DNA from: Mesoterricola sediminis | Lineage (GTDB): Bacteria > Acidobacteriota > Holophagae > Holophagales > Holophagaceae | DNA length: 64,000 bases | Assembly: GCF_030295425.1 (NCBI RefSeq) | Contig: NZ_AP027081.1 | Span: 186,001 to 250,000, forward strand | Direction of reading: 5' to 3' | Shown: positions 1 to 64,000 of the stretch, in pieces | How the letters are laid out: each line of letters starts with the position of its first letter | Position numbering within the stretch: the first letter of the stretch is position 1 | Notes under the pieces: generated by a model | Database searches by the model: none | What the model was told of the DNA's origin: nothing | The model's input: the letters and a program-made list of their open reading frames with translations, nothing else | Made by a program: the position numbers and the translations under genes

Positions 1-443
1 GCTTCCGGGGCGCCGAGCCCATGGACGCGAAGGAGCTCCTCACGATGCCCGTGGACATCCTCGTGCCCGCGGCCACCGAGAACCAGATCACCGAGGACAA
101 CGCCGCCAAGGTCCGGGCCAAGGTCGTGGTGGAGGGCGCCAACGGGCCCACCAGCCCCGAGGCCGACCCGATCCTCCTGGACAACGGCGTCCTCGTCGTG
201 CCCGACATCCTGGCCAACGTGGGCGGCGTCACCGTGAGCTACTTCGAGTGGGTGCAGAACCGCCTGGGCTTCTACTGGCGGGAGCGCGAGGTCAACGAGC
301 GCCTCGTGGAGTACATGACCCACGCCTTCCAGGCCGTGTTCGCCACCACCGACAAGTTCAAGACCAACCCCCGCATCGGCGCCTACATCCTGGCCCTGGA
401 CCGCGTGAGCCAGGCCATGCACGCCCGTGGGTTCTACGCCTAG
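1..443 (+). CDS. gdhA: Glutamate dehydrogenase, C-terminal part (5' end outside window)
   Basis: The frame is open from the window edge and codes for about 146 residues of the NAD(P)-binding domain of a hexameric Glu/Leu/Phe/Val dehydrogenase, which interconverts glutamate with 2-oxoglutarate and ammonia in the cytoplasm. The family signature is clear: VDILVPAATENQIT, then VVEGANGPTSPEAD, then VPDILANVGGVTVSYFEW, and a C-terminal helix ending in HARGFYA. These order and spacings match the last third of bacterial GDH. The coenzyme preference cannot be read from this part. Its stop codon lies inside the start region of the beta-lactamase gene that follows, overlapping by 17 bp. The fragment at the window edge is an artefact of the cut, not a pseudogene. 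Confidence 0.95.
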   Translation, partial: FRGAEPMDAKELLTMPVDILVPAATENQITEDNAAKVRAKVVVEGANGPTSPEADPILLDNGVLVVPDILANVGGVTVSYFEWVQNRLGFYWREREVNERLVEYMTHAFQAVFATTDKFKTNPRIGAYILALDRVSQAMHARGFYA

Positions 444-1296
444 GTCCGTCGCCGCCCTCCTCCTCCTCGCCGCCGCCCTCCCCGGGATGGCCGGCGAGCC
501 GGCGGGAACGGCCCCGCTCCGGGCCGGGCTGGTCCGCCTCGAGCGCCAGCTCCACGGCCGCATCGGCGTGGCCGCGCGGCAAGGCTCCCGTTCCCTCACC
601 TACCGGGGGGACACGCGTTTCGCCACCTGCTCCACCTTCAAGTGGGTGCTGGGCGCCGCCATCCTGGAGGCCGTGGACGCGGGCCGCCTGCGCCTGGACC
701 AGCCGGTGCCCCTCCGGGAGGCCGCCCTCGTGGCCCACAGCCCCGTCACCCGCGCCCGGCTCGCCGAGGGGAGCCTGTCGGTGGCGGACCTGTGCGAGGC
801 CACCCTCACCGTGAGCGACAACGGGGCCGCGAACCTGCTGGAGCCGCTGATCGGCGGACCCGCCGGCCTCCAGGCCTTCGCCCGGCGCCTGGGGGACCGG
901 ATGTTCCGCCGCGACCGCCCGGAACCGGAGCTCAATACGAACCTGCCGGGGGATCCCCGGGACACCACGAGCCCGGCGGCCATGACCGGCCTCCTGGTCC
1001 GGGTGATGACCACGGGCGTCCTGGCCCCGCCCTCCCGGGACCGGCTCCTGGGCTGGATGAAGGCCGCCACCACGGGCGCGGCCCGCATCCGGGCCGGGGT
1101 CCCGGCGGGGTGGACCGTGGCCGACAAGACCGGCACGGGCCTGCGGGGCGCCGCCCATGACGTGGCGGTCCTGATGCCCCCGGACGGCGAGGCGGTCTAC
1201 CTCACCGTCTTCGTGAACGCCCCCCGGGCCACCCCCGCGGAACGGGACGCGGCCATCGCGGAGGCGACGCGGCGGGTCCTGGACGCCCTCCGCTAG
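427..1296 (+). CDS. Class A beta-lactamase
   Basis: A 289-residue exported serine beta-lactamase, which hydrolyses beta-lactams in the periplasm. All catalytic elements are present, and the protein's own numbering happens to coincide almost exactly with Ambler numbering: nucleophile motif STFK at 69-72, SDN at 130-132, the omega-loop E166 in RPEPELN followed by PGDPRDTTSP, and KTG at 234-236. An N-terminal hydrophobic segment (about residues 8-22) serves as a signal peptide. The start is a GTG at 427 inside the 3' end of gdhA; no better start lies before the signal peptide. The overlap suggests co-transcription with gdhA. No LysR-type ampR-like regulator is adjacent. Subfamily and spectrum cannot be decided from sequence alone. 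Codon use resembles the neighbours, so this looks resident rather than recently acquired. Confidence 0.93.
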   Translation: MGSTPRSVAALLLLAAALPGMAGEPAGTAPLRAGLVRLERQLHGRIGVAARQGSRSLTYRGDTRFATCSTFKWVLGAAILEAVDAGRLRLDQPVPLREAALVAHSPVTRARLAEGSLSVADLCEATLTVSDNGAANLLEPLIGGPAGLQAFARRLGDRMFRRDRPEPELNTNLPGDPRDTTSPAAMTGLLVRVMTTGVLAPPSRDRLLGWMKAATTGAARIRAGVPAGWTVADKTGTGLRGAAHDVAVLMPPDGEAVYLTVFVNAPRATPAERDAAIAEATRRVLDALR

Positions 1297-1409
1297 GGTG
1301 GGTTCGTGATCTAGGATAGTAATGGCTAATACCCATCCGTGCCGGAGCATGAGGGAGCTGGAATAGTGAGTCTGTGCTGCAGTGCCTGATGGCGCCGCGC
1401 ATTCGCAGC

Positions 1410-1462
1410 ATCCTATTGGAACGCGGAGGCGCGGAGGATCTCGCTGAGGCTCGCGGAGAAAG
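1410..1462 (+). repeat. Inverted repeat arm A flanking GxxExxY fragment
   Basis: A 53-bp sequence with the core AACGCGGAGGCGCGGAGGAT followed by CTCGC and GAGG. It recurs in inverted orientation at 1717-1769 with about 46 identical positions. The two arms bracket 254 bp that contain a GxxExxY-family gene fragment. The GCGGAGG motif is internally repeated, so each arm can also fold partially on itself. Confidence 0.85.
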
Positions 1463-1464
1463 GA

Positions 1465-1764
1465 TCAAGCCCTTGTATGTATCACCCGCTTGATTCCACC
1501 GTCTTTGAAAGGCCACTGACGGAAATTGAGGAGCAGGCCGACCTCCATTCCGCTGAAACGCAGCTGGGTGTTCAGTTGCGCGAAGTGGGCATCCATCAGT
1601 TTCTCGACCGCCTTAGCCTCCACGGCCACGAGGTCGTCAACCAGCAAATCCAGCCGGTAGGCCCGCTCAACCACAAGCCCCCTCCACTCGATATCCAGGG
1701 GCAGGTTCCAGGAGCGCTTTCCTCCGCGACCCTCTGCGAGATCCTCCGCGCCTCCGCGTTTCAT
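1465..1764 (-). pseudogene. Truncated GxxExxY-family protein
   Basis: A 99-codon frame whose residues from about 20 onward match the C-terminal two thirds of GxxExxY proteins (about 125 residues, function not established, PD-(D/E)XK-like in some analyses). Visible landmarks are LPLDIEWRG, YRLDLLVDDLVAVEAKAVE, then HFAQL, GLLLNF and KDGGIKRVI. The N-terminal part that gives the family its name (GxxExxY near AALEVHRELG) is missing. In its place the first 18 codons are read from the inverted repeat arm B. The remnant is therefore likely an internal deletion derivative rather than a working gene. It sits 20 bp from the end of the adjacent insertion sequence. Confidence 0.75.
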
Positions 1765-1769
1765 AGGAT
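1717..1769 (-). repeat. Inverted repeat arm B flanking GxxExxY fragment
   Basis: Reverse-complement partner of 1410-1462. It overlaps the 5' end of the GxxExxY fragment, so the repeat supplies the apparent first codons of that frame. The arms could form a stem around a 254-bp loop. Confidence 0.85.
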
Positions 1770-1802
1770 CAATGAGGATCCGGAACGCTTGTCACCCTCC
1801 GC

Positions 1803-2336
1803 TCATAGCCTCAGCCAGATCACGATGCAGGCCAAAGCCACCTGGGCTGAGAAACTTCGCGCCGTTTTGTCGAACCTGGTGGCCAGCGCCCTGAACTGTT
1901 TGAGCTTGGCGAACCCATGCTCGATGGCATGGCGGGCCTCGTATAGGTGTGAGACCCAGGCCGCCGGATTCTTGCGCCGGGGATGAGGTGGGATGACGGC
2001 TGTCGCACCCATGGCCTCGATCGCCTTCCTTACCGGGTTCCCATCGTAGGCCCGATCTCCGAACACGTACTCTGCCTGCCAACCGCACAGCAATCCTTCA
2101 GCAGACCGGCTTTCATGGGCTTGCCCCGGAGTGACCAGGAAATCCAAAGGATTACCGTGGGCATCGCAGATCAAATGGATCTTGGTCGAGCATCCACCCC
2201 GAGATCGTCCGAGCGCCTGGTTCCAGAGCCCCCCCTTTTGCCTGCTGAATGTTGATGAGCGCGAAGGATGGTGCCATCCAGCATGACCCACTCCAGGTCG
2301 GCTTCCTTGCGCAGGAACTCCAGGATCCTTTGCCAC
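1803..2336 (-). CDS. IS5/IS427 transposase, ORF B (catalytic part)
   Basis: The -1 frame relative to ORF A. The useful part begins near the slippery run at 2229-2239 and carries the second and third catalytic residues: the Asp in FGDRAYDGN and the Glu in the helix YEARHAIEHGFAKLKQFRA, followed by the usual ATRFDKTARSF. Frame upstream of the slippery site is open only by chance. Joined with ORF A it gives a DDE transposase of about 250 residues, normal for the group, so the enzyme could be active if frameshifting occurs. It stops 17 bp inside the predicted left end. Confidence 0.85.
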   Translation of the reverse strand: MAKDPGVPAQGSRPGVGHAGWHHPSRSSTFSRQKGGLWNQALGRSRGGCSTKIHLICDAHGNPLDFLVTPGQAHESRSAEGLLCGWQAEYVFGDRAYDGNPVRKAIEAMGATAVIPPHPRRKNPAAWVSHLYEARHAIEHGFAKLKQFRALATRFDKTARSFSAQVALACIVIWLRL

Positions 2337-2557
2337 ACGCCGCGCTTGGTCCAGGCCTCAAATCGCGTGTACACGCTTGTCCAAGGTCCAGATTCCTCCG
2401 GCAGGTCCCTCCACGGCGCCCCAGTCCTGTGCCTCCACAGGATCGCCTCCACCATGGGACGGTTGGGGTGACGGGATCGCCCCATCCCTCCACGCTCTGG
2501 CGGAAGGAGCGGTTCAAGCTTTGCCCACATGGCATCGGTCAGGAAACGTCTCGGCAT
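2171..2557 (-). CDS. IS5/IS427 transposase, ORF A (N-terminal part)
   Basis: A 128-codon frame beginning MPRRFLTDAMWAKLEPLLPP, with the DUF4096-like helix-turn-helix region typical of IS427 transposases and then the first catalytic Asp in VMLDGTILRAHQHSAG. Shortly after that Asp the coding strand has A4G7 (complement of 2229-2239). In frame 0 it reads AAA AGG GGG GGC, giving a G GGG GGC heptamer suited to -1 slippage into ORF B. Without slippage the protein ends about 20 residues later and lacks two catalytic residues. Such two-frame control of transposase is known for this subgroup. Confidence 0.87.
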   Translation of the reverse strand: MPRRFLTDAMWAKLEPLLPPERGGMGRSRHPNRPMVEAILWRHRTGAPWRDLPEESGPWTSVYTRFEAWTKRGVWQRILEFLRKEADLEWVMLDGTILRAHQHSAGKRGGSGTRRSDDLGVDARPRSI

Positions 2558-2590
2558 CGTTACCCCAGGAAAATTCGTGGTGTACGAGCC

Positions 2591-2850
2591 TTTACGTATG
2601 AGTACAAGTTAACTATTTATCTAATCTATAGATTCCGAACACAGCCTAGGGAGCGTTTGGGCTTTTTGAACCACGTTCGCGGCGCAACCAAGCAGCGCGA
2701 TGTCGAGCACCCTCCTCTGGATCCACCCTGCTCCGACCCGAACGGGTATTCGCCATCCCTGATTGGACCTTCCGAACACGCCCTAGCCGCCGGTGGTCTC
2801 CCGCCCGCCAACCGCGCCCTCCCACCGGCATCGAACGGTGGAGGTTGCCC
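2591..2850. other. Intergenic stretch with AT-rich palindrome
   Basis: No supported gene. It contains a strikingly AT-rich patch (about 2605-2640) with a perfect 12-bp palindrome AATCTATAGATT at 2623-2634. An imperfect direct repeat of about 18 bp (TTCCGAACAC followed by GCCTAG or CCCTAG) lies at 2633-2650 and 2769-2786. The composition contrast suggests the edge of an insertion or an old recombination scar. Confidence 0.5.
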
Positions 2851-3174
2851 GTGACCATCCAGCCCCTGACCGATCCCCCCCTGCCGCCCAAACCGGGCCC
2901 GCCCCAGGGTCCCCCCCCGGCCGGCGATCCGCCCCTCGTGCCGCCCCCCCATCCGGGACCGGGCGGCGATCCGGGGGCACCGGCGGGGGATCCGCCGGTG
3001 CCCCCCATCGTCGAGGCGCGCCGTCAGAAGACCCGGAGCAGGGCCACGTACCCGTTCACGGAGCGGGCCCCGGGGAGGGTGCTCGCCAGGCCCACCCCCA
3101 GGTCCACCCGCACGGTGGTGAACCAGCCGAATCCGGGCAGGTCGCCGGCGATGCCCAGGCCCGTGAGGGCGTAG
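2851..3174 (+). CDS. Possible small proline-rich protein
   Basis: A 107-codon frame from a GTG at 2851, preceded by GGTGGAGG at good Shine-Dalgarno distance. The first half is extremely proline-rich with recurring GDPP and PP pairs. The second half overlaps the 3' end of the convergent barrel-protein gene by about 150 bp, and a 14-bp perfect hairpin (2973-3005) sits inside the frame. GC-rich DNA readily produces such frames, so this may be spurious. No homology is recognised. The ribosome-binding site is the main support. Confidence 0.25.
   Translation: MTIQPLTDPPLPPKPGPPQGPPPAGDPPLVPPPHPGPGGDPGAPAGDPPVPPIVEARRQKTRSRATYPFTERAPGRVLARPTPRSTRTVVNQPNPGRSPAMPRPVRA
2973..3005 (-). terminator. Hairpin downstream of barrel-protein gene
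   Basis: Perfect 14-bp arms (GGGGGCACCGGCGG and its complement) with a five-base loop, 18 bp beyond the stop codon of the minus-strand gene ending at 3024. There is no clear U-tract, so it is either a weak intrinsic terminator or a 3'-end stabilising stem. Confidence 0.5.
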
Positions 3175-5495
3175 GTCTTCCGGTCATCCAGGGCCCGGGC
3201 CCAGGCCTGGTCCAGGCTCAGGGTGAGCCGGAGGCGGGGGCCGGTGGGCAGGACGAGGCCGGCCTTGGCGTAGGTCACCTGGTCGGAGGTGATGGCGTCG
3301 CTGCGCAGGCCGGCGATGCGCACATCCCCGCCGGTGCCGCCCAGGTCCAGGGACTGGAACCGGTCGAAGCCCTTGCCGCCGAGGTAGCCCGCCTCGCCGT
3401 GCACCCAGGCGCCCTGGCCGACCTTCAGGTCGTAGCCCACGCTGCCCCCCCAGCGCTGGTAGTCCGCGATGGTGTGGCTGAAGGACCAGGGCAGGCCATA
3501 GATCCCCTCCGGTCGGCGGCCTTCCCCATAGAAACCGGCCAAGCGGAAGCCCCGGTGGAGCCAGCTGAGTTCCCCCGTGAGCTGGCGGTTCCAGCCCGAG
3601 GGCGGCAGGATGAAGCCCGGCGTCCAGTGATCGTCCTTCCAGGGCTTGCTGAAGTGCTCGTAGGCCAGGTCCGCGCGCCCCTGGAGCCGGAACCCCGCGC
3701 CCAGGTCGTGGGCCAGGCCCAGGACCAGCCGACCGGACCGGAGCCCCACGCCCTCCCCGTCCACGGGGTGGCCGTTGCGGATGGGCCGCTGGGTGGAGGG
3801 CAGGAGGCTGAACGCCAGGCGCACGCTGGCGTCGAAGCCCGCGAAGGCGTTGGGGATGGTCATCTGCCCCTGGTTGTAGAGGATGGCGGTGAGGGCGCTG
3901 ATCTGGATGCCCTTGCCCCAGGCGTCGTAGTCGAAGTAGGCCAGCCCGCCCAGGGGGATGACGGGCAGGGGCAGGGTCGGATCGATGAGGAGGAGGCCGC
4001 CGACGCCCCGGCCCCAGGAGCGGGGCCGGGCCTCGGTGACCCGGGTGCCATCGGCCTGCTTGTTGAAGTAGCGTACCCCGTCGGGGGTGGCCCGGAGCAT
4101 CGTGCCGTCGGACTTGCGCACGGCCTCGCGGCGTTCGGAGAACCCGCCGCCGTTGAACAGGAAGTTGGAGTAGACGGCGGTGCGACTCACCTGGGCGATG
4201 CGGCCGCCCACCACCCAGCGTTCGAAAGTCTGGGCGCCGGTCTGCGTCCAGAGGCCGGGTTCCGGCTCCCCGTAGGTGAGGATGCGGTCCTCGGACTTGA
4301 TGATGCCCGGCAGGCCGGACCGCCCGGACCGCTCTTCCAGGACCCGGCCGCTGGCCTCGTCCACCCGGAGCGTGCCCGTGTAGAAGAGCGGGTCCCCGTC
4401 GGCGGGGGTGAAGCGGATGAACCGCTGGCCGGGGCCGGCGGGGCCGCCGTCCTCGTAGCGGTAGCGCTCGGTCAGGGTGAGGGCCGCGGGGGCGGCCATG
4501 CTCACCCGGCTTTCCACGATGGGCAGCTGGAGGCCCGCGCCGATCTTGGCGCGCACGCCGTTGAAGAGGACCTCCTTCTGGAGCGTCTCCTCGGGTTCGC
4601 CCGCCGCCCGGAAGGCCCGGAAGCGGAAGCCCAGGTCGGTGCCCGTGCCCTGCTCCGACTGGATGTGGAGGTCCAGGGCCAGGTCCGCCTCGACCGTCTT
4701 CACCCGGAGGCTCTCCCGCAGGCGCTCGGCCCGCACCTTGGCGAGGAGGGCGCCCACATCGTAGGCCTCCCGGGCCGTCACCTGGACCTCGTGCCGGTCC
4801 CGGGGCGGGGCCGCGGCGACCCAGGCCGCGTTCTCGAAGCGCCAGGCCCGGGCCTGCCCCGTGGCGGGATCCCGCAGCAGGAGGGTGCCGAAGCCGCCCT
4901 CCACGTCGCCCTGGGTCCCGGCCTCCTGGGCGAGGCGCGCCGCGGGCGTGCCCGGAGGCGCCACCACCCGGCCGCCGTCCCCCAGCAGTTGGCCCAGGCG
5001 GGGGCCCGGGTCGGAGGGCAGCCACAGGGACCAGGGACGGCCGGGGAAGCCCTCCTGGGCGCGGGCCAGGAGGGGGCCCCAGGCGGCGGGGTCGGGCCCC
5101 AGGTCCGCGGGCAGGAGGGCGCCGCCCTGCACGGCGCCCCAGGCCGCCTCATCGAGGATGGGGGGCGCCTCGGGGTCGAAGGCCAGGTAGAGGACGACGC
5201 CGGGATGGGCGGCCCGGAGCGCCTGGGCGGCCGCGAGGAGGAGGGGGATCCGCCCCTCGCCCCGGGGCAGGAGGATGCGGACCGCGGCCTGGGCCTGGAG
5301 CGGGGCGACCCGCCGGGCCCAGGCGTCCACCCGGGCCTGGACCTGGGCGGGATCCCGGACGTCGGCGGGAACCCACTCGGCCGCCGAGGCATCCCTCAAG
5401 TCCAGAATTCCCGGCACATCCACACCCACACGGAGGGGGGCTTGAGCGGCGAGGGCGCAGCAGGCGGCGATGAAGCATATGGTCCTGGGGGTCAA
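3024..5495 (-). CDS. Outer-membrane beta-barrel protein of unknown function
   Basis: A predicted 823-residue exported protein. A short signal peptide (MTPRTICFIAACCALAAQA) leads into an N-terminal region of about 200 residues of alpha/beta character, then a middle region with extended strands (for example VKTVEADLALDLHIQSEQG) resembling an outer-membrane lipoprotein-sorting type fold. The last 300 or so residues have alternating hydrophobic and polar residues with aromatic girdles, typical of a barrel, and end in LLRVF, a C-terminal Phe expected for BAM-inserted proteins. I do not recognise the family. It is transcribed alone, with a hairpin just after the stop and pilC diverging upstream. 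A surface or porin-like structural role is an inference from the fold only. Confidence 0.8.
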   Translation of the reverse strand: MTPRTICFIAACCALAAQAPLRVGVDVPGILDLRDASAAEWVPADVRDPAQVQARVDAWARRVAPLQAQAAVRILLPRGEGRIPLLLAAAQALRAAHPGVVLYLAFDPEAPPILDEAAWGAVQGGALLPADLGPDPAAWGPLLARAQEGFPGRPWSLWLPSDPGPRLGQLLGDGGRVVAPPGTPAARLAQEAGTQGDVEGGFGTLLLRDPATGQARAWRFENAAWVAAAPPRDRHEVQVTAREAYDVGALLAKVRAERLRESLRVKTVEADLALDLHIQSEQGTGTDLGFRFRAFRAAGEPEETLQKEVLFNGVRAKIGAGLQLPIVESRVSMAAPAALTLTERYRYEDGGPAGPGQRFIRFTPADGDPLFYTGTLRVDEASGRVLEERSGRSGLPGIIKSEDRILTYGEPEPGLWTQTGAQTFERWVVGGRIAQVSRTAVYSNFLFNGGGFSERREAVRKSDGTMLRATPDGVRYFNKQADGTRVTEARPRSWGRGVGGLLLIDPTLPLPVIPLGGLAYFDYDAWGKGIQISALTAILYNQGQMTIPNAFAGFDASVRLAFSLLPSTQRPIRNGHPVDGEGVGLRSGRLVLGLAHDLGAGFRLQGRADLAYEHFSKPWKDDHWTPGFILPPSGWNRQLTGELSWLHRGFRLAGFYGEGRRPEGIYGLPWSFSHTIADYQRWGGSVGYDLKVGQGAWVHGEAGYLGGKGFDRFQSLDLGGTGGDVRIAGLRSDAITSDQVTYAKAGLVLPTGPRLRLTLSLDQAWARALDDRKTYALTGLGIAGDLPGFGWFTTVRVDLGVGLASTLPGARSVNGYVALLRVF

Positions 5496-5578
5496 GGGGC
5501 CTCCGGGGTGCGGTCAGCCGCCAGTGTAGCGTTTCCGGCGCCGGCCCATGTGAGGCTATCCTTGGTTCAGAGCTGCCC

Positions 5579-6766
5579 ATGCGATTCACTGTGAAGTTCA
5601 CAACCTCCGCCGGCGAGATCCTCATCCGGGATTTCGAAGGGGCGAATCCGGACGATGTGAGGGCCCGCGTGCTCGCGGAGGGGAACTTCCCCATGGAGGT
5701 GCGGCGCAGCCTCGGGGCCTTCCGCCGGCAGAAGGAGCTGGGGGCCGACACCCTCATCCTCTTCAACCAGGAGCTCCTCGCGCTGCTCAAGGCCGGCATT
5801 CCCCTCCTCCAGTCCCTGGAACTCCTCGTGGGCCACGGCAAGGACCCCCTCCTTCGGCGGTCCCTGGAGCGGGTGGTCGAGCTGCTGCGGGAGGGCATGT
5901 CCTTCTCGGAGGCCATGGAGCAGGTGGGCACCTTCCCGGCCGTGTACCGGGCCAACGTGGTCGCCGGTGAACGCAGCGGCACCCTGCCGGACGTGATCGC
6001 GCGCTGGCTGGCATTCCAGGCCTTCGCCCAGACCAGCCGCCGCCGCATCGTGGAGGCCCTCTTCTACCCGGCCTTCCTCATCGTGGTCCTCATCATCGCC
6101 CTGGGCGTGATCTTCAACATCGTGCTGCCCCGCTTCGCCGAGATCTACAACGGCAGCGGCATCGAGATGCCCCGGATCACCCAGGCCCTGCTGGACACCG
6201 GGAACTTCGTGCGCCGCACCTGGTACTTCCAGGTGGCCGGCCTGGTGGGCGCGGTCGTGGCCCTCCGGTGGATGCTGACCACCGAGTCCGGCAAGCGCCA
6301 GTGGGAGCGCATGATCCTGGCCCTGCCCCGGCTCGGGGTCCTCTACCGCATGTACCATTCCTCGGTGTTCACCCGCACCCTCGGGGTGCTCCTCTCCGGC
6401 GGCATGCCGGTCCTCCAGGCCCTGGAGGTGATCCAGCGCACCACGCCCAGCGAGCGCATGCGCACCCGCCTGCACAACGTGGTGGACCTGGTCCGGGCCG
6501 GCACCTCCCTGCACCTGTCCCTGGAGCAGTCCAAGCTCCTGGACCCCCTGGCCGTGGAGATGACCCGGGTGGGCGAGCAGTCCAGCGCCTTGCCGGACAT
6601 GCTCAACCACGTGTCCGACTTCTTCGACCAGGAGGTGGAGAAGGCCACGACGGCGGTCACCTCCCTGATCGGGCCGGTCCTCATCCTCTTCATGGGCGTC
6701 ACGGTGCTGGGCCTGCTCCTGGCCGTCTACATTCCGCTCTTCACCGCCGGCTCCACGGTCCGCTGA
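5579..6766 (+). CDS. pilC: Type IV pilus / type II secretion inner-membrane platform protein PilC
   Basis: A 395-residue GspF/PilC family protein that forms the inner-membrane platform engaged by the pilus ATPases. It has the two tandem T2SSF domains: the first around residues 55-180 (ALLKAGIPLLQSLELL, then ERSGTLPDVI), the second around 260-385 (GVLLSGGMPVLQALEVI, then GEQSSALPDML). Three hydrophobic segments fall near residues 165-190, 220-240 and 365-390, as usual. Length is normal. No pilB, pilT or pilin gene is next to it, so it is an orphan in this window. Its stop codon directly abuts that of the convergent EnvC-like gene (6764-6766 against 6767-6769). Confidence 0.93.
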   Translation: MRFTVKFTTSAGEILIRDFEGANPDDVRARVLAEGNFPMEVRRSLGAFRRQKELGADTLILFNQELLALLKAGIPLLQSLELLVGHGKDPLLRRSLERVVELLREGMSFSEAMEQVGTFPAVYRANVVAGERSGTLPDVIARWLAFQAFAQTSRRRIVEALFYPAFLIVVLIIALGVIFNIVLPRFAEIYNGSGIEMPRITQALLDTGNFVRRTWYFQVAGLVGAVVALRWMLTTESGKRQWERMILALPRLGVLYRMYHSSVFTRTLGVLLSGGMPVLQALEVIQRTTPSERMRTRLHNVVDLVRAGTSLHLSLEQSKLLDPLAVEMTRVGEQSSALPDMLNHVSDFFDQEVEKATTAVTSLIGPVLILFMGVTVLGLLLAVYIPLFTAGSTVR

Positions 6767-7918
6767 TCAGCGGTACCGGGTCTTCAGCCACTTGTTGGGG
6801 TCCTGGGGCTGGGTGAGGTGGCGGATCTCGAAGCCGAGCCGCGGCCCGTCCACGGTCACGCCCACGGTGCCCACGGGCTCGCCCTGCTTCAGGACCTGGC
6901 CCTTGGCGGCGCCTACGCCCCGCAGGTGGGTGTAAAGGCTGAACCAGCCCCCGCCGTGGTCCAGGATCACCATCGGCCCGAAGGACTGGTAGATGTCGGC
7001 GAAGACCACCTTGCCGTCGGCCACGGCCGCGACGGGGGCCCCGGCGGTGGCGGCGATGAGCAGGCCGCTCTGCATGGTGCGGGTGTGGAACTTGGGGTGG
7101 AGGTGCTCGCCGAAGGCCTGGGCCAGGGTGCCGGGAGTGGGCTGGGGCAGCTCGCCCCGGAGGCCGGCGAAGGCGAGGCCGGGCTCGAAGGCGTCGGGCC
7201 TGGGCTTGCTCAGGAGCTGGTTGAGCATGCGCTCCAGCTGCAGGGCCTCCTCGGCGAGCTCGGCCTGCACCGACTTCTGGCGGCTCTCGTCCTGCTTCAG
7301 GCCGTCCAGGAAGCCCTCGAGCCGCTCCTCGTTGAGCTTCAGGCTGGCCTGGAGGCGGTGGGCCTCCTCCTCCTCCCGGGCCAGCCGCGCCACGGCCTCC
7401 TGGATCTCGGCCTCCCGCCGCGCCAGGTCCGTCTGGAGCCGCTGGATGCGGTCCAGGCGCCGGCGCTGCTGGTTGCGCAGGTAGGCCACGTACCGGCCCT
7501 GGGACAGGTACTGCTCGAAGGAGCCGAAGGCGGTGGCGAGGCCCAGGTCGCCCAGGGGCCCCAGGGCCTGCATCCAGCGCACCTCGCGGCGGAGCTCCTC
7601 GCGGCGCTGCTGGATCTCGCGGGCGGTCTCCTCCTTCCGCTGGGTGATGGCCGCCACCTCCAGCCGGGCCTGGTCCCGCTTGAGCCGGGCCTGCTCGGCC
7701 TGGGCCCGCACGCGGTCGGCCTGGAGGGAGATGCCCTGGAGCTCCACGAGGACGCCCTTCCGGCGCTTCTTGAGGGCCTCCATCTGCTGGTCCACCGCCT
7801 TGAGGGCGGACTGGATGCCGGCGAGGCGCTCCTTCACCTGCCCCAGGTCCTGGGGCGCGGGAAGGGGCTCCTGGGCCGGGAGGACCGTCAGGGCCAGCAG
7901 CAGGAGGGGCTTCCTCAA
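6767..7918 (-). CDS. EnvC-like coiled-coil protein with degenerate LytM (M23) domain
   Basis: A predicted 383-residue exported protein: signal peptide, a long coiled coil rich in Glu, Arg, Gln and Leu (about residues 25-250), and a C-terminal LytM/M23 fold (VAAVADGKVVFADIYQSFGP, then MVILDHGGGWFSLYTHL). The zinc site is incomplete. The HxxxD motif is replaced (FHTRTMQSGLLIAA) and the terminal HxH has become RLGFEIRH. This is the pattern of EnvC, which does not cut murein but activates AmiA/AmiB amidases during cell division. The start is the TTG at 7918, which overlaps the stop of the upstream membrane-protein gene (TTGA). An earlier start would put coding sequence inside that gene. Amidase activation is inferred from architecture. 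Confidence 0.85.
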   Translation of the reverse strand: MRKPLLLLALTVLPAQEPLPAPQDLGQVKERLAGIQSALKAVDQQMEALKKRRKGVLVELQGISLQADRVRAQAEQARLKRDQARLEVAAITQRKEETAREIQQRREELRREVRWMQALGPLGDLGLATAFGSFEQYLSQGRYVAYLRNQQRRRLDRIQRLQTDLARREAEIQEAVARLAREEEEAHRLQASLKLNEERLEGFLDGLKQDESRQKSVQAELAEEALQLERMLNQLLSKPRPDAFEPGLAFAGLRGELPQPTPGTLAQAFGEHLHPKFHTRTMQSGLLIAATAGAPVAAVADGKVVFADIYQSFGPMVILDHGGGWFSLYTHLRGVGAAKGQVLKQGEPVGTVGVTVDGPRLGFEIRHLTQPQDPNKWLKTRYR

Positions 7919-8670
7919 CCCCTGCTCCGCTTCGCGCCCTTGCCGGGCAGGAGCAGGAGGAGGGCCGCCAGGAGGATGGGGAGCCCCAGGGAAAGGGGCA
8001 GCGCCTTCCAGGCGAAGGGGTCGGAGGGGAGCTGGGAGCTCGGGAGGGCGCGGCCCAGGAAGGCCATCAGCTTGACGAGGCCCTTGGAGACCTCCAGGTC
8101 CCCGAGGAACTCGCCGCCCCAGGCCATCACCCGGCCCACTTCCTGGAGCCCGTAGGCCAGGATCACCGCCAGCCCCCGGTTGGACCGGAGGAGGCAGCCC
8201 AGGGCCGCGGACCAGAGGAGGAGCTCCAGGCCCAGGACCACCGCGTTGGTGTCCGCCAGGAGGATCCGGGGGGCCAGGGGGTTGCCGAGGAGCTTCCAGC
8301 TGGCGGCGAAGAGGGGCAGGATCGCCACCTGGCTGAGGAAGAGGCCGTGGGCGAAGGCCATGGGGGCGCCCAGGGTGAGGCCCTTGAAGCGCTCCGCCCG
8401 CGACCCGGCCCCGAGCCACTCGCCCAGGGGGAAGATGCCGCCGAGCAGGATGACGGCCGGCACCACCGCGAAGATGAACCGGCCGAGGATGTCCACGGCC
8501 CAGGCCTTGGGATCGTCGGCCACGAAGCCGATGGGGATGCCCGACCCGAAGATCATGAGCTGGGAGCCGTCGCCCCCGAAGCCCCCCACCCCGCCCAGCA
8601 CGACGCCGGCCAGGAGGAGGCTCACGCAGGTCCATACGATGCGCAGTCTGGAACTTCCAAAACGATCCAT
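7915..8670 (-). CDS. Integral membrane protein, unknown function
   Basis: A 251-residue protein with about six to seven hydrophobic segments (for example IVWTCVSLLLAGVVLGGVGG, AVVPAVILLGGIFPLGEWLG and ALPLSLGLPILLAALLLLLP) and a basic C-terminus. I recognise no family motif. It is translationally coupled to the EnvC-like gene through a 4-bp overlap, so both products are made from one message. In enterobacteria EnvC is linked to FtsEX, but this protein does not resemble FtsX. A link to cell-wall remodelling is only a guess from position. The start ATG at 8670 is the first in frame before the first membrane segment. Confidence 0.7.
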   Translation of the reverse strand: MDRFGSSRLRIVWTCVSLLLAGVVLGGVGGFGGDGSQLMIFGSGIPIGFVADDPKAWAVDILGRFIFAVVPAVILLGGIFPLGEWLGAGSRAERFKGLTLGAPMAFAHGLFLSQVAILPLFAASWKLLGNPLAPRILLADTNAVVLGLELLLWSAALGCLLRSNRGLAVILAYGLQEVGRVMAWGGEFLGDLEVSKGLVKLMAFLGRALPSSQLPSDPFAWKALPLSLGLPILLAALLLLLPGKGAKRSRG

Positions 8671-8753
8671 GAATACTCCAGGGTCCTGGGCAATTCTACC
8701 TCTTTGCGGGAGGCCGCGCCCGGGGCTATGGTGGAGGCCCTTGCGGAGGCGAC

Positions 8754-10124
8754 ATGAACGTTGAACTCCTCACCCGCGACGCCCTGGCGGCCTTCGCCGC
8801 CTCCCGCCGCCAGGCCTTCGAGGCCGAGCTTAAGACCCTGGTGGAGATCCCCTCCGTCTCCAGCGACCCGGAACGCGCCGGGGACCTCCGCCGCTGCGCG
8901 GAGGCCGCCGTGGACCTCTTCCGCCGGCACGGGGGGGAGGCCGGGATCCTGGAGACCGCGGGCAACCCCATCGTCCACGGTCGCCTCGACGGGGATCCCG
9001 CCTGGCCCGTGATCACGGTCTACAACCACCTGGATGTCCAGCCCGCCAACGAGCCCGAATGGACGACGGAACCCTTCGCCATGGGCGTGGACGGCGACAC
9101 CTACCGGGGCCGGGGCACCACCGACGACAAGGGCCCGGCCCTCAGCGCCTTCTTCGGGGCCCTCGCGGCCCGGGAGGCCGGGGTCCCCCTCAACATCCGG
9201 TTCATCTGGGAGCTGGAGGAGGAGATCGGCTCCCCCAGCTTCCGGGGCGGGCTCGAGGCCCACCGGGAGCGCCTGGCCACGGACGCCGTCGTCGTCAGCG
9301 ACACGGTGTGGCTGACCCGGGGCCGGCCCAGCACCCCCGCGGGGCTCCGGGGCCTCCAGGGGTTCCGCCTGACCCTGGAGACGGCCCGCCACGACCTCCA
9401 TTCCGGCGTCGTGGGGGGCGCGGCCCGCAACCCCCTCGCGGAGCTCATGTCCGTGGTGGCCGCCATGGTGGACGGCCACACCGGGAAGGTCCGCATCCCC
9501 CACTTCTACCGGAAGGTGGTGAAGCCCGGCCGGAAGGAGCTCAAGGAATGGGAGAAGTCGGGCTTCTCCGTCGAGACCTTCATGCGGGACCACGAGGTCC
9601 TCGGGCTCCGCACGGAGCACCCCCTCAAGGTGATGAAGCGCATCTGGGGCCGCCCGACCCTGGAGGTCCACGGCGTGGTGGGGGGCTACACGGGCCCCGG
9701 CATCAAGAGTTCCGTCCCGCCCCGGGCCGAGGTGAAGCTGAGCTGCCGCCTGGTGCCTGACATGGACGGCCCCTCCACCCTGGACCTGATCCGGCGCTGG
9801 CTCGCGGCCAACTACCCCGACGTCCAGCTCCACGAGGAGCACGGCCTGGCCCCCTTCAAGGGCCACACCACCGGCCGGTACGCGGAGGCCGTCAAGGAGG
9901 CCTACGCCTTCGCCTTCGGCGCCCCCTGCGCCTTCACCCGGGAGGGGGGCTCCATCGGCGCCGTGGGCACCCTGGAGGAGGTCCTGGGCTGCGAGGTCTA
10001 CTTCCTGGGCCTCTCCCTCCCCAGCCACGGGTACCACGCCCCCAACGAGAACTTCGACTGGGAGCAGGCCTCGGGGGGCATGGCGGCCTTCGCCCACTAC
10101 TTCCGGCAGGTGAGCGCCTTCTGA
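8754..10124 (+). CDS. M20 family metallopeptidase (dipeptidase)
   Basis: A 456-residue cytosolic zinc peptidase of the M20 (carnosinase/CNDP/PepV-like) group. The metal ligands are all visible: His and Asp in YNHLDVQPA, the bridging Asp in GRGTTDDKGP, the catalytic Glu pair in WELEEEIGS, and the distal His in LPSHGYHAPNE. The lid or dimerisation domain lies between (about residues 190-390), with HDLHSG and GYTGPGIKSSVP as family landmarks. The start ATG at 8754 is preceded by GCGGAGG at a suitable distance. It likely trims di- or tripeptides; the exact substrate cannot be assigned. The downstream neighbour is a carboxylate/amino-acid symporter, which fits peptide and amino-acid use. Confidence 0.9.
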   Translation: MNVELLTRDALAAFAASRRQAFEAELKTLVEIPSVSSDPERAGDLRRCAEAAVDLFRRHGGEAGILETAGNPIVHGRLDGDPAWPVITVYNHLDVQPANEPEWTTEPFAMGVDGDTYRGRGTTDDKGPALSAFFGALAAREAGVPLNIRFIWELEEEIGSPSFRGGLEAHRERLATDAVVVSDTVWLTRGRPSTPAGLRGLQGFRLTLETARHDLHSGVVGGAARNPLAELMSVVAAMVDGHTGKVRIPHFYRKVVKPGRKELKEWEKSGFSVETFMRDHEVLGLRTEHPLKVMKRIWGRPTLEVHGVVGGYTGPGIKSSVPPRAEVKLSCRLVPDMDGPSTLDLIRRWLAANYPDVQLHEEHGLAPFKGHTTGRYAEAVKEAYAFAFGAPCAFTREGGSIGAVGTLEEVLGCEVYFLGLSLPSHGYHAPNENFDWEQASGGMAAFAHYFRQVSAF

Positions 10125-10172
10125 TCCGCGGGCGGGGTCGCCCAACCGGCCGTGCCATGGGACACTGGGCCC

Positions 10173-11462
10173 ATGACGCCCAATGGCCGGAAACCCTGGT
10201 ACCGATCCAGCACCTTCTGGATCTTCGTGGGGCTCTTCCTGGGCGTCCTGCTCGGGGGGTTCCTGCCGGCGGACCGCCACCCCTGGGCCTACAACGTCTT
10301 CCGCTTCATGTCCAAGGCCTTCATCAGCCTCATCAAGGGGCTGATCGTGCCCCTCCTCTTCTCCACCATCGTCGTGGGCATCGCCCAGACCGGGGACGTG
10401 AAGGCCGTGGGCCGGATGGGGGGCAAGGCCCTCCTCTACTTCGAGGTGGTGACGACCCTGGCCCTGGTCATCGGGCTGGTGATCGCCAACACGGTCCAGC
10501 CGGGGGCGGGGCTCGTCCTGGATCCCGGGAGCCACGTGGCCCTGGCCAAGGCCAAGACCGGGTGGGAGATCGCCCTCCACGTGTTCCCCAGCAACCTGGT
10601 CCAGCACGCCGCCGAGGGGGACATCCTCCCCGTGGTCATCTTCGCCACCCTCTTCGGCATCGGCCTGACCCGCATCGGGGACCGGGGCGCCCCGGTGCTG
10701 GCCTTCTTCGACGGGGTGGCCCAGACCATGTTCAAGTACACGGACATGGTGATGACCCTCACCCCCCTGGGCGTCTTCGGAGCCATGGCCTACAACGTCA
10801 GCGCCATGGCCGGCGGGCAGGGCACCGCCCTGAAGGGCTGGCCGGCGGTGTTCCACCTGCTGCGCCAGTACAGCCTCTTCGTGGGCAGCCTCTACCTGGC
10901 CCTGGCCGTCCTCGTGGGCCTGGTCTTCGTGCCGGTGATGCTGGCCTGCGGGATCCGGGTCTGGGGCTTCCTCAAGGCCATCAAGGACCCGGCCCTGACC
11001 GCCTTCTCCACCGCCAGCAGCGAGGCCGCCCTGCCCAAGCTCCTGGAGGAGGTGGTACGCTTCGGGGTCCCCCGGCGGGTGGCGAGCTTCGTCATCCCGA
11101 CGGGCTATTCCTTCAACCTGGACGGATCGACCCTGTACCTGGTCCTGGCTTCCCTGACCATCGCCCAGGCGGCCAAGATCCCCATGACCCTCACGCAACA
11201 GATATTGATGGTGCTGACCTTCATGCTCACCTCCAAGGGCGTGGCCGGGGTTCCCCGGGCCACGCTGGTGATCATCGCCGGCACCTGCGCCAGCTTCGGC
11301 CTGCCCGGCGAGGCCGGCATCGCCCTGCTGCTGGCGGTTGATGAAATCAATGACATGGCCCGCACCACGGTGAACGTGGTCGGCAATGGCCTCGCCTCCG
11401 TGGTCATCGCCAAATGGGAGGGCCTCTTCGGAACGGAGGATGCCATGGAGGAAACGGCGTGA
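10173..11462 (+). CDS. Dicarboxylate/amino acid:cation symporter (DAACS)
   Basis: A 429-residue secondary transporter of the GltP/DctA/GltPh family, which imports glutamate, aspartate or C4-dicarboxylates with Na+ or H+. Family motifs include the HP1 serine motif AFSTASSEAALPK, the GYSFNLDGSTLY motif of TM7, and the GVAGVPRATLV/HP2 region followed by the TM8 NVVGNG segment. Eight transmembrane segments with two re-entrant hairpins are consistent with the hydrophobicity. I place the start at the ATG at 10173; an in-frame GTG at 10152 adds seven unconvincing residues. The stop overlaps the GTG start of the HAD phosphatase gene (GTGA). Substrate choice between glutamate and dicarboxylates is open. 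Confidence 0.92.
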   Translation: MTPNGRKPWYRSSTFWIFVGLFLGVLLGGFLPADRHPWAYNVFRFMSKAFISLIKGLIVPLLFSTIVVGIAQTGDVKAVGRMGGKALLYFEVVTTLALVIGLVIANTVQPGAGLVLDPGSHVALAKAKTGWEIALHVFPSNLVQHAAEGDILPVVIFATLFGIGLTRIGDRGAPVLAFFDGVAQTMFKYTDMVMTLTPLGVFGAMAYNVSAMAGGQGTALKGWPAVFHLLRQYSLFVGSLYLALAVLVGLVFVPVMLACGIRVWGFLKAIKDPALTAFSTASSEAALPKLLEEVVRFGVPRRVASFVIPTGYSFNLDGSTLYLVLASLTIAQAAKIPMTLTQQILMVLTFMLTSKGVAGVPRATLVIIAGTCASFGLPGEAGIALLLAVDEINDMARTTVNVVGNGLASVVIAKWEGLFGTEDAMEETA

Positions 11463-12112
11463 AGCTTGTCATCTGGGACTTCGACGGGACCCTGGCCGAT
11501 ACCCGGCCCATCATCGAGGCGGGCATGGACCACGCCCTGGGACGCCTGGGCCTGCCGCCGGAGGTGCGGGAGGAATGGCTGAAGTACGTGGGGCTGCCCG
11601 TGGAGGAGGGCATCCGCCAGACCTTCGGGCCGCTGGGCCTGACGGTGGAGGAGGTCCTGCCGGTCTACCGGACCTTCAAACATTCGGAACACGAACACTT
11701 GATCACCGGCTTCGACGGCATGACCGAGCTCCTGGCCGAACTCCACCGCCGGGGGGTCCGGCAGGCCGTGGCCTCCAGCAAGCGCTCGGAACCCCTCCGC
11801 CGCCAGATCGCCGCCCTGGAATGGACCACCTACTTCGATCCCGTCATCTCCCCCGACGAGGTCAGCCGCCCCAAGCCGGACCCCGAGAGCATCCACGTCA
11901 TCCTGGCCGCCCTCGGCGCGGCCCCGGAGGACACGGTCATGGTGGGCGACACCCCCTTCGACCTGGAGATGGCCCAGCGGGCCGGGGTGAAGGGCGTGGC
12001 CGTGGGCCACGGCTTCTACGGCCAGCGGGACCTCCACGCGTTCTCCCCCATGGCCTACGCGCCCGACGTGGCGGCCCTGCGGGATGTCCTCCTGGCCTGG
12101 AGCGGCGCATGA
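11459..12112 (+). CDS. HAD-superfamily phosphatase (phosphoglycolate phosphatase-like)
   Basis: A 217-residue hydrolase with the four HAD motifs: nucleophile DFDGTLADT near the N-terminus, SSKR, a Lys in PKPDPES, and VGDTPFDLEMAQRAG. The helical cap inserted after motif I is the C1 type of phosphoglycolate phosphatase and pyrophosphatase PpaX. The start is the GTG at 11459, overlapping the symporter stop and preceded by GGAGG at 6 bases; an upstream ATG at 11414 would lie deep in the previous gene. Its own stop overlaps moaC's ATG. It may remove 2-phosphoglycolate or another small phosphomonoester; the substrate is not readable. Confidence 0.88.
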   Translation: MKLVIWDFDGTLADTRPIIEAGMDHALGRLGLPPEVREEWLKYVGLPVEEGIRQTFGPLGLTVEEVLPVYRTFKHSEHEHLITGFDGMTELLAELHRRGVRQAVASSKRSEPLRRQIAALEWTTYFDPVISPDEVSRPKPDPESIHVILAALGAAPEDTVMVGDTPFDLEMAQRAGVKGVAVGHGFYGQRDLHAFSPMAYAPDVAALRDVLLAWSGA

Positions 12113-12606
12113 CCCTCACCCACCTCGACCCCGAAGGCCGTCCCCGCATGGTGGACGTCTCCGCCAAGGCGCCCACCCGGCGCCGGGCGGTGGCTGCGGG
12201 CTACCTGGCCCTTTGCCCGGAATGCGCGGAGGCCCTGGCCACGGGCGGGGGCCCCAAGGGGGACCCCTGGTCCACGGCCCGGATCGCGGCCGTCCTGGGC
12301 GCCAAGCGCACCGGGGACCTCATCCCCCTGGCGCACCCCCTGCCCCTGGAGGCGGTGACGGTGGAGCACCGGTTCGACCCGGCGCTCCGCCGGGCCTGGC
12401 TCCGGGCGGAGGTGAGCCTGGAAGGGCGCACGGGGGTCGAGATGGAGGCCCTGACGGCGGTCAGCGTGGGCCTGCTGGCCCTCTACGACATGCTCAAGGC
12501 GGTCAGCCACCGCATGGAGGTGGGTCCGGTCCGCCTCCTCCTCAAGGAGGGGGGGCGCCGGGGGCGCATCCAGGAGGCCTGGGAGGATTGTCCCTGGCAA
12601 GAGTGA
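12109..12606 (+). CDS. moaC: Cyclic pyranopterin monophosphate synthase MoaC
   Basis: A 165-residue enzyme of molybdenum cofactor synthesis that turns the MoaA product (3',8-cyclo-dihydro-GTP) into cyclic pyranopterin monophosphate. All known active-site residues are present: Lys66 in GAKRTGDLIPL, His76 in AHPLPL, Glu111 and Glu113 in GVEMEALTAVS, Asp127 and Lys130 in YDMLKAV. Length is normal. It starts at the ATG overlapping the HAD gene stop (ATGA), so symporter, phosphatase and moaC form one coupled unit. No other moa/moe gene is near; the cofactor genes must be scattered. Confidence 0.95.
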   Translation: MTLTHLDPEGRPRMVDVSAKAPTRRRAVAAGYLALCPECAEALATGGGPKGDPWSTARIAAVLGAKRTGDLIPLAHPLPLEAVTVEHRFDPALRRAWLRAEVSLEGRTGVEMEALTAVSVGLLALYDMLKAVSHRMEVGPVRLLLKEGGRRGRIQEAWEDCPWQE

Positions 12607-12713
12607 TGCCGAAAATTTCATGCCACTCGGTTGGCTGCTGAATTATCCTTGAAAACCCTGAAGATCTTTGCTTTTCCAACCGGACTGGTCCTGTAAACGG
12701 AACGCATTTTCGT

Positions 12714-12743
12714 TTGCCAGGGGCGAGGTCCCTGGTCTAGCAT
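12714..12743 (+). promoter_or_regulatory. Predicted sigma-70-type promoter for the LysM-M23 gene
   Basis: TTGCCA at 12714-12719 and TAGCAT at 12738-12743 with an 18-bp spacer, about 90 bp before the peptidase start. The same TAGCAT -10 and 18-bp spacing occurs before the glycosyltransferase gene at 37864. The rest of the 226-bp gap after moaC (12607-12832) shows no gene; the start codon is preceded by GAGGAGATTTC, a good ribosome site. Confidence 0.45.
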
Positions 12744-12832
12744 CAGGTTTCCGAACGTCCACCATGGGTCTGAACCCAAGGAGGCTGGTTAGCGCCCCAC
12801 AACCCGACTCTGCTCCCGCATGAGGAGATTTC

Positions 12833-13807
12833 ATGCGCAGTTCTCTGCTCGTCATCGCACTCATTGTCTCCGGTCTGTCCGGGAGCCTTCAGGCTGCCAA
12901 GACGTCCCGTTCCGCCACCCACAAGGTCCGGAGGGGCGAGACGGCGGCCCGCATCGCCCGGGACAACAACCTGTCCCTGTCGGACCTGGAGGCCCTCAAT
13001 CCGAAGCTGGACCTGGACCGCCTCCAGGCGGGCACCCAGGTGCGGGTCCGGGGCGCCGTGCCCCGCAAGGCCGAAACCCCGAAGGAGGGGTACCGGCGGG
13101 CCCTCCGGCCCGTTCCCGCCCTTCCCGCCACGCCGCCCACCGGCCCCTCGGCCCTCCCCCACCTGGAGCAGATCCTCCCGGTGCAGGCCCGGGACCTGAC
13201 CGCGGACACCCCGGCGCCCGAGGAAAGCCCCAAGCTGGCCGGCATCCAGCCCGTGCTCCCCCCCGAGACGGCGGCCCCCGCCCCCGCGCCCCAGACCTTC
13301 CAGCCGGCGGACCCCGCCCACCTGGACCTGCTCTGGCCCGTGGAGACCCGGACCGTGAGCTCCGGCTGGGGACCCCGCATGCGGTCCAAGACCGTGAAGG
13401 TCAAGTCCAAGAAGAAGCGGGTCCGCTATCGCGGCAGCCACAAGGGCCTCGACCTGAACGCCCCCCAGGGCACCGACGTCTACGCCTGCATGGACGGGGT
13501 GGTCGTGACCGCCGGCCGCCAGAAGGGCTACGGCAACTACGTGATGATCGACCACGGCAACGGCGTGATCACCCTCTACGGCCACCACTACCGCAACTTC
13601 GTCAGCGGGGGCGAGGTCGTCCACCGGGGGCAGAAGATCGCCGAGGTGGGCCGCACCGGCAACGCCACCGGGCCGCATCTCCACTTCGAGCTGCGGGTGG
13701 ACGGCGAGGTCCAGAATCCCCTCCCGTTCCTGAACGACGTCGAGGAGATCCCCGCCGACCAGATCGCCCAGAACCGCTCCGCGGTGGCCCCCAAGACCCG
13801 GCGCTGA
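12833..13807 (+). CDS. LysM-domain M23 endopeptidase
   Basis: A 324-residue exported murein hydrolase. A signal peptide (about residues 1-21) precedes a LysM domain (HKVRRGETAARIARDNNLSL ends with a typical second helix and GTQVRVRG), a proline/alanine-rich linker, and a C-terminal LytM domain. The zinc ligands are intact: His and Asp in GSHKGLDLNAP, then HLHFELRVDG; YGHHY carries the catalytic His. It should therefore cut peptide cross-links in peptidoglycan, unlike the degenerate EnvC-like protein at 6767-7918. A predicted promoter lies at 12714-12743. NlpD-like amidase activation is unlikely because the active site is complete. Confidence 0.92.
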   Translation: MRSSLLVIALIVSGLSGSLQAAKTSRSATHKVRRGETAARIARDNNLSLSDLEALNPKLDLDRLQAGTQVRVRGAVPRKAETPKEGYRRALRPVPALPATPPTGPSALPHLEQILPVQARDLTADTPAPEESPKLAGIQPVLPPETAAPAPAPQTFQPADPAHLDLLWPVETRTVSSGWGPRMRSKTVKVKSKKKRVRYRGSHKGLDLNAPQGTDVYACMDGVVVTAGRQKGYGNYVMIDHGNGVITLYGHHYRNFVSGGEVVHRGQKIAEVGRTGNATGPHLHFELRVDGEVQNPLPFLNDVEEIPADQIAQNRSAVAPKTRR

Positions 13808-13911
13808 TTTTCCAAGAACTTCCGGCCGGCTCGCTGCACCCATCCCCTTGAAGAAGCCAATTTGGCGCATGCGTGTTAGGCTTTGCCTTTGGGCAGGTTC
13901 AAGAGGTGATC

Positions 13912-15876
13912 ATGGTGGTTCGTCCAATCGGGTTGCGCGCCTGCGCGGCCATGTTGTTCTCCGCATTCGTCCTGCTTAGCGGCCTGGCGTGCGGCAAATC
14001 GGCTGCCCGGAAGGCCGCCGAGGCGACCACGTTCGATGTCTCCGGGACCGTGAAGTACACCCGGATTCCCGTGCACTACGACGCCAACGGCGTGCCCACG
14101 GGCTACGAGACGGACAGTTCGACCTTCGTCAGCGCCGCGGCGCGCGGGGTCGTCGTCCGGGTCTTCCAGAAGAAGCCGCAGATCGGCACCGACTACCAGT
14201 CCGTGGACGTCTGGACCCTGGTGGGCACCACGACCACCGATTCCGACGGCAAGTACGCCGTCAACGGGTCGGCCCTGAAGGGCTACCCGACCTTCGTGGA
14301 GCTGGCCAGCGTGGCCACCCAGGCCGTCAGCCCCGCGTCCGTCATCACCCTCATCGCCGATCCCGCGGGGGTCTACAGCACCTCCCGGATCCTGGACCGT
14401 CCGATCTATGCCCAGCGCAAGGCCCTGGACGGCACCGTCTCCTCCGGCGATCCCACCCACGCGTCCCTGGGGACCGCGTCGGCCACCGTGGACTTCACCG
14501 TGGGCCTGGACGATCCGTGGATGGTCGTCGGCCAGAAGTGGTGGATCCCGGCCTCCAGCAGCTTCGCCATGCCCGAGACCGTGGCCGCCGGCAGCCGCGT
14601 CGTGGGGATCCTCGACTCCTTCTACGTCTTCGGCCAGGTCTACGGGAACTGCGTGCCCACCAGCACGTCCGGGGCCCTGGACCTGCACTACCGGCCGGGT
14701 CTGACGGCCCGCCGGGGCACCTTCGTGGAGTACAACCCCGAGCTCCTGCCCCTGTCCTGGGACGGGTCGGCCTACCACTACCTCGGGGCCGTCGCCGGCG
14801 GCGGCACCCTGGACGGGACCGTCCAGCAGGACGACGCCTTCAACACCAACGTCCTCTACCGGATGCTGGGGCGGAACATGGTCTACGGCCAGCGCAAGAC
14901 GGCGGTCCTGCCCGACGGGAACCCCGCGACGAGCCTGGCGCCGGACCTGGTCCTGGTCGAAGGCTTCGGGGACGCCATGGCCGCCGAGATGGTGAAGTCG
15001 CCCTACCTGTGCGGCCCGACCCCCGCCACCCGGTTCACCGCCGTGCGGGACATCCGGGACCTGTCCGCCCTCACCCCGGCCCAGATCTCGGGCTTCAGCG
15101 CCCCGGCCATCACCGCCCTGACCTGGGACCTGGCCCTGATCAACACCAAGATCACGGCCCCGGGCACGGCGACGGCCTGGAAGGACATCACGCCCATCAA
15201 CCTCCTCCGCTTCTACACCCTGCTGGCCCCCACCGCCGACTCCGGCACGGCCACCGTGACCACCGACTGCGTCAGCCTCTTCACCCAGCTGGCCCGGCTC
15301 CAGGAGGACAAGGGCTCCGCGGACAACTCCGACCTCAAGACCTTCTTCACCGACGCGGTCCTGACGCCCCTTTGCGCCAAGTACAACGTCACCTGGTCGG
15401 GCAAGGACAATGCGATCCTCCCCAAGTACACCCAGACCTGGGGCATCGATCCCGACACCCTCGTGACCCCCTTCCCGACCTTCACCATGTCCATGGCGCA
15501 GGCCGTGAAGACCCGCCGGTACGACATCACCTACCCCGCGGGCACCGCCGTCGAGACGGCCGTGGACGCCTACCCCAACACCAGCTACGACGAAGTCCGC
15601 TACGCGCGGTTCGCCCTGACCTCGGACCGGGCCTACACCCTCCGGGTCACCACGGTGCCGGCCCTGCCGGCCGGGGCCCAGATCGAGGTCCGCCTCGACG
15701 GGGACGCCCAGCAGACGTACCTCTTCCCGAAGCTGAGCTCCCAGGCCCTCACCCTGGCCGGGAACCCCTCCGATTTCAGCACGCCGACCTGGCACACCCT
15801 GCGCATCCGCATCCTCAGCCCGGACGTGCAGGTGCCGGGCACCCAAGTCACCATCCACCTGGAGAAGAAGAACTGA
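13912..15876 (+). CDS. Large lipoprotein with carboxypeptidase-regulatory-like domain
   Basis: A 654-residue predicted lipoprotein. The start is the ATG at 13912, preceded by AGAGGTG; it opens a signal peptide ending in the lipobox LSGLAC, so the mature Cys would be acylated. Residues 25-130 look like a beta-sandwich of the carboxypeptidase regulatory-like type (FDVSGTVKYTRIPV, TTTTDSDGKYAVNG). The remainder is a beta-rich and mixed region with no motif that I recognise; the C-terminal 120 residues again resemble a beta-sandwich. Its stop overlaps the purine nucleoside phosphorylase start (TGATG), giving translational coupling of two functionally unrelated genes. Likely outer-membrane or periplasmic; function unknown. 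Confidence 0.8.
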   Translation: MVVRPIGLRACAAMLFSAFVLLSGLACGKSAARKAAEATTFDVSGTVKYTRIPVHYDANGVPTGYETDSSTFVSAAARGVVVRVFQKKPQIGTDYQSVDVWTLVGTTTTDSDGKYAVNGSALKGYPTFVELASVATQAVSPASVITLIADPAGVYSTSRILDRPIYAQRKALDGTVSSGDPTHASLGTASATVDFTVGLDDPWMVVGQKWWIPASSSFAMPETVAAGSRVVGILDSFYVFGQVYGNCVPTSTSGALDLHYRPGLTARRGTFVEYNPELLPLSWDGSAYHYLGAVAGGGTLDGTVQQDDAFNTNVLYRMLGRNMVYGQRKTAVLPDGNPATSLAPDLVLVEGFGDAMAAEMVKSPYLCGPTPATRFTAVRDIRDLSALTPAQISGFSAPAITALTWDLALINTKITAPGTATAWKDITPINLLRFYTLLAPTADSGTATVTTDCVSLFTQLARLQEDKGSADNSDLKTFFTDAVLTPLCAKYNVTWSGKDNAILPKYTQTWGIDPDTLVTPFPTFTMSMAQAVKTRRYDITYPAGTAVETAVDAYPNTSYDEVRYARFALTSDRAYTLRVTTVPALPAGAQIEVRLDGDAQQTYLFPKLSSQALTLAGNPSDFSTPTWHTLRIRILSPDVQVPGTQVTIHLEKKN

Positions 15877-16688
15877 TGAACGTCCAAGCTGCCCTGGAGG
15901 TCCTGGGAGGCCGTGCCCCCTTCGTGCCCGAAATCGCCCTTGTCCTCGGTTCCGGCCTCGGCGCCCTGGCCGGGTGCCCCGAAGCGAAGGACGGCGTCTC
16001 CATCCCCTTCACGGACCTGGGCTTCCCGGTCCAGACGGTGCAGGGACACCAGGGCAAGCTGATCTACTGCGAACTGGAGGGCCGCAAGGTCGTGCTCCAG
16101 GCCGGCCGGTTCCACTTCTACGAAGGCAACCCCATGGAGCTGGTGACCGCGCCGATGCGGATCCACGGGCGCATGGGCGTCAAGGCGGTGGTGCACACCA
16201 ACGCCGCCGGGGCCGTGAACGCCGGGTTCGGCGTGGGCCAGCTGATGGTCATCACCGACCACATCAACCTGATGGGCACCAACCCCCTCATCGGCCCCAA
16301 CCAGGAGCCCGGTCCCCGCTTCCCCGACATGACCGCGGCCTATGACAAGGCCCTCACCGCCCAGATCCTGGGCGCGGCCTCCCGCCTGGGCCAGAAGGTG
16401 CAGCAGGGCGTCTACCTCGCCGTCACCGGCCCCAGCTTCGAGACGCCCGCCGAGATCCGGGCCTTCCGCGCCCTGGGCGCCGACGCCGTGGGCATGAGCA
16501 CGGTCCCCGAGGTCATCGTGGCCCGCCACGAGGGCATGCGGGCCGCCGGTATCTCCTGCCTCTGCAACATGGCCGCCGGGATGCTCGACCAGCCCCTGAC
16601 CCACCAGGAGGTCCTGGAGGCCGGGGCCGCCGCCGCCGCCGACTTCGAGAAGCTGGTCCGCGCCTTCCTGAAGAACCTGGCCCTGTAG
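15876..16688 (+). CDS. punA: Purine nucleoside phosphorylase (trimeric, class I)
   Basis: A 270-residue phosphorylase that splits inosine and guanosine with phosphate in purine salvage. Motifs of the trimeric PNP family are complete: LVLGSGLGALA (phosphate loop), GHQGKL, AGRFHFYEGN, HTNAAGAVN, the Glu-containing GPSFETPAEIR, and VGMSTVPEVIVARHEG. CNMAAGMLDQPLTHQEV near the C-terminus holds the conserved purine-site Asn (CNMAAG). Length is standard. The ATG lies within the stop of the lipoprotein gene. It could work with the NupC nucleoside importer encoded at 48664. A perfect 32-bp palindrome follows the stop. Confidence 0.94.
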   Translation: MNVQAALEVLGGRAPFVPEIALVLGSGLGALAGCPEAKDGVSIPFTDLGFPVQTVQGHQGKLIYCELEGRKVVLQAGRFHFYEGNPMELVTAPMRIHGRMGVKAVVHTNAAGAVNAGFGVGQLMVITDHINLMGTNPLIGPNQEPGPRFPDMTAAYDKALTAQILGAASRLGQKVQQGVYLAVTGPSFETPAEIRAFRALGADAVGMSTVPEVIVARHEGMRAAGISCLCNMAAGMLDQPLTHQEVLEAGAAAAADFEKLVRAFLKNLAL

Positions 16689-16702
16689 CGCCCCGGGCGG
16701 GC

Positions 16703-16734
16703 CCGCCGCGGACGGGGCGCCCCGTCCGCGGCGG
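16703..16734. repeat. Perfect 32-bp palindrome
   Basis: Two 16-base arms (left arm CCGCCGCGGACGGGGC) with no spacer, starting 15 bp after the phosphorylase stop and 34 bp before the next gene. As RNA it can form a very stable stem but no U-run follows, so it may be a factor-assisted terminator, a 3'-protecting stem, or a dimeric protein site. Confidence 0.75.
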
Positions 16735-16767
16735 ACGCCGTGGGGCCGTTGGGCTTATGCTGGTCGG

Positions 16768-18075
16768 ATGAAGCTCACCGTCGCCATGATCGCCCGGGAC
16801 GAGGCGGCCCACCTGGGCCACTGCCTCGCCTCCATCCAGGACCTGGCCGACGAGATCGTCCTGGTCGACACCGGATCCGTCGACGGGACGCCGGCCATCG
16901 CCGCCGCCCACGGCGCCCGGGTGGGGACCTTCGCCTGGGTCCAGGATTTCGCCGCCGCCCGGAACGCCAGCCTCGACCTGGCCACCGGCGACTGGGTGCT
17001 GGTCCTGGACGCCGACGAGGCCGTGGACGCGGCCGACCACGGCCGGATCCGGGCGGCCCTGGCCGCCCCCGGGGCCGAGGCCTACCGGGTGCTCATCCGC
17101 AACTACCTGCCCGGCGGCGCCTTCACCATGATGGACACGGAGGCGAAGGCCAACCCCGGCGGCTACCGGGAGGGGGCGGCCCACGCCCGCTGCGCCGACA
17201 CGCGGGGGGTCCGCCTCTTCCGGCGCCGGCCCTGGGCCCGCTTCACGAGCCGGGTGCACGAGATGGTGGACCCGGCCTTCCTGGCCCGGGGGATCCAGCC
17301 CCGGGACCTGGACGCGGTCATCCACCACTACGGCTTCACCCTGGCCGACCGGGTGCGGGCCAAGAAACCCGTCTACCTCGAGCTGGCCCGCCGGGACGCC
17401 GAGGACCGGCCCGGCGACGCCCAGGCCCAGTTCCACCTGCTCATCCAGGCCGCCACCGCGGAGGCCTGGGAGCTGGCCGTCCAGGCGGCAGATCGTTTCC
17501 TCGCCCTCACCCCCGGGGCGGCCCCGGGCACGGTCCTGCTCACCCGGGCGGTGGCTCTCCAGCGCCTGGGGCGCCACGCCGAGGCGGAGGCCGCCTTCCG
17601 GACCCACCTCGCCCGGCATCCGGACAGCGCCCCCGGGGTGGCCGGGCGGGCGGTCTCCCTGGAGCGGCTGGGCCGGGGCGCGGAGGCCCGGGCGCTGCTC
17701 GAGGCCTGCGTCCAGGCCCATCCCGCCTTCGCGACCCCCTGGCTGGACCTCGCGGACCTGCACGCAAGAGCCGGCGATCCAGTTGCCGCCCGGGCGGTCC
17801 TGGAGCGGGCCCTGGCGGGCGCCCCCGGGGACCCGGACCTGCGCGCGCGGCTGGTGCGCCTGGGCCTGGAGACCGGCGATCCGAACCAGGCGGTCCTGGA
17901 CGCCTGGGAGGCCCTGCGGGCCTGCCCCCGGGGCGGCGAGGGGACCTGGCACCTCCTGGTGGGGGTGCAGCTGCTGCGGCAGGGGGCCCGGGCCGAGGCC
18001 CGGCAGATCCTGGAGCAGGGCCTGGCGGCCTTTCCCGGCCACCCCGACCTGCTGCGCGTGAAGGAGATGGCCTGA
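16768..18075 (+). CDS. Family 2 glycosyltransferase with TPR tail
   Basis: A 435-residue protein. Residues 1-230 are a GT-A (GT2) domain: TVAMIARDEAAHLGHCL, the nucleotide site VDTGSVDGT, and the metal motif LDADEAV. From about residue 230 to the end, helical pairs with TPR spacing follow (AEAEAAFRTHLARHPDS, then AEARALLEACVQAHPAF). This SunS/WaaE-like arrangement is common for cytoplasmic enzymes that glycosylate lipid-A core or proteins; TPRs may bind the acceptor. A TTATGCT element sits close upstream, suggesting a short leader. Its stop lies one base from mutL. It is outside the glycan locus that begins 1.9 kb later. Confidence 0.88.
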   Translation: MKLTVAMIARDEAAHLGHCLASIQDLADEIVLVDTGSVDGTPAIAAAHGARVGTFAWVQDFAAARNASLDLATGDWVLVLDADEAVDAADHGRIRAALAAPGAEAYRVLIRNYLPGGAFTMMDTEAKANPGGYREGAAHARCADTRGVRLFRRRPWARFTSRVHEMVDPAFLARGIQPRDLDAVIHHYGFTLADRVRAKKPVYLELARRDAEDRPGDAQAQFHLLIQAATAEAWELAVQAADRFLALTPGAAPGTVLLTRAVALQRLGRHAEAEAAFRTHLARHPDSAPGVAGRAVSLERLGRGAEARALLEACVQAHPAFATPWLDLADLHARAGDPVAARAVLERALAGAPGDPDLRARLVRLGLETGDPNQAVLDAWEALRACPRGGEGTWHLLVGVQLLRQGARAEARQILEQGLAAFPGHPDLLRVKEMA

Positions 18076-18076
18076 C

Positions 18077-19873
18077 ATGGCAAAGATCCGCGTCCTGCCC
18101 GACCACGTGGCCAACCAGATCGCCGCCGGCGAGGTGGTGGAACGGCCCGCGTCCGTCCTCAAGGAGCTGGTGGAGAACGCCCTGGACGCCGGGGCGACCC
18201 GCCTGGAGGTGCGCTGGGAGGAGGGGGGCAAGCGCCTGCTGGAACTGGCCGACGATGGCTGCGGCATGGCCCGGGACGACCTCTACATGGCCCTCGAGCG
18301 CCACGCCACCAGCAAGGTCCGGGCGGCCGGCGACCTGGACCATCTGGCCACCTTCGGCTTCCGGGGAGAGGCGCTGCCCTCCATCGCCTCCGTGAGCCGC
18401 TTCGACATGGCCTCCGCCGAGGCGGACGGCGCCGGGCACCGGCTGCGCTGCGAGTTCGGCGTCATCAAGGAGGTGCTCCCCGCGGCCCGGGCCCGGGGGA
18501 CCACGATCACGGTCCGGGACCTCTTCGCCCAGCTCCCCGCGCGGCGGCGCTTCCTCAAGGCCACGGAGACCGAGCACGCCCACCTGTGGGGCGTGGTGAC
18601 CCGCCTGGCCCTGGCGACGCCGGACGTGCACTGGGTGGTGGAATCGGACCGGAGCGGGCGCCTCGTCCTGCCCCGGGTGGCGGAACCCGGCGAGCGGCTC
18701 GGCCCCCTCCTGGGCGACAAGCTGGCCAGCCTCGTCGCCTTCCGGGACGGCCAGGCCCCCTGGACCCTCCGGGGCTATGTGTCCGACCCGGCCCTCAGCT
18801 TCCGGGACCGCAACCACCTCTACCTCTTCGTGAACGGCCGGGCGGTCCGGGACCGCCTCCTCCTCGCCGCCCTGGCCGGAGCCTGGGAGGGCTTCTTCCC
18901 CAAGGGCGCCTATCCCGCGGCCGTCCTCTTCCTGGACGTCCCGCCCGAGGCCGTGGATGTGAACGTGCACCCCACCAAGGCCGAGGTGCGGTTCCGGGAG
19001 CCCCAGCGCATCTTCCCCTGGGTGGGCCGGGCCCTGCGGGAGGCCTGGTCCGGCCTGCGGGGCGGCCTGGCCTCCGTCCTGGACCTGCCCCCCAAGCCCC
19101 TGGAGCCCGAGCTGGACAAGCCCCTGGCCCCCGTCGCGGCCAGCCATCCCCACCTGTGGGAGCCGTACCGTCCGGCCGAAGGCGCCGTCCGCGCCCTGGA
19201 AACGGCCTTCGGGCCCGGGACGTCCGCGCCGATGGCCGCCGAGCCGCGGCCCGCGGCGCCGCAGGGCCCCCCGCCTCCACCGGCCGCGCCTGCTTCCTTC
19301 CGCTACCTGGGCGCCTTCGACGCCACCTACCTCCTGGCGGAGGTGGCGGGGGACGGCGAGCCGGAGTTGTGGATCGTGGACCAGCACGTGGCCCACGAGC
19401 GGATCCTCTATGAAATGCTCTTCCTCCGGAAGCACGCCCCGGCCATCCAGCCCCTCATGCCTCCGCAGGTGGTGGGCCTGGGCCCGGCGGCTGTCGCCCG
19501 CCTCACCCCCTTCCTGGACGAGTTCACGGCCGTGGGCCTGGAGGTCGAGCCCTTCGGGGCGGACGCCCTCGTGGTCCGGGGCCTGCCCGATTTCCTGGCG
19601 GACCGGGACCCGGAGGCCCTGCTCACGGACCTCCTCCGGCGCCTGGAAGAGGGGGGCCGGCCGGACCTGGACGCCTTCCGGCGGGACCTGAACGCCGAAC
19701 TGGCCTGCCGCAGCGCCATCAAGAAGCACCACGTCCTTCCGGCCGAACTTGCCCAGTGCCTCCTGGAGGACCTGATGGCCTGCCAGGTCCCCCACACCTG
19801 TCCCCATGGCCGCCCCGTCATCAAGAAACTCACCCGGGGCGACCTGGAACGGAGCTTCGGGCGGCGGCTGTAG
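18077..19873 (+). CDS. mutL: DNA mismatch repair protein MutL
   Basis: A 598-residue MutL. The N-terminal GHKL ATPase is complete: AAGEVVERPASVLKELVENA with the catalytic Glu and Asn, DDGCGM, TFGFRGEAL and the later NVHPTKAEVRF. After a proline/alanine linker, the C-terminal domain has the endonuclease signature DQHVAHERILYE (canonical DQHA with Ala to Val), ACRSAIK and CPHGRP for zinc binding. It should therefore nick DNA itself, as in bacteria without MutH. It starts one base after the glycosyltransferase gene. No mutS is nearby. Confidence 0.95.
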   Translation: MAKIRVLPDHVANQIAAGEVVERPASVLKELVENALDAGATRLEVRWEEGGKRLLELADDGCGMARDDLYMALERHATSKVRAAGDLDHLATFGFRGEALPSIASVSRFDMASAEADGAGHRLRCEFGVIKEVLPAARARGTTITVRDLFAQLPARRRFLKATETEHAHLWGVVTRLALATPDVHWVVESDRSGRLVLPRVAEPGERLGPLLGDKLASLVAFRDGQAPWTLRGYVSDPALSFRDRNHLYLFVNGRAVRDRLLLAALAGAWEGFFPKGAYPAAVLFLDVPPEAVDVNVHPTKAEVRFREPQRIFPWVGRALREAWSGLRGGLASVLDLPPKPLEPELDKPLAPVAASHPHLWEPYRPAEGAVRALETAFGPGTSAPMAAEPRPAAPQGPPPPPAAPASFRYLGAFDATYLLAEVAGDGEPELWIVDQHVAHERILYEMLFLRKHAPAIQPLMPPQVVGLGPAAVARLTPFLDEFTAVGLEVEPFGADALVVRGLPDFLADRDPEALLTDLLRRLEEGGRPDLDAFRRDLNAELACRSAIKKHHVLPAELAQCLLEDLMACQVPHTCPHGRPVIKKLTRGDLERSFGRRL

Positions 19874-19943
19874 GCCGGGGCAACCGGCCTGATTCCTGCA
19901 TCACCGGCTTATCCAGACTGCCCGGGTGGCGCAAGGGGGTGCC

Positions 19944-20729
19944 ATGACACAGCCCATCAAGACCGTGATCCTCGCGGGGGGACTGGGGACCCGCCTGGCC
20001 GAGGAAACGGGGGTCCGCCCCAAGCCCATGGTGGAAATCGGCGGCCAGCCAATTCTTTGGCACATCATGAACATCTATGCCCATTACGGCTGCATGGAGT
20101 TCCTCGTGGCCCTGGGCTACAAGGGCGAACTGATCAAACAGTACTTCCTGGATTTCCGGACCCGCACCTCCCACCTCTACCTGGACCTGGCCAGCGGCGA
20201 GACCCGGTTCCACGGATCGGTTCCGCCCCCCTGGAAGGTCCACCTCATCGAGACCGGCGCCCAGACCATGACCGGTGGTCGGATCCTTCGCATGCGGGAG
20301 CACATCGGCGATGACCCGCTCTTCATGGTGACCTATGGCGACGGCGTGGCGGACGTGGACCTCGGCCGCCTCCTGGCCTTCCACCGGGCCCACGGCAAGC
20401 TGGCGACGGTGACCGCAGTCCGGCCTCCGGCCCGGTTTGGGGATATCCGCCTCCAGGACGGCCGGGTGATGGGTTTCGCCGAAAAGCCCCAGGTGGGCGA
20501 GGGCTGGATCAACGGCGGCTTCTTCGTGCTGGACCGGCGGGTGCTGGACTACATCGACGGGGACGCCACCATCTGGGAGCGGGAGCCCATGGAGCGCCTC
20601 GTGGCGGAGGGGCAGCTGATGGCCTACTGCCACGAGGGGTTCTGGCAGCCCATGGACACGATCCGCGAGCGGACGGTGCTCGAGGGCCTGTGGGCCTCGG
20701 GGAACGCCCCCTGGAAGATCTGGGACTGA
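19944..20729 (+). CDS. rfbF: Glucose-1-phosphate cytidylyltransferase-like
   Basis: A 261-residue sugar-phosphate nucleotidyltransferase close to RfbF/DdhA, which makes CDP-glucose from glucose-1-phosphate and CTP. The activation loop AGGLGTRLAEETGVRPKPMV, the region MVTYGDGVADVDL with the metal-binding Asp, and FAEKPQVGEGWINGGFFV match the RfbF subgroup, as does the length. The ATG at 19944 (preceded by AAGGGGGTG) is chosen over a GTG at 19926. It opens the forward arm of the glycan locus. The usual partner rfbG (CDP-glucose 4,6-dehydratase) does not follow; a UXS-like SDR does, 10 bp later. CTP specificity is inferred from family resemblance. Confidence 0.88.
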   Translation: MTQPIKTVILAGGLGTRLAEETGVRPKPMVEIGGQPILWHIMNIYAHYGCMEFLVALGYKGELIKQYFLDFRTRTSHLYLDLASGETRFHGSVPPPWKVHLIETGAQTMTGGRILRMREHIGDDPLFMVTYGDGVADVDLGRLLAFHRAHGKLATVTAVRPPARFGDIRLQDGRVMGFAEKPQVGEGWINGGFFVLDRRVLDYIDGDATIWEREPMERLVAEGQLMAYCHEGFWQPMDTIRERTVLEGLWASGNAPWKIWD

Positions 20730-20739
20730 AGGAGCGCGC

Positions 20740-21804
20740 ATGGCCAAGTTCACATCCGTCATCCGGGAAGACGCCCGCTGGCTCGTGGAGGCTTCGGGCC
20801 TGCCCCTGGCCCGCCTGCGCGGAAAGACCCTCCTGCTCACGGGGGCCTGCGGGTTCCTGGGGGCCTACGTCCTCGATCTCCTGGCCCACTGGAACGATGG
20901 CCAGGACCAGCCCTGCCGGGTCATCGCCCTGGACAACTTCCTGGTCGGGCTCCCCGAGCGGCTCCAGCACCTGGCGGGCCGCCGGGACATCCGGATCCTG
21001 TCCCACGACCTCACCACGCCCTTCCTGCCCGACGAGCCCATCCACGCCATCTTCCACGCCGCGGGGGTGGCGAGCCCCACCTTCTACCGGCGCTACCCCC
21101 TCGAGACCATCGACGTGAACGTGGGCGGCACCCGCCAGCTCCTGGAGCTGTGCCGGACCCAGCCGGTGGAGTGGATGCTCCACCTGAGCACCAGCGAGAT
21201 CTACGGCGACCCCAGCCCCGACGCGATCCCCACCCGGGAGGACTACCGGGGCTTCGTCTCCTGCACCGGCCCCCGGGCCTGCTACGACGAGTCCAAGCGC
21301 CTGTCCGAGACCCTCTGCGTCCTCTACCACCAGCAGTACGGCGTGCCCATCAAGGTGGGCCGGCCCTTCAACGTCTACGGTCCCGGGCAGCGCATCGACG
21401 ACCGGCGCATCGTGCCCGACCTCATGCAGGCGGCCCTCCAGGGCGGCCCCCTGGTGCTCCTCTCGGACGGCCGGGCCACGCGCTCCTTCTGCTACCTGCG
21501 GGACGCGACCTGGGCCATGCTCCTCATCGCCCTGGAGGGCCAGCCCGGCGAGGCCTACAACCTGGGCAACGACCGCCAGGAGGTCAGCATGCTTCAGGTG
21601 GCCGAGACGCTGCGGCAGGTCGCGGGCCTGGCCGAGCCGGTCCAGTACCGGGCCAGCGAGGATCGCCACTACCTCACCGACAACCCCCAGCGGCGCTGCC
21701 CCGATCTCGCGAAGATCCGCACCCTGGGCCCCTATGACCCCCAGGTCCAGCTCGAGGAGGGCCTCGCCCGGACCTTCCGTTCCTACCGGGAGGACCAGCC
21801 ATGA
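20740..21804 (+). CDS. Extended SDR, UDP-glucuronate decarboxylase-like
   Basis: A 354-residue NAD-dependent sugar-nucleotide enzyme. The Rossmann motif TGACGFLGAY lies near residue 35 after an N-terminal extension of about 28 residues. The active site has STSEIYGDP and YDESKRLSETL (YxxxK), and GRPFNVYGPGQ follows. The block HAAGVASPTFYRRYPLETI and the TRSFCYLRD segment resemble UDP-xylose synthase more than 4,6-dehydratases or 4-epimerases. Its stop overlaps the start of the adjoining nucleotide-sugar dehydrogenase, which would provide a uronate substrate. Decarboxylation to a 4-keto or pentose product is the best guess; the nucleotide could be CDP or UDP. Confidence 0.75.
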   Translation: MAKFTSVIREDARWLVEASGLPLARLRGKTLLLTGACGFLGAYVLDLLAHWNDGQDQPCRVIALDNFLVGLPERLQHLAGRRDIRILSHDLTTPFLPDEPIHAIFHAAGVASPTFYRRYPLETIDVNVGGTRQLLELCRTQPVEWMLHLSTSEIYGDPSPDAIPTREDYRGFVSCTGPRACYDESKRLSETLCVLYHQQYGVPIKVGRPFNVYGPGQRIDDRRIVPDLMQAALQGGPLVLLSDGRATRSFCYLRDATWAMLLIALEGQPGEAYNLGNDRQEVSMLQVAETLRQVAGLAEPVQYRASEDRHYLTDNPQRRCPDLAKIRTLGPYDPQVQLEEGLARTFRSYREDQP

Positions 21805-23180
21805 AGGTCGCTGTCTTTGGCTGTGGCTACGTCGGGCTCGTCACCGGGGCCTGCCTGTCGGCGCTCGGCCACCAGGTCGAATGCGTGGACGTGGACCCCC
21901 GCAAGGTCGAAACCATCAACCGGGGCGAGACGCCCATCTTCGAGCCGGGCCTGGAGGCGATGCTGAAGGAAAACCTGGCGGCGGGGCGGTTCCGGGCGAC
22001 CCTGGACGCCCAGGGGGCCCTGGAGGGCGCCCGCCTGTCCATGATCGCGGTGGGGACGCCCGACCGGGATGGCCACATCGATCTGTCCTTCGTCGAAGGG
22101 GTCGCCCGCACCATCGGCGCCCACCTGCGGACGGCGCCGGACGACCACACCGTGGTGGTCAAGAGCACCGTGGTGCCGGGCACGACCCTGGGGCTCGTGG
22201 CCAGGACCCTGGAAGCGGCGTCGGGGCGCGTCGCCGGCGAGGACTTCGGTGTCGCCATGAACCCCGAGTTCCTCCGGGAGGGCTTCGCCGTCCAGGACTT
22301 CATGGAGCCGGACCGCATCGTCCTGGGCCACCTGGGGGTCCAGGCTGGCCAGGCGCTGGAGGCGCTCTACGCCGGTTTCGCCTGTCCCAAGCTCCATGTG
22401 AATCCCACGGAAGCCGAGTTCATCAAGTACGCCTCCAATGCCCTGCTGGCCACCTGCATTTCCTTCGCCAACGAGCTCTACACCCTCTGCGAGGCGACCC
22501 CGGGGGCCGATGGTCGGAAGGTTCTGGAAATCCTGCACATGGATCGCCGCCTCACGCCTGTCCACCAGGGTGAGGCCGTGCGCCCGGGCCTCCTCTCCTA
22601 CCTGTTCGGCGGCGTCGGCTACGGCGGCAGTTGCCTGCCCAAGGACCTCAACGCCATCACCGCCATGGCCCGGGAGCGGGGCCTGCCCGCGCCCCTGCTG
22701 GACCAGGTGGTGGCCGTGAACCGCCGGCGCCCGGCGGCCATTGTGGACCGCCTGGCCCGGGAGCTGGGCGGCCTGCAGGGACGGACCGTCGCCTTGCTGG
22801 GCCTGGCCTTCAAGCCGGGGACCGACGACTGGCGGCATTCGCCCTCCCAGCCCCTGGTCGACGCCCTGCTCGCCCAGGGGGCCACGGTGCGCGCCTGGGA
22901 TCCCCTCGTAGACGCCGGCGCCGTCGCCGCCTGGGGCGGCCGGGTCGCCCTTCACCGGACGTCCGCCGTCCTGGCCGGGGCGCATGCGGCCGTCCTAGCG
23001 ACGGCCTGGCCGGAACTGACCGCGTGGCCGTGGGCCGACCTGGTCGGGACCATGGCGACCCCGGTGGTTCTGGATGGCCGCAACGCCCTGGAGCATGTGG
23101 CTTGGCCGGGCAGTGTCCGATACGTACCCGTGGGCCGGGGACCGGCCCTCGCATCCCGGGAGCACCATGTCCACGGCTGA
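21801..23180 (+). CDS. ugd: UDP-glucose/nucleotide-sugar 6-dehydrogenase
   Basis: A 459-residue enzyme that oxidises C6 of a nucleotide hexose to a uronate with two NAD+. The N-terminal Rossmann motif FGCGYVGLVTGACLSALGH, the KSTVVPGTT segment, NPEFLREG, the central EFIKYASNALLA helix and the catalytic Cys in GGSCLPKDL are all present, followed by the C-terminal domain ALLGLAFKPGTDDWRHSPS. It is coupled upstream by ATGA to the SDR and overlaps the RfbH-like gene downstream by 14 bp. UDP-glucose is the usual substrate; the cytidylyltransferase context makes another nucleotide conceivable. Confidence 0.92.
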   Translation: MKVAVFGCGYVGLVTGACLSALGHQVECVDVDPRKVETINRGETPIFEPGLEAMLKENLAAGRFRATLDAQGALEGARLSMIAVGTPDRDGHIDLSFVEGVARTIGAHLRTAPDDHTVVVKSTVVPGTTLGLVARTLEAASGRVAGEDFGVAMNPEFLREGFAVQDFMEPDRIVLGHLGVQAGQALEALYAGFACPKLHVNPTEAEFIKYASNALLATCISFANELYTLCEATPGADGRKVLEILHMDRRLTPVHQGEAVRPGLLSYLFGGVGYGGSCLPKDLNAITAMARERGLPAPLLDQVVAVNRRRPAAIVDRLARELGGLQGRTVALLGLAFKPGTDDWRHSPSQPLVDALLAQGATVRAWDPLVDAGAVAAWGGRVALHRTSAVLAGAHAAVLATAWPELTAWPWADLVGTMATPVVLDGRNALEHVAWPGSVRYVPVGRGPALASREHHVHG

Positions 23181-24501
23181 GGAACTCCGCAACCAGATCC
23201 TGGAGCTGACCCGGGCCTACGTCCAGGAGGCCCATCAGCCCAAGCCCTTCGTGCCCGGGGAAAGCCGCGTCAACTATGCCGGGCGAGTCTACGGGGAGGC
23301 CGAGCTGCTCAACCTCGTCGGCGCCTCCCTGGATTTCTGGCTCACGGCCGGGCCCTACGCGGCGCGGTTCGAGGAGGCCATGCGCGGGTTCTTCGGAAGC
23401 CGCGCCTTCGTCCTCGTCAATTCCGGATCGAGCGCCAACCTGCTCATGGTGGCGGCCCTGTGCGCGGAGGCCGCGGACAAGGCCCGGGATTCGGGCCCCG
23501 GGCGGCTTCTGCCCGGCGACGAGGTCATCACGCCCGCGGTGACCTTCCCCACGACGCTCACCCCCATCGTCCAGAACCGCCTCGTGCCGGTCTTCGTGGA
23601 TTGCGAGGTGGGCACCTACAACATCGATCCTGGTCTCGTCGAGGCCGCCATCGGGCCGCGCACGAAAGCCATGCTGGTCCCCCACACCGTCGGGAACCCC
23701 TGCGACCTCGCCGCGCTGACCGAGATCGCGCGCCGGCGGAACCTGTGGCTCCTGGAGGACGGCTGCGACGCCCTGGGGGCGACCTTCGACGGGAAGCTGG
23801 TGGGGACCTTCGGCGCCATGAGCAGCCTGAGCTTCTACCCCGCCCACCACATCACCATGGGCGAGGGCGGCGGCGTGAACGTCAACGCCCCCGAGCTCAA
23901 GCGCACCGTCCTCTCCCTCCGGGACTGGGGGCGCGACTGCTGGTGCGACCCGGGCTGCAACAACACCTGCGGGCGCCGCTTCGACTGGCACCTGGGCGAA
24001 CTGCCCTACGGCTACGACCACAAGTACATCTACTCGAACCTCGGCTACAACCTGAAGGCCACCGATCTCCAGGCCGCCATCGGCATGGCCCAGTTCGATC
24101 GGATCCCTGCCTTCGTCGAGGCCCGGCGGCGGAACTTCCGGCGCCTCCAGGAGGGCCTCGCGTCCCTGGAGGACCGCCTCATCCTGCCGCGCATCGACCC
24201 CCGGGCCAACCCCAGCCCCTTCGGATTCCCCCTCACCGTCCGGGAGGGGGTGGATCGGCGCGCCCTGGTGAACCACCTGGAAGCCGCCCGCATCGAGACC
24301 CGCCTCGTCTTCGGGGGCAACATCCTCCGCCAGCCCGGATTCCTGGACATCGAGCGCCGGGTGCACGGGTCCCTGGCCGCGTCCGACCGCATCATGCGGG
24401 ACACGCTCTTCCTGGGCGTCTACCCCGGACTGGGGGATGCGCAGATCGACTACATGCTCGAATGCATCCACGGCTTCTTCGCGCCCGGGAACCGGGCCTG
24501 A
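23167..24501 (+). CDS. rfbH: RfbH-type 4-keto-sugar 3-dehydrase (PLP, [2Fe-2S])
   Basis: A 444-residue homologue of E1/RfbH, which removes the 3-hydroxyl of CDP-6-deoxy-4-keto-glucose via pyridoxamine phosphate and an iron-sulfur cluster. Two diagnostic features are seen directly. First, the PLP-lysine is replaced by His227 in SFYPAHHITMG. Second, the cluster ligands keep the exact CX57CX1CX7C spacing (C200, C258, C260, C268). The start ATG at 23167 gives the usual N-terminus (STAEELRNQILEL). It overlaps the dehydrogenase gene by 14 bp. The associated reductase (E3/RfbI) and CDP-glucose 4,6-dehydratase are absent from the window, so the true substrate may differ from the classical one. Confidence 0.92.
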   Translation: MSTAEELRNQILELTRAYVQEAHQPKPFVPGESRVNYAGRVYGEAELLNLVGASLDFWLTAGPYAARFEEAMRGFFGSRAFVLVNSGSSANLLMVAALCAEAADKARDSGPGRLLPGDEVITPAVTFPTTLTPIVQNRLVPVFVDCEVGTYNIDPGLVEAAIGPRTKAMLVPHTVGNPCDLAALTEIARRRNLWLLEDGCDALGATFDGKLVGTFGAMSSLSFYPAHHITMGEGGGVNVNAPELKRTVLSLRDWGRDCWCDPGCNNTCGRRFDWHLGELPYGYDHKYIYSNLGYNLKATDLQAAIGMAQFDRIPAFVEARRRNFRRLQEGLASLEDRLILPRIDPRANPSPFGFPLTVREGVDRRALVNHLEAARIETRLVFGGNILRQPGFLDIERRVHGSLAASDRIMRDTLFLGVYPGLGDAQIDYMLECIHGFFAPGNRA

Positions 24502-24516
24502 ACAGGAGACCCCTTG

Positions 24517-25956
24517 ATGACGACCCGGCCCCTTGTCTCGATCTGCGTGCCGACCATGGACCGGGGCGAGCTCCTGGAAATCGGTCTGAAGAACCTCCTC
24601 AGCGAGGCCGAGCCCTTCGGGGACAAGGTGGAGATCGTCGTGGCGGATAACGCCTCGACGGATGCCACGCCGGAGATCCTCCGGAGCCTGGGCGGACGCA
24701 TCCGAGTCGGCCGGCAGCCCGAGCGGGTGACCTTCCCGCGCAACCTCCTCTACGCCGCCTGCGACCTGGCCCGGGGGGAGCACGTGCTCCTGATGGGGGA
24801 CGATGACCTCCTGGTCCGCGGCTCCCTCAAGCGCATCGTGGATCTCCTCGAGGCCCGGCCCGACCTGGACTACATCTACCTGAACGTCGGCTGGCTCTCG
24901 GTCCCCCAGCGGAACCGGGCGATCCTCGAGGACGATTCGAGGATCCCCGAGGATTACGATGGCATCTTCCAGCTCCGCGAACCGGTGACCCGCGTCCTGG
25001 GGCGCCTGGAGGAGGTGGTGGACCTCTGTTGGTCGACGCCCTACGCGATGTTCTCGACCATCTTCTGCTACACCCTCCGGCGGAGCCGCTACCTGGAGGA
25101 GCGGGAGCACCTCGCCCTCTGCGACGACTGGGACCATGCGGTGCAACCCCTCGACAACATGTTCCCCCACGCCCTCCTCAGTCTTCGCCCCTGCGCCGGA
25201 CGGCCCGCGGGATGCATCGGGGAGCCGGCGGTGATGCAGGGCAGTTGGCACCAGGGCTGGGCGCCCTGGTCCCACAAGACGATGATCCACGGCCACGTGC
25301 TGCTGTTCGAATGGCTGGAGCGGGAGACGGCGTTCGATCCGGAACGCCTGGGCGTCCTGTGGAAGGAGCTGGCCCGCCATTCGGCCAACATGCTGATCCA
25401 GATGCTGGACCACCCCGAGCGGCACCTGGGCCGCAGCGTCCTGGAGGGCCACGCCCTGCCCCGGCTCATCCGGCACCCGGAATTCCTGACCACGCTCTGG
25501 GATGGCACCCGCAACCTGGCCCAGGCTGATTTCGAGGCGGACCGGATGGAGGAGCGGGTCGCCGCCCTGGACCAGGAGTTCGGGCGCCCCGTCCGGGTCG
25601 CCCTCTGGGGGCTTCGGGGCCGAGGCGAACGGTGGCTGGAGCACCACGCCGCCCGGCTGCCCCATCTGGAGGTCATCGTGGACGGCTCCCATGCCCTCCA
25701 CGGCAAGGAGACGCCCTGGCTCAAGGAGCCCGTTCAGCCGGTGGAGGCCCTGCTGGAGCGGACCTTCGATGTTCTGGTCCTGGGCACGCGGGAGGAGATT
25801 ACGGCGCAGATCCTGCCCGTCCTCGCGGCCTGGGTTCCGGTTGGAACGCCTGTGGTGAGCATGTTGGGCCTGACGCGGGTCAGCCCGGCGGCCGTGGAGG
25901 CCGGGGCCCCGTCCGGGGCCATGGGCCTGCCTTCACAGGGGCGAGCGGGGGCGTAG
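24517..25956 (+). CDS. Family 2 glycosyltransferase with C-terminal Rossmann-like domain
   Basis: A 479-residue protein. Residues 1-250 form a GT2 domain (VSICVPTMDRGELLEIGL, DNASTDATPEIL, and the metal motif GDDDLL). After a helical middle part, residues of about 345-445 look like a small alpha/beta domain (PVRVALWGLRGRGERWLEHH, then DVLVLGTREEI), similar in style to the nucleotide-binding tail of sugar C-methyltransferases. The start is the ATG at 24517 preceded by AGGAG; an adjacent TTG is also in frame. It ends the forward arm and its last 24 bp overlap the 3' end of the convergent acyltransferase gene. Sugar donor and acceptor are unknown. Confidence 0.85.
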   Translation: MTTRPLVSICVPTMDRGELLEIGLKNLLSEAEPFGDKVEIVVADNASTDATPEILRSLGGRIRVGRQPERVTFPRNLLYAACDLARGEHVLLMGDDDLLVRGSLKRIVDLLEARPDLDYIYLNVGWLSVPQRNRAILEDDSRIPEDYDGIFQLREPVTRVLGRLEEVVDLCWSTPYAMFSTIFCYTLRRSRYLEEREHLALCDDWDHAVQPLDNMFPHALLSLRPCAGRPAGCIGEPAVMQGSWHQGWAPWSHKTMIHGHVLLFEWLERETAFDPERLGVLWKELARHSANMLIQMLDHPERHLGRSVLEGHALPRLIRHPEFLTTLWDGTRNLAQADFEADRMEERVAALDQEFGRPVRVALWGLRGRGERWLEHHAARLPHLEVIVDGSHALHGKETPWLKEPVQPVEALLERTFDVLVLGTREEITAQILPVLAAWVPVGTPVVSMLGLTRVSPAAVEAGAPSGAMGLPSQGRAGA

Positions 25957-26610
25957 CGTCCGTGCGGGGTTGCCCACGACGGTCGTGAAGGGGGGGACGT
26001 CCTCCAGGACGACCGCGCCGGCTCCGATCACCGCGTGCTCGCCGATCCGGAGGCCCTGCTTGATGATGCAACCTGCGCCCAGGAAGGCTCCGGCGCCCAC
26101 CTCGCATCCTCCAAGCAAACATGCGGCCGGAGCCAGGTAGGCCAGGTCGCCGACGCGGCAGTCATGCTCGACGATGGCCCCGGTGTTGACCACCACCTGG
26201 GTGCCCAGGCGGGCGCCAGGGTGTACGACGGCCTGGGCCATGGCGGTGAGGCCCGTCGCCCAGGCGGCGGATGGGGAGATCCAGGCCCGGGGGTGGAGGG
26301 CGTCCACGGGCAGGAGGCCGGCGGCGAGGGCCGCCTGGTGGGTCCGTTCGCGGACGGCCAGGGATCCCGCGGCGCCCGCGCCCAGGAAGAAGTGGGTGAC
26401 CCCTCGGCTCCGCAGGTCCACCAGGAGGGCATCGCCACCCAGGACGGGCACGCCCTGGAGGAGATGTCCGTGGAGATCCGGATCCGGATCGAGGAGGCCG
26501 AGGATCGGTACCACGGGCGCGACCTGCAGGATCTCCAGCACGACCCGGGCGTGGCCGCCGGCGCCCAGGCCCACGAGGCTTCCGGAGGAGGGGGTGGGGG
26601 CCGGGTTCAT
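25933..26610 (-). CDS. NeuD/PglD-like sugar O/N-acyltransferase
   Basis: A 225-residue protein with the two-part architecture of NeuD and PglD: an N-terminal Rossmann-like domain (LVGLGAGGHARVVLEIL) and a C-terminal left-handed beta-helix built of hexapeptides (VVHPGARLGTQVVVNTGAIV, then HDCRVGDLAYLAPAACLLGG and GEHAVIGAGAVV). The catalytic His lies in EHDCRVGD. In nonulosonic acid pathways this class (LegH, PglD, NeuD) acetylates an amino or hydroxyl group of the sugar. It is the last gene of the reverse operon and starts one base after the C-methyltransferase stop. Given the LegC-like aminotransferase upstream, N-acetylation of a 4-amino sugar is plausible. Confidence 0.85.
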   Translation of the reverse strand: MNPAPTPSSGSLVGLGAGGHARVVLEILQVAPVVPILGLLDPDPDLHGHLLQGVPVLGGDALLVDLRSRGVTHFFLGAGAAGSLAVRERTHQAALAAGLLPVDALHPRAWISPSAAWATGLTAMAQAVVHPGARLGTQVVVNTGAIVEHDCRVGDLAYLAPAACLLGGCEVGAGAFLGAGCIIKQGLRIGEHAVIGAGAVVLEDVPPFTTVVGNPARTLRPRSPL

Positions 26611-26611
26611 G

Positions 26612-27847
26612 TCAGGGGTCCTCCGCCAAGTCCCGTTCCAGGGCGTCCACGGGGGTGTACAGGGTCGACACGGAGTTCGCCAGACCGAGCGTTTGGCGGA
26701 TCTGCCGGAAGATATCCCGTTCGAACTGCATCGAGCTGATGAGGATGCGCTCGGTCCTGCCCGTCAGCTGCTCGGGGGCGAGGACGGGGCGGTCCTGGAA
26801 GGTGAGGCCCTGGTTTTTGGGGTTGCTGTCCACGAAGGCGGCGATGTGGGCGGGGTCCAGGACGCCCTCGGCCAGGAGCCGCCGGGTGTGGACCCCGACC
26901 CCCCACACGATGAGGGGGCCGCCCTGCCTCGCCATTTCGGCCAGGCGGGGGCGATCCCGGGCCTCCAGGGCCCGGGAGGCCGCCACGTAGGCGGCGATGG
27001 CTCGCTCGCCTTCCTCGTCCCGCCCCCGGAGTGGGGAAACGGCAGGATCGACCCGGTAGAAGGCTTTCAGGTCCAGCACCCACTTGCCGGGGGCCTGGAG
27101 GATCCGGGCTGGCCAGCACTCGACAAGGGCGAAGCCGTGGCGGGCCATCAGGCCCTGGAGGCTGGCGGCCGTGAAGAAGTTGATGTGCTCGGCGCTGAAC
27201 TCCTGGAAGGGCGCGTCGAGGCCTTCGGCAAACCGGCCCGCGTCCGGCACCTCCACGTAGCAGCCGGCGCCGGGGGCGAGGCAGGCGCGGAGGTGGTCGA
27301 GGAGGGGGGCCAGGTCCCGCAGGTGCTCGAGCACCGAACCGAGGATCAGGACATCGCATTCGCCGGGCCGCAGGTCCCCCACCCACCCCTGCCGGAAGGA
27401 GGCCCGCACCCGGGCGCCGCCCTGGGCGATGCAGGCGGGGGAAGGATCGACGCCCGCCAGGTTCCGGAAGCCGACGGCGGCCAGGGCCTCCAATTGACCG
27501 CCGCGGGCGCACCCCATGTCCAGGATCCGCGTGGCCCGATCGGGGACGAGCCTGGCCAGGTGCTCCGCCACAGCGCCGTAATGGCGCAGGTCATAGGCGG
27601 ACAGGGAGCTGGAAACCCGATCGTGCCCTTCGTACTGGCTCTGGTCCCGGTAATACGCGTCGAATGCCGCCTGGTCGGGGAGGGGGGACGCGAAGACGAG
27701 GCCGCAGGCCTCGCAGGCGACCACGTCATACCCCGCCAGGAGGGCGCCTTCGGCCGGAACGGCCAGCCTTTGCGCGTGGAGGACCCGGTGGTCGGGGCAG
27801 GCGCAACCAGGGCAGGGACGGGGAAGGGCAGGCGGCAGGTGCGTCAC
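26612..27847 (-). CDS. Ketosugar C-methyltransferase-like SAM enzyme
   Basis: A 411-residue SAM-dependent methyltransferase with three domains: an N-terminal zinc ribbon (CPGCACPDH and CEACGLVF, four Cys), a class I methyltransferase core (ILDMGCARGGQLEAL), and a C-terminal Rossmann-like domain (LIVWGVGVHTRRLLAEGV, then VDSNPKNQGLTF). This is the layout of TylC3/EvaC-type enzymes that methylate C3 of 4-keto-deoxysugar nucleotides. Start is a GTG at 27847 behind a strong GAGGAGGT site. A 3-deoxy-4-keto substrate from the RfbH-like enzyme in the same locus would suit such chemistry, but this is an inference. Confidence 0.82.
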   Translation of the reverse strand: MTHLPPALPRPCPGCACPDHRVLHAQRLAVPAEGALLAGYDVVACEACGLVFASPLPDQAAFDAYYRDQSQYEGHDRVSSSLSAYDLRHYGAVAEHLARLVPDRATRILDMGCARGGQLEALAAVGFRNLAGVDPSPACIAQGGARVRASFRQGWVGDLRPGECDVLILGSVLEHLRDLAPLLDHLRACLAPGAGCYVEVPDAGRFAEGLDAPFQEFSAEHINFFTAASLQGLMARHGFALVECWPARILQAPGKWVLDLKAFYRVDPAVSPLRGRDEEGERAIAAYVAASRALEARDRPRLAEMARQGGPLIVWGVGVHTRRLLAEGVLDPAHIAAFVDSNPKNQGLTFQDRPVLAPEQLTGRTERILISSMQFERDIFRQIRQTLGLANSVSTLYTPVDALERDLAEDP

Positions 27848-27856
27848 GGGACCTCC

Positions 27857-29032
27857 TCAGGACCGCGCGAGCCCGGCCAGGGTCTGGATGACCCGGTCCT
27901 GGTCGGCGTCGGTGAGACCCACGGAGCAGGGGATGCTCAGGCCCTGGCGGTTGAGGCGCTCGGCGACGGCGCCCCCCAGGGTCTGGCAGCCCGCGTGGGC
28001 GGGGCTCAGGTGCATGGGCTGCCACAGGGGGCGGGCCTGGATGTTGCGGGCGCCGAGCTCGGCGAGGAGGCCCCGGCTGTCCAGCCCGTAGGCGGCGGGG
28101 TCCACGAGGACGGTGTACATCCAGAAGATGCTCCGGGCCCAGGGCGGCTCCTCCATGGGGAGGAGGCCCGGGATCCCGGCGAGGCCCTCCCGGTAGCGGG
28201 CCGCGATGGCGCGCTTGCGCGCGACGTAGGGGCCGAGGTGCTCCAGCTGGGCGCAGCCGAGGGCGGCGAGGACGTTCGTCATCCGGTAGTTGTAGCCCAC
28301 CTCGCCGTGGACGAACTCCACGGCGTCGTCCTTGGCGGTGGTGCTGAGATACTTGGCCCGGCGGGCCCAGTCCTCCCGGTTGGTGAGCAGCATCCCGCCC
28401 CCGCCCGTCGTGATCACCTTGTTGCCGTTGAAGCTCAGGCAGGCCATGTCCGCGCGGCTCCCGGCCGGGACGTCCTTGTAGTGGGCCCCCAGGCATTCGG
28501 AGGCGTCCTCCACCAGGGGCAGACCGTAGCGGCGGGCCAGCTCCAGAAGGGGATCCAGATCCACCGGGTGACCGGCCACGTCCACGGGCAGGAGGCAGGC
28601 CACGCGCCGTCCCGTCTCCCGGTTGACGAGGCGTTCCCCCTCCCGGCGGCAGGACCCGGCGAGGAAGGCCTCCACCCGGGTGGCGTCCATCTGCCAGGTG
28701 ACCGGGTCCGCGTCCACGAAGACGGGGTGGGCGTCCAGGTACCGGATGGCATTGGCGGGCGCGATGAAGGTGAGATCGGAGACCAGCACCTCATCCCCGG
28801 CCTGGACGCCGGCGATCCGCAGGGCCAGGTGGAGGGCGGCGGTGCCGTTCATGACGGCCACCCCGTGGGCCACGCCCACGGCTTCGGCCACGGCCCGCTC
28901 GAACCGGTCCACGTAGGCGCCCACGGAGCTGACCCAGCCCGTGTCCAGGCAGTCCTTGACGTAGTCCCATTCCCGTCCGCGGAGCTCCGGGACGGAGAGG
29001 GGGATGAAGGCCGGGGCGGGTCCGTTCGTCAT
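27857..29032 (-). CDS. LegC-like DegT/DnrJ/EryC1 aminotransferase
   Basis: A 391-residue PLP aminotransferase that places an amino group at C4 of a nucleotide 4-ketosugar. The opening FIPLSVPELRGREWDYVKDC and LDTGWVSSVGAYVDRFE are characteristic of the LegC/PseC-like branch. The PLP Lys is in SFNGNKVITTGGGG, and the Asp that contacts the pyridine ring is in VEDASECLG. The ATG at 29032 overlaps the stop of the SDR gene upstream (ATGA). Together with the NeuB and NeuC homologues upstream it points to a legionaminic-type acid. Dedicated 4,6-dehydratase (LegB) is not obvious. Confidence 0.88.
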   Translation of the reverse strand: MTNGPAPAFIPLSVPELRGREWDYVKDCLDTGWVSSVGAYVDRFERAVAEAVGVAHGVAVMNGTAALHLALRIAGVQAGDEVLVSDLTFIAPANAIRYLDAHPVFVDADPVTWQMDATRVEAFLAGSCRREGERLVNRETGRRVACLLPVDVAGHPVDLDPLLELARRYGLPLVEDASECLGAHYKDVPAGSRADMACLSFNGNKVITTGGGGMLLTNREDWARRAKYLSTTAKDDAVEFVHGEVGYNYRMTNVLAALGCAQLEHLGPYVARKRAIAARYREGLAGIPGLLPMEEPPWARSIFWMYTVLVDPAAYGLDSRGLLAELGARNIQARPLWQPMHLSPAHAGCQTLGGAVAERLNRQGLSIPCSVGLTDADQDRVIQTLAGLARS

Positions 29033-30027
29033 GGGCGGGGGGTCCGGTAGTGGGGTTCGTACCAGGCCAGGGTGTCGGCCAGGCCTTCCCGGAGGCCCAC
29101 CCGGGGCTCGAGGCCGAGGCGGGTCCGGAGGGCGGTGAGGTCGGGGCAGCGGCGCACGATGGGGTCGTTGGCGGCCTCCGCCGGCACGATGGCCGCCGGC
29201 AGCCCGGCCTGGTCGAGGATCATGCGGGCCAGTTCGGCGATGGTGACCTCGGCGCGGTCGTTGCCGATGTTCAGGGTGGCCGGCGCCCCCTCCGCGGACC
29301 GGAGGGCGGCGAGGGTCGCGTCCACGGCGTCCGAGACGTGGCAGAAGGCCCGCCGGTGGTCGGCGCTGTAGACCTTGAGGGGGGATTCGCCGGAGAGGCA
29401 GCGGCGGTAGATCTGGGGAATCACGTGCTCGTGGCCCATGCGCGGGCCATAGACGTTGTGGTAGCGGACGATCGCCGCGGGGAAACCGTGCATCAGGGCG
29501 TACTGGGTCACGGCCAGCTCCCCGAAGATCTTGCTGCCGGCGTACGAGCTGCGCGGATTGGCCAGGTCGGTCAGGGCGAGGGGGACGTCCTCCGGCGTGG
29601 GGATGGGCAGGGGATGGAAGCCCTGGGTCCAGGCGTAGGCCTCCGAGGTGCTCGAGAAGAGGAACCGCTTTCCGCCGCCCCGGGCCATCCAGTCCAGGAG
29701 CAGGAGGGTGGAGAGGGCGTTCACCCGCACCACCTCGTGGGGCCGGCGCAGCACGTTCTCGACGCCGATGATGGCGGCCAGGTGGTAGACCTCGTCGTAG
29801 CCGCCGCCCAGGGACGCCACCCCCTCGGGGGTGGTGAGGTCGGCCTCGAGCAGGCGCACCCCGGGCAGGGCCGCGAGGGCCTCCAGGTCGGCGTCCCTCC
29901 GGCCGCGCACGAAATTGTCCGCCAGGAGCACATCGTGGCCACCCTCGCCGGCCAGCCGCCGCGCCAGGTGGTACCCGACGAAGCCGGCGCCTCCCGTGAT
30001 CAGGATCTTTTTCGCATGCGCGTTCAT
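29029..30027 (-). CDS. NAD-dependent epimerase/dehydratase (extended SDR)
   Basis: A 332-residue sugar-nucleotide SDR. It has ILITGGAGFVGYHLARRL, an NVLRRPHE segment, the active-site strand FLFSSTSEAYA and YAGSKIFGE (YxxxK), and YHNVYGPRMG. The subfamily is close to UDP-glucose 4-epimerase and related dehydratases but not assignable. The N-terminal ATG at 30027 overlaps the stop of the dehydrogenase gene upstream, and the stop overlaps the LegC-like gene. It could produce the 4-keto substrate for that aminotransferase, which would make it the LegB equivalent; no sequence feature proves this. Confidence 0.8.
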   Translation of the reverse strand: MNAHAKKILITGGAGFVGYHLARRLAGEGGHDVLLADNFVRGRRDADLEALAALPGVRLLEADLTTPEGVASLGGGYDEVYHLAAIIGVENVLRRPHEVVRVNALSTLLLLDWMARGGGKRFLFSSTSEAYAWTQGFHPLPIPTPEDVPLALTDLANPRSSYAGSKIFGELAVTQYALMHGFPAAIVRYHNVYGPRMGHEHVIPQIYRRCLSGESPLKVYSADHRRAFCHVSDAVDATLAALRSAEGAPATLNIGNDRAEVTIAELARMILDQAGLPAAIVPAEAANDPIVRRCPDLTALRTRLGLEPRVGLREGLADTLAWYEPHYRTPRP

Positions 30028-31565
30028 AGGTGGTACCCCTTGTCGATCCAATGGCCCTTGCCGACGCCGAACACCCGCCGGCCCGCGGCGCGCAGGGCCT
30101 CGGCCGTGGCATCGTCCAGGACGTTCATGGCGTCCACGAGGAGGGTGCCGGGCCGCGTCCAGGCCGCCAGGTCGTCCGCGGCCAGGCGGCGGTAGGCCGC
30201 GTGGGGGGTCGCGAAGACGGCGGCGTCCGCCTGCCCCAGCACCTCCGGCAGGTCCGGGTGGATGACGGTGCCCGGCCGTTCCGGCCACCATCCGAGGCTG
30301 GGGTCGTGGCAGAGCGCGCGACCTCCCTCCGCCTCCAGGCCGTCCACGAACTGCTCCGCCGGCGTGTTCCGGGTGTCCGGGACCTCCGCCAGGTACGAGA
30401 CCCCGCAGAGGGCCACGGTGCGGCCCCGGAGGCTCCCCCCCAGGAACTCCCGCGTCCGGGACAGGGTGTGGAGCGGCATCGCGTAGTTGGTCCGGAGGGC
30501 CTCGAGGGTCATGGGCAGCGTGAGGCCGGTGCTGAAGAGGTTCCCCAGGGACCATTGGGCCAGGAGGCTGTCCTTGGTCAGGCAGTACCCCCCGACCCCG
30601 AAGCCGGGGTAGCGCATGTTGTCGTGGGTCCCCCGGCGGACCCGGATGCTGTCGACCACGGCGAACAGGTCGATCCCGAGGGCCTCGGCGGCCACCGTCC
30701 ATTCCTGGATGAAGGCGATGTTCATGGCCCGGTAGCTGTTCTCCAGGAGCTTGGCCAGCTCCGTCGCCCGGGGGGCGGCGAGCTCGGCCAGCGGGTGGAC
30801 CGGGGTGTCCACCAGGGTCTCCAGGAAGGCCCGGGCCCGGGTGGAGCTGGCCGCGTCCATGCCGGCGAAGCTGCGCCAGAAGGACCGGATGCTCTCGATG
30901 TAGCGGGGGCCTGGCATCACGCGCTCATAGCAATGGGCGACGAGGGGGGTTCCGGGCAGGCCCCGGTCCCGGAAAGCCTGGGCGAGGATGGGCGCGACCA
31001 CCTGCTCCGTGGTGCCGATGGGCACCGTGGTCTCCACGAGGACCAGGGCGTCGGGCCGCATGTGTCGGCCGATCGCCGCGATGGCGTTCCGGAATGCGGC
31101 CAGGTCCACGTGGAGGGCCCCGGGATCCACCGTGGAGCGGTCCGCGATGTCCAGGGGAACGTCCACGATGATCGTGTCGGCGAGGGCGTAGACGTCCTCC
31201 GAGCAGGCCGCGCGGAGGTTGCCCGTCTCGAGGACGGCTTGCCGGATGAGGGAGGCCAGCGCCGGATCGGGGGACGCGAAGGGGGAGCGGCCCGCGTTGA
31301 TGCGGGCCACCTTCCAGTAGCCGCCCGGGGTGGGAAGGTCGACGCCGACGACCTGGTAGCGGGGGTGCCCGGAAGCGTCCCGGAGCCCGGCGACGGCGGC
31401 GGCCACGGCGGCGCCGACGAAGCCGAGGCCCTGGACCACGACCACGGGGCCCCGGTCCGCGAGGGCCTCGGCGCCGCGCAGCAGGGTCTGGAGCTCTTCC
31501 GCGGCCGGGAGCCGGTAGGCCTCCCCGTCGGGGGCCGTGGAGGTCATGGCTTCAGGGAGCGTCAT
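30024..31565 (-). CDS. Nucleotide-sugar dehydrogenase (UDP-ManNAc/GlcNAc DH-like)
   Basis: A predicted 513-residue member of the UDP-glucose/GDP-mannose dehydrogenase family with family segments VVVVQGLGFVGAAVAAAVAG, VETTVPIGTTEQVV, ELAKLLENSYRAMNIAF and the catalytic Cys in GFGVGGYCLTKD. The Rossmann loop and the EASYRAxNIAF-type helix place it nearer WecC/WbpA-like enzymes than Ugd. A notable insertion follows the first strand (about residues 60-100). Start is uncertain: ATGs at 31574, 31565 and 31547 are in frame, all close to or overlapping the upstream gene's end; 31565 has a GAGG upstream. It would supply an acidic sugar to the surface glycan. Confidence 0.83.
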   Translation of the reverse strand: MTLPEAMTSTAPDGEAYRLPAAEELQTLLRGAEALADRGPVVVVQGLGFVGAAVAAAVAGLRDASGHPRYQVVGVDLPTPGGYWKVARINAGRSPFASPDPALASLIRQAVLETGNLRAACSEDVYALADTIIVDVPLDIADRSTVDPGALHVDLAAFRNAIAAIGRHMRPDALVLVETTVPIGTTEQVVAPILAQAFRDRGLPGTPLVAHCYERVMPGPRYIESIRSFWRSFAGMDAASSTRARAFLETLVDTPVHPLAELAAPRATELAKLLENSYRAMNIAFIQEWTVAAEALGIDLFAVVDSIRVRRGTHDNMRYPGFGVGGYCLTKDSLLAQWSLGNLFSTGLTLPMTLEALRTNYAMPLHTLSRTREFLGGSLRGRTVALCGVSYLAEVPDTRNTPAEQFVDGLEAEGGRALCHDPSLGWWPERPGTVIHPDLPEVLGQADAAVFATPHAAYRRLAADDLAAWTRPGTLLVDAMNVLDDATAEALRAAGRRVFGVGKGHWIDKGYHL

Positions 31566-32640
31566 AGGTGCCATCCTCGAGGTCCTTCCTCGCCTTCTGG
31601 TAGTCGGCGTGCTGTCCGATGTCGAGCCAGTACTCCCGGATCGGGAAGCTGACCACGGTGCGGCCCGCCTCGAGCAGCCACTGGATCAGGTCGGTCATGT
31701 TGAACCGCTGGCCCTGGGGGATGAACTCGTACACGGAGGGCTGGATGAGGTAGATGCCGGCGTTGATGAGGACGCGGCTCCGGGGCTTCTCCTTGAGGGA
31801 GCGGATCCGGGCTCCGTCGCACTCGACCACGCCGAACGGGATCTGGAACTCATGGAGGTTCACGGCGACGGTCATGTCCGCCTCGTGCTCCTGGTGGTAC
31901 TCCAGCATCTTCTGGAAGTTCACCTTCGTGAACACGTCGCCGTTCATGACCAGGAACGGCCCTTCCGGCGGCGGCAGGAGCCCGAGTGCGCCCCCCGTGC
32001 CGAGGGGGAGGTCCTCGTTCACGTAGTTGAGCTCCACCCCGAAGTCCCGCCCGGTCCCGAAGTGCTCCTGGATCTTCTCGGGCTTGTAGTGGGTGCTGAT
32101 GTTCAGGCGCCGGATGCCCGAGAGGCGCAGCTGCTCGACGATCCACTCCATGACCGGCCGTCCCCCGACGGGCAGCATGGGCTTCGGGGTGTCCTCGGTG
32201 AGGGGGAGGAGGCGGGTGCCGAAACCCCCGGCCATGATCAGCGCCTGCAGGCCCAGGTCCGCCGGCGGGATGAAATCCGCCAGCAGGACGATGTCGACCA
32301 CCTTGCCCGCCTCGTTCAGGAGGGGCAGCTGGCGCACCTTGGCCTCCTGCATGATCCTCAGCAGGCTTTCCGGGGAGGTGCCGACGGGGGCCGTCACGGC
32401 GTGGGGGTTGGGCATGGCCGCCTTGATGGGCAGCAGATCGGCGGCGGTGCCCTCGTCGAGGGAGAGGCCCGCGAGGAGGCCCCGGCGCAGGTCCCCGTCC
32501 GTGAGGGTGGCGATCAGCTGCTCCTGGCTGTCCACGAGCAGGGCGAGGCTGATGCGGCCCGCGTGGTTGATGACTTCGATGACGTCCCGGAGGGGCGTGG
32601 ATTCCCGCACGAAGAGCCGTTCGAAGGCCGCCCGGTTCAT
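31552..32640 (-). CDS. CBS-domain sugar-phosphate nucleotidyltransferase (PtmE-like)
   Basis: A 362-residue protein. Residues 1-125 are a CBS pair (LLVDSQEQLIATLTDGDLRR, then QLPLLNEAGKVVDIVLLADF). Residues 130-355 are an NTP-transferase domain (LIMAGGFGTRLLPLTEDTPK, MNGDVFTKVNF, VINAGIYLI-like LINAGIYLIQPS). This fusion is known in PtmE, the glucosamine-1-phosphate guanylyltransferase of Campylobacter legionaminic acid synthesis, and in heptose/HddC-like enzymes. The CBS pair may bind a nucleotide regulator. ATG at 32640 overlaps the NeuC-like stop. Use of GTP is inferred from the family and the neighbours. Confidence 0.85.
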   Translation of the reverse strand: MNRAAFERLFVRESTPLRDVIEVINHAGRISLALLVDSQEQLIATLTDGDLRRGLLAGLSLDEGTAADLLPIKAAMPNPHAVTAPVGTSPESLLRIMQEAKVRQLPLLNEAGKVVDIVLLADFIPPADLGLQALIMAGGFGTRLLPLTEDTPKPMLPVGGRPVMEWIVEQLRLSGIRRLNISTHYKPEKIQEHFGTGRDFGVELNYVNEDLPLGTGGALGLLPPPEGPFLVMNGDVFTKVNFQKMLEYHQEHEADMTVAVNLHEFQIPFGVVECDGARIRSLKEKPRSRVLINAGIYLIQPSVYEFIPQGQRFNMTDLIQWLLEAGRTVVSFPIREYWLDIGQHADYQKARKDLEDGTYDAP

Positions 32641-33818
32641 GGGGTCCTCCCGGGGTCGGCCGCGGAGGGCCAGTCGAAGAACGCCTTGGGGATGAGGGAG
32701 GCGGGGTCGGTCGCGAGGAGGCGCTCCAGGATCAGCCGGGAGGCGGGCTCGCCCAGGTGGTACGGGTTCGTCATGCCGGCCAGGCTGTCCTGGAAGGCGG
32801 GGTCGAGGGCCCTCCGGATCCCGTCGGCGATGGCCCCCCGGGTGGCGGGGACGTCGATGACGTTGCGGCCCCGGGTCCGGCCCTTCTGGCGGTTGCCCAC
32901 GTTGACGACGGGCAGCTGGAAGGAGGCGGCCTCGATGAGCCCGCTGGAGGAGTTGCCGACCATGGCGCCCGCCCTGCGCATGAGGCTGAAGTAGGCCCGG
33001 GTCCCCAGGTTTCCGGCCATGCGGCAATCCGGATGGGTGTCCAGGAAGGCCTGGATCGCCCCGGCCACCTGCTGGCCGTGGGTGTCCGCGTTGGGGAGGG
33101 TGAAGATGACGGGGCGGCCCGCGTCGTGGAGGGCTCCCAGGAAGGCCTCGACCTGGGCCCCGGTGGCTTCCTGCTCCAGGGTCACCGGATGGAAGGTGGC
33201 CATGAGCAGCCCGGGCACCAGGGGCCGGCCGATGCGGGTTTCCAGCTCGCCGTCGGGCAGCCATTCCAGGTCCAGGAGGTGGTCCAGCCCTGGGGCGCCG
33301 CAGGCCCAGACCCGGTCCGGGGCCTCCCCCAGCTGCCGGATCCGGCGCGCGTGGGCCTCGGTGCTGGCGAAATGAAGGTGGCTCAGCTTGGTGATGGCGT
33401 GGCGGAGGGCGTCGTCCATGGCCCCCTCCGTGATCTCGCCCCCGTGGATGTGGGCGACGGGAATGAGGAAGGGTAGGGCCGCGAGGGCGGCCGCCATCAT
33501 TTCGAAGCGGTCGCCCAGGACCACCAGGAGATCGGGCCGGTGCCGCGCGAAGGAACGGGCGAAGCCCTCGACCCCCTGGCCGATGGAGAGGGTGATCCCC
33601 TCGGGCGCATCGGAGGCCATGAGCATGTGGACGCGATCCAGGATGGGGAACCCGTCGGCCTCGATGGCCTGGACGGTCATGCCGGAAGCCGGGCTGAGGT
33701 GCATCCCCGTCACGTAGAGGCCCCAGGTCAGCCCCGGCACCTGGGCGGCCCGGCGCAGCAGCGGAAGGTAGATGCCGTAGTCGGAGCGGGCGACGGTGAC
33801 GAACCCCAGGCGGGTCAT
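32637..33818 (-). CDS. Hydrolysing nucleotide-sugar 2-epimerase (NeuC/LegG-like)
   Basis: A 393-residue enzyme of the UDP-GlcNAc 2-epimerase superfamily, which both epimerises C2 and cleaves the nucleotide to release a free 2-acetamido sugar for the NeuB-type synthase. Family segments are FVTVARSDYGIYLPLLR, VLGDRFEMMAAALAA, IHGGEITEGAMDDALRHAI and the C-terminal GNSSSGLIEAASFQLPVVN. Length matches NeuC/LegG. It overlaps the synthase gene upstream and the nucleotidyltransferase gene downstream by four bases each. Confidence 0.9.
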   Translation of the reverse strand: MTRLGFVTVARSDYGIYLPLLRRAAQVPGLTWGLYVTGMHLSPASGMTVQAIEADGFPILDRVHMLMASDAPEGITLSIGQGVEGFARSFARHRPDLLVVLGDRFEMMAAALAALPFLIPVAHIHGGEITEGAMDDALRHAITKLSHLHFASTEAHARRIRQLGEAPDRVWACGAPGLDHLLDLEWLPDGELETRIGRPLVPGLLMATFHPVTLEQEATGAQVEAFLGALHDAGRPVIFTLPNADTHGQQVAGAIQAFLDTHPDCRMAGNLGTRAYFSLMRRAGAMVGNSSSGLIEAASFQLPVVNVGNRQKGRTRGRNVIDVPATRGAIADGIRRALDPAFQDSLAGMTNPYHLGEPASRLILERLLATDPASLIPKAFFDWPSAADPGRTP

Positions 33819-34870
33819 CGGAAGTCCTCCAGCTGAAGGAGGTGCCCCTTGGGCACGTCCCGTCCGAGGATACGCCCTTCCAGGAGGGGGAGCAGGCTGG
33901 GCGGCAGACCCGTGCCCGGGCGCAGAAGCATCGCCTGGTCGGCGGTGAAGGGGGTGCCGGCCTGGAGGTCGGCCGCCGCCACCAGGCTCTTCCGGGCCAC
34001 GACAGCGGTGTCCCGCTCGCAGGGGGCGGGCTCCTTGCGGCCGTGGCCGAGGGCGGCCTCCACGGTGCGGACGCCCCGCACCATCGCTGCGAGTTCATCC
34101 GGTTCCAGGGAGGCCGGCTGGTCCGGGCCCGGCAGGCGCCGGTCCAGGGTGAAGTGCTTCTCCAGGACGCAGGCCCCCAGGGCCACAGCGGCCAGCGGGA
34201 CCTCGAGGCCCTGGGTGTGGTCCGAGTAGCCGACGGGGACCTGGAAGGCGGCGCGGAGGGTGCCCATGGCCCGGAGGTTGGCGTCGGCGGGGGAGGTGGG
34301 GTAGGCGCTGACGCAGTGGAGGAGGGCCACGGGCGGGTCCCCGGCCTCCCGCAGGGCGGCGAGGGCGCGCTCCACTTCGCCGAGGGTGGCCATGCCCGTG
34401 GAGAGGAGGATGGGCCGCCCCTTGCGGGCGAGGTGGGCCAGGAAGGGCAGGTTGGTGATCTCCCCCGAGGGCACCTTGAAGGCGGGGAGGTCCAGGCGTT
34501 CCAGCAGGTCCGCGGAGGTCTCCTCGAAGGGCGTGGAGAGGAAGAGGATCCCGCGCTCCCGGCAGCGGGCCTGGAGGGCGCGGTGGGTCGCCTCGTCCAG
34601 CTCCAGCGCCCTGAGCATGGGCAGCTGGCCGCCCTCGTCCCCCGTGTTCCTGGCCTGGTACCGGGCCTTGGGCGCCTCCGCCGTCACGAGGCGGTCGGCC
34701 CTGAAGGTCTGGAACTTCACCGCGTCCGCGCCGGCCTCCGCCGCCGCGTCCACGAGGGCCAGGGCCTGGTCGAGGCGCCCGCCATGGTTGACGCCGGCCT
34801 CGGCGATCACGAAGCACGGGTGTCCTTCGCCCAGGGGGCGTCCGGCGATGACGATGGATTCGGAAGGCAT
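33815..34870 (-). CDS. Nonulosonic acid synthase (NeuB/LegI-like)
   Basis: A 351-residue synthase that condenses phosphoenolpyruvate with a six-carbon sugar to form a nine-carbon acid. The TIM-barrel part has FVIAEAGVNHGGRLDQALAL, GADAVKFQTF, STPFEETSADLLE, FKVPSGEITNLPFL, LLHCVSAYPTSPADANL and GYSDHTQG with metal-binding His residues. The C-terminal 60 residues form the antifreeze-like SAF domain (ARKSLVAAADLQAGTPFT). All core residues of the family appear present. Whether the product is sialic, legionaminic or another nonulosonate cannot be read, but the LegC-like aminotransferase favours a 5,7-diamino acid. Confidence 0.92.
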   Translation of the reverse strand: MPSESIVIAGRPLGEGHPCFVIAEAGVNHGGRLDQALALVDAAAEAGADAVKFQTFRADRLVTAEAPKARYQARNTGDEGGQLPMLRALELDEATHRALQARCRERGILFLSTPFEETSADLLERLDLPAFKVPSGEITNLPFLAHLARKGRPILLSTGMATLGEVERALAALREAGDPPVALLHCVSAYPTSPADANLRAMGTLRAAFQVPVGYSDHTQGLEVPLAAVALGACVLEKHFTLDRRLPGPDQPASLEPDELAAMVRGVRTVEAALGHGRKEPAPCERDTAVVARKSLVAAADLQAGTPFTADQAMLLRPGTGLPPSLLPLLEGRILGRDVPKGHLLQLEDFR

Positions 34871-34883
34871 GGGGGCTCCAGGG

Positions 34884-36680
34884 TCAGGGCGCGTCGAAGA
34901 GATGCATGTTCCGGTGCACCTCCTCCCGGGGGAGGAAGGGGGCCATGTCCTCGAGGGGACGGGACTCGAAGGTGCCGTCCTCGCGCCGGAAGGCCGAGGC
35001 CTTGGGGCTGATGGCCTGGGCAGGATCCACGGCCACCTCCGTGAGGCAGGGCCCCTCCTCGGCCAGGGCCTCGGCCAGGACGGTCGCGAGGGTCCGGTGG
35101 TCCGGGATGCGCCGGTAGGTCATGCCGTAGGCCGCCGCCAGCGCCCGGAAGTCCGGGCTGGCCACGCCGCTGGTGGCGTCGGCGCCCACGTAGAAGCCCT
35201 GGAAGAAGGCGTTCTGGGTGGCGCGGATGCTGGAGTAGCCTCCGTTGTTGAAGATGAAGATCTTGACCGGGAGGCGGTGGTGGCTGACCGTGAGGAGCTC
35301 CTGGATGTTGAGCTGCACGCTCCCGTCCCCCGTGACGAGCACGGTGCGCCGGCGGTCCCGGGCGATGCACGCGCCCACGGCGAGGGGCAGGTCCCAGCCC
35401 ATCGCGCCCCAGTTGGCGGTGACCACCGTGCGCTGGCCGCGCCGGACGCGGAAGGCCTGGTAGTGGCTCACGATGTCCATCCCATTGCCGGTGACCAGCA
35501 CATCGTCCGGCCCCATGGCCTCGGCGAGGCGGTCCATGAACACATAGGTGTTCACGAAGTCCTCCACCGCCAGGAACTCCGGCGCGAGGGCGGGATACCG
35601 GGCCTTCCAGTCGCGGCAGGCGACGCCCCACCGGGGGTCGGGCCGGAAGCCGCCAGCGGGCAGTTTGCGGAGGAGGGCGCGAAGGAAGGCGCCGATGTCG
35701 GCCTGGACGGCCAGCTCTCCGCGGATGGGCTGGTCGTGGAGCTGGCCCGGGTCGATGTCCACCAGGATCTTCCGGGCCCGGGGAGCGAAGGATTCCGTGG
35801 CGAAGCCGGCCTTGGCCACGCAGAGGCCGGAGGCCAGGCTCAGGATCAGGTCCGCGTTCTGGAGGGTGAAATTGGCCCGGCGCTGGCCCGCGGCCCCGAA
35901 GACCCCCATGTTGCCGGGGTGGTCCTCCCAGAGGAGGTCCTTGGCGCTGAAGGGCAGCACGACGGGGAACCCGGTCCGGTCCACCAGGTCCAGGAACTCG
36001 GTCTCGCAGCCGGCCCGGTGGATCCCGTTGCCCGCGAGGAGGAGGGGGCGCCGGCTCTCCTGGAGCATCGCCACCACCTGGTCCACCTGGGCCTCCAGGG
36101 CCGCCTGCGCCCCGGGGTCGTCGGGGGGCGGCTGGAAGCCCTCCAGGGCCTCGGGGTCGAGGAGGGCGCCCTGGACGTCCAGCGGGAGATCGAGCCAGAC
36201 GGGTCCGGGGCGGCCGTGGGTGGCCACGTGGAGGGCGTGCTCCAGCTCCCAGCGGATGCGGGCCGGGTCCATCACGGTGACCGCGTGCTTGGTGACGTGG
36301 CGGGCCAGGCCGACCACGTCGGCCTCCTGGGGTCCGAACTGGCGGATCTTCCCGTAGTCCGCGATGAGGTTCCGCCGGACCTGGCCGGAGAGGACGAGCA
36401 TGGGCGTGCTGTCGAACCAGGCCCCGACCACGCCGGAGAGGGCGTTCACGCCACCGGGGCCCACCGTGACGAGGCACACGCCTGGCCGGTTGGTGACCTT
36501 GGCCAGGCCCTCGGCGGCGATGGCGGCGGCCTGCTCGTGGTACGTGCACCAGTAGCGCAAACCCGGCTGCCTGCCCACCGAATCCAGGAGGTGCATGATG
36601 CCACCGCCGGAGACCAGGAAGATATCCCGGAGGCCCTGCTGGTCCAGGAAACGGGCGACGTAATCGGAGAGCTTCATCAT
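34884..36680 (-). CDS. TPP-dependent acetolactate-synthase-like enzyme in glycan locus
   Basis: A 598-residue thiamine pyrophosphate enzyme. The N-terminal PYR domain carries the catalytic Glu49 in CTYHEQAAAIAAEG, the middle domain binds a cofactor in this superfamily, and the C-terminal PP domain has the Mg-TPP motif GDGSVQLNIQELL through FIFNN. It is too close to sugar genes to be the housekeeping IlvB and no small regulatory subunit follows. Within sugar loci such enzymes include YerE, which transfers an acetyl group from pyruvate onto a 3-deoxy-4-keto-sugar to make a branched sugar. ATG at 36680 overlaps the SDR stop; an adjacent second ATG is equally possible. Confidence 0.85.
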   Translation of the reverse strand: MMKLSDYVARFLDQQGLRDIFLVSGGGIMHLLDSVGRQPGLRYWCTYHEQAAAIAAEGLAKVTNRPGVCLVTVGPGGVNALSGVVGAWFDSTPMLVLSGQVRRNLIADYGKIRQFGPQEADVVGLARHVTKHAVTVMDPARIRWELEHALHVATHGRPGPVWLDLPLDVQGALLDPEALEGFQPPPDDPGAQAALEAQVDQVVAMLQESRRPLLLAGNGIHRAGCETEFLDLVDRTGFPVVLPFSAKDLLWEDHPGNMGVFGAAGQRRANFTLQNADLILSLASGLCVAKAGFATESFAPRARKILVDIDPGQLHDQPIRGELAVQADIGAFLRALLRKLPAGGFRPDPRWGVACRDWKARYPALAPEFLAVEDFVNTYVFMDRLAEAMGPDDVLVTGNGMDIVSHYQAFRVRRGQRTVVTANWGAMGWDLPLAVGACIARDRRRTVLVTGDGSVQLNIQELLTVSHHRLPVKIFIFNNGGYSSIRATQNAFFQGFYVGADATSGVASPDFRALAAAYGMTYRRIPDHRTLATVLAEALAEEGPCLTEVAVDPAQAISPKASAFRREDGTFESRPLEDMAPFLPREEVHRNMHLFDAP

Positions 36681-37720
36681 GACGGGCGGGCTCCTGAAGC
36701 CGCATGCCAGGCCGCGGTCTTCCGGACGGCGTCGGCCAGGGGCGTCCAGGGCTCCAGGCCCAGGCGGGTGCGGGCGTTGTGGATGGAGGGCACGTACCAG
36801 TCGGGGAGCGCCCCGGGGAGGGGTGCGCGGGCCACCTGGATCCCCGCCCCGGGGGCGAGGGTCCCTTCCACGGTCCGCGCCAGGTCGAGGATCGAAAGGT
36901 CCGCGTCGCTTCCCACGTGGAAGACGCCGCCGGGGGCCCGGGCGTAGAGGCTCCAGAGCCAGGCCGCCAAGTCGGCCGCGTACAAATACGACCGGCGGGG
37001 GGTGCCGTCGCCTTGGATGACCAGGGGCCGGCCCCGGAGGGCGTCCCGGATGAAGTTGCCGATGGCGAAGTTGGCGTCGAGCTTCAAGTGCGGGCCGACG
37101 AAGGCGAAGCCGCGCGCCAGGACGGCCTGGGCCTGGTGTTCCCGCGCCCAGGCGGAGAACAGGTGCTCCACCATCCGCTTGGCCTGGCCGTAGGCGGTGC
37201 CGGGCTCGGGGGTGGGGGCGGCCCGCTCCTCGTCCTCCGGGATCGGGCCGCCTCGCCGCGCGCCGGGCCCGTAGACCGCGCCGCTGCTCGTGAACAGCAG
37301 GCGCCGGGCCCCGCTTCCCTCCGCGAAGTCGAGCAGGCGCAGGGCACCCTCGAGGCTCCGGCGCACATGGTCGATCGGGGGTTCGGTGCCAACGGCCGCG
37401 TGGATCAGGCCATGGAAGGTGCCCGCCGGGGGACGGAAATCCGTCAATGAACCTTGCATTGCGACGAGGCCGGGGGCCTCGGCCAGATGGGGGAAGCGGG
37501 CCCGCCAGGCCTCCGGGTCCCGGAGGGTCAGGTGGAGTTCGGTCCGGAGCCCCAGGCGCCGGCGGATCCAGGCGAAGCTCTCCACGAGCCAGGTGCCGAA
37601 GAAGCCGGAGCCGCCGGTGACGAGGATCCGCGCATCCGCGACCTCCGCCCACAGGGGTTCGGTGCGGGCGAGGATGGCCTCCAGGTCCGGGGCGGGAAGG
37701 GGGGGGGCGGGGGTCGGCAT
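36677..37720 (-). CDS. NAD-dependent epimerase/dehydratase (first gene of reverse operon)
   Basis: A 347-residue extended SDR with ILVTGGSGFFGTWLVESF near residue 33, FTSSGAVYGPGARRGG, the active-site YGQAKRMVEHL (YxxxK), and the product-site segment RRSYLYAADLAAWLWSLY. It resembles the dTDP/CDP-sugar 4,6-dehydratase or 4-reductase class without a decisive motif. As the promoter-proximal gene it is coupled by ATGA to the TPP enzyme; a ketosugar reductase partner of a YerE/YerF type pair is one reading. The start is an ATG at 37720 after a 143-bp gap shared with the divergent glycosyltransferase gene. Confidence 0.8.
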   Translation of the reverse strand: MPTPAPPLPAPDLEAILARTEPLWAEVADARILVTGGSGFFGTWLVESFAWIRRRLGLRTELHLTLRDPEAWRARFPHLAEAPGLVAMQGSLTDFRPPAGTFHGLIHAAVGTEPPIDHVRRSLEGALRLLDFAEGSGARRLLFTSSGAVYGPGARRGGPIPEDEERAAPTPEPGTAYGQAKRMVEHLFSAWAREHQAQAVLARGFAFVGPHLKLDANFAIGNFIRDALRGRPLVIQGDGTPRRSYLYAADLAAWLWSLYARAPGGVFHVGSDADLSILDLARTVEGTLAPGAGIQVARAPLPGALPDWYVPSIHNARTRLGLEPWTPLADAVRKTAAWHAASGARPS

Positions 37721-37802
37721 GGGTGTGGGACGGGCGAGGGAAGGGGCTGGCCCGTCAACTTGTTGGGCCTTTCGGTGGAGACTATTGCAATATTCCTGCC
37801 CG

Positions 37803-37832
37803 TTCAGCCTTGGACCGAATCTTGCCTAGCAT
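37803..37832 (+). promoter_or_regulatory. Predicted promoter for the 37864-40124 glycosyltransferase pair
   Basis: TTCAGC at 37803-37808 and TAGCAT at 37827-37832, spacer 18 bp, 31 bp before the start codon. The -10 hexamer and spacing equal those of the promoter at 12714. The divergent reverse operon must start within the remaining 80 bp toward 37721, but I see no clear hexamer pair for it. Confidence 0.45.
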
Positions 37833-37863
37833 CCTCCGTGCGCCCGCGCGAACCGAGGATTCC

Positions 37864-39126
37864 ATGACACCCCGTCTCAGTGTTGTCCTGCCCGCCTACA
37901 ACCGATCCCGCTGGATGCGGGAGGCCGTGGAAAGCGTCCTGGAGCCCGGCCTCGACTGCGAGGTGGTGGTGCTCGACAATGGGTCCTCCGACGATACCTG
38001 GGAAATCCTGACCCAGTGGGCCGCCCGCGAGCCCCGGTTGCGCCCGATGCGGTGGGAGACCAACCGGGCCGGGGAGGCCTACCCCGCCCTGCTGGAAGCG
38101 GCGCGGGGGGAGTACGTCAACTTCTTCGCCGACGACGACGTCATGCTTCCCGGGGGCCTGGCGCGGAAAATGGCCATCCTGGACGCCCACCCCGAGCTGG
38201 GCCTGGTCTTCACCCCCGTGCGCCAGATGGACGCGGCGGGCGCCGACCAGGGCGAAGGCGCCTGGAGCGTCGCGGCGGAGGCGGACGTCCTCGACGGGCG
38301 GGACTTCTTCCCGCCCCTGGTCATCGCCAACTTCATCGCCATGCCCTGCGCCATGTTCCGCAAAGCCGTGGCGCCGCCCTCCGGCCCGCTGGGAGACCCG
38401 GCCTTCAGCCCCTTCGGGGACTGGCAGTTCTGGCTGGAGATGGCGCGGCGCACCCGCTTCGGGTTCCTGCGCGAGGCCTCCGCCCGGATCCGCCTCCACG
38501 CGTCCCAGGTGACCACCACCCACGGCATCGGCCTGGGGCTCTATCCCGAGACCTACCTTCGGGTCTGGCGGCACTGGATGCTGGACGCGGCGCCCCCCTT
38601 CATCCCCACCTCCCGGGCCTTCGAGGTGATGGCGGGCAACTTGGCGGGCTTCCTCCGGGCCTGTCATGGCGACGACCGCGACCAGGTGATGGCCGGCCTC
38701 CAGAGGCTGCTCGAGCTTCAGAAGGAACAGGCGCGGCGGCTGGAGCGGGAGGCGGGGCCGGGCGGCGTGGAGGCGTTCTGGGCGCGGATCGACGATCCGG
38801 ACGGCCTGCCCCGTGCGGCGGTGCGGGCCTACCTGCGGGCCTTCGCGCCCGGGGACCCGGTGATCCTTGTCCTCTCCACCCGCACCGAGGGCGGGAGCCA
38901 GCCCATCCAGGACGCGGTGGTGGAGGTGGCGCGGGATCTGGGCCTGGAGGCCATCCCCGATGTCGCCATCATTGACCGGGACGCGGACCTCCTGGAGCTC
39001 CTGCGCGCCTGCGCCCACGTCCAGCAGATCCCGCGCGGGCCCGCCAGCGGGGACGCCTTCGAGGGCGAGGCCGGCGAACGGTTCGCCGGCGCGTGGATGA
39101 CCGCCTCGGCGGAGGAGGGACGATGA
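37864..39126 (+). CDS. Family 2 glycosyltransferase
   Basis: A 420-residue protein. The GT-A domain opens LSVVLPAYNRSRWMREAVES and has LDNGSSDDTWEIL and FFADDDVMLPGG (DXD-type metal site). After about residue 330 an extra alpha/beta segment begins AYLRAFAPGDPVILVLSTRT. A similar segment occurs in the next gene's product. The ATG at 37864 is the first consistent with the domain; upstream in-frame codons are in the promoter region. It is coupled by ATGA to the following gene. Acceptor and donor are unknown; placement inside the nonulosonate locus suggests assembly of the same surface glycan. Confidence 0.87.
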   Translation: MTPRLSVVLPAYNRSRWMREAVESVLEPGLDCEVVVLDNGSSDDTWEILTQWAAREPRLRPMRWETNRAGEAYPALLEAARGEYVNFFADDDVMLPGGLARKMAILDAHPELGLVFTPVRQMDAAGADQGEGAWSVAAEADVLDGRDFFPPLVIANFIAMPCAMFRKAVAPPSGPLGDPAFSPFGDWQFWLEMARRTRFGFLREASARIRLHASQVTTTHGIGLGLYPETYLRVWRHWMLDAAPPFIPTSRAFEVMAGNLAGFLRACHGDDRDQVMAGLQRLLELQKEQARRLEREAGPGGVEAFWARIDDPDGLPRAAVRAYLRAFAPGDPVILVLSTRTEGGSQPIQDAVVEVARDLGLEAIPDVAIIDRDADLLELLRACAHVQQIPRGPASGDAFEGEAGERFAGAWMTASAEEGR

Positions 39127-40124
39127 TTCCGAAGCTGCTGCACCTGATCTGGGTCGGCGACGAATCCAGGCGCCCCGAAGCCTGCATCCGCTCGTGGGCG
39201 GACCATCATCCGGACTGGACGGTCCGGGTCTGGGACAACCAGGACCTCCAGGCCCGCGCCTGGATCAACGCGGCCCACATGCGGGCCATGGCCGCCAAGG
39301 AATGGAACGGGGTCGCCGACATGATGCGCTGGGAGATCCTGCACGCCGAGGGGGGGGTCCTGGTGGACGCCGACAGCCTCTGCCTCCGCCCCCTGCCCGA
39401 ATGGCTGCTGACCTGCGAGGCCTTCGCCTGCTGGGAGAACGAGCTGGTCCGGCCCGGCCTGATCGCCGCGGGCTATTTCGGAACGGTGCCCGGGACCCCC
39501 TTCCTCGCGGACCTGATCGAAGGCATCCGCGCCCGGCCCACGGTGGTGGACCGGATGGCCTGGGAGACCGTGGGGCCCCAGTACCTGACGGACACCTGGC
39601 GGCGGCTCGCCTACGCGAACCTGACGATCCTGCCCAGCCACTTCTTCCTCCCGCAGCACTTCACCGGGGCCCGGTACACCGGTCCCGGGCCGGTCTACGC
39701 GCGGCAGGCCTGGGGCTCGACCCTCGGCACCTACGATTCGCTGGCGGCGGGCTTCCCGGAGCCGGCGGCCTGCGCCTTCCTCCACGAGCCCGATTTCGCC
39801 GGGGCCGGGTGGGCCGAGGTCCTGTTGAGCTACTTCGAGGCCTTCGCGCCGGCGGACCCGGTGGCCCTGGTGTTCGTCACCGCCGGGGCGGCCGAGGCCG
39901 CGGAAGCCCGGGCGCGCGTCCAGGATCTGGTCACCCGGACCGGCCGCGCCCAGGTTCCCCCGGTCTACGTGGCGGGCGGGCCAACCGCCTTCGTGGACCA
40001 CCTCGCCCGCTTTCCCCGGGCCTCGTGGATTCCCAAGGCCAGCGGCGAGGGCGGCGGCCTCCGCGGCACCCTGGGCCGTCGCCTGGCCGATGCCCGCCGC
40101 CGGCTCACCGGCCCCCGGGGCTGA
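39123..40124 (+). CDS. GT32-like glycosyltransferase (DXD sugar-binding family)
   Basis: A 333-residue protein of the capsular/mannosyl transferase type with DXD motif. The signature IPKLLHLIWVGDESRRPEAC, the WTVRVWDNQD strand, and ADMMRWEILHAEGGVLVDAD with the DXD (VDADS) are all present. After about residue 245 it carries the segment SYFEAFAPADPVALVFVTAG, which parallels the tail of the preceding GT2 protein. It ends three bases before the stop of the convergent small membrane protein gene. GT32 members often add galactose or mannose to O-antigen or capsule; the specificity here is not known. Confidence 0.87.
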   Translation: MIPKLLHLIWVGDESRRPEACIRSWADHHPDWTVRVWDNQDLQARAWINAAHMRAMAAKEWNGVADMMRWEILHAEGGVLVDADSLCLRPLPEWLLTCEAFACWENELVRPGLIAAGYFGTVPGTPFLADLIEGIRARPTVVDRMAWETVGPQYLTDTWRRLAYANLTILPSHFFLPQHFTGARYTGPGPVYARQAWGSTLGTYDSLAAGFPEPAACAFLHEPDFAGAGWAEVLLSYFEAFAPADPVALVFVTAGAAEAAEARARVQDLVTRTGRAQVPPVYVAGGPTAFVDHLARFPRASWIPKASGEGGGLRGTLGRRLADARRRLTGPRG

Positions 40125-40127
40125 GGG

Positions 40128-40523
40128 CTACCGCGCGTCCATCCAGGGGCGGCTGACGGTCTTGTCCGTGTCCAGCGTGAAGCTGTAGGCCCCGTAGAGG
40201 TCCACCTTGCGGCTGTAGTTCAGGCGGATGGTGCAGGTGCCGCCGCTGCGGTCGCCCGTCACCTTCACGTCGATGGCGCCCTTCTGCAGGGCTTCGGGGA
40301 TCTCCAGCTCGACGGCCTTGGCCCGGATCTGCTGCTCGATGCCCGGGGCGTTGAGGAAGGCGGCCCGGGAGCCCAGGTCCTCGGCGGCCCGGGTGAGCTC
40401 GTTGTTGGCGTAGAAGACGGGGACGACCTTGGCGGCCACGGCGGCGAGCAGGATGAAGACCAGGAGGGAGACGATGCAGCCGATCTTCCCTTCGCCCCGT
40501 TCATGCGTTCGTGTGGTGGTCAT
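40128..40523 (-). CDS. Small membrane-anchored protein (DUF4845-like)
   Basis: A 131-residue protein with a short basic N-terminus, one membrane segment (IGCIVSLLVFILLAAVAAKV) and an extracytoplasmic domain of about 95 residues with alternating strands. The segment VVPVFYANNELTRAAEDLG resembles DUF4845-type proteins, which look like pilin-like or anchor proteins. It is the last gene of the reverse cluster after the PEGA/PDZ gene, 15 bp away. Function is not known. Confidence 0.7.
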   Translation of the reverse strand: MTTTRTHERGEGKIGCIVSLLVFILLAAVAAKVVPVFYANNELTRAAEDLGSRAAFLNAPGIEQQIRAKAVELEIPEALQKGAIDVKVTGDRSGGTCTIRLNYSRKVDLYGAYSFTLDTDKTVSRPWMDAR

Positions 40524-40538
40524 GGGGTTCCTTTCGGA

Positions 40539-42578
40539 TCAGGGTTGGAGGTCCTGCAGGGCCTGGCGGGCCAGGGGGGCCAGCAGGGGCCCGTCGGGGC
40601 CGAAGAGGGTGGCCTGGGGGTATTTCAGCGCCTGGTTGAAGCTCTGGATCGCTTCGGTGAGGTAGACGTTGCCCATGCGCAGGAGGCAGACGCCCGTGTA
40701 GTAGTCGAGGGTGCCCTGGCTGACGCCGCGCACGCCGGTCATGCGGGCGTCCCTGAGCACCTCCAGGGCCTTGTCGTAGGCCCGGAAGTGCATGAGCGCC
40801 AGCGCCTGCTGGAGGCGGAACAGGGCCGCCTCGTCGCCCTGGGCGCCGAGGTAGCGGAGGCGGAGATCGGAGAGCACCATCGGATAGCAGAGGTCCGCCG
40901 CCTGGACCGGAAGCTCCCGGGCCTGGAGCTGGACAGCCAGTTTGACGGGAGCCTCCCCCTGGCTGACGGTGATCTGGCCCCCCTTGGCCTCGGCCAGGGC
41001 GGTCTGCCATTCCGCGACGGTGCGGAGGGGCTTGCCGCCGGCCTCCACCAGGGTGCGCCCGGGCTTGATGCCCGCCTTCTGGGCGGCCGCGTCGGCCTGC
41101 AGCACGAAGGGGCCTTCGGGCATGTCCACGAGGACGAGGCCGGCCCAGGGCTCCCACAGGGCCAGGGGCCGCTCCATGCGCGCCACGAGGGCGCCGAGGG
41201 GATCGTGTTCGAGGGGCTTGACGACGATGCGCTCCTCCTCGCCGCCCAGGGTCGAGAGGACCAGTTCCACCTGGTGCACGGGCCTGCCGGGCACGGGCCG
41301 GGCCCAGAGGAGGAGTTCGGCGTCCTTCGCGGCGCGCACGCGGGCCAGGCAGTCCCGGGAGGATTCGCCCTTCGCCGCGGGGAGGAAGGCGACCTCCTTG
41401 AGGCGGGCGCCCAGGTCCGAGAGCATGCCGAGGATGCGGGCGCGCCCCGCGAACTCCTCGTTCCCCTCGAAGCCTGCGTAGGCGAGCCGGGCCTTGGGCC
41501 GGGCCTGGACGGTGACCGCCTTGCCCTCGCCGACCTCGATCCGCTGGGTGTAGCTGCCCGTGGGGTACCGCACCTGGAGGTCGAAGGTCTGGGCGCAGAC
41601 CTGGAGATCCTGGACGGGCACGCGGCCCATGTCCATGCCGCCGAGGAAGAGCTGGCCGCCCGGGGCCTGGCTCAGCACCGTCAGGCTCCCCCGGGAGGGT
41701 TCCAGCTTCACGGGGTCCATGTCGTGGTCGGCGAAGGGCGTCGTCCAGCCCTCCCCGATCTCGATGCGGCGGGTGCGGTGGCAGGCCAGGCGCACCTCCA
41801 GGAGGTGCTTGCCGGGGCCCAGCTCGGCGAGGCGGAAGCCCTCGCTGAGCTGCTCGGGCTTCACCCCGGTCCGGTCGGCCAGGTAGCTGAGGGCGGCCGG
41901 GACCTGCCCCCGGGTGACGCCCCGGAGCTTGCCGTCCACGAGGAGTTCGGCCCCGGCCGGGGTGGTGAAGACCGTGACCACGGAGGAGGTCCGGGCGAGC
42001 TTGAACTCCACGGGCCGGGTCTCCTTGGCCGCGATCTCGACCCGGGCGTCCTGGGGCTGGAAGCCGATGCGCGCGTAGGCCAGGGTGTGGGGCCCCGGGG
42101 TCAGGTGCTGCAGCCCGCCCTCGGCGCGCCGGGGCCGGCCGTCCACGGTCAGGATCCCGTCGGGGGGCTCCAGGGCCAGCTTGACCCGGCCGAACTTCTG
42201 GGCCCGGAGACCGTCGAAGGCGGTCTGCAGGCGCCGGTTGGAGACGGTGCGGTCGATCTCGTAGTCGGGGTCCAGGTCGAGGAGGGCCTCCAGGCGGCGG
42301 GCGGCCTGGGCCTGCTTGCCGGGGATCCGGTCGTCGAGGACGGCCATCCAGTTGTAGGCCTCGCAGAGGATCCGGGTCCAGCCCTCGTCCAGGGTCTTCG
42401 CCGAGGGCTCGAGGGCCGCCAGGATGGCCTCGAAGCGGGCCGCGGCGCCGTCCCGGTCCCCCTGGGTCGCCCACAGGGCCTTGGCGGTCTGGAGGTTGTC
42501 CTTGAGGGCGGGATCCTGGGCCCGCAGGCCCGGCTGGACGCACAGGAGGGTGGCGAGGAGGAGGGCGCGTCGCATCAT
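40539..42578 (-). CDS. PEGA- and PDZ-domain exported TPR protein
   Basis: A 679-residue exported protein. A signal peptide (MMRRALLLATLLCVQPGLRA) precedes a helical TPR-like region, then PEGA-type beta modules (VKLALEPPDGILTVDGRPRR and VVTVFTTPAGAELLVDGKLR). A middle domain follows, and around residues 500-580 a PDZ-like domain (AQKAGIKPGRTLVEAGGKPL). The C-terminus is helical with TPR spacing (RLQQALALMHFRAYDKALEV). PEGA domains are found in surface and cell-wall associated proteins. The start ATG overlaps the stop of the upstream gene. No enzymatic motif is seen; a scaffold role in the envelope is inferred. Confidence 0.8.
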   Translation of the reverse strand: MMRRALLLATLLCVQPGLRAQDPALKDNLQTAKALWATQGDRDGAAARFEAILAALEPSAKTLDEGWTRILCEAYNWMAVLDDRIPGKQAQAARRLEALLDLDPDYEIDRTVSNRRLQTAFDGLRAQKFGRVKLALEPPDGILTVDGRPRRAEGGLQHLTPGPHTLAYARIGFQPQDARVEIAAKETRPVEFKLARTSSVVTVFTTPAGAELLVDGKLRGVTRGQVPAALSYLADRTGVKPEQLSEGFRLAELGPGKHLLEVRLACHRTRRIEIGEGWTTPFADHDMDPVKLEPSRGSLTVLSQAPGGQLFLGGMDMGRVPVQDLQVCAQTFDLQVRYPTGSYTQRIEVGEGKAVTVQARPKARLAYAGFEGNEEFAGRARILGMLSDLGARLKEVAFLPAAKGESSRDCLARVRAAKDAELLLWARPVPGRPVHQVELVLSTLGGEEERIVVKPLEHDPLGALVARMERPLALWEPWAGLVLVDMPEGPFVLQADAAAQKAGIKPGRTLVEAGGKPLRTVAEWQTALAEAKGGQITVSQGEAPVKLAVQLQARELPVQAADLCYPMVLSDLRLRYLGAQGDEAALFRLQQALALMHFRAYDKALEVLRDARMTGVRGVSQGTLDYYTGVCLLRMGNVYLTEAIQSFNQALKYPQATLFGPDGPLLAPLARQALQDLQP

Positions 42579-44029
42579 GGCAGCCTGACGAGGAGATCGT
42601 TGGACCGGTCCGCGAGGATCACCGCCCCCGCGCGGTCCAGGGCCAGCGCCCTGAACTTGCCCGAGATGCCGAGGGCCTTGTAGGTGGCGGAGCGGAGCAC
42701 CGCGCCCTCGGGGCCCCACACCACGACCCCCTCGAAATCGCCGTCCACCAGGGCGGCCACGTGGCCCAGGGGGTCGGAGGCCAGGGCCACCACCGTCCGG
42801 AAGGGGGCCGGCAGGTCCTTGCCGTAGGGGACCGTGAACTTGACCTGGCCCGCGGCGTCCACCCAGCGGAGGTTGCGCGCGGCGTCGGAGGCCGCCACGG
42901 CCCCGCCGGTGGGCAGGGCCGCCAGGAGGGAGACGCCCTGCAGCGGGAGGGTCCGGGGCGCGTCCCCGCCGATCACCGCCACCCCCGGGGCGCCGGGGTC
43001 GCAGACCCAGACGTTGCCCCAGGTGTCCAGCATGCCGCCTGAGGGGGAAGGCACGGGCGGCGCCCCGGGGGCCCCGTCCTCCCTGATCAGGCCGGACTTG
43101 CCGCTGACCACCCAGGCCGTGCCGGAGGTGGGCACCAGGAGGGCCTTTCCGCCCTTGGCGACGGGCCCCGCCGGCGCGAGGGCCCCGTCCTTGAACCGGT
43201 AGGGCCGGTCGTCATCGGCCTGGTAGATGTAGAGATCGCCCTCGGGCCCCATCGCCAGGAGGGTGGGCGTCTTGAGCCACTTCTGGCGGCCCTGGGGCCA
43301 GGGCCCCTCGGAGGCCAGGGGCGGCTTCTGGAGGCGGAGCCGGACCCGGACCTGGATGCGCCAGCGGGCCTCCTCGGCCTCCGGGGAACCGGCGTGGCGG
43401 TTCCGCAGGTCCTGGAGCATGCGCAGGCAGCCCGTGCCGTCGCCCTGGAGGTCCAGGACCTCGGCGGCCTGGAGCTGGGCCTGCCGCGCGAAGGGGCTGG
43501 CGGGATCGAGGCGCATGGCCTCGATGAGCGACTGGAGGGCCCGGCCCCACTCCCCCATGCGCATGTGGGCGAGGCCCAGGCGGAGGCGGGCCTCCTGGAC
43601 GAGGGGATGGTCGGGGAACAGGTCCACCGCCCGGTTGTAGTCGGCCATGGCCTCCTTGAGGGCGGCGGGGGTCCGGGCCCGGTCCGACTTGATGTTGCCC
43701 AGGAGAAGCAGGGCGGTCCCGGCGTAGGGCGTCTTCAGGTGCTCCGTCCGGACCCGGTCCAGCAGCGGCAGGGCGGCCTCGGGCTTGCGCTCCACCTCCA
43801 GCTGGTGCCGGGCCAGGGCCAGGAGGGCCTGGGCCGCGAAGGGGGACTGGGGCGCGGCCTGGACCAGCTGGTTCCAGGTGTCCAGGGCCTCCGCGTACGT
43901 GTGGGCGGCGTAGGCGCGCTCCCCGGACCGGAACAGGCGCTCCGCCATGTCCCCGTCCTGGGCGGGCAGCCCGCAGGCCACCGCCAGGACCAGGGCGATC
44001 GTTCGGAGCCGGGTTCCGGGTTCGGTCAT
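42575..44029 (-). CDS. Exported TPR protein with beta-propeller-like C-terminus
   Basis: A 484-residue exported protein. A signal peptide ending near CGLPAQDG leads to four or five TPR units of the YbgF/BamD style (AERLFRSGERAYAAHTYAEA, ADYNRAVDLFPDHPLVQEAR, ALQSLIEAMRLDPASPFA). From about residue 250 the sequence changes to repeated beta blades (LLAMGPEGDLYIYQADDDRP, MLDTWGNVWVCDPGAPGVAV, VALASDPLGHVAALVDGDFE, LALDRAGAVILADRSNDLLV) like an NHL or SMP-30 propeller. ATG 44029 is chosen for its GAGAGG site. It is coupled by ATGA to the PEGA gene. Function unknown; likely a periplasmic scaffold. Confidence 0.8.
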   Translation of the reverse strand: MTEPGTRLRTIALVLAVACGLPAQDGDMAERLFRSGERAYAAHTYAEALDTWNQLVQAAPQSPFAAQALLALARHQLEVERKPEAALPLLDRVRTEHLKTPYAGTALLLLGNIKSDRARTPAALKEAMADYNRAVDLFPDHPLVQEARLRLGLAHMRMGEWGRALQSLIEAMRLDPASPFARQAQLQAAEVLDLQGDGTGCLRMLQDLRNRHAGSPEAEEARWRIQVRVRLRLQKPPLASEGPWPQGRQKWLKTPTLLAMGPEGDLYIYQADDDRPYRFKDGALAPAGPVAKGGKALLVPTSGTAWVVSGKSGLIREDGAPGAPPVPSPSGGMLDTWGNVWVCDPGAPGVAVIGGDAPRTLPLQGVSLLAALPTGGAVAASDAARNLRWVDAAGQVKFTVPYGKDLPAPFRTVVALASDPLGHVAALVDGDFEGVVVWGPEGAVLRSATYKALGISGKFRALALDRAGAVILADRSNDLLVRLP

Positions 44030-44059
44030 GCGGGCCTCTCGGTAAGGGTATGACATAGC

Positions 44060-46744
44060 TTAACCTTCGAGCGCCTGGATCACCTGCTCCGTCGGATAGG
44101 GCTTGAAGAGGGCGCCCACCACCCAGGGGCGGTCCCGGAGGGTCCCCAGGTCGCGGTTGCTGCTGGAGAGCAGGGCGAAGCGGAAGCGGCCCTGGGTCCG
44201 CTGCGCCTCCAGCCAGGGCTCCAGGTCGCCCGCGGCGTCCTTGATCTCGCAGAGGACCAGGTCCACGGGGCGGGCCGCGAGGACGGCTTCGGCCTCCTCG
44301 CGCCCCGGGGCCTCGAAGAGCTCCCGCTCCCCGTCGGCCAGCGCCTGGGCGAGGCGCTTGCGGAAGAACCCGCTGGGCTCGATCAGCAGGATGGACTTCG
44401 GCCGGGGCCGGCGGTTCATGTCCGGCTCGGACAGGCCGAGGGCGGCCAGGGCGGACCGGGCCGCGCTCTTGAGGCCGAGGCCCGTGGCGGACTGGAAGAT
44501 GTCGCGGATGGGGTCGACGAGCGCGGGCTGGCGGATGATGCCGGCGATCTCGCAGAGGTGGGCGGTCTCCCGCCACTCCTGGGCCGGGACGGCGAGCAGG
44601 TCGAGCACCAGGGTCGACAGGGTCTGGGCCAGCTCGGGGCGGAGGATCAGCTCCGGGTCCTGCAGGCTGTCCCGCAGCGCGAGGAGCGCCTCGGCCTTCT
44701 TGGGCCCCTGGGCGGGAACCCGCTGGATCTGCGCCTGGATCCCGGCCTCCTTCTGGGCGAGGTTCAGCAGGCCGTCCCCGCGCCGTCCCAGTTCCTTGAC
44801 CACGGCCGCCACCCGGTCGTTGGACTCCCGGTCCCAGGTCTCCTTGGTCCGCATGTCGAAGAGGAAGTCGGAAACGCGGTCCTTGAGCTGGGAGTAGGCC
44901 CCCCGGTCGAAGACGAAGAGATCCTGGGTCGCCAGGAGGGCCCGGAGGCGCTGGCCCTCGCCCTCCCGCTCATCGCAGCAGCGCTCGAAGAGCTTGAGGA
45001 AGTCGGGCAGGGCCTCCGTGGGGAGCGGGTGGTCGAAGCCCGGGAAGGCCGCCAGCGCCCCTTCGAGGGCCAGGATGAGGACCTGGGGGGGCTTGAGGTT
45101 CGCCGCCTTGCGCAGGAGGCCGAGGGAGGCCTCCTCGGTGGCGATCTCCTTCAGGGCGGTGGCCAACGCCACCTGGAGGTTGAAGGGCTTGCCGTCGTGG
45201 AGGAGGTCCAGCAGGACCGGGGCGCTCCCGGGATAGCCGATGGCGGTGAGGGCCTCGGCCGCCTCGACGACGAGGGCGTCCCGCGCGTCCTTCTGGAGGA
45301 AGGCCAGGAGGGGCTCCGCGGCCATCCGCGTGCGGTTCTCCCCGAAGACCCGGATCGCCAGCCGGACCTGCTCCGTCTGGCCCGTCTCGAACATGGCCAT
45401 GAGGGCCGGGTAGCTTGAGGGGAGCTTGCCCAGGTGGTGGATGGCGCGCTGGCCCACCTCCACGATGGAATCCTCCATCGCCTTGAGGAAGAAGGGCGTG
45501 AGGGCGTCGTCCTCCCGGGTGCCCAGGGCATCCAGGCACTTGGCGCGCCGTTCCGGGTCCGGATCCTTGAGCAGCTCGTCGAGGACCGGCGCATCCACGG
45601 GCACCAGGCGCAGCAGGGCGGTGAGGAGGCCGTCCCCCCCGGCCCGGCTGCGCAGCACCGGCACCAGGACGGGCAGGACCTCCTCCCGGTCCATGCGGCC
45701 GGTCTCCACCCGGAAGGCGAGGGCCTCCGCCGCCTGGTCCAGGAGGGAGGTCAGCCTTCCCAGCTTCTCCTCGGTGGCGTGGGCCGCGTCCGAGACGGCC
45801 GCCGTGTAGCGGGCCACCTTGCCTTCGCCCATCAGGGCGAGGGCGTCGAGGAGGAAGGTCTCGTACGCCCCCTTGGCCCAGGGCCGGAGATCCTCCAGGG
45901 CGGGGAGCAGGTTCGGCTCTTCCTGGCCGGCGGCGCGCTGGAGTTCCGCGAGGCCGTCCCCGGTGGCCGGGTAGGTCGCCCCGAAGTGGGCCACGGTCTG
46001 GCGGACCAGCTCCGGCAGCACCGAGCCCCGCTGGAGGGTCTGGAGGCGGTTCAGGCCTTCCATCAGGAGCTTGTGGTCGAGGTACTCCTCCCGGGCGTGG
46101 ACGGCCAGGCTCTTGAGGAAGTCGCTAGCTTGTTCGCCTGGTATGCCCCCGACAAGGCGGATCACCAGCCGCTGGGTGAGGGCGTCGCCCCCGTGGTAGG
46201 CCCCGATGATCGCGCCCAGGTCCTGGGGGCCGGCCAGGGCCGCCAGGTGCTTGGCGCCCTGGGAGGCCATGCGGGGGTTCCCCTGGCCCTCCATGAGGCG
46301 GCTCACGTGGTACGGGACCCCCTGCTGGCTCTGGAAATTCCCCAGCTCGCGGTTGAGGATCACCTGGAAATCCGGCTCCGTGCGCGTGGCCTTGAGGTGC
46401 TCCAGGGCCTCCAGGGCCCCGCGGGTGCCCAGGGCGCCCAGGGCGGCGCAGCCCTCGTCGAAGAGGCCGAGGTCGCGCTCGTCCCGCAGGGCCCGGGCGA
46501 TCCAGGGGGTCCATTCCGGCCAATCGAACTTGGGAACGAGTCCCAGGATCGTCTTGCGGAGGCCCCGGGGGGTGCCCTGGGAGCTCAGGCGGCCGCCGAG
46601 TTCCGACAGCGCCTGTTTGCGCAGGGCCTGGACCTGCGAGACGAGGCGCGGGGCGAACTGGGCGTCGCCTTCCGCGTATTCCTTGAGCGTTTCCCGGAGC
46701 TTGTCCAGGGGCGTGAGCGGGGTCTTCCGGGGGGGGCTTGACAT
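44060..46744 (-). CDS. HEAT-repeat protein with Glu-substituted receiver domain
   Basis: An 894-residue cytoplasmic protein. Residues 1-760 are almost wholly helical with HEAT-type repeats (EALEHLKATRTEPDFQVI, LTPFFLKAMEDSIVEVGQRA, EPLLAFLQKDARDALVVEAA). The last 120 residues form a CheY-like receiver: SILLIEPSGFFRKRLAQAL, VDLVLCEIKDAAGDLE, FALLSSSN and LFKPYPTEQVIQAL. The phospho-acceptor position holds Glu (CEI, normally DDI-like), while the conserved Lys is kept. It may mimic the phosphorylated state and drive protein contacts without a kinase. The ATG at 46744 is preferred; a GTG at 46783 lies further up. First gene of the reverse cluster. Partner unknown. Confidence 0.8.
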   Translation of the reverse strand: MSSPPRKTPLTPLDKLRETLKEYAEGDAQFAPRLVSQVQALRKQALSELGGRLSSQGTPRGLRKTILGLVPKFDWPEWTPWIARALRDERDLGLFDEGCAALGALGTRGALEALEHLKATRTEPDFQVILNRELGNFQSQQGVPYHVSRLMEGQGNPRMASQGAKHLAALAGPQDLGAIIGAYHGGDALTQRLVIRLVGGIPGEQASDFLKSLAVHAREEYLDHKLLMEGLNRLQTLQRGSVLPELVRQTVAHFGATYPATGDGLAELQRAAGQEEPNLLPALEDLRPWAKGAYETFLLDALALMGEGKVARYTAAVSDAAHATEEKLGRLTSLLDQAAEALAFRVETGRMDREEVLPVLVPVLRSRAGGDGLLTALLRLVPVDAPVLDELLKDPDPERRAKCLDALGTREDDALTPFFLKAMEDSIVEVGQRAIHHLGKLPSSYPALMAMFETGQTEQVRLAIRVFGENRTRMAAEPLLAFLQKDARDALVVEAAEALTAIGYPGSAPVLLDLLHDGKPFNLQVALATALKEIATEEASLGLLRKAANLKPPQVLILALEGALAAFPGFDHPLPTEALPDFLKLFERCCDEREGEGQRLRALLATQDLFVFDRGAYSQLKDRVSDFLFDMRTKETWDRESNDRVAAVVKELGRRGDGLLNLAQKEAGIQAQIQRVPAQGPKKAEALLALRDSLQDPELILRPELAQTLSTLVLDLLAVPAQEWRETAHLCEIAGIIRQPALVDPIRDIFQSATGLGLKSAARSALAALGLSEPDMNRRPRPKSILLIEPSGFFRKRLAQALADGERELFEAPGREEAEAVLAARPVDLVLCEIKDAAGDLEPWLEAQRTQGRFRFALLSSSNRDLGTLRDRPWVVGALFKPYPTEQVIQALEG

Positions 46745-46811
46745 TGCTACCTGGGCGAATGCGTTCAGCAATATTCTTTTCACAAACCGCGCGATTCGCT
46801 AGCGTTTCTCC

Positions 46812-47492
46812 ATGCGCCTCTCCATTTTCCCCACCCTGGCCATCGCGGCCGCCCTTCAGGCCCAGATTCCCTTCGCGGAACTCGCGCCCCTGGATCGGGA
46901 GGAGGCCCAGCACATCGTGAAGAAGGCGGATTTCGCGTTCCAGACGCGGACGCAGCCGGTGAGGGTCCACGTCGCCACGATGGAGAAGCTCTTCGACCAC
47001 CCCCACCTCGGCGCGGCCCTGTGGCGCTACTGCCAGTTCGTCCCGCGCTTCTACGCCTTCGTGCATCCCGACGGCGACTTCTCCATCGACGACACCCGGG
47101 GCCTCACCGGGCGCCTCCGGTGCGTCCTGAAGAAGCCGGGCTTCCGCGTCTACCTCGTGGAGGGCAGGGCCGAGGCCGGCCGGCTCAAGACCCCCTTCGC
47201 GGTGGGGGCCCGCATGGCCGTGGCCTACCGGTACTGGGAGACGCCCAAGGGCTTCGAGACCCACCTCCAGACCTGGACCCTCCTGGATTCCGCCGTCCTG
47301 GGCATCGCGGCCAGGCCCTTCCAGGGCTACATCCGCCACCGGCAGGACGAGTTCATCGCCTACATCAACGGGAACATCGCGACCTTCGGCCAGTTCACCG
47401 AGATCGATCCGAGGGAGTTCCGGGAGCCCCTCCGCCACGAGGGCGATCCGGTCGCCATCCGCGAGTACGACAGCCTCTTCCCGCGGCACTGA
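46812..47492 (+). CDS. Exported protein of unknown function
   Basis: A 226-residue protein with a signal peptide (MRLSIFPTLAIAAALQAQ). The mature part is mixed alpha/beta with many aromatic residues (ALWRYCQFVPRFYAFVHPDG, RMAVAYRYWETPKGFETHLQ). No family is recognised. It is translated in overlap with the next membrane protein (TGATG), suggesting joint function. A 67-bp divergent promoter region separates it from the HEAT-repeat gene. Confidence 0.65.
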   Translation: MRLSIFPTLAIAAALQAQIPFAELAPLDREEAQHIVKKADFAFQTRTQPVRVHVATMEKLFDHPHLGAALWRYCQFVPRFYAFVHPDGDFSIDDTRGLTGRLRCVLKKPGFRVYLVEGRAEAGRLKTPFAVGARMAVAYRYWETPKGFETHLQTWTLLDSAVLGIAARPFQGYIRHRQDEFIAYINGNIATFGQFTEIDPREFREPLRHEGDPVAIREYDSLFPRH

Positions 47493-48193
47493 TGGACGGG
47501 CCGCGGGGCCTCTGGGAACTGGCGGCCCGGCCCGGTCCCGCCTTCGCCGCGCGGGCGGAGGAGGCCCCCTCCGCCGGAAGGGCCTTCGGGGCCATGCTGG
47601 CCCTCCGCGCCCCCGTGGCCTTCCTCTCCTCCCTCCTGCTCTGGATCCGCCTGACGGCGCTCTGCGACGCCCTGCGGGATCCCGGCAGCGCCCTGTGGCG
47701 CGAGGTCCTGGCCGCCCTCCCGGGGACCCTCGACCCGGCCCAGCTGGCGGAGACGCTGGCCGGCGTGCCGCGCCTGCCCTCCCTGGGCGCCGCGCTCCCG
47801 TGGATGGCCCTCCTGGCGCCGGTGAGCGTGGCCAGCCTCTGGCTGCACCACGCCACCTTCGACCATGCGGGCCTCCTCCTCCTCGGCGGCGCCGACCGCG
47901 CCAAGGGCTTCCGGGGGACCCTCACGGCGGACGCGGAGGCCCTCCGGGTGGGCGTCCTGGGCGCCCTGGCGGCCCTCCCCGGCGAGGTGCCGGGCGCTCC
48001 CTGGTGGCTGGGCCTCCTCCTGGCGCCGGCGGCCCTGTGGTGCTGGTACCTGCGCGGGCAGGCCCTGGCGGCCTGGCACGGATGCCCCCTCTGGAAGGGC
48101 GTCGCCGCCACCGTCCTCAACGTGCTGGTGGCGGGCCTCCTGATGCTCGCCCTGCTCGTCCTGGCGGCCCTGGCGGCCTGGATCGCGGTCTGA
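47492..48193 (+). CDS. Integral membrane protein (Yip1-like)
   Basis: A 233-residue protein with a cytoplasmic N-terminus of about 40 residues and roughly five hydrophobic segments (APVAFLSSLLLWIRLTALCD, LPWMALLAPVSVASLWLHH, LLLAPAALWCWYLRGQALA, VLNVLVAGLLMLALLVLAAL). The arrangement resembles bacterial Yip1-family proteins. The ATG lies within the stop of the exported protein gene. Function is unknown; the roadblock protein gene follows 68 bp later. Confidence 0.65.
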   Translation: MDGPRGLWELAARPGPAFAARAEEAPSAGRAFGAMLALRAPVAFLSSLLLWIRLTALCDALRDPGSALWREVLAALPGTLDPAQLAETLAGVPRLPSLGAALPWMALLAPVSVASLWLHHATFDHAGLLLLGGADRAKGFRGTLTADAEALRVGVLGALAALPGEVPGAPWWLGLLLAPAALWCWYLRGQALAAWHGCPLWKGVAATVLNVLVAGLLMLALLVLAALAAWIAV

Positions 48194-48261
48194 GCCTTCT
48201 CCTGGCATTCCCCCGTCGGACAGGTCATCATGGACAGACCTTCCCCGCAGGGAGATCCTCC

Positions 48262-48621
48262 ATGGCTTTCCAGACCATTCTGGACAACCTCATCGCGCAG
48301 GTGCCCGAAGCGATCGCCGCCACCTTCAACGACAAGGACGGCGACCCGCTCTGCTCGCGCACGATCGAGGTTCCCAACGACGCGCTCCAGCTCCTCGGGG
48401 CCTACCGGAACGTGGTGAAGCGCCACCTTCAGCAGGCCGTCGAGGAATTCGACCGCGGCGAGGTCGACCAGGTGGCCTTCTGCACCGACCAGCACTGGAT
48501 CCTGATGATGGGCGGCGCGGAGCACACCTCCCTGGTGCTCGTCATGCGGCGGGACGGGATCCTGGGCCGCGCCCGGTTCCAGATGCAGAAGGCCCTGGAG
48601 CGCCTCAACCAGGAAATCTGA
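48262..48621 (+). CDS. Roadblock/LC7-fold protein (MglB-like)
   Basis: A 119-residue cytoplasmic protein. Helix-strand order and spacing match the roadblock/LC7 fold: a first helix (FQTILDNLIAQVPEAIAATF), the turn NDKDGDPLCSRTIEV, a second helix LQLLGAYRNVVKRHLQQAVE, then strands VDQVAFCTDQHWILMMGG and SLVLVMRRDGILGRARFQM, a final helix. Such proteins (MglB) control small Ras-like GTPases in polarity and motility. The start ATG has GGAGATCCTCC before it. No mglA-like GTPase is adjacent; fold assignment is firm, partner unknown. Confidence 0.75.
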   Translation: MAFQTILDNLIAQVPEAIAATFNDKDGDPLCSRTIEVPNDALQLLGAYRNVVKRHLQQAVEEFDRGEVDQVAFCTDQHWILMMGGAEHTSLVLVMRRDGILGRARFQMQKALERLNQEI

Positions 48622-48663
48622 ATCCTTCCCCACCACTGAAAACCAACGTCATTCGGGAGTCAC

Positions 48664-50070
48664 ATGGTCCGCTTCACGGGTCTGCTCGGTCTTGTCTGTT
48701 TCATCGGTCTCGCCTATGCCTGGTCCTCCAACCGGAAGGCCATCCACTGGCGGACGGTGGGGTGGGGCATGGCCCTGCAGTGGATCCTCGCCCTCATCGT
48801 CCTGAAGGGCGACCTGATCTCGCACGCCCTGGGCTTCATTCCCTGGCCCCGGCACGCGGGCTGGGCCGTGCTGGTCCTCCTCTTCCTGCCCATGATCCTG
48901 CGCAAGGCCGGCCTGCCCCCGGGCGCGTGGCTGCGGCGCGCATTCGGCGGCCTGGCCCTGCTGGGCCTCCTGCGCGGCAACCTCGTCGGCTCCGTCTTCG
49001 ACAAGGCCCGACTCGTCGTCGAGGGCCTGATGGGCTTCGCCAAGGAGGGCGCCACCTTCGTGTTCGGGCCCCTGGCCACCCCCGCCGGCGCCGCGGTGAC
49101 CAACGCCCAGGGCGTCACCGTGGGAAGCATCGGGATGATCTTCGCGTTCGTCGTCCTGCCCACCATCATCTTCGTGGCGAGCATCTTCGCGGTCCTCTAC
49201 TACGTGGGCGCCATGCAGTGGGTGGTCGGGGCCTTCTCCCGCGCCATCAGCCGGTTCCTGAAGGTCAGCGGCGCCGAGAGCCTCTCCGTCTCCGCCAGCA
49301 TCCTCATGGGCCAGACCGAGGCCCCCCTGACCATCCGGCCCTACCTGGCCAACCTCACCCGCTCCGAACTCATGGTGATCATGACCGCCGGCATGGCCCA
49401 CGTGTCCGGCTCCATCATGGTGGCTTACGTGCAGGTGGCCCACGTGGACGTCGTGCATCTCCTCACCGCCGTGCTCATGACCGCCCCCGGCGCCATCATG
49501 ATGGCCAAGATCCTCGTGCCCGAGACCGGCGTCCCCGAGACGAGCGGCGAGGTCAAGGTGAACATCCCCAACACCGACGCCAACGTCCTGGACGCCGCCG
49601 CCCGCGGCGCCTCCGAGGGCCTGCACCTGGCCATCAACGTGGCCGGCATGCTCATCGCCTTCATCGCCATCATCGCCATGCTCAACGGCCTCATCCACGC
49701 CGTCCACGACAAGGCCAGCCTCCAGGCCATCCTGGGCTGGATCTTCCGGCCCTTCGCCTTCGTCATGGGCGTGCCCTGGAAGGAGGCCGGCATCGTCGGC
49801 TCCCTCCTGGGCGAGCGCATGGTGGTCAACGAGTTCGTCGCCTTCATCCACCTGGGCTCCCTCCCCGTCCTCAGCGAGAAGGCCCGCCTCGTCAGCACCT
49901 TCGCCCTCTGCGGCTTCGCCAACTTCTCCTCCATCGCCATCCAGGTCGGCGGCATCGGCGCCCTGGTCCCGGAGCGCCGCGGGGATCTGGCCCGCCTCGG
50001 CCTGAAGGCCATGGTCGCCGGCACCCTGGCCAACTTCATGTCCGCCTGCATCGCCGGCATCCTGAGCTAG
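48664..50070 (+). CDS. nupC: Concentrative nucleoside transporter NupC family
   Basis: A 468-residue inner-membrane symporter that imports nucleosides with Na+ or H+. Family motifs are present: ILMGQTEAPLTIRPYLANLT (nucleoside site), MTAGMAHVSGSIMVAYVQ, and the late GERMVVNEFVAFIHL and CGFANFSSIAIQVGGIGALV. About ten hydrophobic segments are seen. It is transcribed forward after the roadblock gene. The 3' flank is the long inverted-repeat module; one arm starts six bases after the stop codon. Function links with the purine nucleoside phosphorylase at 15876. Confidence 0.92.
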   Translation: MVRFTGLLGLVCFIGLAYAWSSNRKAIHWRTVGWGMALQWILALIVLKGDLISHALGFIPWPRHAGWAVLVLLFLPMILRKAGLPPGAWLRRAFGGLALLGLLRGNLVGSVFDKARLVVEGLMGFAKEGATFVFGPLATPAGAAVTNAQGVTVGSIGMIFAFVVLPTIIFVASIFAVLYYVGAMQWVVGAFSRAISRFLKVSGAESLSVSASILMGQTEAPLTIRPYLANLTRSELMVIMTAGMAHVSGSIMVAYVQVAHVDVVHLLTAVLMTAPGAIMMAKILVPETGVPETSGEVKVNIPNTDANVLDAAARGASEGLHLAINVAGMLIAFIAIIAMLNGLIHAVHDKASLQAILGWIFRPFAFVMGVPWKEAGIVGSLLGERMVVNEFVAFIHLGSLPVLSEKARLVSTFALCGFANFSSIAIQVGGIGALVPERRGDLARLGLKAMVAGTLANFMSACIAGILS

Positions 50071-50076
50071 TTCAGG

Positions 50077-50319
50077 CAGGTCGAATCACCGGAACGATCG
50101 TGTCCCGTTCCTTCGTAACGCAAGGGTAAGTAAAGTTCCCGTACGCCGAGTGCGCCGGGACGTCGAGTCACGCTGAGCCAGCTTCGCGATCCACCGCGCC
50201 GCCCAGGCCCTGGCCCGCTGGCGCGGGCCGCGATGCTGCGCATCGCTCGGCTGGGGGCTCCGGGCCTTCCGCATGCACGCCTGCGGGTGCCCTGCGCCCC
50301 CAGCCTTGGACGGGCCTGG
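50077..50319 (+). repeat. Long inverted repeat, left arm
   Basis: About 243 bp that recur as the reverse complement at 50572-50830, with roughly 90 % identity by eye and small indels (for example an extra TCGA and an extra 8 bp in the right arm). The inner end reads CCTTGGACGGGCCTGG. The arms bracket a decayed GxxExxY gene. Very long fold-back potential; it also doubles as a strong barrier after nupC. Confidence 0.9.
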
Positions 50320-50571
50320 TTTGAGGTTCAGCCCAAGATGCCGGATCCAGATTGATAGCGAGCGGTCATGGAGCAAGCCGAAGCGCAAGATTCAACGGGC
50401 AGGCCCAGACGTTGAGAAGCCGGCCTTGGCTTCCACGATCACCGTGTCGTCGATCCTGAGACCGATCAGGCAGGAGTCGGGCATCAGAAGCCCCTCGAAG
50501 GTGATGTCCAGGTGGACGTCCAGCAGGTCCTCGCCTGTTCCCGAAACCGGGGTTTACCGAGGCGGCTGAGC
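50320..50571 (-). pseudogene. Decayed GxxExxY-family gene between inverted repeats
   Basis: On the minus strand one frame reads LLDVHLDITFEGLLMPDSC, then IDDTVIVEAKAGF, and then stops within a few codons. This corresponds to the middle of GxxExxY proteins (LDI-EGL, IDLLVDD, VEVKAVE). A further segment, RFGLLHDRS and GLNLKPGPSK, matches the family C-terminus in another frame. Thus the gene has lost its N-terminus and carries a stop and frameshift. The spacer length, 252 bp, is almost equal to the 254 bp of the module at 1463-1716. Confidence 0.7.
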
Positions 50572-50830
50572 CCAGGCCCGTCCAAGGCTGGGGGCGCAGG
50601 GCACCCGCAGGCGTGCATGCGGAAGGCCCGGAGCCCCCAGCCGAGCGATGCGCAGCATCGCGGCCCGCGGCAGCGGGCCAGGGCCTGGGCGGTGTGGGGC
50701 GGCGCGGTGGATCGCGAAGCTGGCTCAGCGTGACTCGACGTCTCGGCGCACTCTGCGTACGGGATTTTTACTCACCCTCGCCAGCGCGAAGGGTCGGGAC
50801 ACGTTCGTTCCGGTGATTCGATCGACCTGC
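50572..50830 (-). repeat. Long inverted repeat, right arm
   Basis: Reverse-complement partner of 50077-50319, about 259 bp. It ends about 75 bp from the nuoF stop codon. No terminal duplication of the target could be recognised. Confidence 0.9.
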
Positions 50831-50905
50831 ACCCGTGACTTGCCTGCAGATACACCTGTCTCATGACAGGAGGAAGCGCAGGGACGGGACGGCCCTCCGC
50901 GGGGA

Positions 50906-52282
50906 TCAGTGCGCCGCGAGGGCGGCGGCGGGGAGGATCGAGCGGGTTCCGGGCATGCAGGTCTTGTGCTGCACGTGGTACTCGAACTCGTCCCGGAACT
51001 TCTGCAGCATGCTCTCCATCGGGCCGCAGGCGGCGTCGCCCAGGGGGCAGAGGGTGCGCATGTTGATCCGCGGGGGCAGGCTCGCCAGGAGGTCCAGGTC
51101 GTCGGGGCGGCCCTGCCCGTGCTCGAGGCGGTGGAGGATCATCTCCATCCAGTTGCAGCCTTCCCGGCAGGGCGTGCACTGCCCGCAGCTCTCGTGGGCG
51201 TAGAACTTGATGAGGCGCAGGGTGGCCTGGACCATGCAGGTGCGCTCGTCCATCACGATGAGCCCGCCGGAGCCGGCCATGGAGCCCCGGGCCCGCACGG
51301 TGTCGAAGTCGAGGGGGCAGTCAAAGTCCTTGGCGGTGAAGACGGGGGCGCTGCTGCCGCCGGGGATCACGGCCTTGATCTTCGCGCCGGTGGAGGAGCC
51401 GCCGGCGAGGTCGTTCATGAGGAATTCCAGGGGCAGGCCCAGGGGGAGCTCGTAGAGGCCGGGGCGCTTCACGTGGCCCGAGACGCCGTAGATGCGGGTG
51501 CCGGTGTTGCCGGGCGTGCCGAGCTTGGCGTACTCCGCGCCGCCCATGCGGAGGATCGGGGCCACCGCGGCCAGGGTCTCGACGTTGTTCACGGTGGTGG
51601 GCTGGCCGAAGGCGCCCACGGAGGCCGGGAAGGGGGGCTTCACGCGGGGCTCGCCGCGGCGGCCCTCGAGGCTGTTCAGGAGGGCGGTCTCCTCGCCGCA
51701 GATGTAGGCGCCGGCGCCCCGGTAGGTGAGGATGTCGAAGTCCCAGCCCGTGCCCAGGATGTTCCTGCCCAGGTAGCCCGCGTCCCGGGCCTCCTGGATG
51801 GCGGCCTCGAGCTTGTCGATGAGCCAGGAGAACTCGCCCCGCAGGTAGATGAAGCCCATCCTGCACTGCATGGCCCAGCCGCCGATGATCATGCCCTCGA
51901 TGAGCTGGTGGGGGTTGTACTCGAGGATCGCGCGGTCCTTGAAGGTGCCGGGCTCGCCCTCGTCGCCGTTGCACACCAGGTAGCGGGTGTGCTTGCGCTC
52001 GGGGGTGTCCTTGGGCATGAAGCTCCACTTGAGGCCCGTCCGGAATCCCGCGCCGCCGCGGCCGCGGATGTCGGAGGCCTTGACCTCGGCGGTGACCGCG
52101 GTCGGCTCCATCTTCAGGGCCTTCTTCATGCCCTGGTAGCCCTCCCAGCGGCCCTCGTAGACCTTGAGGTGCCAGTTGTCCAGGTCGCCCGCGCCGCGGA
52201 GCATGAGGTTGGGGTACTTGTCGGAGCCGAAGCCGGGGAAGGTGTAGCTCTGGTGATCGGGCTTGGTGCGGATGGCGGCCAT
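50906..52282 (-). CDS. nuoF: NADH-quinone oxidoreductase subunit NuoF
   Basis: A 458-residue flavoprotein that takes electrons from NADH to FMN and then to an iron-sulfur cluster. It has the FMN/NADH motifs SDIRGRGGAGFRTGLKW, NGDEGEPGTFKDR and GAGAYICGEETALLNSLEGR, and the cluster ligands in ESCGQCTPCREG plus the distant Cys in TLCPLGDAA. Length is normal for NuoF. Start ATG at 52282 with GGGGAG at 6 bases. nuoE lies two bases upstream. No nuoG or membrane subunits are present downstream, where the inverted-repeat module begins. Confidence 0.94.
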   Translation of the reverse strand: MAAIRTKPDHQSYTFPGFGSDKYPNLMLRGAGDLDNWHLKVYEGRWEGYQGMKKALKMEPTAVTAEVKASDIRGRGGAGFRTGLKWSFMPKDTPERKHTRYLVCNGDEGEPGTFKDRAILEYNPHQLIEGMIIGGWAMQCRMGFIYLRGEFSWLIDKLEAAIQEARDAGYLGRNILGTGWDFDILTYRGAGAYICGEETALLNSLEGRRGEPRVKPPFPASVGAFGQPTTVNNVETLAAVAPILRMGGAEYAKLGTPGNTGTRIYGVSGHVKRPGLYELPLGLPLEFLMNDLAGGSSTGAKIKAVIPGGSSAPVFTAKDFDCPLDFDTVRARGSMAGSGGLIVMDERTCMVQATLRLIKFYAHESCGQCTPCREGCNWMEMILHRLEHGQGRPDDLDLLASLPPRINMRTLCPLGDAACGPMESMLQKFRDEFEYHVQHKTCMPGTRSILPAAALAAH

Positions 52283-52284
52283 GG

Positions 52285-52860
52285 TCACTCCCCCCACGCG
52301 GCGGTCTCGCCGCGCCGGCAGGCGTCGATGATCGCCTCCAGCTTGGCCTCGTCCACGAACTCGTCGAAGACGCCGTGGTTGATCTGGATGCAGGGGCCGC
52401 TTCCGCAGGACGCGAGGCACTCCACCTCCTCGACGCTCCACATGCCGTCGGCCGTTGGGCCTTCGCCGGGGCGGGCCCCGGTCCTGTCGATGACCTTCTG
52501 GAGGAGTTCGGCCGCGCCGTTCAGGGCGCAGCTGAGGTTCGTGCACACCTCGAAGTGGTACCGGCCCACGGGGCGCTTGCGGAACATGGTGTAGAAGGTG
52601 GCGACGCCGAAGACGTGCCCCTCGGGCACCCCCAGCGCCGCGGCGACCTCCTTCATGGCCCCCAGGCTGAGGAAGCCGAATTCCTTCTGGGCGATGTAGA
52701 GGGCCGGGAGGGTGCCGGCGAGCTTGTCCGGGAACCGGGCGGCGATCTCCTGGATCTTGGCCACGGATTCGGGGCTCAGCTTCTCGCGCTTGGCCTTGGG
52801 CAGACGCTCGCCCGGGGCGAGGGGCGCGTCGCTGGTTTCGGGGGGCAGGGGATGGTTCAT
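52285..52860 (-). CDS. nuoE: NADH-quinone oxidoreductase subunit NuoE
   Basis: A 191-residue thioredoxin-like [2Fe-2S] subunit (N1a cluster) that partners NuoF in the NADH module. Ligands have the family spacing: CTNLSC (CX4C) and CLASCG (CX3C), with GVATFYTMFRKRPVGRYHFE in between. The N-terminus is extended by about 25 Pro/Lys-rich residues before the helical domain; ATG at 52860 is the only plausible start, further upstream codons lack a ribosome site. It is transcribed with nuoF and lies 117 bp downstream of yceI on the same strand. Confidence 0.93.
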   Translation of the reverse strand: MNHPLPPETSDAPLAPGERLPKAKREKLSPESVAKIQEIAARFPDKLAGTLPALYIAQKEFGFLSLGAMKEVAAALGVPEGHVFGVATFYTMFRKRPVGRYHFEVCTNLSCALNGAAELLQKVIDRTGARPGEGPTADGMWSVEEVECLASCGSGPCIQINHGVFDEFVDEAKLEAIIDACRRGETAAWGE

Positions 52861-52977
52861 AAGGTGGGCTCGTCCGTTGGAAAGGCCTGGAGATCCGATT
52901 CTAACCTGGATCCAGGGGCCGCCGGGCACAGGAAAGCCCCCCGGGGCGGGGGGCTCGATCCGGGGGGCGGGGCGGGG

Positions 52978-53559
52978 TCAGTGGACCTTGCCGGCCTCGA
53001 TGTTCAGGCTGATCTCCACCTCATCGCCCAGGGGGCCGACCATGCCGGCCATGCCGTAGTCCGAGCGCTTGATCGTGACCGTCCCCTCGAAGCCCGCCAC
53101 GACGGAGCCCGGCTGCATGCCGGCCATCGTGCCCAGGTTGGAGACGGGGATGGTGAGGGTGCGGGTGACGCCGTGGAGGGTGAAGGCCCCGGTCACCTCC
53201 AGCTTGCCCTTGGCGACCTCCTTCACGGAGGTGCTCTTGAAGGTGAGGGTGGGGTACTTGGCCACGTCGAAGAAGTCGGGGCTCTTGAGGTGCTTGTCGC
53301 GGCCCTCGTTGCCGGTGTTGATGGAGGCCGCGTCGATGGTGACGTCCACGGAGGACTTGGTGATGTCCTTGGTGTTGACGTTGATCGTCCCCTCGTACTT
53401 GGCGAAGCCGCCGGTGGTCCGGGCCACGAAGTGGCGGATCTTGAAGGCGACCGCGGAATGGACGGGGTCGATCTTGTAGGTGTCGACGTCGCCGGCCACG
53501 GCGGGCAGGACCATCAGCAGGGCGGCGGCGGGAATCAGAAGGCGGCGGGAAAAGTTCAT
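52978..53559 (-). CDS. yceI: YceI-family periplasmic lipid-binding protein
   Basis: A 193-residue exported protein of the YceI family, lipocalin-like beta-barrels that bind polyisoprenoids. Signal peptide MNFSRRLLIPAAALLMVLPA; mature part begins DTYKIDPVHSAVAFKIRHFV, and has NTGNEGRDKHLKSPDFFDV and GAFTLHGVTRTLTIPV, all family landmarks. The ATG at 53559 follows GAGGAG. It is divergent from a MarR-family regulator gene, and a perfect dyad lies 15 bp before its start, which suggests repression by that regulator. Confidence 0.92.
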   Translation of the reverse strand: MNFSRRLLIPAAALLMVLPAVAGDVDTYKIDPVHSAVAFKIRHFVARTTGGFAKYEGTINVNTKDITKSSVDVTIDAASINTGNEGRDKHLKSPDFFDVAKYPTLTFKSTSVKEVAKGKLEVTGAFTLHGVTRTLTIPVSNLGTMAGMQPGSVVAGFEGTVTIKRSDYGMAGMVGPLGDEVEISLNIEAGKVH

Positions 53560-53574
53560 CGGGATCTCCTCAAA

Positions 53575-53590
53575 AGATGTTGTAACATCT
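53575..53590. promoter_or_regulatory. Dyad operator between yceI and marR
   Basis: AGATGTT-GT-AACATCT, perfect 7-bp arms with a 2-bp spacer, in the divergent gap and close to the yceI ribosome site. Its length and symmetry suit a MarR dimer. A -10-like TAATAG on the yceI strand lies directly beside it, so binding would block transcription. Confidence 0.65.
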
Positions 53591-53730
53591 ATTACCAATG
53601 TAGTCGGCTTTTGGGGGAACGCAACATGAAATTGAAAAAAATCGGAGGAGCCGCCGGAAGCCCCCCTGTGGAAACCCGCCGCCCCTCCCTACACTGGGAG
53701 GCGCCCCACGGCGCAGGACCGCTCGAAACC

Positions 53731-54222
53731 ATGGACATCCGCGAAGAACTCCTCATCGGCAAGCCCCTGGAACCCGGCCAGGAGCAGCTCCTGTCCATCC
53801 TCCTGGCCCGCGAGTTCGTCACGCGGCTCACCGACGAACGCCTCTTCAAGCCCGCGGGGATCACGGACCAGCAGTTCAACGTGCTCCGCATCCTCAAGGG
53901 CGGCCCGGAGGAGGGCTACCTCATCCGCGAGCTCCGCCGGCGCATCATCTCCCGCAGCGCGGACGTGCCCCGGCTCGTGGACCGCATGATGAAGGCCGGC
54001 CTGGTCCGGCGCCGGGAGGACCCCTCGGACCGCCGCGGCTGCCTCGTCCAGCTCACGCCGGAAGGCCGGGCGCTGGAGGCGCGGCTGGCCCCCCTCCACT
54101 CGGCGTTGTGCGCCGAGGTGGGGGCCATCCTGTCCGCGGAGGAGAACCGGACGCTGACCGACCTGCTCCAGAAGCTGCGCGAGGGGATCCAGGCGGGCCT
54201 GGGGCGGCAGCCGCAGCCCTGA
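53731..54222 (+). CDS. MarR-family transcriptional regulator
   Basis: A 163-residue winged-helix repressor. The sequence has DQQFNVLRILKGGPEEGYLI, the recognition helix ISRSADVPRLVDRMMKAGLV and the wing RREDPSDRRGCLVQLTPEGR; flanking helices form the dimer. The start is the ATG at 53731; an in-frame ATG at 53626 would add 35 residues without family likeness, but has a position closer to the operator. The gene is divergent from yceI with the dyad at 53575-53590 between them. It probably represses yceI and itself in response to a small lipophilic or phenolic ligand; the ligand is unknown. Confidence 0.88.
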   Translation: MDIREELLIGKPLEPGQEQLLSILLAREFVTRLTDERLFKPAGITDQQFNVLRILKGGPEEGYLIRELRRRIISRSADVPRLVDRMMKAGLVRRREDPSDRRGCLVQLTPEGRALEARLAPLHSALCAEVGAILSAEENRTLTDLLQKLREGIQAGLGRQPQP

Positions 54223-54236
54223 TCGCCGGGCCCCGC

Positions 54237-55379
54237 TCAGCCCTTGCCGGCTCCGGGCCGCAGCACCAGGAGGGTGAGCTCCTGGGGCACCAGGAAGCGG
54301 TTGGGGGGGCCCCAGACGCCGGTGCCCACGCTGGTGTAGACCCACAGATCGCCCTCCCTGGACAGCCCCTTGCCATGCCGGAACAGGGACGGCACCAGGA
54401 GGCTCCAGGGGAAGTACTGCCCGCCGTGGGTGTGCCCTGAAAGCTGCAGCCGCACCCCGGCCTCCGAGGCGGCGCGGGTCCCGGTCGGCGGGTGGAAGAG
54501 CAGGATGGGCACCGCCTCCGCGGGAACGCCGGCCAGGGCCCGCGCCAGGTCCGGGCCCTGGCCCAGCTGGGCCGCGGTGGGGTCGGGCATGCCGGCCACG
54601 GCGAGCCGGGCCCCGTCGTGCTCCAGCACCACATGGGCGTTGTCCAGGACCCGCCAGCCCATGCCCCGGATCACCTGCAGCCACCGCCCCACCCCGGAGT
54701 AGTACTCATGGTTCCCCGTCACAAAGGCCGCGCCATGGCGGGCCTGGATGGCGCCCAGGCGTTCCGCCTTGGGCCGGACCCCATCGGCCTCGGCGTCCAC
54801 CAGGTCGCCGGTGACCGCCAGCAGGTCGGGGCGGAGCGCGTTGGCGGCGCGCACCAGGTGCTCCACCTGGTACCAGGGCGTCGTCGGGCTGAGGTGCAGG
54901 TCCGAGATCTGGACGATGCGGAAGCCGTCCAGGGCCGCCGGCAGCCCCGCGATGGGGATCTCCACCGTGCGCGTCTGCACCGGCCGCAGGGCCGTGGCCA
55001 GGCCGAGCAGGGAGGTGCCCAGGGCCGCCGCCGCGGCCACCCCCAGGGCCCAGGGGCCCAGCTGCCATCCCGTGGCCCGGCCCGCCAGGGCCTGGACCAG
55101 GTCCGCCACCGCCAGGTAGACCAGGAAGGTCGAGACCAGGCTGAAGCAGCCGTGGCTGAGCCAGAGCAGGGCGCCCAGGCGGTGCCCCAGCACCGGGACC
55201 CGCTGCAGGAGGGTGACCAGCAGCATGCCCACCAGCAGGGACGCCACGGTGAGGCGCACGGCGGTGGCATGGGCGGCCAGGGCCGGCCAAAGGGCCATGG
55301 AACGCTCGGACAGGTAGGTTCCGGCGCCGCCCAGCACGAGGAGCAGCACGGAGAAGAAGATCGCGAAACGGAGGAGCAT
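54237..55379 (-). CDS. Membrane-bound metallophosphoesterase
   Basis: A 380-residue protein. The N-terminal 130 residues carry four hydrophobic segments; the rest is a calcineurin-like phosphoesterase with the complete dimetal site: QISDLHLSP, TGDLVD, GNHEYY, LFHPP and LSGHTHGGQ. Related membrane proteins (YkuE/YaeI-like) are linked with phospholipid or lipid-A precursor cleavage. It converges on the marR gene with 14 bp between stops. The start is the ATG just before the first membrane segment. Substrate unknown. Confidence 0.88.
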   Translation of the reverse strand: MLLRFAIFFSVLLLVLGGAGTYLSERSMALWPALAAHATAVRLTVASLLVGMLLVTLLQRVPVLGHRLGALLWLSHGCFSLVSTFLVYLAVADLVQALAGRATGWQLGPWALGVAAAAALGTSLLGLATALRPVQTRTVEIPIAGLPAALDGFRIVQISDLHLSPTTPWYQVEHLVRAANALRPDLLAVTGDLVDAEADGVRPKAERLGAIQARHGAAFVTGNHEYYSGVGRWLQVIRGMGWRVLDNAHVVLEHDGARLAVAGMPDPTAAQLGQGPDLARALAGVPAEAVPILLFHPPTGTRAASEAGVRLQLSGHTHGGQYFPWSLLVPSLFRHGKGLSREGDLWVYTSVGTGVWGPPNRFLVPQELTLLVLRPGAGKG

Positions 55380-55411
55380 GTCAGGTCCGGGTCAAAGGAT
55401 CGGGAGCGGTT

Positions 55412-56674
55412 TCACCCGAGCGCGGGTTGGGGATGCAGGTCATACCACCCCTGGGTGAAGGGCCTGCGCAAGGGGGCGGGTTCCGGCCGCAGGCGGGGGG
55501 CGATGAGGCGGGCCGCGTGGTTCGGAAGGCAGTCGCGGTGGCGCAGGTAGCAGACCTGCGCCACCGGCTCGGCGCCGAGGGTGCTCTTGATCTCGGCGGC
55601 GGTTCGGCCGTACCGGAGCTGGGCGCACCCCCGGGCGATGGCGAGGTCCAGGTAGTCGCACAGGAGGCGCGGGTAGATGGACAGCTCCTGGTTGCGGGCG
55701 TAGTCCAGGCCCACGAGGTGGGCTTCCAGGATGCCCGCCCAGGCGAAGGCGGTGAGGAAGCCCACCAGCACGCCGTCCTGGAAGTAGCCGCGCACGATGA
55801 ATTCGGGGCCCAGGGTCCGGCGCAGGTTCAGGAACGTGGCGAAGGTGGGCCGTCCGAGGCGGTTGCCGGCCCTCAGGTGGACCGCGTCGAACAGCTCCAT
55901 CCAGCGGTCCTGGAGGCGGAGGAGATCCTCGGCGTCGAGATCCCGGACGGCCAGGGTGCGGGACTTGGCGTAGGCGCGCCGGGCCTTCACCCGGTACTTC
56001 GAAGCCAGGCAGCCCAGGTAGGTCTCGAGGCTGTCCCAGGACGGATCCAGCCGCAGCACCATGGCGGGCTCGAGGCCCAGTTCCGCGAAGGCGTGCCGGC
56101 CCAGGGTCTCCCCGAAGGGCTGGGCGGCGGCGTCCAGGTCCTTGACGAGGACCCCGTCGATGGCCCCGGTTCCCTCCAGGTCGCGCTGCACCGCGGTCAG
56201 CGCGGCGGAGAGGGCCTCCATCGCCGGGCGGGGCTGGATGGCCGGATCGAAATGGAAGCCGTGCTGCCCGGCGACCATCGGGTTGCCGCAGACGAGCACC
56301 TGGAAGTCCAGGGGCCGCTCCGCGAGGCGGAGGCTGCGGGCGAGGAAGGCCAGGGCGGGGCGTCCCTGGAACCGTTCCCCCAGGGGCCGCCCCTGGAAGC
56401 GGGTCCGCTGGAAGCACGCCACCCCCACCACCCGTTCCCCCTCCTGGAACAGGGCGTAGCGCAGGGCCTCCCCCGGCGGCAGCCCGCCCTGCACGGCCCG
56501 GAGGTAGGGGCGCTGGAGGAAGGGGCTCGCCTGCGCCGCCAGGGCGTCCCAGCCGGAGGCCCCGGGGGCGTCGATATCCTCCAGGATCCGGAAGGCCAGG
56601 GGGGAGTCGCCGTGGCTTCCGCACCGGAGCCGGCAGGTCTTCGGGGGCGTGGGATGGGAGGCGGCAGGGGGCAT
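55412..56674 (-). CDS. FemAB/GNAT-like acyltransferase family protein
   Basis: A 420-residue cytoplasmic protein. The pattern of two GNAT-like halves is suggested by ALRYALFQEGERVVGVACFQ, the helical insertion YLGCLASKYRVKARRAYAKS, and the second half FIVRGYFQDGVLVGFLTAFA with LHAG-like LVGLDYARNQELSIYPRLL. Such proteins (FemABX, DUF482-like) transfer amino acids or acyl groups. A specific reaction cannot be given. Its promoter contains an operator identical in core to that upstream of the tetR gene, so it is probably controlled by that regulator. Confidence 0.7.
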   Translation of the reverse strand: MPPAASHPTPPKTCRLRCGSHGDSPLAFRILEDIDAPGASGWDALAAQASPFLQRPYLRAVQGGLPPGEALRYALFQEGERVVGVACFQRTRFQGRPLGERFQGRPALAFLARSLRLAERPLDFQVLVCGNPMVAGQHGFHFDPAIQPRPAMEALSAALTAVQRDLEGTGAIDGVLVKDLDAAAQPFGETLGRHAFAELGLEPAMVLRLDPSWDSLETYLGCLASKYRVKARRAYAKSRTLAVRDLDAEDLLRLQDRWMELFDAVHLRAGNRLGRPTFATFLNLRRTLGPEFIVRGYFQDGVLVGFLTAFAWAGILEAHLVGLDYARNQELSIYPRLLCDYLDLAIARGCAQLRYGRTAAEIKSTLGAEPVAQVCYLRHRDCLPNHAARLIAPRLRPEPAPLRRPFTQGWYDLHPQPALG

Positions 56675-56712
56675 GGGCGACGGTCCTTCTTCGCGGATCC
56701 GGAATGAGTGGG

Positions 56713-56741
56713 TGTCTAGTCAGTCATGATTCGTGCAAAAA
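56713..56741 (-). promoter_or_regulatory. Promoter with TetR operator for the FemAB-like gene
   Basis: On the minus strand TTTTTG (56741-56736), 17-bp spacer, TAGACA (56718-56713). The 11-base core CTAGTCAGTCA (plus strand 56716-56726) overlaps the -10 and spacer and recurs upstream of tetR at 57347-57357. The same protein should thus bind both. Confidence 0.6.
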
Positions 56742-56743
56742 AA

Positions 56744-57310
56744 TCAGGAGAGCATCCGCCAGAAGGCCTCGAAGGCCTCCCGTCCATGGGCGTCGGCATG
56801 GTCCGGGTCCTGGAGGGCGAAGTCGAGGGTCGCGTCCGCCAGGGCGTTCATCAGGGAGAGGACGAACGGCAGGGGCACCCCGCGCATGGGGCCGGCCGCG
56901 CGGATCCCCTCGAGCAGGTCCAGGACCTGGGCGAAGGACGCCGCGATGATCTGGCGGCTCGCCGGTGTGATGGCGTCGGACACGCACAGATGCGCGAGCG
57001 CCCGGCGCTTCTCGGGGCAGGCCCGCGCCCATGCCAGCCACCGGGTCCACAGGTGCAGCACCTGGGCCCGGGGGGGGCTCCCGGCGGGGAGGTCCGCCAG
57101 CGCCTGGGAGGCCATGTCGACCTTGAGCTCCAGGTAGAGCTGGTCGAACAGGTCGTGCTTCGTCTCGAAGTAGGTGAACAGGGACCCGTTGGAGACCCCG
57201 GCGGCCTTGGCGATGGCGGCCGTCGGCGCCCCCAGCCCCTGGGCCGCGATGACCCGGGTGGCCGCCGCCAGGATGGCGCTGCGCTTGTCCTCGCTCTTCG
57301 GTCTGGCCAT
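56744..57310 (-). CDS. TetR-family transcriptional regulator
   Basis: A 188-residue regulator. The N-terminal helix-turn-helix is standard: ILAAATRVIAAQGLGAPTAA, IAKAAGVSNGSLFTYFETKH and LFDQLYLELK. The rest is the ligand-binding helical domain. Start is uncertain between ATG at 57310 and GTG at 57319, both after GGTGG-rich sequence. An operator lies in its own promoter and a second precedes the FemAB-like gene downstream, indicating autorepression and control of that target. Inducer unknown. Confidence 0.9.
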   Translation of the reverse strand: MARPKSEDKRSAILAAATRVIAAQGLGAPTAAIAKAAGVSNGSLFTYFETKHDLFDQLYLELKVDMASQALADLPAGSPPRAQVLHLWTRWLAWARACPEKRRALAHLCVSDAITPASRQIIAASFAQVLDLLEGIRAAGPMRGVPLPFVLSLMNALADATLDFALQDPDHADAHGREAFEAFWRMLS

Positions 57311-57331
57311 CGCCTCCACCCTGGACCCCAG

Positions 57332-57360
57332 GTTATAGCTGATTGGCTAGTCAGTCAATC
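57332..57360 (-). promoter_or_regulatory. tetR promoter with autoregulatory operator
   Basis: On the minus strand TTGACT (57358-57353), about 15-16 bp spacer and TATAAC (57337-57332). The imperfect dyad 57341-57360 (outer arms GATTG and CAATC) overlies the -35 and spacer and contains CTAGTCAGTCA on the plus strand. Confidence 0.6.
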
Positions 57361-57565
57361 CTTGCGTCGCCACGAAACCTGGACCCGGGGTGAAGGTGCT
57401 GGACGAGGCGGGAGGTGTCCTTCGGGCGGCCACCCCGGGCGCCGCGTCCGCCACCTCTCTTGGATCATCCGTACGCGATGGGAGCGGCCCCTGCCGGAGG
57501 TCCGGGGGCCCGGCATGGGGCCCCCAGGGGGCGATGCCCCCGATGGACGTGCCGCGGACGCTGTG

Positions 57566-58987
57566 CTAGGGGCGGCCCTTCCCCTTGGCGGGTCCGCGGG
57601 CGCCGGCGGGCCTGGGGCCCGAGGGCTTGCCGGGGCCGCCGGACCGGGCGGGACGGGGGCCGGCGTCCCGGAAGGCGGGGCGCCGCTGGGCTTCGCGGCC
57701 CTTGGGACCATCGGCGGCCGCGTGGGGGCGGCCGCCGTGGCGGGGGGGACGCTCCTCGGCGCGGGCGGGGCGCGGTCCGCTCCGGGCCGGGCGATCCTCG
57801 GGACCGCGGGCGGGGCGATCCTCGCGGGATGGGCGGCCTTCACCGCGGGCGGGGCGATCCTCCCGGGACGGACGGCCTTCACCGCGGGCGGAGCGATCCT
57901 CCCGGGACGGGCGGCCTTCGCCGCGGCCGGGCCGGTCCTCGCCGAACCGGGCGGCGCGGCGGACCCGCTCGAGCTTGCGCTCCTCGGTGATCTTCGGCTT
58001 GTAGATGGCCTCCTCGCCCTTGATGCCGGCCTCGGCGCGCTCCACGCGCCGGGCGTTGCGCAGGGCCTTCAGGACCTTCTCCATGTCCGCGGGCAGGGGG
58101 GCCGTGACCGTGACGCCCTCCCCGGTGACGGGGTGCCGGAAGCCGAGCAGTTCCGCATGGAGGGCCTGGCGGTCGATGAGGGGGCTCTTCGTGCCGTAGA
58201 CCTGGTCCCCGAGCAGGGGGAACCCGCGCTCCGCGAACTGGACGCGGATCTGGTTCCGGCGGCCCGTCTCGAGCTTGACCTCGATGACGGTGTGCCCCGG
58301 GAGGCGCTCCAGGACGCGGTAGTGGGTGACGGCGAGCTTGGCGCCCTTGAGGTCGTGCTTGGCCTTCGTCTTCTCGGGCACCACGGCCATGCGCAGGGAC
58401 TTGCGCTCCACGAGGCGGTCCGAGAGGGTGCCGGCGTTCTCGGGGAGTTCGCCCACCAGGATGGCCTTGTACACCCGGTGCAGGTGGTGCTCGTCGAAGA
58501 TGCGCTTGAGGCCGTTGAGGGCCTCGGGGGTCTTGGCGAAGACCAGCACGCCGGAGGTGAAGCGGTCCAGGCGGTGGACGATGAAGAGGTGGAAGCGCTT
58601 GAAGCCCCGGCGCCGGTAGAGGTCGGTGATCGCCTCGGCCAGGCACGGGTCGTTGTGCTTCTCGGCGGGGACCGTGAGGAGGCCTGCGGGCTTGTCCACG
58701 AACACCAGGTGCTTGTCCTCGGAGAGGACGGCGAAGGGCGAATCGGCGGACTTGCTGGGCCGGGGGAGCTCGGCGTAGACCATGTCCGGATCGAAGACCA
58801 CGTCCAGGCGGTCCCCGGGCTTGAGGCGCAGGCCGTGGGTCCGCACCTCGGCCCCGTTGACCTTCACGCACCCGGCGTCGATGAGGCCCTTGGCCTGCCG
58901 GTGGCTGACCTCCAGCTTGCGGTGGATCTCCGCCGCGAGAGCCGTGCCCTCGGGCGCATCCGTCCAGGTTTCCGTCTTGCGGGCCAT
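57566..58987 (-). CDS. RluA-family pseudouridine synthase with long disordered tail
   Basis: A 473-residue protein. Residues 5-75 form an S4 RNA-binding domain (AAEIHRKLEVSHRQAKGLID, GDRLDVVFD). The catalytic domain has the RluA motif HRLDRFTSGVLVFAK with the catalytic Asp, and GRRNQIRVQFAERGFPLLGD. From about residue 330 the sequence becomes a 140-residue Arg/Gly/Pro/Glu-rich tail with a 13-residue unit (GRPSREDRPARGE) repeated, encoded by 39-bp tandem repeats. Start ATG at 58987 has GGAGGTG. It isomerises uridine in rRNA or tRNA; target not predictable. The tail may bind RNA or ribosomes. Confidence 0.9.
   Translation of the reverse strand: MARKTETWTDAPEGTALAAEIHRKLEVSHRQAKGLIDAGCVKVNGAEVRTHGLRLKPGDRLDVVFDPDMVYAELPRPSKSADSPFAVLSEDKHLVFVDKPAGLLTVPAEKHNDPCLAEAITDLYRRRGFKRFHLFIVHRLDRFTSGVLVFAKTPEALNGLKRIFDEHHLHRVYKAILVGELPENAGTLSDRLVERKSLRMAVVPEKTKAKHDLKGAKLAVTHYRVLERLPGHTVIEVKLETGRRNQIRVQFAERGFPLLGDQVYGTKSPLIDRQALHAELLGFRHPVTGEGVTVTAPLPADMEKVLKALRNARRVERAEAGIKGEEAIYKPKITEERKLERVRRAARFGEDRPGRGEGRPSREDRSARGEGRPSREDRPARGEGRPSREDRPARGPEDRPARSGPRPARAEERPPRHGGRPHAAADGPKGREAQRRPAFRDAGPRPARSGGPGKPSGPRPAGARGPAKGKGRP
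57808..57924 (-). repeat. 39-bp tandem repeats in rluA-like gene tail
   Basis: Three consecutive 39-bp units (57808-57846, 57847-57885, 57886-57924) differing at a few positions, preserving the frame (13 residues each). They should vary in number between strains by slippage. Confidence 0.85.
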
Positions 58988-59071
58988 GGCCACCTCCATT
59001 GCCCGGCGTCCATTGAAACGCTGGGCCTCCCAGACAGGTAACCATCAAAGGGCGCCGGCCCCAAGCGGAAA

Positions 59072-59845
59072 CTACCAGAGGCCGAGCACTGCCAGGGCGC
59101 CGCCCACGAAGCCGCAGGCGGTCGCGGCCCAGCCCAGCTCCTTGAGCTTCCGGGGCGCGGCGGAGGTGGACCAGACCCAGACGCTGGCGGCGGCCATGGG
59201 CAGGAGGGCGGCGCCGGCGGCCCGGGCGAGGCCGGGCTTCGAGAGGGCCAGGGCCGCGGCGGCGGTGGCCAGGCAGAAGATGGCGGCCAGGGCGCGGGGC
59301 CAGGGCGCGGACCGCTTCAGGGCGATCAGGTGCAGGTGCACGATGGCGGTGGCCTGGGTGAACATGGCCGCCAGCAGGAGGGCGAGGAGGGTGGCCCGAC
59401 GGCCGCCGGCGCCGCCGAGGGCCGCGACGGCCCCCGCCGAGGCGGAAAAGGCCCAGGCGGCCAGGAGCTCGCCGGGCGCCGTGCGCTCCAGCTTGAAGAG
59501 GAAGAGCCCGAACAGGGCCGCGCCCAGGAGGGCGGCGGGCAGGATACCAGCCAGCTGACCAGCCGGGGCCCCCGCCCAGGCGAAGCCGGCCATGAGGATG
59601 ATGAGGGACCCGAGGATCAGGAGGCGCAGGGCCGCCCGCACCTGGGCCGCGTCCCGGGAGACCCCGCCCCGGCGCCCGAGGAGGACGAGGATGGGCTCGC
59701 TGGCCAGGAAGAGCGCCAGCGTGAGGAGGGCCTGGCAGATGCCCCGGAAGCCGTGCCCGAGGACGGCGCCGCAGGCCAGGGCGATCCCGAGCTGGGCGTA
59801 GGCGCCGTGTTCCCGGGGCCAGAGGGAGGGGGAGGGGCTTGCCAT
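59072..59845 (-). CDS. YwiC-like membrane protein
   Basis: A 257-residue protein of about seven to eight hydrophobic segments whose start, LWPREHGAYAQLGIALACGA, carries the PREHGA motif of the YwiC-like family. Function of the family is not established; in some genomes it is adjacent to respiratory nitrate genes. The stop of the upstream uracil-DNA glycosylase-like gene lies one base before its ATG, so the two are cotranscribed. Confidence 0.8.
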   Translation of the reverse strand: MASPSPSLWPREHGAYAQLGIALACGAVLGHGFRGICQALLTLALFLASEPILVLLGRRGGVSRDAAQVRAALRLLILGSLIILMAGFAWAGAPAGQLAGILPAALLGAALFGLFLFKLERTAPGELLAAWAFSASAGAVAALGGAGGRRATLLALLLAAMFTQATAIVHLHLIALKRSAPWPRALAAIFCLATAAAALALSKPGLARAAGAALLPMAAASVWVWSTSAAPRKLKELGWAATACGFVGGALAVLGLW

Positions 59846-59846
59846 G

Positions 59847-60449
59847 TCAGGCCTCCAGGAGGGAGCTGAGCCGGGCCTCCCAGGCGCGGCGCAGATCGTC
59901 GAGCCGGAGGCCCTTGCCTTTGCCGGGGGCGGACTGCAGCAGGCCCTGGGCGGAGGGGTGGGGGAGGGCGTGGCGGTCGAAGGGCGGGACCCCCTCGAGC
60001 TGGGAGAAGATCCAATCCGCCCGCTTGCCGAGGACGATCACCCGCAGACGGCCGTGGCAACGACCGGCCGCCAGGGCCAGCTCCGCCCGGAGGCGGTCCA
60101 GGTTGGCGGGGTCCCGGAGCTCCCGGTCCGTGGGGGCCCGGAAGCTCTGGAAGTCGCGGGTGGGGCACAGGGGGTAGGCGTTGCTGAGGGCGGCGCCCCG
60201 GAGGACCGGGACGAGGCCCAGCTCCCGGAACCGCGCCCCGTCCCAGTCCAGGTAGGCCTCGGGCGGCACCTGGGCCAGGCCCGCCGCCTCCAGGGCCCGG
60301 TAGAGGGAGCCCCCGGCCCGGTCCCCCCAGAAGGGGATGCCGCTCTGGTCCGCGCCCCGGGGGCCCGGGGCCTCCCCGAAGAGCATCACGCGGACCTCCC
60401 CCTCGGGGGGGAAGAGGGGGGCGACCCGGGTTTGAAGAATTCGCGCCAT
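59847..60449 (-). CDS. Uracil-DNA glycosylase family protein
   Basis: A 200-residue protein of the UDG superfamily. The motif VMLFGEAPGPRGADQSGIPF and WGDRAGGSLYRALEAAG corresponds to the GEAPG uracil-site motif of family 4/5-like enzymes, followed by VIVLGKRADW and the C-terminal HPSAQGLL (HPS motif). There are no iron-sulfur Cys of family 4. Start at the ATG 60449; upstream frame is non-coding. It likely acts on deaminated bases, though substrate preference is unclear and it may be a distant branch. Confidence 0.8.
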   Translation of the reverse strand: MARILQTRVAPLFPPEGEVRVMLFGEAPGPRGADQSGIPFWGDRAGGSLYRALEAAGLAQVPPEAYLDWDGARFRELGLVPVLRGAALSNAYPLCPTRDFQSFRAPTDRELRDPANLDRLRAELALAAGRCHGRLRVIVLGKRADWIFSQLEGVPPFDRHALPHPSAQGLLQSAPGKGKGLRLDDLRRAWEARLSSLLEA

Positions 60450-60509
60450 GGCATCAGATTGCCAGAGGCTTATCTTGTTGGATGCGACTTTGAAGTGCCG
60501 GAGGCGAAC

Positions 60510-60695
60510 ATGAATTCGGCCCCAACCTGCGACGGAAGCATAAAAAGGGCTTTGGATCCAAGTATTTGCATTCCCGCGACCGGGAAGATCGGGGACATGA
60601 AGGTTGCCTGCCCGCCCAGACTCTGCCCCAGCGACCTGGATGACCCCAGCGGGTGGCACACCCGTTTGGTTGAATGGTTAATGGCCCAGCGCTGA
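60510..60695 (+). CDS. Possible small Cys-containing protein
   Basis: A 61-codon frame from ATG 60510 with GGAGG at 5 bases, ending TGA at 60695, directly before a strong terminator. Four Cys fall at residues 7, 20, 34 and 39. The first half uses codons unusual for this genome (ATA, AAA, TTG, ATT), so it may instead be leader; an inner ATG at 60597 (GGGG upstream) would give 32 residues starting MKVACPPRLCPSD. No homology is recognised. The intergenic position, ribosome site and terminator support transcription; protein status is uncertain. Confidence 0.35.
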   Translation: MNSAPTCDGSIKRALDPSICIPATGKIGDMKVACPPRLCPSDLDDPSGWHTRLVEWLMAQR

Positions 60696-60715
60696 CCTCC
60701 GGACACCCACGTGGC

Positions 60716-60745
60716 AAAGGAGCCGCCCCTGGGGCGGCTCCTTTT
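60716..60745. terminator. Bidirectional intrinsic terminator
   Basis: Perfect 14-base arms (AAAGGAGCCGCCCC and complement) with a tight loop, T4 at the end of the plus strand and T3 on the minus. It serves the small plus-strand frame and the convergent metH. Confidence 0.9.
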
Positions 60746-60800
60746 CCGTTCTCCCCCGGGCACCCTTCGGGATCGGGGAGGCCCTGGACCCGGCCCGTCC

Positions 60801-64000
<3,200 letters not shown>

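Follow-up and report, generated by a model that had tools for sequence, protein, structure and literature searches.

Introduction

Insertion sequences of the IS630 type usually have inverted ends far shorter than 250 nt. Dispersed inverted repeats of another kind are known from the REPIN/RAYT systems, in which many short inverted pairs lie scattered between genes and a partner gene of one family, present in few copies per genome, is flanked by the same repeat (PMC3116915, PMC2817692). Palindromic repeats tagged by GTAG or CGTC are also dispersed in chromosomes, and many of them are linked to RAYT genes (PMC3733652).

Here we analyzed a locus in the window, by which we mean the whole 64,000-nt stretch at C1:186001-250000 of the one-contig, 4.52-Mb genome of Mesoterricola sediminis. 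An earlier note on this DNA had described a 754-nt module at 50077-50830, in which inverted arms surround a 252-nt spacer coding in pieces for a GxxExxY protein, and had taken it together with a second module at 1410-1769 (module B) for a recurrent unit that had not been described. The proposal of such a unit of inverted arms and GxxExxY proved right in substance, but the proposed geometry was wrong. Our full-text literature searches, which had most subscription papers and preprints outside their scope, found no account of the repeat words reported below, of their association with the gene or of the function of the GxxExxY family, which is weak evidence of absence; the unit is thus apparently undescribed. 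The association of GxxExxY genes with these words across phyla is the part of interest, and it appears to be new.

Results

Anatomy of the window module

Re-reading the inverted-repeat ends from the sequence refined the span of the element to approximately 50071-50831 (761 bases). The left arm, delimited by gap-free block alignment and comparison of copies, occupies 50071-50319 on the forward strand, and the right arm, 89% alike when gaps are allowed, occupies 50572-50831 on the reverse strand. Without gaps, the arms pair over three blocks, of 135 nt at 95% complementarity, 85 nt at 93% and 46 nt at 85%, which bears out the arms seen earlier. The predicted long fold-back also held, with an RNA fold energy of -656 kcal/mol where shuffled sequences average -359 kcal/mol (z -30.5). 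Each arm contains a degenerate array of short words: CGCCGAG, CGCCGGG, CGTCGAG and CGCTGAG at 50144-50177 (forward) and their inverted counterpart at 50724-50757 (reverse), none of which matches the strict word pattern used below.

The element sits between a nucleoside transporter gene (48664-50070, forward) and an NADH-quinone oxidoreductase F-like gene (50906-52546, reverse). A CTAG at 50067-50070 (forward) is flush with the left end and presumably marks the target, TA within CTAG; the TAG stop codon of the transporter gene lies inside this CTAG and directly adjoins the element.

Arm alignment and comparison with a sibling copy (L068, see below) identify the spacer at 50320-50571 as the leftover of a gene-bearing interior. 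That it codes in pieces for a GxxExxY protein was confirmed by two stretches on the reverse strand. The core piece (50422-50530) carries the D and ExK residues and corresponds to residues 95-129 of the L068 frame, with 86% identity by tblastn (E 6e-18) and 93% over 108 nt by blastn. The C-terminal piece (50391-50425) is 91% identical over 35 nt and retains 11 residues. The part bearing the GxxExxY motif itself has been deleted relative to L068. A PF13366 profile search of 50077-50830 gave no match even at E 1, so that the membership of the relic in the GxxExxY family rests on its sibling. With the transposase of a complete relative (L513) as the query, no transposase piece was recognizable in the window copy.

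Copies and complete relatives of the module

With the 754-nt module as the query, we found about 14 large and about 10 small copies in the same genome, approximately 24 in all, which we call family A. Their arms are mostly 85-94% alike between copies, and their spacers range from 96 to 718 nt. The near-equal spacers of the two window modules (252 and 254 nt), which had been read as a design feature, are therefore a coincidence. As to what keeps the arms similar, descent is at least part of the answer, since the arms form the termini of an element that is dispersed. The shortest copies (L075-L077, L080) are barely more than terminal pieces facing one another. An intact GxxExxY frame was found in one copy only, L068, where it measures 178 residues from the most upstream start and the domain occupies its later part. 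Transposase fragments, again detected with the L513 protein, are kept in 13 of the 14 large copies, the exception being the window copy. Of 33 family A ends, 13 have a CTAG at a distance of exactly 14 nt outward from TCGAATCACC, one has it at -17 and one at -28, and the 30 nt inspected contain no further CTAG; from 0.2-0.45 CTAG per kb, about 0.01-0.02 would be expected at one position over 33 ends. Three copies (L070, L073, L077) have CTAG at the fixed offset at both ends. Of the 18 family A elements tested, 13 contain the strict form of the word pattern at least once (0-0.06 per element in shuffles). Multiple copies that have their ends in common with the full element and no intact transposase make family A a set of MITEs.

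Several copies have been rearranged. Four of them (L067, L068, L070, L071) have additional arm fragments piled up outside the main arms at a spacing of 28 nt. The sequence of this spacing matches the 3' end of a neighboring gene (..ALKRLLTQLG-stop), as would result if the end of an element had picked up a gene tail and then been duplicated. L072 contains three tandem 169-nt repeats of inner arm and a 5' transposase piece (1770-2254) within one copy. In L066 another insertion sequence, of the DDE_Tnp_1 type, is inserted at 440-1437, and a similar sequence lies inside the module B copies L094 and L096; judging from these sequences, it may habitually hit GxxExxY modules.

A complete relative of family A was found in the congeneric genome G005 (L513:1546-3760). 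Its 269-nt arms, 92% complementary, stand 1676 nt apart and enclose a DDE_3 transposase with a helix-turn-helix (HTH) and an intact GxxExxY gene (PF13366 113 bits, above the curated cut-off) in opposite, convergent reading directions. Its ends read CTAG followed by TGTAGGT, and its arms, like those of family A, carry words some 75 nt in from either end (GCCGAGTGCGCTGAGACGCCGAG). This complete element, together with the transposase fragments in 13 of the 14 large copies, leads us to conclude from sequence comparison that family A is a transposon of the IS630 type whose inverted ends are exceptionally long and which carries a second gene. The genome G004 contains a second IS630-type element of 1870 nt in seven copies (L503-L509) at 99-99.7% identity, with ends reading CTAG followed by TGTAGGCCGCCAGAAATACC and an intact GxxExxY gene beside a 48-nt word palindrome. 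In these seven copies, both word arms stand together between the transposase and the GxxExxY gene, not around the gene.

We consider it very probable that the window copy derives from a transposon. The best explanation of the whole is probably that the module is a dead, non-autonomous IS630-type relic with inverted ends of 250-270 nt, which once enclosed convergent genes for a DDE transposase and a GxxExxY nuclease. Taken alone, the window copy is thus of a known kind, with unusual arms and cargo. Because ends of 250 nt far exceed those usual for IS630, the arms may include sequence acquired after the core element.

All five congeneric genomes contain the gene upstream of the window element, and in two fetched loci the downstream gene lies next to it. 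In G001, an unrelated 493-nt stretch lies between the two flanking genes; no exact junction is readable against it, and none of the congeneric loci gave a clean family A empty site with a target duplication. Given the extreme fold-back of the module, one might propose a structural or RNA feature held at this place by selection, such as a functional cruciform. This reading is scarcely credible given the many dispersed copies, the variable and broken arms and the unrelated sequence between the same two genes in G001.

What we observed directly is the copy family with its arms and its fragments of transposase and nuclease, the complete relative in G005, and the CTAG at the end. For the relic, we propose the following course of events. 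Family A would have been inserted by its DDE transposase into TA within CTAG, with a jump and a target duplication that we infer, and the insertion site of the window copy would be the stop codon of the neighboring gene. Insertion at CTAG would account for ends that coincide with TAG stop codons, possibly the least harmful of the CTAGs. After insertion, the transposase gene and the greater part of the nuclease gene would have disappeared from the window copy, and any movement of such copies would depend on a transposase provided in trans. Gene, words and arms would travel together as one cassette. In a more speculative step, the nuclease might act on its words or on the hairpin that they form.

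Module B and its carrier

Module B (1417-1763, reverse strand) consists of 45-nt inverted arms, 91% complementary and containing the words CGCGGAG and CGCTGAG, around a truncated GxxExxY frame (1465-1764, reverse; PF13366 7e-17). With 62 bits, above the curated cut-off, it is a stronger GxxExxY fragment than the window copy; the expectation that a profile search would recognize the family in both spacers thus came true for module B and failed for the window copy.

The module is embedded in an insertion sequence at 1293-2650 (reverse; PF01609 2.6e-18) that occurs in at least 40 copies in the genome. A DDE_Tnp_1 transposase, many near-identical copies and common ends define this carrier, which by our reading seems IS5-like. 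Thirty-eight copies (L081-L118) could be aligned to their ends. Outside module B they are nearly identical, and module B, the only variable part, occurs in 26 sequence variants and is between 181 and 1614 nt long; a full-length GxxExxY frame of 146 residues is present in two of the 38. Two further carrier copies (L439, L441) retain merely 54 nt of module B. We considered them as empty sites and rejected this, as they look like deletion derivatives at a GGATC repeat.

Module B is independent in origin, yet it owes its many copies to its carrier. The picture of free-standing units of fixed geometry had to be abandoned, since one module is an IS630-type relic and the other was multiplied within a different DDE insertion sequence.

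The GxxExxY protein

The L068 protein belongs to the GxxExxY/PDDEXK_3 family (PF13366, TIGR04256) with a TIGR04256 score of 115 bits, above the curated cut-off. An AlphaFold2 model based on 71 aligned sequences reached a pLDDT of 97.5. No solved structure related by sequence was found, and Foldseek alone gave nothing below E 0.02. Among solved folds, the Cas4-like SSO0001 comes closest (Z 9.1, 3.5 Å over 95 residues); further PD-(D/E)XK folds include archaeal Hjc (Z 6.7) and XisH (Z 5.9), whose scores, unlike that of SSO0001, do not exceed the level that unrelated superfamily members can give. The likeness seen is one of fold. Invariant residues, numbered as in L235, include G18, G20, E23, Y26, D63 and K75, and E73 is nearly invariant. 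The model thus has both the core fold and the D ... ExK residues of the PD-(D/E)XK superfamily, and D63, E73 and K75 are the set that an active nuclease of this superfamily would show. We conclude that GxxExxY is a predicted PD-(D/E)XK nuclease with the residues expected of an active enzyme.

Inverted words around GxxExxY genes across phyla

Inverted arms around a GxxExxY core had been claimed to recur, and they do so in the same genome, in the genus and in many phyla. In relatives, 16 of 22 GxxExxY loci have an inverted match of at least 34 bits between their 300-nt flanks (best match per locus), in comparison with none of 22 PIN-domain genes from the same genomes (highest 25.4 bits; Fisher 4e-7). 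Among loci from many phyla, found with conserved peptides of one clade, 56 of 77 have an inverted flank match of at least 30 bits, a fraction that applies to the sampled clade. None of 133 windows of equal spacing taken from the same 77 loci reaches this level (p 8e-34), and direct matches of this strength occur in 17 of the 77. For the scan of the collection, a set of 21 diverse proteins proved too heterogeneous when aligned, and the closer subset used in its place favors one clade of the family.

The arms have one design in common: after TTnACC come at least three RCNNAG words with 1-3 nt between them (TTCACCACAGAGACACAGAGACACAGAG type), so that the words recur every 7-9 nt. They read inwards from both sides, typically 10-40 nt off the GxxExxY domain. 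Of 79 loci, 52 carry the three-word pattern upstream and 56 downstream in the orientation that the design predicts, and 45 carry it so on both sides; the opposite orientation was seen upstream in 9 and downstream in 15. Among composition-shuffled upstream flanks, 0.2% contain the pattern. The sequence of the arms covaries with that of the protein (Mantel r 0.42, p 0.0005, 49 loci picked by arm score), also after allowing for G+C content (r 0.40, p 0.0005) and among cross-phylum pairs only (r 0.37, p 0.001; 11 phyla, labeled from record titles). These flanks suggest that in bacteria of at least 11 phyla the GxxExxY family is usually wrapped in inverted repeats of one design.

One reading of this association, by analogy with the presumed role of RAYT for REPINs, is that GxxExxY acts as the motor: the nuclease would recognize the words or their hairpin or cruciform, and its cutting would copy or move word pairs. 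Family A, the G004 element and the insertion sequence around module B would then be later vehicles that captured the cassette, and this reading complements the transposon explanation of the window copy rather than excluding it. We regard it as a real possibility that falls somewhat short of an even chance. The equal orientation of the words on both sides of the gene across phyla speaks for it, as does the covariation, including that among cross-phylum pairs, although covariation is also expected from plain joint inheritance of gene and words. The nuclease fold, with its distant likeness to Cas4 and Hjc, is in keeping with such a role. So is the distribution of the gene, with rare occurrences on plasmids (8 of 72,556 records) and none detected in phages. 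Queries with IS630 and IS5-like transposases matched none of the 79 cross-phylum loci, an absence that rests on those two queries.

Alternatively, GxxExxY might be idle or host-domesticated cargo, and the words might be termini of ordinary MITEs that various DDE transposases mobilize, with the gene riding between them. The occurrence of the gene in three different transposon lineages within this genus would fit such a role. We consider it unlikely because the word design is constant over many phyla despite the differing types of transposons, and because the words follow the protein, which is not expected of cargo.

In a Bacteroides finegoldii plasmid record (L427), the GxxExxY gene lies tightly between radA and a gene for an FAD-dependent protein, possibly as a domesticated copy in an operon.

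Word pairs without the gene

The strict three-word pattern gave 0-112 hits per genome in 60 relatives and almost none with a reversed control. At least one hit was present in 27 of the 35 genomes that have a PDDEXK_3 match and in 4 of the 25 that lack one (p 4e-6), and this tie between words and gene also favors the nuclease as the motor. Some hits are not elements; those of the 11.8-Mb genome G042 resemble coding repeats. Of the 43 genomes reached from cross-phylum loci, 38 have word hits, with one control hit altogether. Two genomes, G043 and G045, contain many hits (35 and 12) and no PF13366 match, which weighs against the motor reading; they might have lost the gene, be incompletely assembled or have another partner for the words.

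In the complete genome G035, the 100 hits listed include 20 convergent pairs within 150 nt and no other close neighbors, and three of these hits are near a GxxExxY gene. The 20 pairs fetched are 68-115 nt long with no gene inside. The dispersal of such gene-less convergent pairs in the same genomes is a further point for a nuclease that moves its words. Pairs at L377-L396 and L483-L502 run into two conserved outer ends, TTTGCATTCAAAAGATAAGGAT and GATCAAGACCCAAGATTTTCTTTT, each followed by CACC. As the two outer ends differ, many elements are asymmetric. A few pairs have a TNA flank, which may hint at a fixed target duplication. Extended asymmetric ends and TNA hints are DDE-like and lend some weight to the cargo reading. 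One word pair of G036 is missing from the syntenic gap in G030, where the surroundings are 91% identical; presence and absence are clear, and the junction of the empty site is blurred.

The inverted words could also serve as a regulatory device of the gene, that is, an operator, a terminator or an autoregulatory RNA hairpin, with no mobile unit involved. Their strong folding and their position 10-40 nt from the domain on both sides would suit this function. It is nonetheless very improbable, because most word pairs have no adjacent GxxExxY gene (three of the 100 listed G035 hits are near one) and an Rfam scan of six sources found no known RNA family.

Discussion

GxxExxY proteins are common and often present in multiple copies, and a constant DNA signature makes this uncharacterized family testable. 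The association would also identify a widespread class of intergenic repeats that seems nameless so far. We tentatively suggest, by analogy, that GxxExxY proteins might be sequence- and structure-specific nucleases that maintain and spread inverted pairs of word arrays in many phyla, in the manner of REPIN/RAYT, and that transposons have occasionally captured them. The window copy illustrates the riding and decay of such a cassette inside a transposon.

Compared with known systems, family A resembles IS630 (IS630-Tc1-mariner) and its derived MITEs in three respects: its complete relative has a DDE_3 transposase with an N-terminal HTH, it ends at CTAG, with the TA inside as the presumed target, and deletion derivatives exist. 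It differs from IS630 in its inverted arms of about 260 nt and its second gene, GxxExxY, and the window copy lacks a transposase. The predicted nuclease shares the PD-(D/E)XK fold with archaeal Hjc, Cas4 and XisH. Similarly to the GTAG- and CGTC-tagged repeats (PMC3733652), the GxxExxY word pairs are dispersed palindromic repeats of chromosomes, whereas their sequence design and partner gene are different.

The partnership of nuclease and words is, from its sequence features, plausibly REPIN/RAYT-like (PMC3116915, PMC2817692). The partner, however, is a PDDEXK_3 nuclease and not a Y1 (HUH) transposase, so that the system falls outside REPIN/RAYT by membership. The repeats are arrays of words spaced by 7-9 nt instead of palindromes of 20-40 nt, and transposition by the GxxExxY protein is putative. 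What the two have in common is the way of working: genomes with GxxExxY contain many short inverted pairs dispersed between genes, and the same repeat flanks a gene of one family that is itself present in few copies per genome.
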